Shown here: positions 1-17,278 of the stretch, one piece after another
How positions within the stretch are numbered: position 1 is the stretch's first letter
How the letters are laid out: the number at the start of each line of letters is the position of its first letter
NCBI GenBank assembly: GCA_001953115.1
Contig: LSSL01004105.1
Location: 1-17,278, forward strand
Source: Smittium mucronatum
Lineage: Eukaryota > Kickxellomycota > Harpellomycetes > Harpellales > Legeriomycetaceae
Reading direction: 5' to 3'
Length of the DNA stretch: 17,278 nucleotides
Translations under genes and position numbers: made by a program
Notes under the pieces: generated by a model
What the model was told of the DNA's origin: nothing
What the model saw: only the letters and a program-made list of their open reading frames with translations
The model's database searches: none

Positions 1-287
1 AAATCGATGTGCCTGAAACTGTCGACCATATCTTATTAAATTGCTCTCGATGGGAAAAACAGCGAAATGGGACGATCGGCCGGTTCATACCTGCACCAAT
101 CCGCTCAGACATAAAAAATCAACTTTCGAATTTCAATGAATCCCGGTTGGGGATAGTTGGAAAACTTCTTGGGGGGGGGGGGTCTAAACAAACTTTAAGT
201 CAGCTACAAGCTGACACCGCTGATCATAAATTTGTGTTGGAAACAGCCAAATTTCTGATTGGCATCCGCCTGCCCTCGAACACTTAA
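1..287 (+). pseudogene. LINE ORF2 C-terminus, copy 1 (partial, open)
   Basis: The frame is open from the window edge to a TAA at 285-287 and encodes about 95 residues of the C-terminal end of a LINE ORF2. It contains IDVPETVDHILLNCSRW, which is the second half (H-X4-C) of the CCHC zinc motif typical of LINE ORF2 C-termini; the two upstream cysteines fall outside the window. Further on, a run of 12 G (171-182) encodes four glycines, followed by a region ending in FLIGIRLPSNT. I see no break in the visible part, but it is a fragment with no endonuclease or reverse transcriptase, so it cannot be functional alone unless the missing 5' part lies upstream. Copy 2 at 479-790 is a close relative. In LINEs this domain is thought to bind RNA during target-primed reverse transcription. 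Confidence 0.8.
171..182 (+). repeat. G12 homopolymer inside LINE coding sequence (copy 1)
   Basis: Twelve consecutive G encode Gly-Gly-Gly-Gly in frame. The same length occurs at the equivalent place in copy 2 (674-685). Runs of this kind stand out sharply in such AT-rich DNA and are prone to slippage. Confidence 0.95.
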
Positions 288-448
288 GCTCCAGAGTTTA
301 AGTGATTCACCAGCCCCCTTGAACCAATGCCCTCGAGGTATGGAGCTGCTAGAGCGGCAGAGGGGAGTAGGGTGACAAATTTTTTTGAAAAATTTTCACT
401 TTTTTTAATTTTTTTAAATTAGTTTTTATAACTTTTTATTAACTTTAA

Positions 449-790
449 AATAGATTTCCCGAAAATAAAAAATTCCCGTGCCACGAAAATTGTCTCTTCT
501 ACAAAATCGATGTACCTGAAACTGTCGACCACATCTTATTAAATTGCTCTCGATGGGACAAACAGCGAAATGATACGATAGGTCGGTTCATATCTGCACC
601 TATCCGCTCAGACATAAAAAACAAACTTTCTAATTTCGATGAATCCCAGTTGGGGATAGTTAGAAAATTCCTTGGGGGGGGGGGGTCTAAACATAATTTA
701 AGTCAGCTGCAAGCTGACACCGCCGATCATAAATTTGTGTTGGAAACAGCCAAATTTCTGATTGGCATCCGCGTGCCCTCAAACACTTAA
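449..790 (+). pseudogene. LINE ORF2 C-terminal CCHC domain, copy 2 (truncated)
   Basis: The frame is open from 449 (after a TAA at 446-448) to TAA at 788-790; homology to the family begins around 479. It has the full CCHC motif of LINE ORF2 C-termini: Cys at 479-481 and 491-493, His at 530-532 and Cys at 545-547, giving C-X3-C-X12-H-X4-C. Downstream are the glycine run encoded by 12 G (674-685) and the ending FLIGIRVPSNT. Compared with copy 1 it has conservative changes (for example E to D in the SRW-D-KQRN stretch) and no stop. No ATG suits a start and no catalytic domain is present, so it is a 5'-truncated remnant. The zinc domain probably bound RNA in the intact protein. Confidence 0.8.
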
Positions 791-960
791 GTTCCAGAGT
801 TTAAATGATTCACCAGCACCCTTGAACCGACACCCTCAAATATGAAGCTCAAGAGCGACAGAGGGGAGTGGGTGAAGTTTTTTAAATTGATTTTTATAAA
901 TTTTTATTAGCTTCAAAATAAATCTTCTGTTAAGAATAAAAGAAATATCAAACTATTATA
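471..960 (+). mobile_element. LINE 3' end, copy 2 (5'-truncated)
   Basis: A second, 5'-truncated copy of the same LINE 3' end starts within a few bases of the A-rich tail of copy 1. Similarity to the family is clear from the tgccacgaaaat at 479 through the stop at 788-790, and continues in the 3' tail (cagaggggagtgggtg, then A/T-rich to roughly 945-960). The head-to-tail arrangement with a 503-bp offset could come from insertion of a truncated copy into the tail of the first, or from local tandem duplication. Differences between the copies are scattered substitutions, so the duplication is not very recent. Confidence 0.8.
674..685 (+). repeat. G12 homopolymer inside LINE coding sequence (copy 2)
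   Basis: Twelve consecutive G at the position equivalent to 171-182 of copy 1, again in frame as four glycines. In the older copy on the - strand the run has decayed (ccccc at about 4714-4718 on the + strand). Confidence 0.95.
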
Positions 961-3960
961 TAAGGAATTTTCGGTTTAAAAAATTCCTCTCATATTTAAG
1001 AAATATTTTTATTTTAAAAATGATTTGCAAATTGATAAAAATTAAAAAAATTAAAAAAATTAAAATCAATATAAAGTTTGAAAGAAAATTAAATTTTGTT
1101 TTCGGAACAAAATTCAAATTATGAATTTGCAATTAAATCCCAAATAAAGGCGTACCGAAGGTTTTGGGTATCAAAGGCATTATTAATTAATAATTCTTAC
1201 TTATTATATGGGATTTTCATAGTAGAAGGTATCAGGGAAGTTATTTTTAGTATATAAACGTAATTTTTTGTTTGAGATTCCAAAATAATTAGCATAAAAA
1301 ATTTATCTATGTTCATATTTTGTTAAGAGATTAAATTTTTTTTTATTGAATTAAGAATGTTGATTTTTCTTCCATATCCCCAATTATGATGTTTTACTAT
1401 AAATTTAGGAGCGATATCTTTTTTTTAAAATTATCTATATCGCAAAAAAGTATGTTTTGTTAAAAAAAATAAAAAACTTAAAGAATAAAAAATAAAGAAT
1501 TAACATTAAAATTAAATCCAATTAGAATAAATAATTGAAAATTTAAAAAAAAATTCAAGTTTACTGGTATATTTATTCAAAAATTAGAATGAAAATTCAA
1601 TTAAGACGTTTAGAGGGGATAAAAAAAATTAATAGCTGAAAAGAATATTAATGGAATAAGAAACCGAAGTAAACACAATTATAAATTTCACATTGAAATT
1701 CATCAGTGCTAAAAGATTAAAAATTTAAATGAAAAATTTCAATATTTGTATTAAATAAATACATTTATACTTTCCCAGCATAGAAGCTGAAAATTTTTCA
1801 CAAATTCGTGTGTAAATAATGATATTAAACTTTTTACTAGATATTATTTCATAATTTTTGTTTTAATCAAAAAAAAATTGTAAAAAATATAAAACTTATA
1901 GAGGTTTAAACTTTTTAAAAAACTGTAATATAAAATAATCTTTTTTATTGGAAAAATCTGAATATAAAAATTGGTCTTCATAACCATCATCTAACAGATG
2001 GAATATAAAATTTTTAGATATTATTTAATACAAATAATAAAATTTGAATAGTTATTACAATCAATATTATTTATTTGTGTAAGATGAATATTTTTATTTT
2101 ATTCTATATAAAAAAAATTAATTTTTTGTTATTATATAATTTTTTTTAATGATTAGCTAAGGTATTTATTTTTTAGAATAAATAAATAAAGTGGTAAAAT
2201 ATGTATCAATTCACAAATGTAAGCAGAAGATTTTCTTGTACTAGTAATTATCTCATTAGCAATTATTTTTAGTATTTTTAGGCATCAGGTTTTCTTTTAA
2301 GCTTCTCTTAAATTGTTAAAATTTAGGTGCATTTTTTGAAGTTAAGAAATTTAATTAAAGTATTTAATTTCTCTAATTAATTTTGGTAAAATAATTTGTG
2401 TTTTATTTTTTAGATTTAATTTATATAAATAAATCAGTTTTTTGGAATGAGTGTATATTTTAATTATAAGAAATAAAATTATTATTATTATTAAAATGTG
2501 GATAAAAAAATATAAGTTTATAAGTGTCTTTATTATAAAAATTGTTTTATTTTTAATTGCTTTATAATTTAATTTGGCAGATATTAATAAAATTTTAATA
2601 AATATAAATTTTTTTTAATAGTTTTTTTTTCATCAAGAGTTAGGAAAAAAAGTCTATTTAACATAAAGTTTTCTTATGATAATCTTTTGTTAAATTTATC
2701 GTGATTATCTTTGAATACTTTGGTATCTTTTTACCATAAATGTCATATAATTTGCCGTTTTAATATAAATTTTAATATTTTTTTCCTATCATTAAAGTGA
2801 TATAGATTTTTTTTTCTATATTATCTTTATATTATTTTGATTTTTATCTTTTTTAAATTTATATAATCTCGTTTTAGATTGTTTGGATATTTTTCATTTA
2901 TATATTAGATTTATATTTAATCTATTCTAATATTATTAAATTTTTATTACCTTTAGTTATAATGATCTCTTTTTTTATATAAGCATAAATGCATATGTAT
3001 CAAGAAAATTTTCTAATTTAAAGCTCATTATTTTATTTTAATTATAAAATTTCTATAATTTGGGTTAATTAAGACTAATTTGTAAAAATTATCTAATTTC
3101 ATTTAAATACAAATTTGTAATCCATATTAATTATATCTGCATTGGAGTAAATTTTGTCTAAAAATTATAAAAAAATTGAAATTTTGTAAGAAATAAAACT
3201 CTACAAATCTAATATTTAAAAATATGGAATAGTTTTAATGAAGAAAATATTTTATAGTTTCCATGTTTCAGTGAAAGTCCCAAAAAATTATTTTATATCA
3301 AATCTAAGCTAAATTTTATATATAAACTATTTAGTTGTACTATAAGCCATTCTTATTCCCAATAAGGTTATTAGAAAAATGAAGATCCCTTTTTTCTGTT
3401 TTCAATATAAACGATTGTTTTTAATTTTGAAAATTCATTGGTAAAAAAATTTATCAATTAATTATGCAGTAAAAGTTCAATAAAACAGAATTCAATCTTA
3501 ATTAAATTTCCCCCATATACAGATGAAAACTTTTTATCTAAGGAATCAAAATTGATGTCTGATTTATTAGGTTCCTAACCTAAATAATCTATGCGTAAAG
3601 ATTCTAAATCATATTGCGTATTTTATAGAACAAATTTATACATCATATTTACATTTTCGACTGAATTAATGCTGCATGAAACAATCCTCAACCATTCACA
3701 CAACTAATCATTGCTTTATTCAACATAACATAATAATTATTTTCTATTTTAGTTTGAAAATTATTTGTAAATGAAATAAAATAAACTTTTTATAATCGTA
3801 TTCTCTATCACTTTCCAATAAACTGAATGATATAATCAGTTTTAATAATACCAAAATTTAAGAATGTAGCACTTTACTATTATTCCGATTATAATCCGTT
3901 AATATATTATATTTTTAGAACGGCCCGGATACCTCACATTTGAATTTTCCGTGTGTAATA
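961..3960. other. AT-rich intergenic DNA, no gene seen
   Basis: Three kilobases of extremely AT-rich sequence with frequent stops in all frames and many A or T runs. I find no convincing ORF, tRNA or mobile element. Two small perfect hairpins stand out: CTTATT-CCC-AATAAG at 3352-3366 and TTAGGTT-CCT-AACCTAA at 3567-3583. Base composition is slightly less extreme after about 3350, and a short GC-rich patch (aacggcccgg, near 3919) lies just before the structured segment at 3961. Confidence 0.7.
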
Positions 3961-4004
3961 TAGCCAGTTATTTCATTCATGAAACTTGAGTTTCAGACTG
4001 GCTA
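3961..4004. repeat. Nested inverted repeat (long stem-loop)
   Basis: The outer arms TAGCCAGT (3961-3968) and ACTGGCTA (3997-4004) are perfect reverse complements. Inside them TGAAACT (3980-3986) and AGTTTCA (3989-3995) form a second perfect stem with a 2-nt loop. The two stems stack with an 11-nt bulge on one side and a single base on the other. This is well above what the surrounding AT-rich DNA offers by simple A/T pairing, since the outer stem is half G/C. Its role is unknown; it could be a remnant of an element end, a transcript end structure or chance. Confidence 0.75.
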
Positions 4005-4017
4005 AGCTCATTTTTTG

Positions 4018-4131
4018 ACCAATTTTTTTATTCAATATTCTTAAAAGGGTTTTCGATGATTTATTTATTTTTTTACCAATTTTTTTATTCAATATTCTTA
4101 AAAGGGTTTTCGATGATTTATTTAGTTTTTT
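4018..4131. repeat. Two-copy 57-bp direct tandem repeat
   Basis: The unit starts at accaattttt and includes ttcaatattcttaaaagggt and ttcgatgatttattta. It occurs at 4018-4074 and again at 4075-4131, with about one difference (ttatttat against ttatttag) before the copies end. The near identity suggests a recent tandem duplication. It sits 13 bp after the nested hairpin at 3961-4004. No coding sense is apparent. Confidence 0.9.
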
Positions 4132-4479
4132 ACTGGAAATGTTTGCATATTAGCGTAATAACTAAATTATTAGCTGATAACTAATTATCCGCATTTTTAT
4201 TTTTAATTTTCAGATGGGCACTATGAGTCTTACAAAGGATTGAATGATTGAATGATTTTTATTTTAAAGCTTAATCTAATTATGTAATTAATTTTTAATG
4301 AAATTATATTTGATAATTACTAATTTATTAATAATAATTTTTAATGTGATTTAAATGGTTTAGATGAGCAAATGTTTTATTTTATTTTTTCATAATTTAA
4401 AAATTCTTCAAATAAAATTCAGAAAATTTAATTACTATTCGATAATAAGATTTAATGGAAAAAATATGAAAATATATAT
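4132..4479. other. AT-rich flank between tandem repeat and LINE 3' end
   Basis: AT-rich sequence without a gene. On the - strand part of it may be the A-rich end of the LINE 3' untranslated region (for example a gaaaaaataaaataaaac stretch near 4375-4392), but similarity to copies 1 and 2 is too weak here to fix the border of the element. Confidence 0.5.
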
Positions 4480-4603
4480 AACCACTGAAAAAAATTCATA
4501 ATAATTGCACTCCAGAACTCCTCACTTTTTCTATAGTGAAAAAAACTCTACAACACGATCGATTTAGTGTAACGGTATTTCTCTATCATGTAAATTCTGA
4601 AGC

Positions 4604-4905
4604 TTATGACTTCTGTGAATGATGATGCCAATTATAAATTTATCTTTTTTATACTAATATTCAAAACATGTGGTTTATATTGTGGCTCCCTTAAAGAAGT
4701 TTTAAATTCTTTCCCCCTACAATATAAGCTCCTTAGCTAATTCCAAACAGGATTAGTTATAATTTTTATGTTGATTTTTTGACTTCAGACCATCACTGTG
4801 CAGGTATGAATCCAAAAATATTCTCATTTCACATAGTAAACCATCGATATAATTTAATAAGATGTTCAACAGTTTCAGGCACATCAATTTTGAAGAAAGG
4901 TCAGT
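4604..4905 (-). pseudogene. ORF2 C-terminal zinc region, diverged copy
   Basis: Read on the - strand from about 4900, ttcttcaaaattgatgtgcc and the bases that follow align with the IDVPETVDHILL region of the two copies at the window start, and the match can be followed through aattggcatc to a TAA at 4604-4606. A 2-nt deletion after GTTGAACAT shifts the frame, the second Cys codon reads TGA, and the G12 run has been reduced to a few G among other bases. This is the most diverged of the three copies in the window and shows that the large element belongs to the same family. Confidence 0.75.
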
Positions 4906-5270
4906 TTTTTTTAATTTATTCATCCAAAAATTTCATATTTGATAATCGCTGTACGGACCGAATTGTCCCCGTTAGCATCTTTCGATGTCCTGGAAGCTAA
5001 TTTTCTGATCAATTACAGCCGTTGAAGATATATCCAGTTTCATTTTCCGCCTATTTTTTATTCCATCGTCTTCTGTTGGATTTTAGAATGGTTATTATTA
5101 TTTTTCCTGTTGACTATTGTGGTGTTAGTTTCAACATTTGTATAGTGAACACATAATTTTTTTATCAATCTTGCACTGCCGGTCACCCAGGTGGCCATAA
5201 TGGCCTTGATTGGCGATTTAATGAGGTAAGATATCCAAATTTTTAAAGTTTGATATTTGTGACATGCTGG

Positions 5271-6530
5271 CTATCGAACTGAGCCGGTTTTTAAGAAGAC
5301 GGATTTTATCCCCAGTTTGGCTCTGACCTGTTCCATGGCCGCAGACTTACTCACATTGGCAACCAGTCAGATTTCATTGTCGATTTCAACCTGGATCGGC
5401 TTGACTTTGGCTTCGCTAATGCCAAAGATCTCGCCTCCGTAACAGCAAATAGACATTAGAACCGAATTTATTAATTTTATTTTTAGGATAAATGGTACGT
5501 CGATATGTTTCAAGAAGTTTTATGCAGCGTAGAAAGCCTTTCTGACCTTATATTTATTGTTTTTGATGGTCCCAGACATGTCCCGTTTATAGTTCATAAT
5601 ATAAACCAAATATGTGCACTGATCAGTTTTTGGGATAAATTGGACTTGTAATATCAGATCAGAAGATTGAGGACCGGCGAAATTCATAACACCGCACTTG
5701 GATGCATTCACAGTCTATTCCCATGTGTTCGATCAATCAGTAATTTGATTTAATGCTATTTTAATATCGGCCTCTGATTCTGCCAATAGCACGGCGTCGT
5801 CGGCAAAGAGCAGCCCAGGTATCCTAGAGATGAGTCCAGGGACATATAAACCTTGAATACCCTTGAAAAAATCGTTGATGTAAAAATAGAATAGTATTGG
5901 AGATGCTGGGCAGCCTTGTCGCAACCCACACAGGTAGTCAGTAGTTTTGGAGACATAATCTCCAATCCTGACAGATATTTTTGGAGACCTTTACAGGCCC
6001 CAGATGGCGTTAAGTAAGCCCTCTCTTATTCCAGTTTCCTTCATTTTGTACAGATGTGCGGTGTGGAACACTCAGTCGTAGGCTTTGCCAATGTCAATAT
6101 AGCATATCAGGGGTTTTTTGTTTTTTATTTTTCTTCGCCGAGATATTTGGTATAGGGTGGTCGCTTGAGCGGCACACTCCTCGAAATTTCGAAATCCGGC
6201 TTGTTCTTTGACTAGAATTTCGTATTTCTTATCTATTTGTCCAATTTTGTAGCTAATATTTTGTATAATAGCTTCGTAAGGGTTGGAACCGTTAAATTCC
6301 TGATAGTTATCGAGGTCTTTCATATCTCCTCTTTTAGGTACCGGTACTACTATACTAATTTCCATATTATTCGGGATTTCCCTAGAATCGTACATTATGT
6401 TGATAATTTTGAAAATAATTTTCGCCATTTTTGACTTTGGAATATTTTCAGAGATCACCAGTTTCCATACCTCACTGGGTATTCCATCAGAGCCAAGAAT
6501 CTTGTTATTAGGCGTATCAGATAATGCCAT
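5271..6530 (-). pseudogene. Reverse transcriptase domain of LINE ORF2
   Basis: A single reading frame carries the whole domain, interrupted by stops at 6072-6074 (TGA), 5991-5993 (TAA), 5733-5735 (TGA), 5715-5717 (TAG), 5520-5522 (TAA), 5367-5369 (TGA) and 5271-5273 (TAG). Motifs in order: SDGIPSEVWKLV, KEQAGFR, the palm motif A region CYIDIGKAYD, LRQGCPASPILF, and the catalytic FADD box (FADDAVLLAES; the two Asp codons at 5796-5801). The thumb follows with AACNY-like CCYGGEIFG and a conserved VKPIQVEIDNEI stretch. Between 6300 and 6241 the open frame reads nonsense while the +1-shifted frame reads NLTVPTLTKLLYKILATK, so two compensating frameshifts are likely. The catalytic residues are retained, but the stops make it non-functional. 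Confidence 0.85.
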
Positions 6531-7195
6531 GGCAATACCAGATCATTTGATATTGTCGTAGCAAACTGGGAAGTAGTCTCAGTTGGTGGTTAGCAGTGAT
6601 TACTACTTAGTTGCACTGCAGCTATTTCCAGTAGAATAATGGCTAATTCGTCAAAATGATTATTTCAAATTTTAAGCCTTTTATTTTTTTCAGTTATTAT
6701 ATTTTTACTTTTATCATACACCGAGACGTCTGAAATGCTCCTAAGCGTATTCCCAGTGTATGATTTGACGGTTCTCCAGCAGTTTCTGGAGTCATTAGAA
6801 ATAATTTGTTCGTATAGTAATTATATTATTTTATCGTAGTAAATTTTACGATCAGATTTTATTGCATTAATTGCATTCGATTTGGCGATTACGTAATCGA
6901 TTTTGTCGATTTTTCCAAGCCGATAAACAATGTATTTATTCCTACGATTTTTGATAGTAGAAATTGTTTTTTCTACAAAGGTTTTGACCAGAACTCAATA
7001 GAAACAGTATTGTCTTGAAGCCGCTTCTATTCTGTCCATTCAGTATCAATAAGACCTTTAGAAAGCTAATTTATATCCATATCAGTATCAATTAATGGAC
7101 CAAATCTGTTACTATTGATTTATTGTTCGACGACCAATAGAATTCGATCCACTTTAGTTATTATTTTTTTAGAAGGAATTTCAAAGAATTGAAAT
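6530..7195 (-). pseudogene. ORF2 linker between endonuclease and reverse transcriptase (decayed)
   Basis: This stretch corresponds to the linker and finger region of ORF2. It has several stops in every frame, yet short coding-like runs remain on the - strand, for example LFLMTPETAGEPSNHTLGIR around 6800-6745. No motif can be named. It connects endonuclease and reverse transcriptase in the expected order and orientation. Confidence 0.55.
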
Positions 7196-7839
7196 TCTAT
7201 TCGGCAATGATCGGATATTATCAGATATGTCATGATTTTTGTTTGCTGTGCATGGGTTTTTTCTTCTGTTGAGTCCGGTGTAGGCTATATATGGTCGATC
7301 ATGCGACCAATTTCTCCATTATTATATCTAGAGCCTGGGGAATTCGTTACTTTGGACATTTGATGTCTCAAACCAAGCCTAGATATAAACCGGCTTGCCC
7401 TTGGGGAGTTCATATTAAAGTACCCGAGGATAATATTTTTTTTATATTTTGTTTTTACTTTTTGTATATGCCCAAAAATCTCATCTTTTGTCATAACATG
7501 TCTTAAGCCTGCGCTAGGTATGTGTACATTGGTGATAAGCATGTCGAATGCTTTTCCATTTAGATATTTTTCATGAATAATGCCAGATATCCATGTTTGG
7601 GAAGATTTAAATTCGCTTATTTGTAGTCCAGATTTATTCCTGACAGCCAATAGTAGCCCAGTGCCTCCTTTTTTAATATCAGTTTTAGCCTCAATACAAG
7701 TGTATCTGGGCAGTCTGTACCTGAATGATTTTTTATTTAAAAATGTTTCCTGGAGTGCCAGAATATCTGGCTGGGCAGAGTTGAGATAGTACTCAAGCTC
7801 TTCTACGGAATTTTTAATGACCCTGACATTAAAGTTCAT
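7196..7839 (-). pseudogene. Apurinic-type endonuclease domain of LINE ORF2
   Basis: Residues 1-184 are open (7839-7285). The family hallmarks are in order: the N-terminal Asn (MNFN, residue 4), the metal-binding Glu in ILALQET (Glu31), GGTGLLL (59-64), NVHIP (104-108), the GDFN-type motif at 139-142, the R-M-I-D-H motif just before the stop at 7285, and SDHCRIEFQF beyond that stop (codons near 7205-7225 on the + strand numbering). The GDFN motif reads G-Y-F-N: the catalytic Asp is Tyr140 (codon 7420-7422, TAC for GAC). With this loss and the stop that cuts off the SDH motif, the nuclease cannot be active. The other motifs are intact enough that the family assignment is firm. Confidence 0.85.
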
Positions 7840-7893
7840 AATTCTGAGCTTATTATTAAGCCCATAATTTTTGGAATTTAATTTGGGTCGTAT

Positions 7894-9811
7894 TTAATTA
7901 TTTTCATTATTCGATAAATCATTATTCATCAAATTTCCATTTTGATGATTTGCGCCAGTGGAATTCACGGATCGAAATTTTTTATTTTCTTCTTGTCGAA
8001 TTTTGGCATGTAGAGATTTTTCGATTTTTTTTATTTCATCTGGGCGCAGATTTATTCTTTTGTAGTCGCACGAACAAATCTCGTGACGCCATTGGCCGTT
8101 GCGCTGTTTTAATTTTTTTACTATAAACTCATCTTCCCTCAAGGAAAAGTTATAATTAATATGCCGTTTAACTGTATGCCTTTTGAGCTTTTGTATGTTG
8201 AGCGCGATATGTTTATCTACTCTTTTTATTGGTTTTATTTGATAATTCAAAAGTCCATAAGTGAATTCGATTTCATTAAGTCGTAATTTGGATGCGTGAT
8301 TGAGCCAATCATATAACTGGCTCTATTCGATCATATTGATCTTCTACATCGATGTCCGTTGAATACGGTATATTGGAGTCTATTCTTTCATTCTTGTAAA
8401 AATTCGCCTCATTTTTTTATTTGTGGGCTCGAATTTTCTTTTTCATCAGCCATAGCAGAAGGCGAGTTGAGCATCATATTATAATCGATATAAGCAGATG
8501 TAGCTTTTGCCTTATTTTTTCCAGATATAAGTATTTTTTCGCTTATTATTTCTTTACTTTGAGAAATAAATCCTTTAAGGTGTTTGAATTGAGTAACCTC
8601 AGGTTTATTAGACATACTATAAATTATAGTGTCTAATTCTATATTAAAATCAGATGTTTTTTGTTCTTCGATGGTCATTTCATCGTCCTCGGAGCTTCCC
8701 GAGATATCTTCAGTTTTTTTGCTATCGGGGTTTATTTCGGCACCCTCTTTAAAATATTTGTCATTAAATTTTATCTCGAAATTTAAATTTTCTGATTTTT
8801 GGGGACTGTCTTTTGACCGGTCGTTCCCCTCATACGTTTAATTACCTTTTCAGTTTGTTTTATCGAGGTAATTGGCCCGTTGAATTTACACGGTGTCAAA
8901 TTAATTTCATTATTAATTGCTGATTTGCATCTTTTTTTAAGATCCGGGAACTCCGACTTCCAATGATTCATATTTTTGCAATAGTTGCAAGCCTTCTTGC
9001 AGCCCTTGTAGAAGATGTTGATTTTTCCTTCCTCATGATCTAGGAAGCTCGGCAAAACTGTGTTTTTATCATCATCATTTTTTTTTATTTTTAAAATAAC
9101 CTTAATTCCATATGTCAGATATTCACTGGTCCCCTTTTTGCACCATGCGCTGATGCCGCATATAGTACCAAAGGGTGAAAGCTCTTGGTTTATTAGGGCT
9201 GTAATATCTTTGATGCTAAGATCCCCACAATTGGGGATGTTTATAACCACAAAATCTTGCTCTATCCGAACTGTTTGGTACAGCTCGGCTCGTTTTTTAT
9301 TAAACATTAAAGCCTTAGACATAAGATATTGGCATCATCAGTATTATCAAAGATAAAATACTTTATTTTTGCCCTGGGGTCATATTTTCTCATGTGGTAT
9401 ATGTCCGATATATACCGTGAGACATACTCGAGATCATTTACATAGTCATCCTTGCATTGGCTCCAGGAACAGCCTATTTTGCCGTCTGATCCGCCAAAAC
9501 AGAACTTCTTTAGACATCTTTTTTCCCAATCATGAAGCAGATGTTTAACAGAGACCTCTGAGTAGAGGCTCATTTCAATAATGCTTTGGAATTTGGGCGG
9601 GGTTTTTTTTGGGTTTTCTTGTTTTATAGTTTTTTTTGGTTTTATGATTTTTTTGCTTATTTTGGGTGTCGGCCGAATATCGGCTCTGAGGCCCAGGGAA
9701 GTTTACCACCACTTGGTTTTGAAGACCCGTGGTGGACTTACTTGCAGCCTTCCCTTTACCAACCTTCGAACATAATGGCCTGGTACGTTTAGAGTGTCTT
9801 GGCTCAACCAT
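7894..9811 (-). pseudogene. LINE ORF1, nucleic-acid-binding protein (frameshifted)
   Basis: This stretch reads as one ancestral ORF of roughly 640 residues now split by frameshifts near 9573, 9315, 8785, 8400 and 8310. The start is the ATG at 9811 (MVEPRHSKRTRP), giving a lysine/arginine-rich N-terminus. The piece from 9322 to 8783 has an RRM-like start (VVINIPNCGDLSIKDI) and then a zinc knuckle of CX2CX4HX4C type at its residues 112-125, in which the last Cys is Phe (codon at 8948-8950). The tail (8250-7894) is basic and then Asn-rich (NGNLMNNDLSNNENN) before the stop at 7894-7896. In LINEs ORF1 packages the RNA. The RRM reading is tentative; the knuckle, position and order make the ORF1 assignment fairly safe. 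Confidence 0.75.
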
Positions 9812-9927
9812 GATTGGTAAGCTTAAAATAAAAAATCAAAAGGACTTTCAGTGTTTTCTTACTTTTTTTTTTGGTTTTAGGATTGAGAATCAGGATTGAG
9901 ATCTCAATTGTTTTTTTTTTTTTTGCT
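9812..9927 (-). other. 5' leader of the LINE with A-rich runs
   Basis: Upstream of the ORF1 ATG, the - strand carries an A run (T9 on the + strand, near 9863-9872) and a longer run of 14 A (T14 on the + strand at 9911-9924). Between them lie two near copies of caggattgag on the + strand (about 9880-9900). The element's true 5' end is not certain; the 14-A run could equally be the poly-A tail of another - strand insert lying immediately upstream. Confidence 0.4.
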
Positions 9928-9969
9928 TTCTTGCTCTTTTTCCTTATTAGAGCGTTTAGTTATTGATAA

Positions 9970-10048
9970 ACACTAAGTAAGGATAGCCTGTATACAATAT
10001 ACAGCTCTCTGGTACTATCTGGTCAGCTTTAAGTAGCTGGCTTAGTGT
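9970..10048. repeat. Foldable segment: closing stem with two inner hairpins
   Basis: ACACTAAG (9970-9977) and CTTAGTGT (10041-10048) are perfect reverse complements. Between them are two perfect hairpins: CTGTATACAATATACAG at 9988-10004 (7-bp stem, 3-nt loop) and CAGCT-TTAAGT-AGCTG at 10024-10039. Together they predict a three-way-junction-like fold. On the + strand it is followed at once by an A/G-rich tail, as in the 3' ends of some LINEs and SINEs. It shows no core motif of a known ribozyme that I can recognise. The fold is predicted by eye, on either strand. Confidence 0.6.
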
Positions 10049-10052
10049 CGAG

Positions 10053-10087
10053 ATATAAAAAATGGAAATGGAAATAGAAATAAACTT
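10053..10087 (+). repeat. A/G-rich tail with TGGAAA-type repeats
   Basis: The sequence ataaaaaatggaaatgg and the following aaatagaaataaac consist of imperfect ATGGAA/ATAGAA repeats directly after the foldable segment. Such simple-repeat tails end many non-LTR elements, which would put the end of a + strand element here. Its body could not be identified. Confidence 0.5.
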
Positions 10088-10144
10088 TTTTTGGTAATGG
10101 AATTCAGAAATTTTATTGGCTAATTCAAATAAAAAAATCTAAAG

Positions 10145-10158
10145 GAGAGAGAGAGAGA
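10145..10158. repeat. (GA)7 microsatellite
   Basis: Seven perfect GA units flanked by G on the left and cctcc on the right. Confidence 0.9.
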
Positions 10159-10205
10159 CCTCCAGTTTCCATACAATAATATTTAAATCGAAAATTATTT
10201 ACGAG

Positions 10206-10390
10206 GCTGAGCAGCCTTGTCGCAGCCCACAAAATTAGTCAGTAGGTTTGGAGACATCATTTCCAATCCTAAAAGCTATTTTCTGGGATCTATACAGGCC
10301 TAAGATAGCATTGATTAACTTCTTCACAATCCAAATCGTCTTATGTTTTTACAGCAGTGCGGTGTGGGGCACTCGGTCATAGGCTTTGCT
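10206..10390 (-). pseudogene. Isolated reverse transcriptase fragment of a second LINE copy
   Basis: On the - strand this 185-bp piece aligns with the 6090-5910 part of the large element. It covers the end of palm motif A (SKAYDRVPHTALL), NAILGLYRS, FRIGNDVSKPTD and CGLRQGCSAS. Homology stops abruptly on both sides: after SKAYD at about 10391, and just past LRQGC at 10206. It has a TAA after HTALL and a frameshift in the next stretch. The Arg codon after KAYD is CGA (10373-10375) where the large element has TGA, so it records an older state. It is a doubly truncated relic. Confidence 0.8.
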
Positions 10391-10396
10391 ATAGGT

Positions 10397-10430
10397 CTGG
10401 TTGGATCGTCAGAGCGGATTATGAAGCCGC
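10397..10430 (-). other. tRNA-Met-like anticodon arm fragment (doubtful)
   Basis: On the - strand GCGGCTTCATAATCCGC (10430-10414) forms a 4-bp stem plus one mismatch around a 7-nt loop TTCATAA, which has U33, a CAT anticodon and A37 as in elongator tRNA-Met. A TCTG...CAGA hairpin containing CGATCC follows where a T arm would lie, but its loop is 10 nt. There is no D arm or acceptor stem. It could be a decayed tRNA or SINE head, or coincidence. It is unusually GC-rich for this region. Confidence 0.25.
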
Positions 10431-10660
10431 AAGCAGAATATAATAGTGTTATCACAAAAAAAAATTATTATTGTTATTTATTTTTGTAATCAATTAAAAA
10501 GTTATAAAAATAAAACGCTAAAGATTTATAGTATGATAAAAAAAAAAGTTAATATCCTGGAAATAAAGCAAAGAAATTACTAAACAAATCAAAAGATTCT
10601 AGAATCTTTTTCATGCCTTTACATACAAATTATATAAGGCGAACTGCTGATAAATTCCAT
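10431..10660. other. 3' flank of the GDSL gene, AT-rich
   Basis: AT-rich sequence between the retroelement debris and the stop codon of the GDSL gene, presumably containing its 3' untranslated region and poly-A site. The - strand has AATAAATAA (from ttatttatt near 10475-10483 on the + strand), a possible poly-A signal about 180 bp after the stop. A perfect palindrome is listed separately. Confidence 0.5.
10591..10610. repeat. Perfect 20-bp palindrome downstream of the GDSL gene
   Basis: AAAAGATTCTAGAATCTTTT is a perfect palindrome centred about 60 bp after the GDSL stop codon. In the transcript it could fold as a hairpin; in DNA it could be a dimer binding site. Its place in the 3' untranslated region favours a role at the mRNA end, but this is inference. 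Confidence 0.85.
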
Positions 10661-11800
10661 TTAGAGAGTTTTGCACTTAGTTTGAGGAGCATACCAACTA
10701 GAAGTAGCAGTTGCTGTAACTTCACAAGGCTTGGCATCAATGATCTGCTCTGATTCAGCTTTAGCTTGCTCGATATTGTACTCAGAAACGATCAGCTCAT
10801 TTTTGTTAGTAAAGTCTTTGTACAACCAGTTAGAGTTTGATCCGACAAGTCTGAGCTCATATGAGTCAATCAATCCCCACAATCCAGGTTTGGTAATAGT
10901 GAAGTTTCTGTTATCGAGGGTTTCTGAGAAAGCTGCAGCTACTAGAGCATGAACCTTGGTGCTAGGATGAACGGAATCAACGAACAGGTACTTATCAGAG
11001 TTTTCACATGATGAAATGAGAGTACCATTTTCTACAACATAGCATGGCTGATCTGCGACGGTGATGTTGAGTGCGGCAATAGTAGCATTATCGGCGACGA
11101 TATTTAAAGCTTTATAGAATTCAAATACGCGGATATAATCAATATCCTTCTTGTAGGAGTTCTCAAGAACAGCAATTTGTGCTGCTAGTCTTCTGTTGGT
11201 GAGGGCAACATAGGTATCAATGTTTGTGCTAGCGCTTTGAGGCAAGGACCTGACCAATGGGGTAACTGACAAATCGGGAATGTCAGTGACAACAATCTTT
11301 CTGTAACCAATATCGTACAACATACTGACTCCATCGATAATATTCTGTACAAGACCATCAGCGAATTGATCCAAATCAACAGACTCTGTAGCCAATTCAC
11401 CTGCAGCAGTGATGAAATCGTTAGTTCCTATTTCTACAACTACTACATCGTCTCTAGTGCTGTTGACGGGGAATTTTCCTCCAAAAGTCTGGTTGAACAT
11501 AACTATCTGATCAATAGCGCTAGGAACAGTGGCATTGGTACCGGTTATACATTCAATAAATGTGTTGTTGGAATTGGCACCACCAAATGCATAATTTATC
11601 AAAGTAAAGCCATTTGTGTGCGATAGATATTCGTTCCATACAGGTCCATTGCAGAATCTACCAGGGTAATAAGGGACTGGGCTGGCAGAGTTTCCGGCAT
11701 TACCAATATCTGAAAGACTATCGCCGAAGACTACCAAGTAATTTTCGGATGCGGATACGGCCAGGCCCAAGACAGCAGATAATGCAGCAAACTTAAACAT
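10661..11800 (-). CDS. Secreted GDSL (SGNH) esterase/lipase
   Basis: This is an intact, intronless gene for a 379-residue SGNH-fold hydrolase that should cleave ester bonds outside the cell. Residues 1-17 are a signal peptide (hydrophobic FAALSAVLGLAVSA, cleavage likely after A17). Block I is FGDSLSDIGN with catalytic Ser28; block II is NYAFGGANS with the oxyanion Gly at 73 or 74; block III is GTND with Asn127; block V is VDSVHPSTKVH with Asp275 and His278. All four catalytic or oxyanion positions are present. Eight N-X-S/T sequons (Asn 78, 89, 103, 113, 238, 245, 258, 299) fit secretion. About 95 residues follow block V and end in a Cys-containing tail (TSSWYAPQTKCKTL). The start fits the signal peptide. 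The natural substrate is unknown: lipids, acetylated sugars or host esters are possible. It resembles fungal secreted GDSL lipases of the thermolabile-haemolysin-like group; no specific symbol is justified. Confidence 0.93.
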   Translation of the reverse strand: MFKFAALSAVLGLAVSASENYLVVFGDSLSDIGNAGNSASPVPYYPGRFCNGPVWNEYLSHTNGFTLINYAFGGANSNNTFIECITGTNATVPSAIDQIVMFNQTFGGKFPVNSTRDDVVVVEIGTNDFITAAGELATESVDLDQFADGLVQNIIDGVSMLYDIGYRKIVVTDIPDLSVTPLVRSLPQSASTNIDTYVALTNRRLAAQIAVLENSYKKDIDYIRVFEFYKALNIVADNATIAALNITVADQPCYVVENGTLISSCENSDKYLFVDSVHPSTKVHALVAAAFSETLDNRNFTITKPGLWGLIDSYELRLVGSNSNWLYKDFTNKNELIVSEYNIEQAKAESEQIIDAKPCEVTATATSSWYAPQTKCKTL

Positions 11801-12060
11801 TTTTAAATTTTATATTTAGTAACAGATATAACTAAGAAATTGAGATAAAACAATTATATTGAATTAATATATCAACGATGGCGATTTTTCTAACTGAATT
11901 TTTCAAGAATCAATACTGAAACTGAATGATGATAATTTCAAATATTTGTGGAAATTCAACCAGTATTTATACAGAAATTTAGTATAAATCCGATGAAAAT
12001 GTGGAATTTTAATTCATTAATGATATTCATGTTTGAGAATATTTTTTATTCTCGCTGCCA
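11801..12060 (-). promoter_or_regulatory. Upstream region of the GDSL gene
   Basis: AT-rich 5' flank with no other ORF of note. It contains a TATA-like box (listed separately) and an A-rich context directly before the start codon (aaatttaaaaATG on the - strand). It ends where the visible part of the long inverted repeat begins; the repeat may extend into it. Confidence 0.5.
11964..11971 (-). promoter_or_regulatory. TATA-like box of the GDSL gene
   Basis: The - strand reads TATAAATA about 165 bp upstream of the GDSL start codon, inside GTATAAATAC. It matches the eukaryotic TATA consensus, but such strings are common in AT-rich DNA, so the support is modest. Confidence 0.4.
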
Positions 12061-12224
12061 AGAATCGATTTTTTGGAGAATTACAAAAAAAGATTATAAC
12101 ATTTGCACTTTCTAATCTTTTGGGCAATGTTTACTTTTACAAAATGGTCCCCAATCGGGACACTCTTCTTTTGGAACAAGATTATTTGTTTCATGATCGT
12201 TACCCATATGACGAAGCTATTTAA
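12033..12224 (+). other. Unrecognised 63-codon ORF partly inside the left arm
   Basis: ATG at 12033 to TAA at 12222-12224, of which all but the first nine codons lie in the inverted repeat. The predicted product ends in the mixed-composition stretch KMVPNRDTLLLEQDYLFHDR plus YPYDEAI, unlike the Ile/Lys/Asn/Phe-rich translations of the AT-rich surroundings. The matching part of the right arm (17278-17115, - strand) is identical and leaves the window. I recognise no family. It could be an exon, a gene relic or chance; composition is the only argument. Confidence 0.2.
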
Positions 12225-12803
12225 ACATTCCTATAGTTATAATACTAACTTATGCATCTCCCCTTTTCCAATAGAATGCGTTTTTTAGAAATGAGAAAAA
12301 TATATTCATTAATTCCATGAATCTATTGCTATCACAAAAAAAAAATAGCTGAACAAAATTCGTTGACCTAAAAGCATCGAACTTCCATTTTTATGTTATT
12401 ACGATAAAATTCACTTTTCGTTACAAATGTGCGAATTCCTGAAATAGATACCCGAGCCCCAAAGTAGTAAATTTTATAAATATGATTACCAAGATCTATT
12501 CCATATAAAATTGTAAATAATAGGAGAAATTATGTGTTCAAGATTATAAGTTTTATTGGAATGGATTTGAATTAATAAACACAATTATTTATTAATTTTT
12601 ATTAATTGCTCGAAAATAAAAATTAACCAATGTATTATTAGATCTATAATCAATGAAATAGGTAGCAAATCTCTGCTTCTCTTAAATAAAATATTAACTG
12701 TTAGGTGAAAATGCAAGACTAGAAATTATGGTTTATAAAAATCGCTAATGGAGCTCAATAATTATAATTTCTGTTAAAAATACTCTCCTTGACATATATT
12801 ATT
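12061..12803 (+). repeat. Long inverted repeat, left arm (743 bp visible)
   Basis: Every base of 12061-12803 pairs with 29339 minus its position in the right arm (16536-17278). I compared the arms in consecutive 60-base blocks and found no mismatch and no indel. The inner border is sharp: identity ends at 12803/16536. The outer border is unknown, because the partner of 12061 is the last base of the window. The arm holds no known gene, only a 63-codon ORF of unknown meaning. It may be a terminal inverted repeat of a non-autonomous element, an inverted duplication, or an assembly or replication palindrome. Confidence 0.97.
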
Positions 12804-15800
12804 TATACTTTTATTCTGAAATATTTATTGTCTGAACACTTTTATAAATCATAGCCATTTCTCAATGTAAATAGTAATCAATTATTGAAGACTGAAGAAA
12901 AGGAATATTCTTAATTTTGTTATTCCGACCCAATTCGATATCTCAGTCTAATAGTAGTAATGAAACAATAAAATAACATTTGATATCGTACTCACATTAT
13001 TTTAAGTGTCTATAAAGTAGTTAATAATGAATATCGGATACATTATTATAATAAATATGAGTGTTTATTATATTATTAACAAACCTGCTAAAATATTTTA
13101 AAACAATTTTCAAAAGAAAAAAACCTTTTATTAGCATAAAAGTGTGCAATTAGTCCAAAATAACTTTTTAAAAATAAAAAATTCTATAACTTGATAACTG
13201 CAAAAATTTAGTTATTTACATAAACAATATACTTATTAGATTTACATCAAGCCTTAGAGCCCGATTAATAGTGCTTTAAAATACTATATTAAAAACTCAT
13301 AAGTCATATTAGCCATTTTCAGTTCTAAATTTTAAAGTTAAATTTTCATTTAATAAGGTCATTTATTTAAATATATCAGTTTTATTTCATTATAGTTTCA
13401 TTTTTTTAAGAATTTTGAATAAATTCACTTATAGAAAAATATTTGATCTCTCCATTTTTCTTTGTTGGATTTTGCTGTTCTAATACACCGTTTTTTCAAC
13501 ATTATGGGATTCGTTTAGACATCTTGAAAGCACATAACGGCTTCTTAGTTAAGTATGTGCATATTAATAAACAAAATGGTGATGAAAATATTGAACTATT
13601 TACATTTCATCTACTACTTGAGTACTTGTAATAAAATATTATAGAATTTTCATAAATTTGTGTATTTTGGGGAAAATAACAATTTACATTTCAAAAAATC
13701 TTAATTCTGGAAAACATTTGGTTGATCCGGCTGATGTTATGTACAGCATTCAATAGTCCATATACTATGCAAATCACATATTTAGCCTCAGAAAAGATCA
13801 AATATTGGAAAATGTTTATTATAAAAATAAAGGGATATAATAAGGTTAATAACTTTAGAATTTTTTTGTTTATTTGCTAGAAAATTGAGGGGGATTTTTT
13901 AAAATAAGAATTAAATTAATTAGTAATGGTTAATTTCAGATTAAGTTTGATAATTTAAATTAGAAAAAATATCATTTTTAAAATCTTTCCGTTTATGATA
14001 TTATTTTTTGATTTTATTATCAAATTTATTATAACTAAATATAAATTTCAATACAAAAATATCCCAGATTATGTTTTTAGTTGTTTCAAATTAATTTGGA
14101 CATGTAAATATCACTGATATTTATAAAAATCGGGTTTTTAAAAGTATTCTATCGTTTCGATGTATGAATAGGATAGCTTGAAAGTCTGAAAGCCATGAAT
14201 ATATTTTTAATATGTTGAACTCAGTCGGAAAAAATTGATAGTCAGCAAAAAAAACATTTAAATAGAAAAAAAGCTATAATATAACTTTCAGACCTCCCGA
14301 AATTTCGATTTTTGATTTTTGATTTTTGATTTTTATACGCACTTAACGTGTCTTTGTTGAATCAAATTAGTATAAAAGTATCAATAAAATATTGTATCGA
14401 TTTTCATCAATCCATCCAGAGAAACAAAAATTTGATTAAATTAAGGGTATGTTTTTTTGAGTATCATTGTCCAAAGAAATTAACTAAATAATCGGCTTCA
14501 ATAATAAAAAATTTAATCATTACATTAGCTAGGTTTTAAAAGTAGATTGTATATGTTTTTAAAACTCTTAGTCATTATAAAACTGAATAGTTCCATTAGA
14601 CATAACTAAATAATCATATTTCTTGGTAATATTAAATTAAGTTTACATGAACTGAAAAAAAAATGGGCTAAAAAAAGATAAATTAGGCGGTCACAATTTC
14701 AATAGGTCTCACCGCTGTTATTTGATAATTTAGTGTTCTTTTTACAATAACTCAGAAAACTGAATTAACAAATCAGAAATTTGGCGAAAATGATAAAAAA
14801 AGTTTTCAAATATACACGTGCACTAGAAACGTTCAAATTTCTCAGAATTTAGTTACATATAAATTTCAATGGTTGTTTAAATCAGGGGTAATGAAAAAAA
14901 TATGCATTTGAAAATGAGAAATATCTTTAAGCTGGTATTAGATTTACTCGAAAGTTTATTATCAACAAGTGATATCTACATAATGGAAATTATTTGAGTA
15001 TCTAACACTAACAAATTTAATCATCTTAGGGATGGTGAAACAAAGAAAAAACTCAGTTTGAGAAAAATTAACATATTTTATTATAAATTAGCAGTGTAAA
15101 TTATTTAGCTGTACATAATGCGAATGAAAAAAGCACGAACTGATGAATAGGAGTTTATCATATTTTTTCATCCGAAAGAGGTTAATTATATAAAATTTTA
15201 TGCCAAGCCAATTGTGAATATCACAAAATAGATAATATTATTCTTTTAGCCAATAAAATTAATCTTGGCAAATATTAGTCATAGAACTGCCCGATATCAT
15301 CAACAATTATAAATATCTGTAATATTTAAAAAAATTTGTAAAGTAAAATGAACAGCAAATGAAATGCTAATGTTAAAAAAACCCCTTAAAGATGAAAATT
15401 GGGTAGTCAAAAAACTTATCGAATTCTTGTGAGATATTGTTTATACCAATAAAATCTGTAAAGGTATTGAAATAATTAAAGATAAAAGAAATGTGTGGAC
15501 TTTAGTTAGTCTATCGCAGTAAAGGTTAAAAGTGTTAGCGAAGGCATTTTATGTCAAAAAAACAAATTTTCCCTTTTTGTGCTTTATTATAAATTTATAA
15601 TTGAAGTTTATGTAAGCTAAATTGCATATGATGAATGGTAAAAAACACATTAATATATAGGAAAAAACTTCAAATTTATTAAATAATTGTCACATATAAC
15701 TAATTATGATGAATTTATAATGGGAATTATGCTCCACTGACAGTGAAGATATATTTGTTCCTAATTATAAAAATGGATTTTATTCATTATGAATTAAAAA

Positions 15801-16535
15801 AGTTTGATGCTTGGCAATCTATAAGTCTAAAATTCATTCAAGCTTCGGATTTATTTATCAGAAAAGTCGAACATTAGTATCCAGTACATGTTTAAGAAAA
15901 ATTAAAATTACCCAACAAATAAATAAAATGAACGCCGACTTTTCAGAAAAAATAGAATTAGTCCTACATATATTTCATTATTGGTTACTAAAAGAAAACT
16001 AAATTAGCTCTATACTTTTCATATTACCACGAAAGTGGTGAAAATTTTACTGAATAACAGTTCTCCTATGAATTATGTATAGTACAGAAATCGGGTATTT
16101 ATGCATTTATAAAATAAAAGATCCGTTTTTGAGAAATTTGAGATAGATAAATGGGAGGTCAAAATGCAAAAAAACCCGGAGTAAAATATATTAAGGCCTC
16201 CAATAGTGATTTACAAGAAAAATATTTCTTCATTATAATAATTGTACTATGATTTTTTATCTTTTGAAAATAATATTTAAAAATAAAAAATTGTTAAAAC
16301 TCGAAGGATATATTATAGATCGCAAAGATACTATAACAAAAATGGGTGATATAAACATTAAAAAAAAAAAGTTTCTTAGATACAATGAAGTTCATAGCCT
16401 GAGAAATATTGAAAAAGAACATCAATTAATTTGAAAGGATGGCTGTAAAAACATTCCATATGCAACTTTACATTAAATTTTTATGGGAAATGGGATGATT
16501 TAATAACTTAAAAGTAATATGATACTAAAATTATT
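12804..16535. other. Spacer between the inverted-repeat arms, no convincing gene
   Basis: A 3,732-bp AT-rich stretch enclosed by the perfect inverted repeat. The longest ORFs are about 60 codons (13443-13631, 15811-16002, 16249-16434, all +) and none shows a recognisable motif; no transposase, integrase, reverse transcriptase or tRNA is seen. The first of these, which includes FQHYGIRLDILKAHNGFLVK, has a slightly more protein-like composition than its surroundings. The spacer also contains a short GATTTTT tandem array. Confidence 0.7.
14307..14334. repeat. (GATTTTT)4 minisatellite
   Basis: Four perfect tandem copies of the 7-mer GATTTTT. It lies roughly in the middle of the spacer between the inverted-repeat arms (arithmetic centre about 14670). 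Confidence 0.95.
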
Positions 16536-17278
16536 AATAATATATGTCAAGGAGAGTATTTTTAACAGAAATTATAATTATTGAGCTCCATTAGCGATTT
16601 TTATAAACCATAATTTCTAGTCTTGCATTTTCACCTAACAGTTAATATTTTATTTAAGAGAAGCAGAGATTTGCTACCTATTTCATTGATTATAGATCTA
16701 ATAATACATTGGTTAATTTTTATTTTCGAGCAATTAATAAAAATTAATAAATAATTGTGTTTATTAATTCAAATCCATTCCAATAAAACTTATAATCTTG
16801 AACACATAATTTCTCCTATTATTTACAATTTTATATGGAATAGATCTTGGTAATCATATTTATAAAATTTACTACTTTGGGGCTCGGGTATCTATTTCAG
16901 GAATTCGCACATTTGTAACGAAAAGTGAATTTTATCGTAATAACATAAAAATGGAAGTTCGATGCTTTTAGGTCAACGAATTTTGTTCAGCTATTTTTTT
17001 TTTGTGATAGCAATAGATTCATGGAATTAATGAATATATTTTTCTCATTTCTAAAAAACGCATTCTATTGGAAAAGGGGAGATGCATAAGTTAGTATTAT
17101 AACTATAGGAATGTTTAAATAGCTTCGTCATATGGGTAACGATCATGAAACAAATAATCTTGTTCCAAAAGAAGAGTGTCCCGATTGGGGACCATTTTGT
17201 AAAAGTAAACATTGCCCAAAAGATTAGAAAGTGCAAATGTTATAATCTTTTTTTGTAATTCTCCAAAAAATCGATTCT
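16536..17278 (-). repeat. Long inverted repeat, right arm (cut by the window end)
   Basis: Reverse complement of 12061-12803 over all 743 bp, with no difference found. The repeat is still identical at the last base, so the arm continues or ends outside the window. It includes the mirrored copy of the short ORF (17278-17115, - strand). If the duplication extended another 260 bp or more, the mirrored GDSL start codon would lie near 17539 on the + strand. Confidence 0.97.

Follow-up and report, generated by a model that had tools for sequence, protein, structure and literature searches.

A perfect inverted repeat at a contig end of Smittium mucronatum is most likely a product of draft assembly

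Redundant or foldback contig ends are a type of artefact of short-read draft assemblies. Local inverted duplications arise by template switching or break repair, and foldback or long-terminal-inverted-repeat (long-TIR) DNA transposons carry long inverted arms round a spacer. The window analysed here, which is the entire contig C2006 of the insect-gut fungus Smittium mucronatum (17,278 bp), closes with an inverted repeat that resembles each of these systems in part. Like a redundant or foldback contig end, the duplicate in C2006 is found exactly at the end of the contig, repeats earlier sequence without a single difference and lacks a separate flank, as is expected of a contig-end assembly artefact; the other redundant ends seen in this assembly lie between separate contigs, whereas the duplicate in C2006 is the same contig in reverse, an arrangement found at 0 of 26 sampled contig ends. 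Like a local inverted duplication, the locus has two inverted copies, a spacer of kilobase size and a sharp inner boundary, but its outer boundary and second flank are out of view. Long inverted arms round a spacer are shared with foldback and long-TIR transposons, although no third copy of the arm was found in the 73.8 Mb searched, nor any element-like content in the spacer. The most likely origin of the repeat is the draft assembly itself, with a small local duplication as the alternative; a mobile element is improbable. The features of the locus are the following:

12061 to 12803, plus strand: left arm, 743 bp, 26.6% GC; its sole other match in the searched genome is the right arm
12804 to 12813, no strand: inner-edge partial match, 8 of 10 bases matching the reverse complement of 16526-16535; possible annealing homology
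12804 to 16535, no strand: spacer, 3,732 bp, 23.9% GC; coding signal not found
13573 to 13759, plus strand: old dispersed repeat in the spacer, about 190 bp; 39 other places scored, 69-80% identical
16536 to 17278, minus strand: right arm, reverse-complementary to the left arm at every base, truncated where the contig stops

Compared base by base, each arm is the exact reverse complement of the other over all 743 positions, which bears out the perfect 743-bp inverted repeat with a 3.7-kb spacer that the sequence-only reading had described. The first mismatch of the pair is the 744th base, on the inner side, and clear similarity fades there within about 15 bases; BLASTN gives the pair as 753 bp with 2 mismatches, and a repeat scan of the window as an inverted pair of 762 nt at 99%. 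Position 17278, at which the right arm stops, is the final base of the contig, so 743 bp is a lower bound for the arm length. Because the contig ends in the right arm, the right flank is absent and a target-site duplication cannot be seen.

The genome searched comprises 73,818,640 bases in 2,957 contigs, the smallest noticed being of 10,099 bases. The published S. mucronatum assembly (PMC5954228) totals 102.35 Mb and consists of 7,797 scaffolds longer than 1 kb; the smaller ones, amounting to about 28 Mb, seem to be left out of the searched set. The arm search of these 73.8 Mb gave two candidates, which both match and are the arms themselves. The last 160 bases of the right arm match no contig but C2006 in the 73.8 Mb searched of the published 102.35 Mb, and exact matches to its last 24 bases in the same 73.8 Mb are confined to the same two places. 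This lack of a separate right flank on the searched contigs counts against a real second copy. The 200 spacer bases that precede the right arm have no second match in the 73.8 Mb and no alternative continuation on any searched contig, which counts against a false join.

An end-of-contig artefact, by which the assembly re-entered 12061-12803 backwards at the end of C2006, is given a probability of about 0.5, the odds for all readings being judgements that were not computed. On this reading no independent second copy exists, and the right arm is the segment 12061-12803 rewritten in reverse. At 16535/16536, a false join or a chimeric junction of the foldback type would have led the short-read assembly back into used sequence, and this join would have no counterpart in the chromosome. 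The missing right flank in the searched contigs favours the artefact, and so does the asymmetry between the left arm, which the contig passed, and the right arm, in which it stopped, since this is not obviously expected of a real repeat. By analogy with its sister genomes, the S. mucronatum assembly was presumably made from short reads: for four sister Harpellales genomes (PMC5954228) and that of Capniomyces stellatus (PMC4974312), the assembler was Ray 2.3.1 and the libraries were 500-bp paired ends, to which mate pairs were added for two of these five (PMC5954228, PMC4974312). If S. mucronatum had short inserts only, read pairs would be unable to place a 743-bp arm.

Several points weigh against the artefact. 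The positions 16535/16536 are within continuous sequence, so some reads should support the junction, and a rare chimera should lose out at high coverage. A false join should leave another continuation of the spacer, and none is present in the 73.8 Mb, unless it is in an unsearched scaffold. The right-flank scaffold may itself exist among the approximately 28 Mb of published scaffolds outside the searched set.

Some other contig ends of the assembly are redundant. The last 2,801 bases of C1810 are contained in C2239 at 100%, and the last 724 bases of C74 are the reverse complement of the first 724 of C1800, with the same terminal base in both contigs. C1800 has at least 3,999 bases in common with C2206 at 99.9%, and C2206 extends beyond that point. 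Four contig starts, from the 20 that were sampled, were searched: two are unique, C2850 has a 96% match, and C1800 is duplicated, its start being 100% identical to C2206 over 740 bases and to C74 over 724. As some contig ends rewrite identical DNA, perfect identity alone is no evidence of a second copy, of recency or of gene conversion, and the earlier argument that it implies a recent event or gene conversion is unsafe. These redundant ends are nevertheless analogies and represent a different defect, because they lie between separate contigs, and the orientation of one contig to another is arbitrary. The 724-bp example of C74 and C1800 is moreover a dispersed repeat, matched at nine more places with 75-78% identity. 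The pairs C2756/C2723 and C2915/C2714 also look redundant, seen only as matches with identical coordinates.

The 26 sampled ends, none of which is self-inverted like that of C2006, are the first 10 kb of 20 contigs (187,167 non-N bases; in two of these starts N exceeds one half) and the opposite ends of six contigs from the same 20. The nearest case among them is a 134-bp inverted pair at 90% at the start of C1950, and the others are palindromes of 24-30 bases. Six further contig-end pieces of 2.0-3.6 kb, which are too short to reveal a 5.2-kb structure, yielded a single inverted pair, which lies at the start of C518 and is diverged (81% identity over 172 bp). Across 47 loci, no inverted pair other than that of C2006 reaches 200 bp with an identity of 95% or more. 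The lack of a second case in the sampled ends counts against a frequent artefact.

The main rival, which is a serious possibility held with less confidence than the artefact, is a real and ordinary local inverted duplication, in which at least 743 bp were copied in reverse about 3.7 kb away by template switching or break repair. The contig would have broken at or within the second copy, where the reads were unable to distinguish the two exits, and contigs that break off at the boundary of a shared repeat are found in the assembly, C74 and C1800 being examples. A duplication is consistent with the sharp inner boundary, with the presence of the arm at two places only in the 73.8 Mb, with a junction that lies within continuous sequence, with a spacer end that has no alternative continuation on the searched contigs and with the absence of self-inverted ends from the sample of 26. 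The other flank, however, is on no searched contig, even where an overlap of 24 bases would suffice, about 28 Mb of scaffolds being outside the search, and only the right side of the repeat stopped the assembly. The 8 of 10 matching bases past the inner edge could be annealing homology; a match of at least this size, which was a post hoc observation, is reached by 0.25% of 200,000 random spacer pairs. Annealing during template switching could account for it both in vivo and in vitro, a chimera made in vitro being equally expected to show it, and it therefore does not choose between the duplication and the artefact. Among the explanations offered by the sequence-only reading, the inverted duplication thus stays as the main rival and the element is left unsupported, while misassembly, which had been named there as the refuting outcome, is now favoured; neither the artefact nor the duplication is proven.

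If the duplication is true, it is a small ordinary rearrangement, unless the arms prove much longer. A more far-reaching form of this reading, in which the two real copies round the 3.7-kb spacer might be what can be seen of far longer palindromic arms that gene conversion keeps identical, is improbable. The locus serves mostly as a caution: where a perfect inverted repeat runs up to the final base of a draft contig, little can be concluded about mobile elements or gene conversion, since the contig determines how much of the repeat is visible and the identity of the arms may stem from a single pool of reads.

A long-TIR mobile element, either of the foldback type or a non-autonomous DNA transposon, is very improbable. 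It agrees with the locus in geometry only, as long identical arms flank a spacer without a detected gene. Several copies of the arm had been expected of an element in a genome search with one arm, but the two places found in the 73.8 Mb are both in C2006, and the long-TIR element was rejected as the main reading for lack of a further copy of the arm. In the spacer, nothing dispersed was found apart from an old MITE-like repeat, ten frames carry no Pfam domain, and the outer end of the element, with any target-site duplication, would lie beyond the contig; the foldback or non-autonomous element that had been proposed is unsupported on these grounds.

The absence of a transposase inside the repeat, on which that proposal had remarked and which bears on autonomous elements only, agrees with the domain search, which found 0 Pfam families at E 0.1 in 10 frames from the arm and the spacer. 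These were the longest of 38 stop-to-stop frames of at least 40 aa in 11800-17278, in an intronless reading that left out the GDSL frame described below and the right-arm repeats of left-arm frames. The longest stop-to-stop frame in 11810-16535 has 74 aa, while the longest frame of 200 mononucleotide shuffles averages 81 aa and reaches 74 in 64.5% of them. In the window as a whole, no Rfam family reaches its gathering score and no tRNA was found.

The locus is equally unlikely to be the centre of a larger palindrome, whose true arms would continue past 12061 into the left part of the contig: the outer end of the arm is merely the contig end and a separate right flank was not found in the 73.8 Mb searched, but a chimera predicts the same absence and nothing positive points to such a palindrome.

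The old dispersed repeat of the spacer was found in a search with the whole spacer, in which 40 of 60 candidates were scored, one of them being the spacer itself; all 39 non-self matches among these fall in one stretch of about 200 bp. In an eight-row alignment, two rows of which are identical and come from redundant contigs, the two ends of 13573-13759 resemble a pair of inverted repeats when judged by eye. These sequence features suggest a MITE. Nothing connects it to the arms.

The left end of the contig is probably explained by a common repeat. The window positions 1-473 and 504-905 are adjacent copies of it, 88-92% identical by different measures, and the repeat has 1,346 candidate places in the genome, 40 of which were scored, many of the listed ones being near contig starts. 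The first 165 bases of C2006 equal the last 165 of C821, within that repeat of 1,346 candidate places (40 scored).

On the minus strand, 10664-11800 encodes a GDSL-family hydrolase (PF00657, E 6.7e-21), whose best named relative is an S. mucronatum protein of 84% identity. C821 encodes that 379-residue relative, as compared by eye. Smittium relatives of the GDSL protein carry the source names "Thermolabile hemolysin" or "Secreted effector protein SseJ", which are names only. The GC content is 41.7% in the GDSL gene, 23.9% in the spacer, 22.7% in 11801-12060 and 17.1% in 1001-3250. Broken LINE-like frames occupy 6072-9322 on the minus strand; they include an endonuclease-like match of 21.1 bits, under Pfam's cut-off of 24.5, and reverse-transcriptase-like and zinc-knuckle-like pieces that are recognized by eye and have no Pfam match. 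A tandem 57-bp unit is present at 4010-4123 in two copies at 98%.
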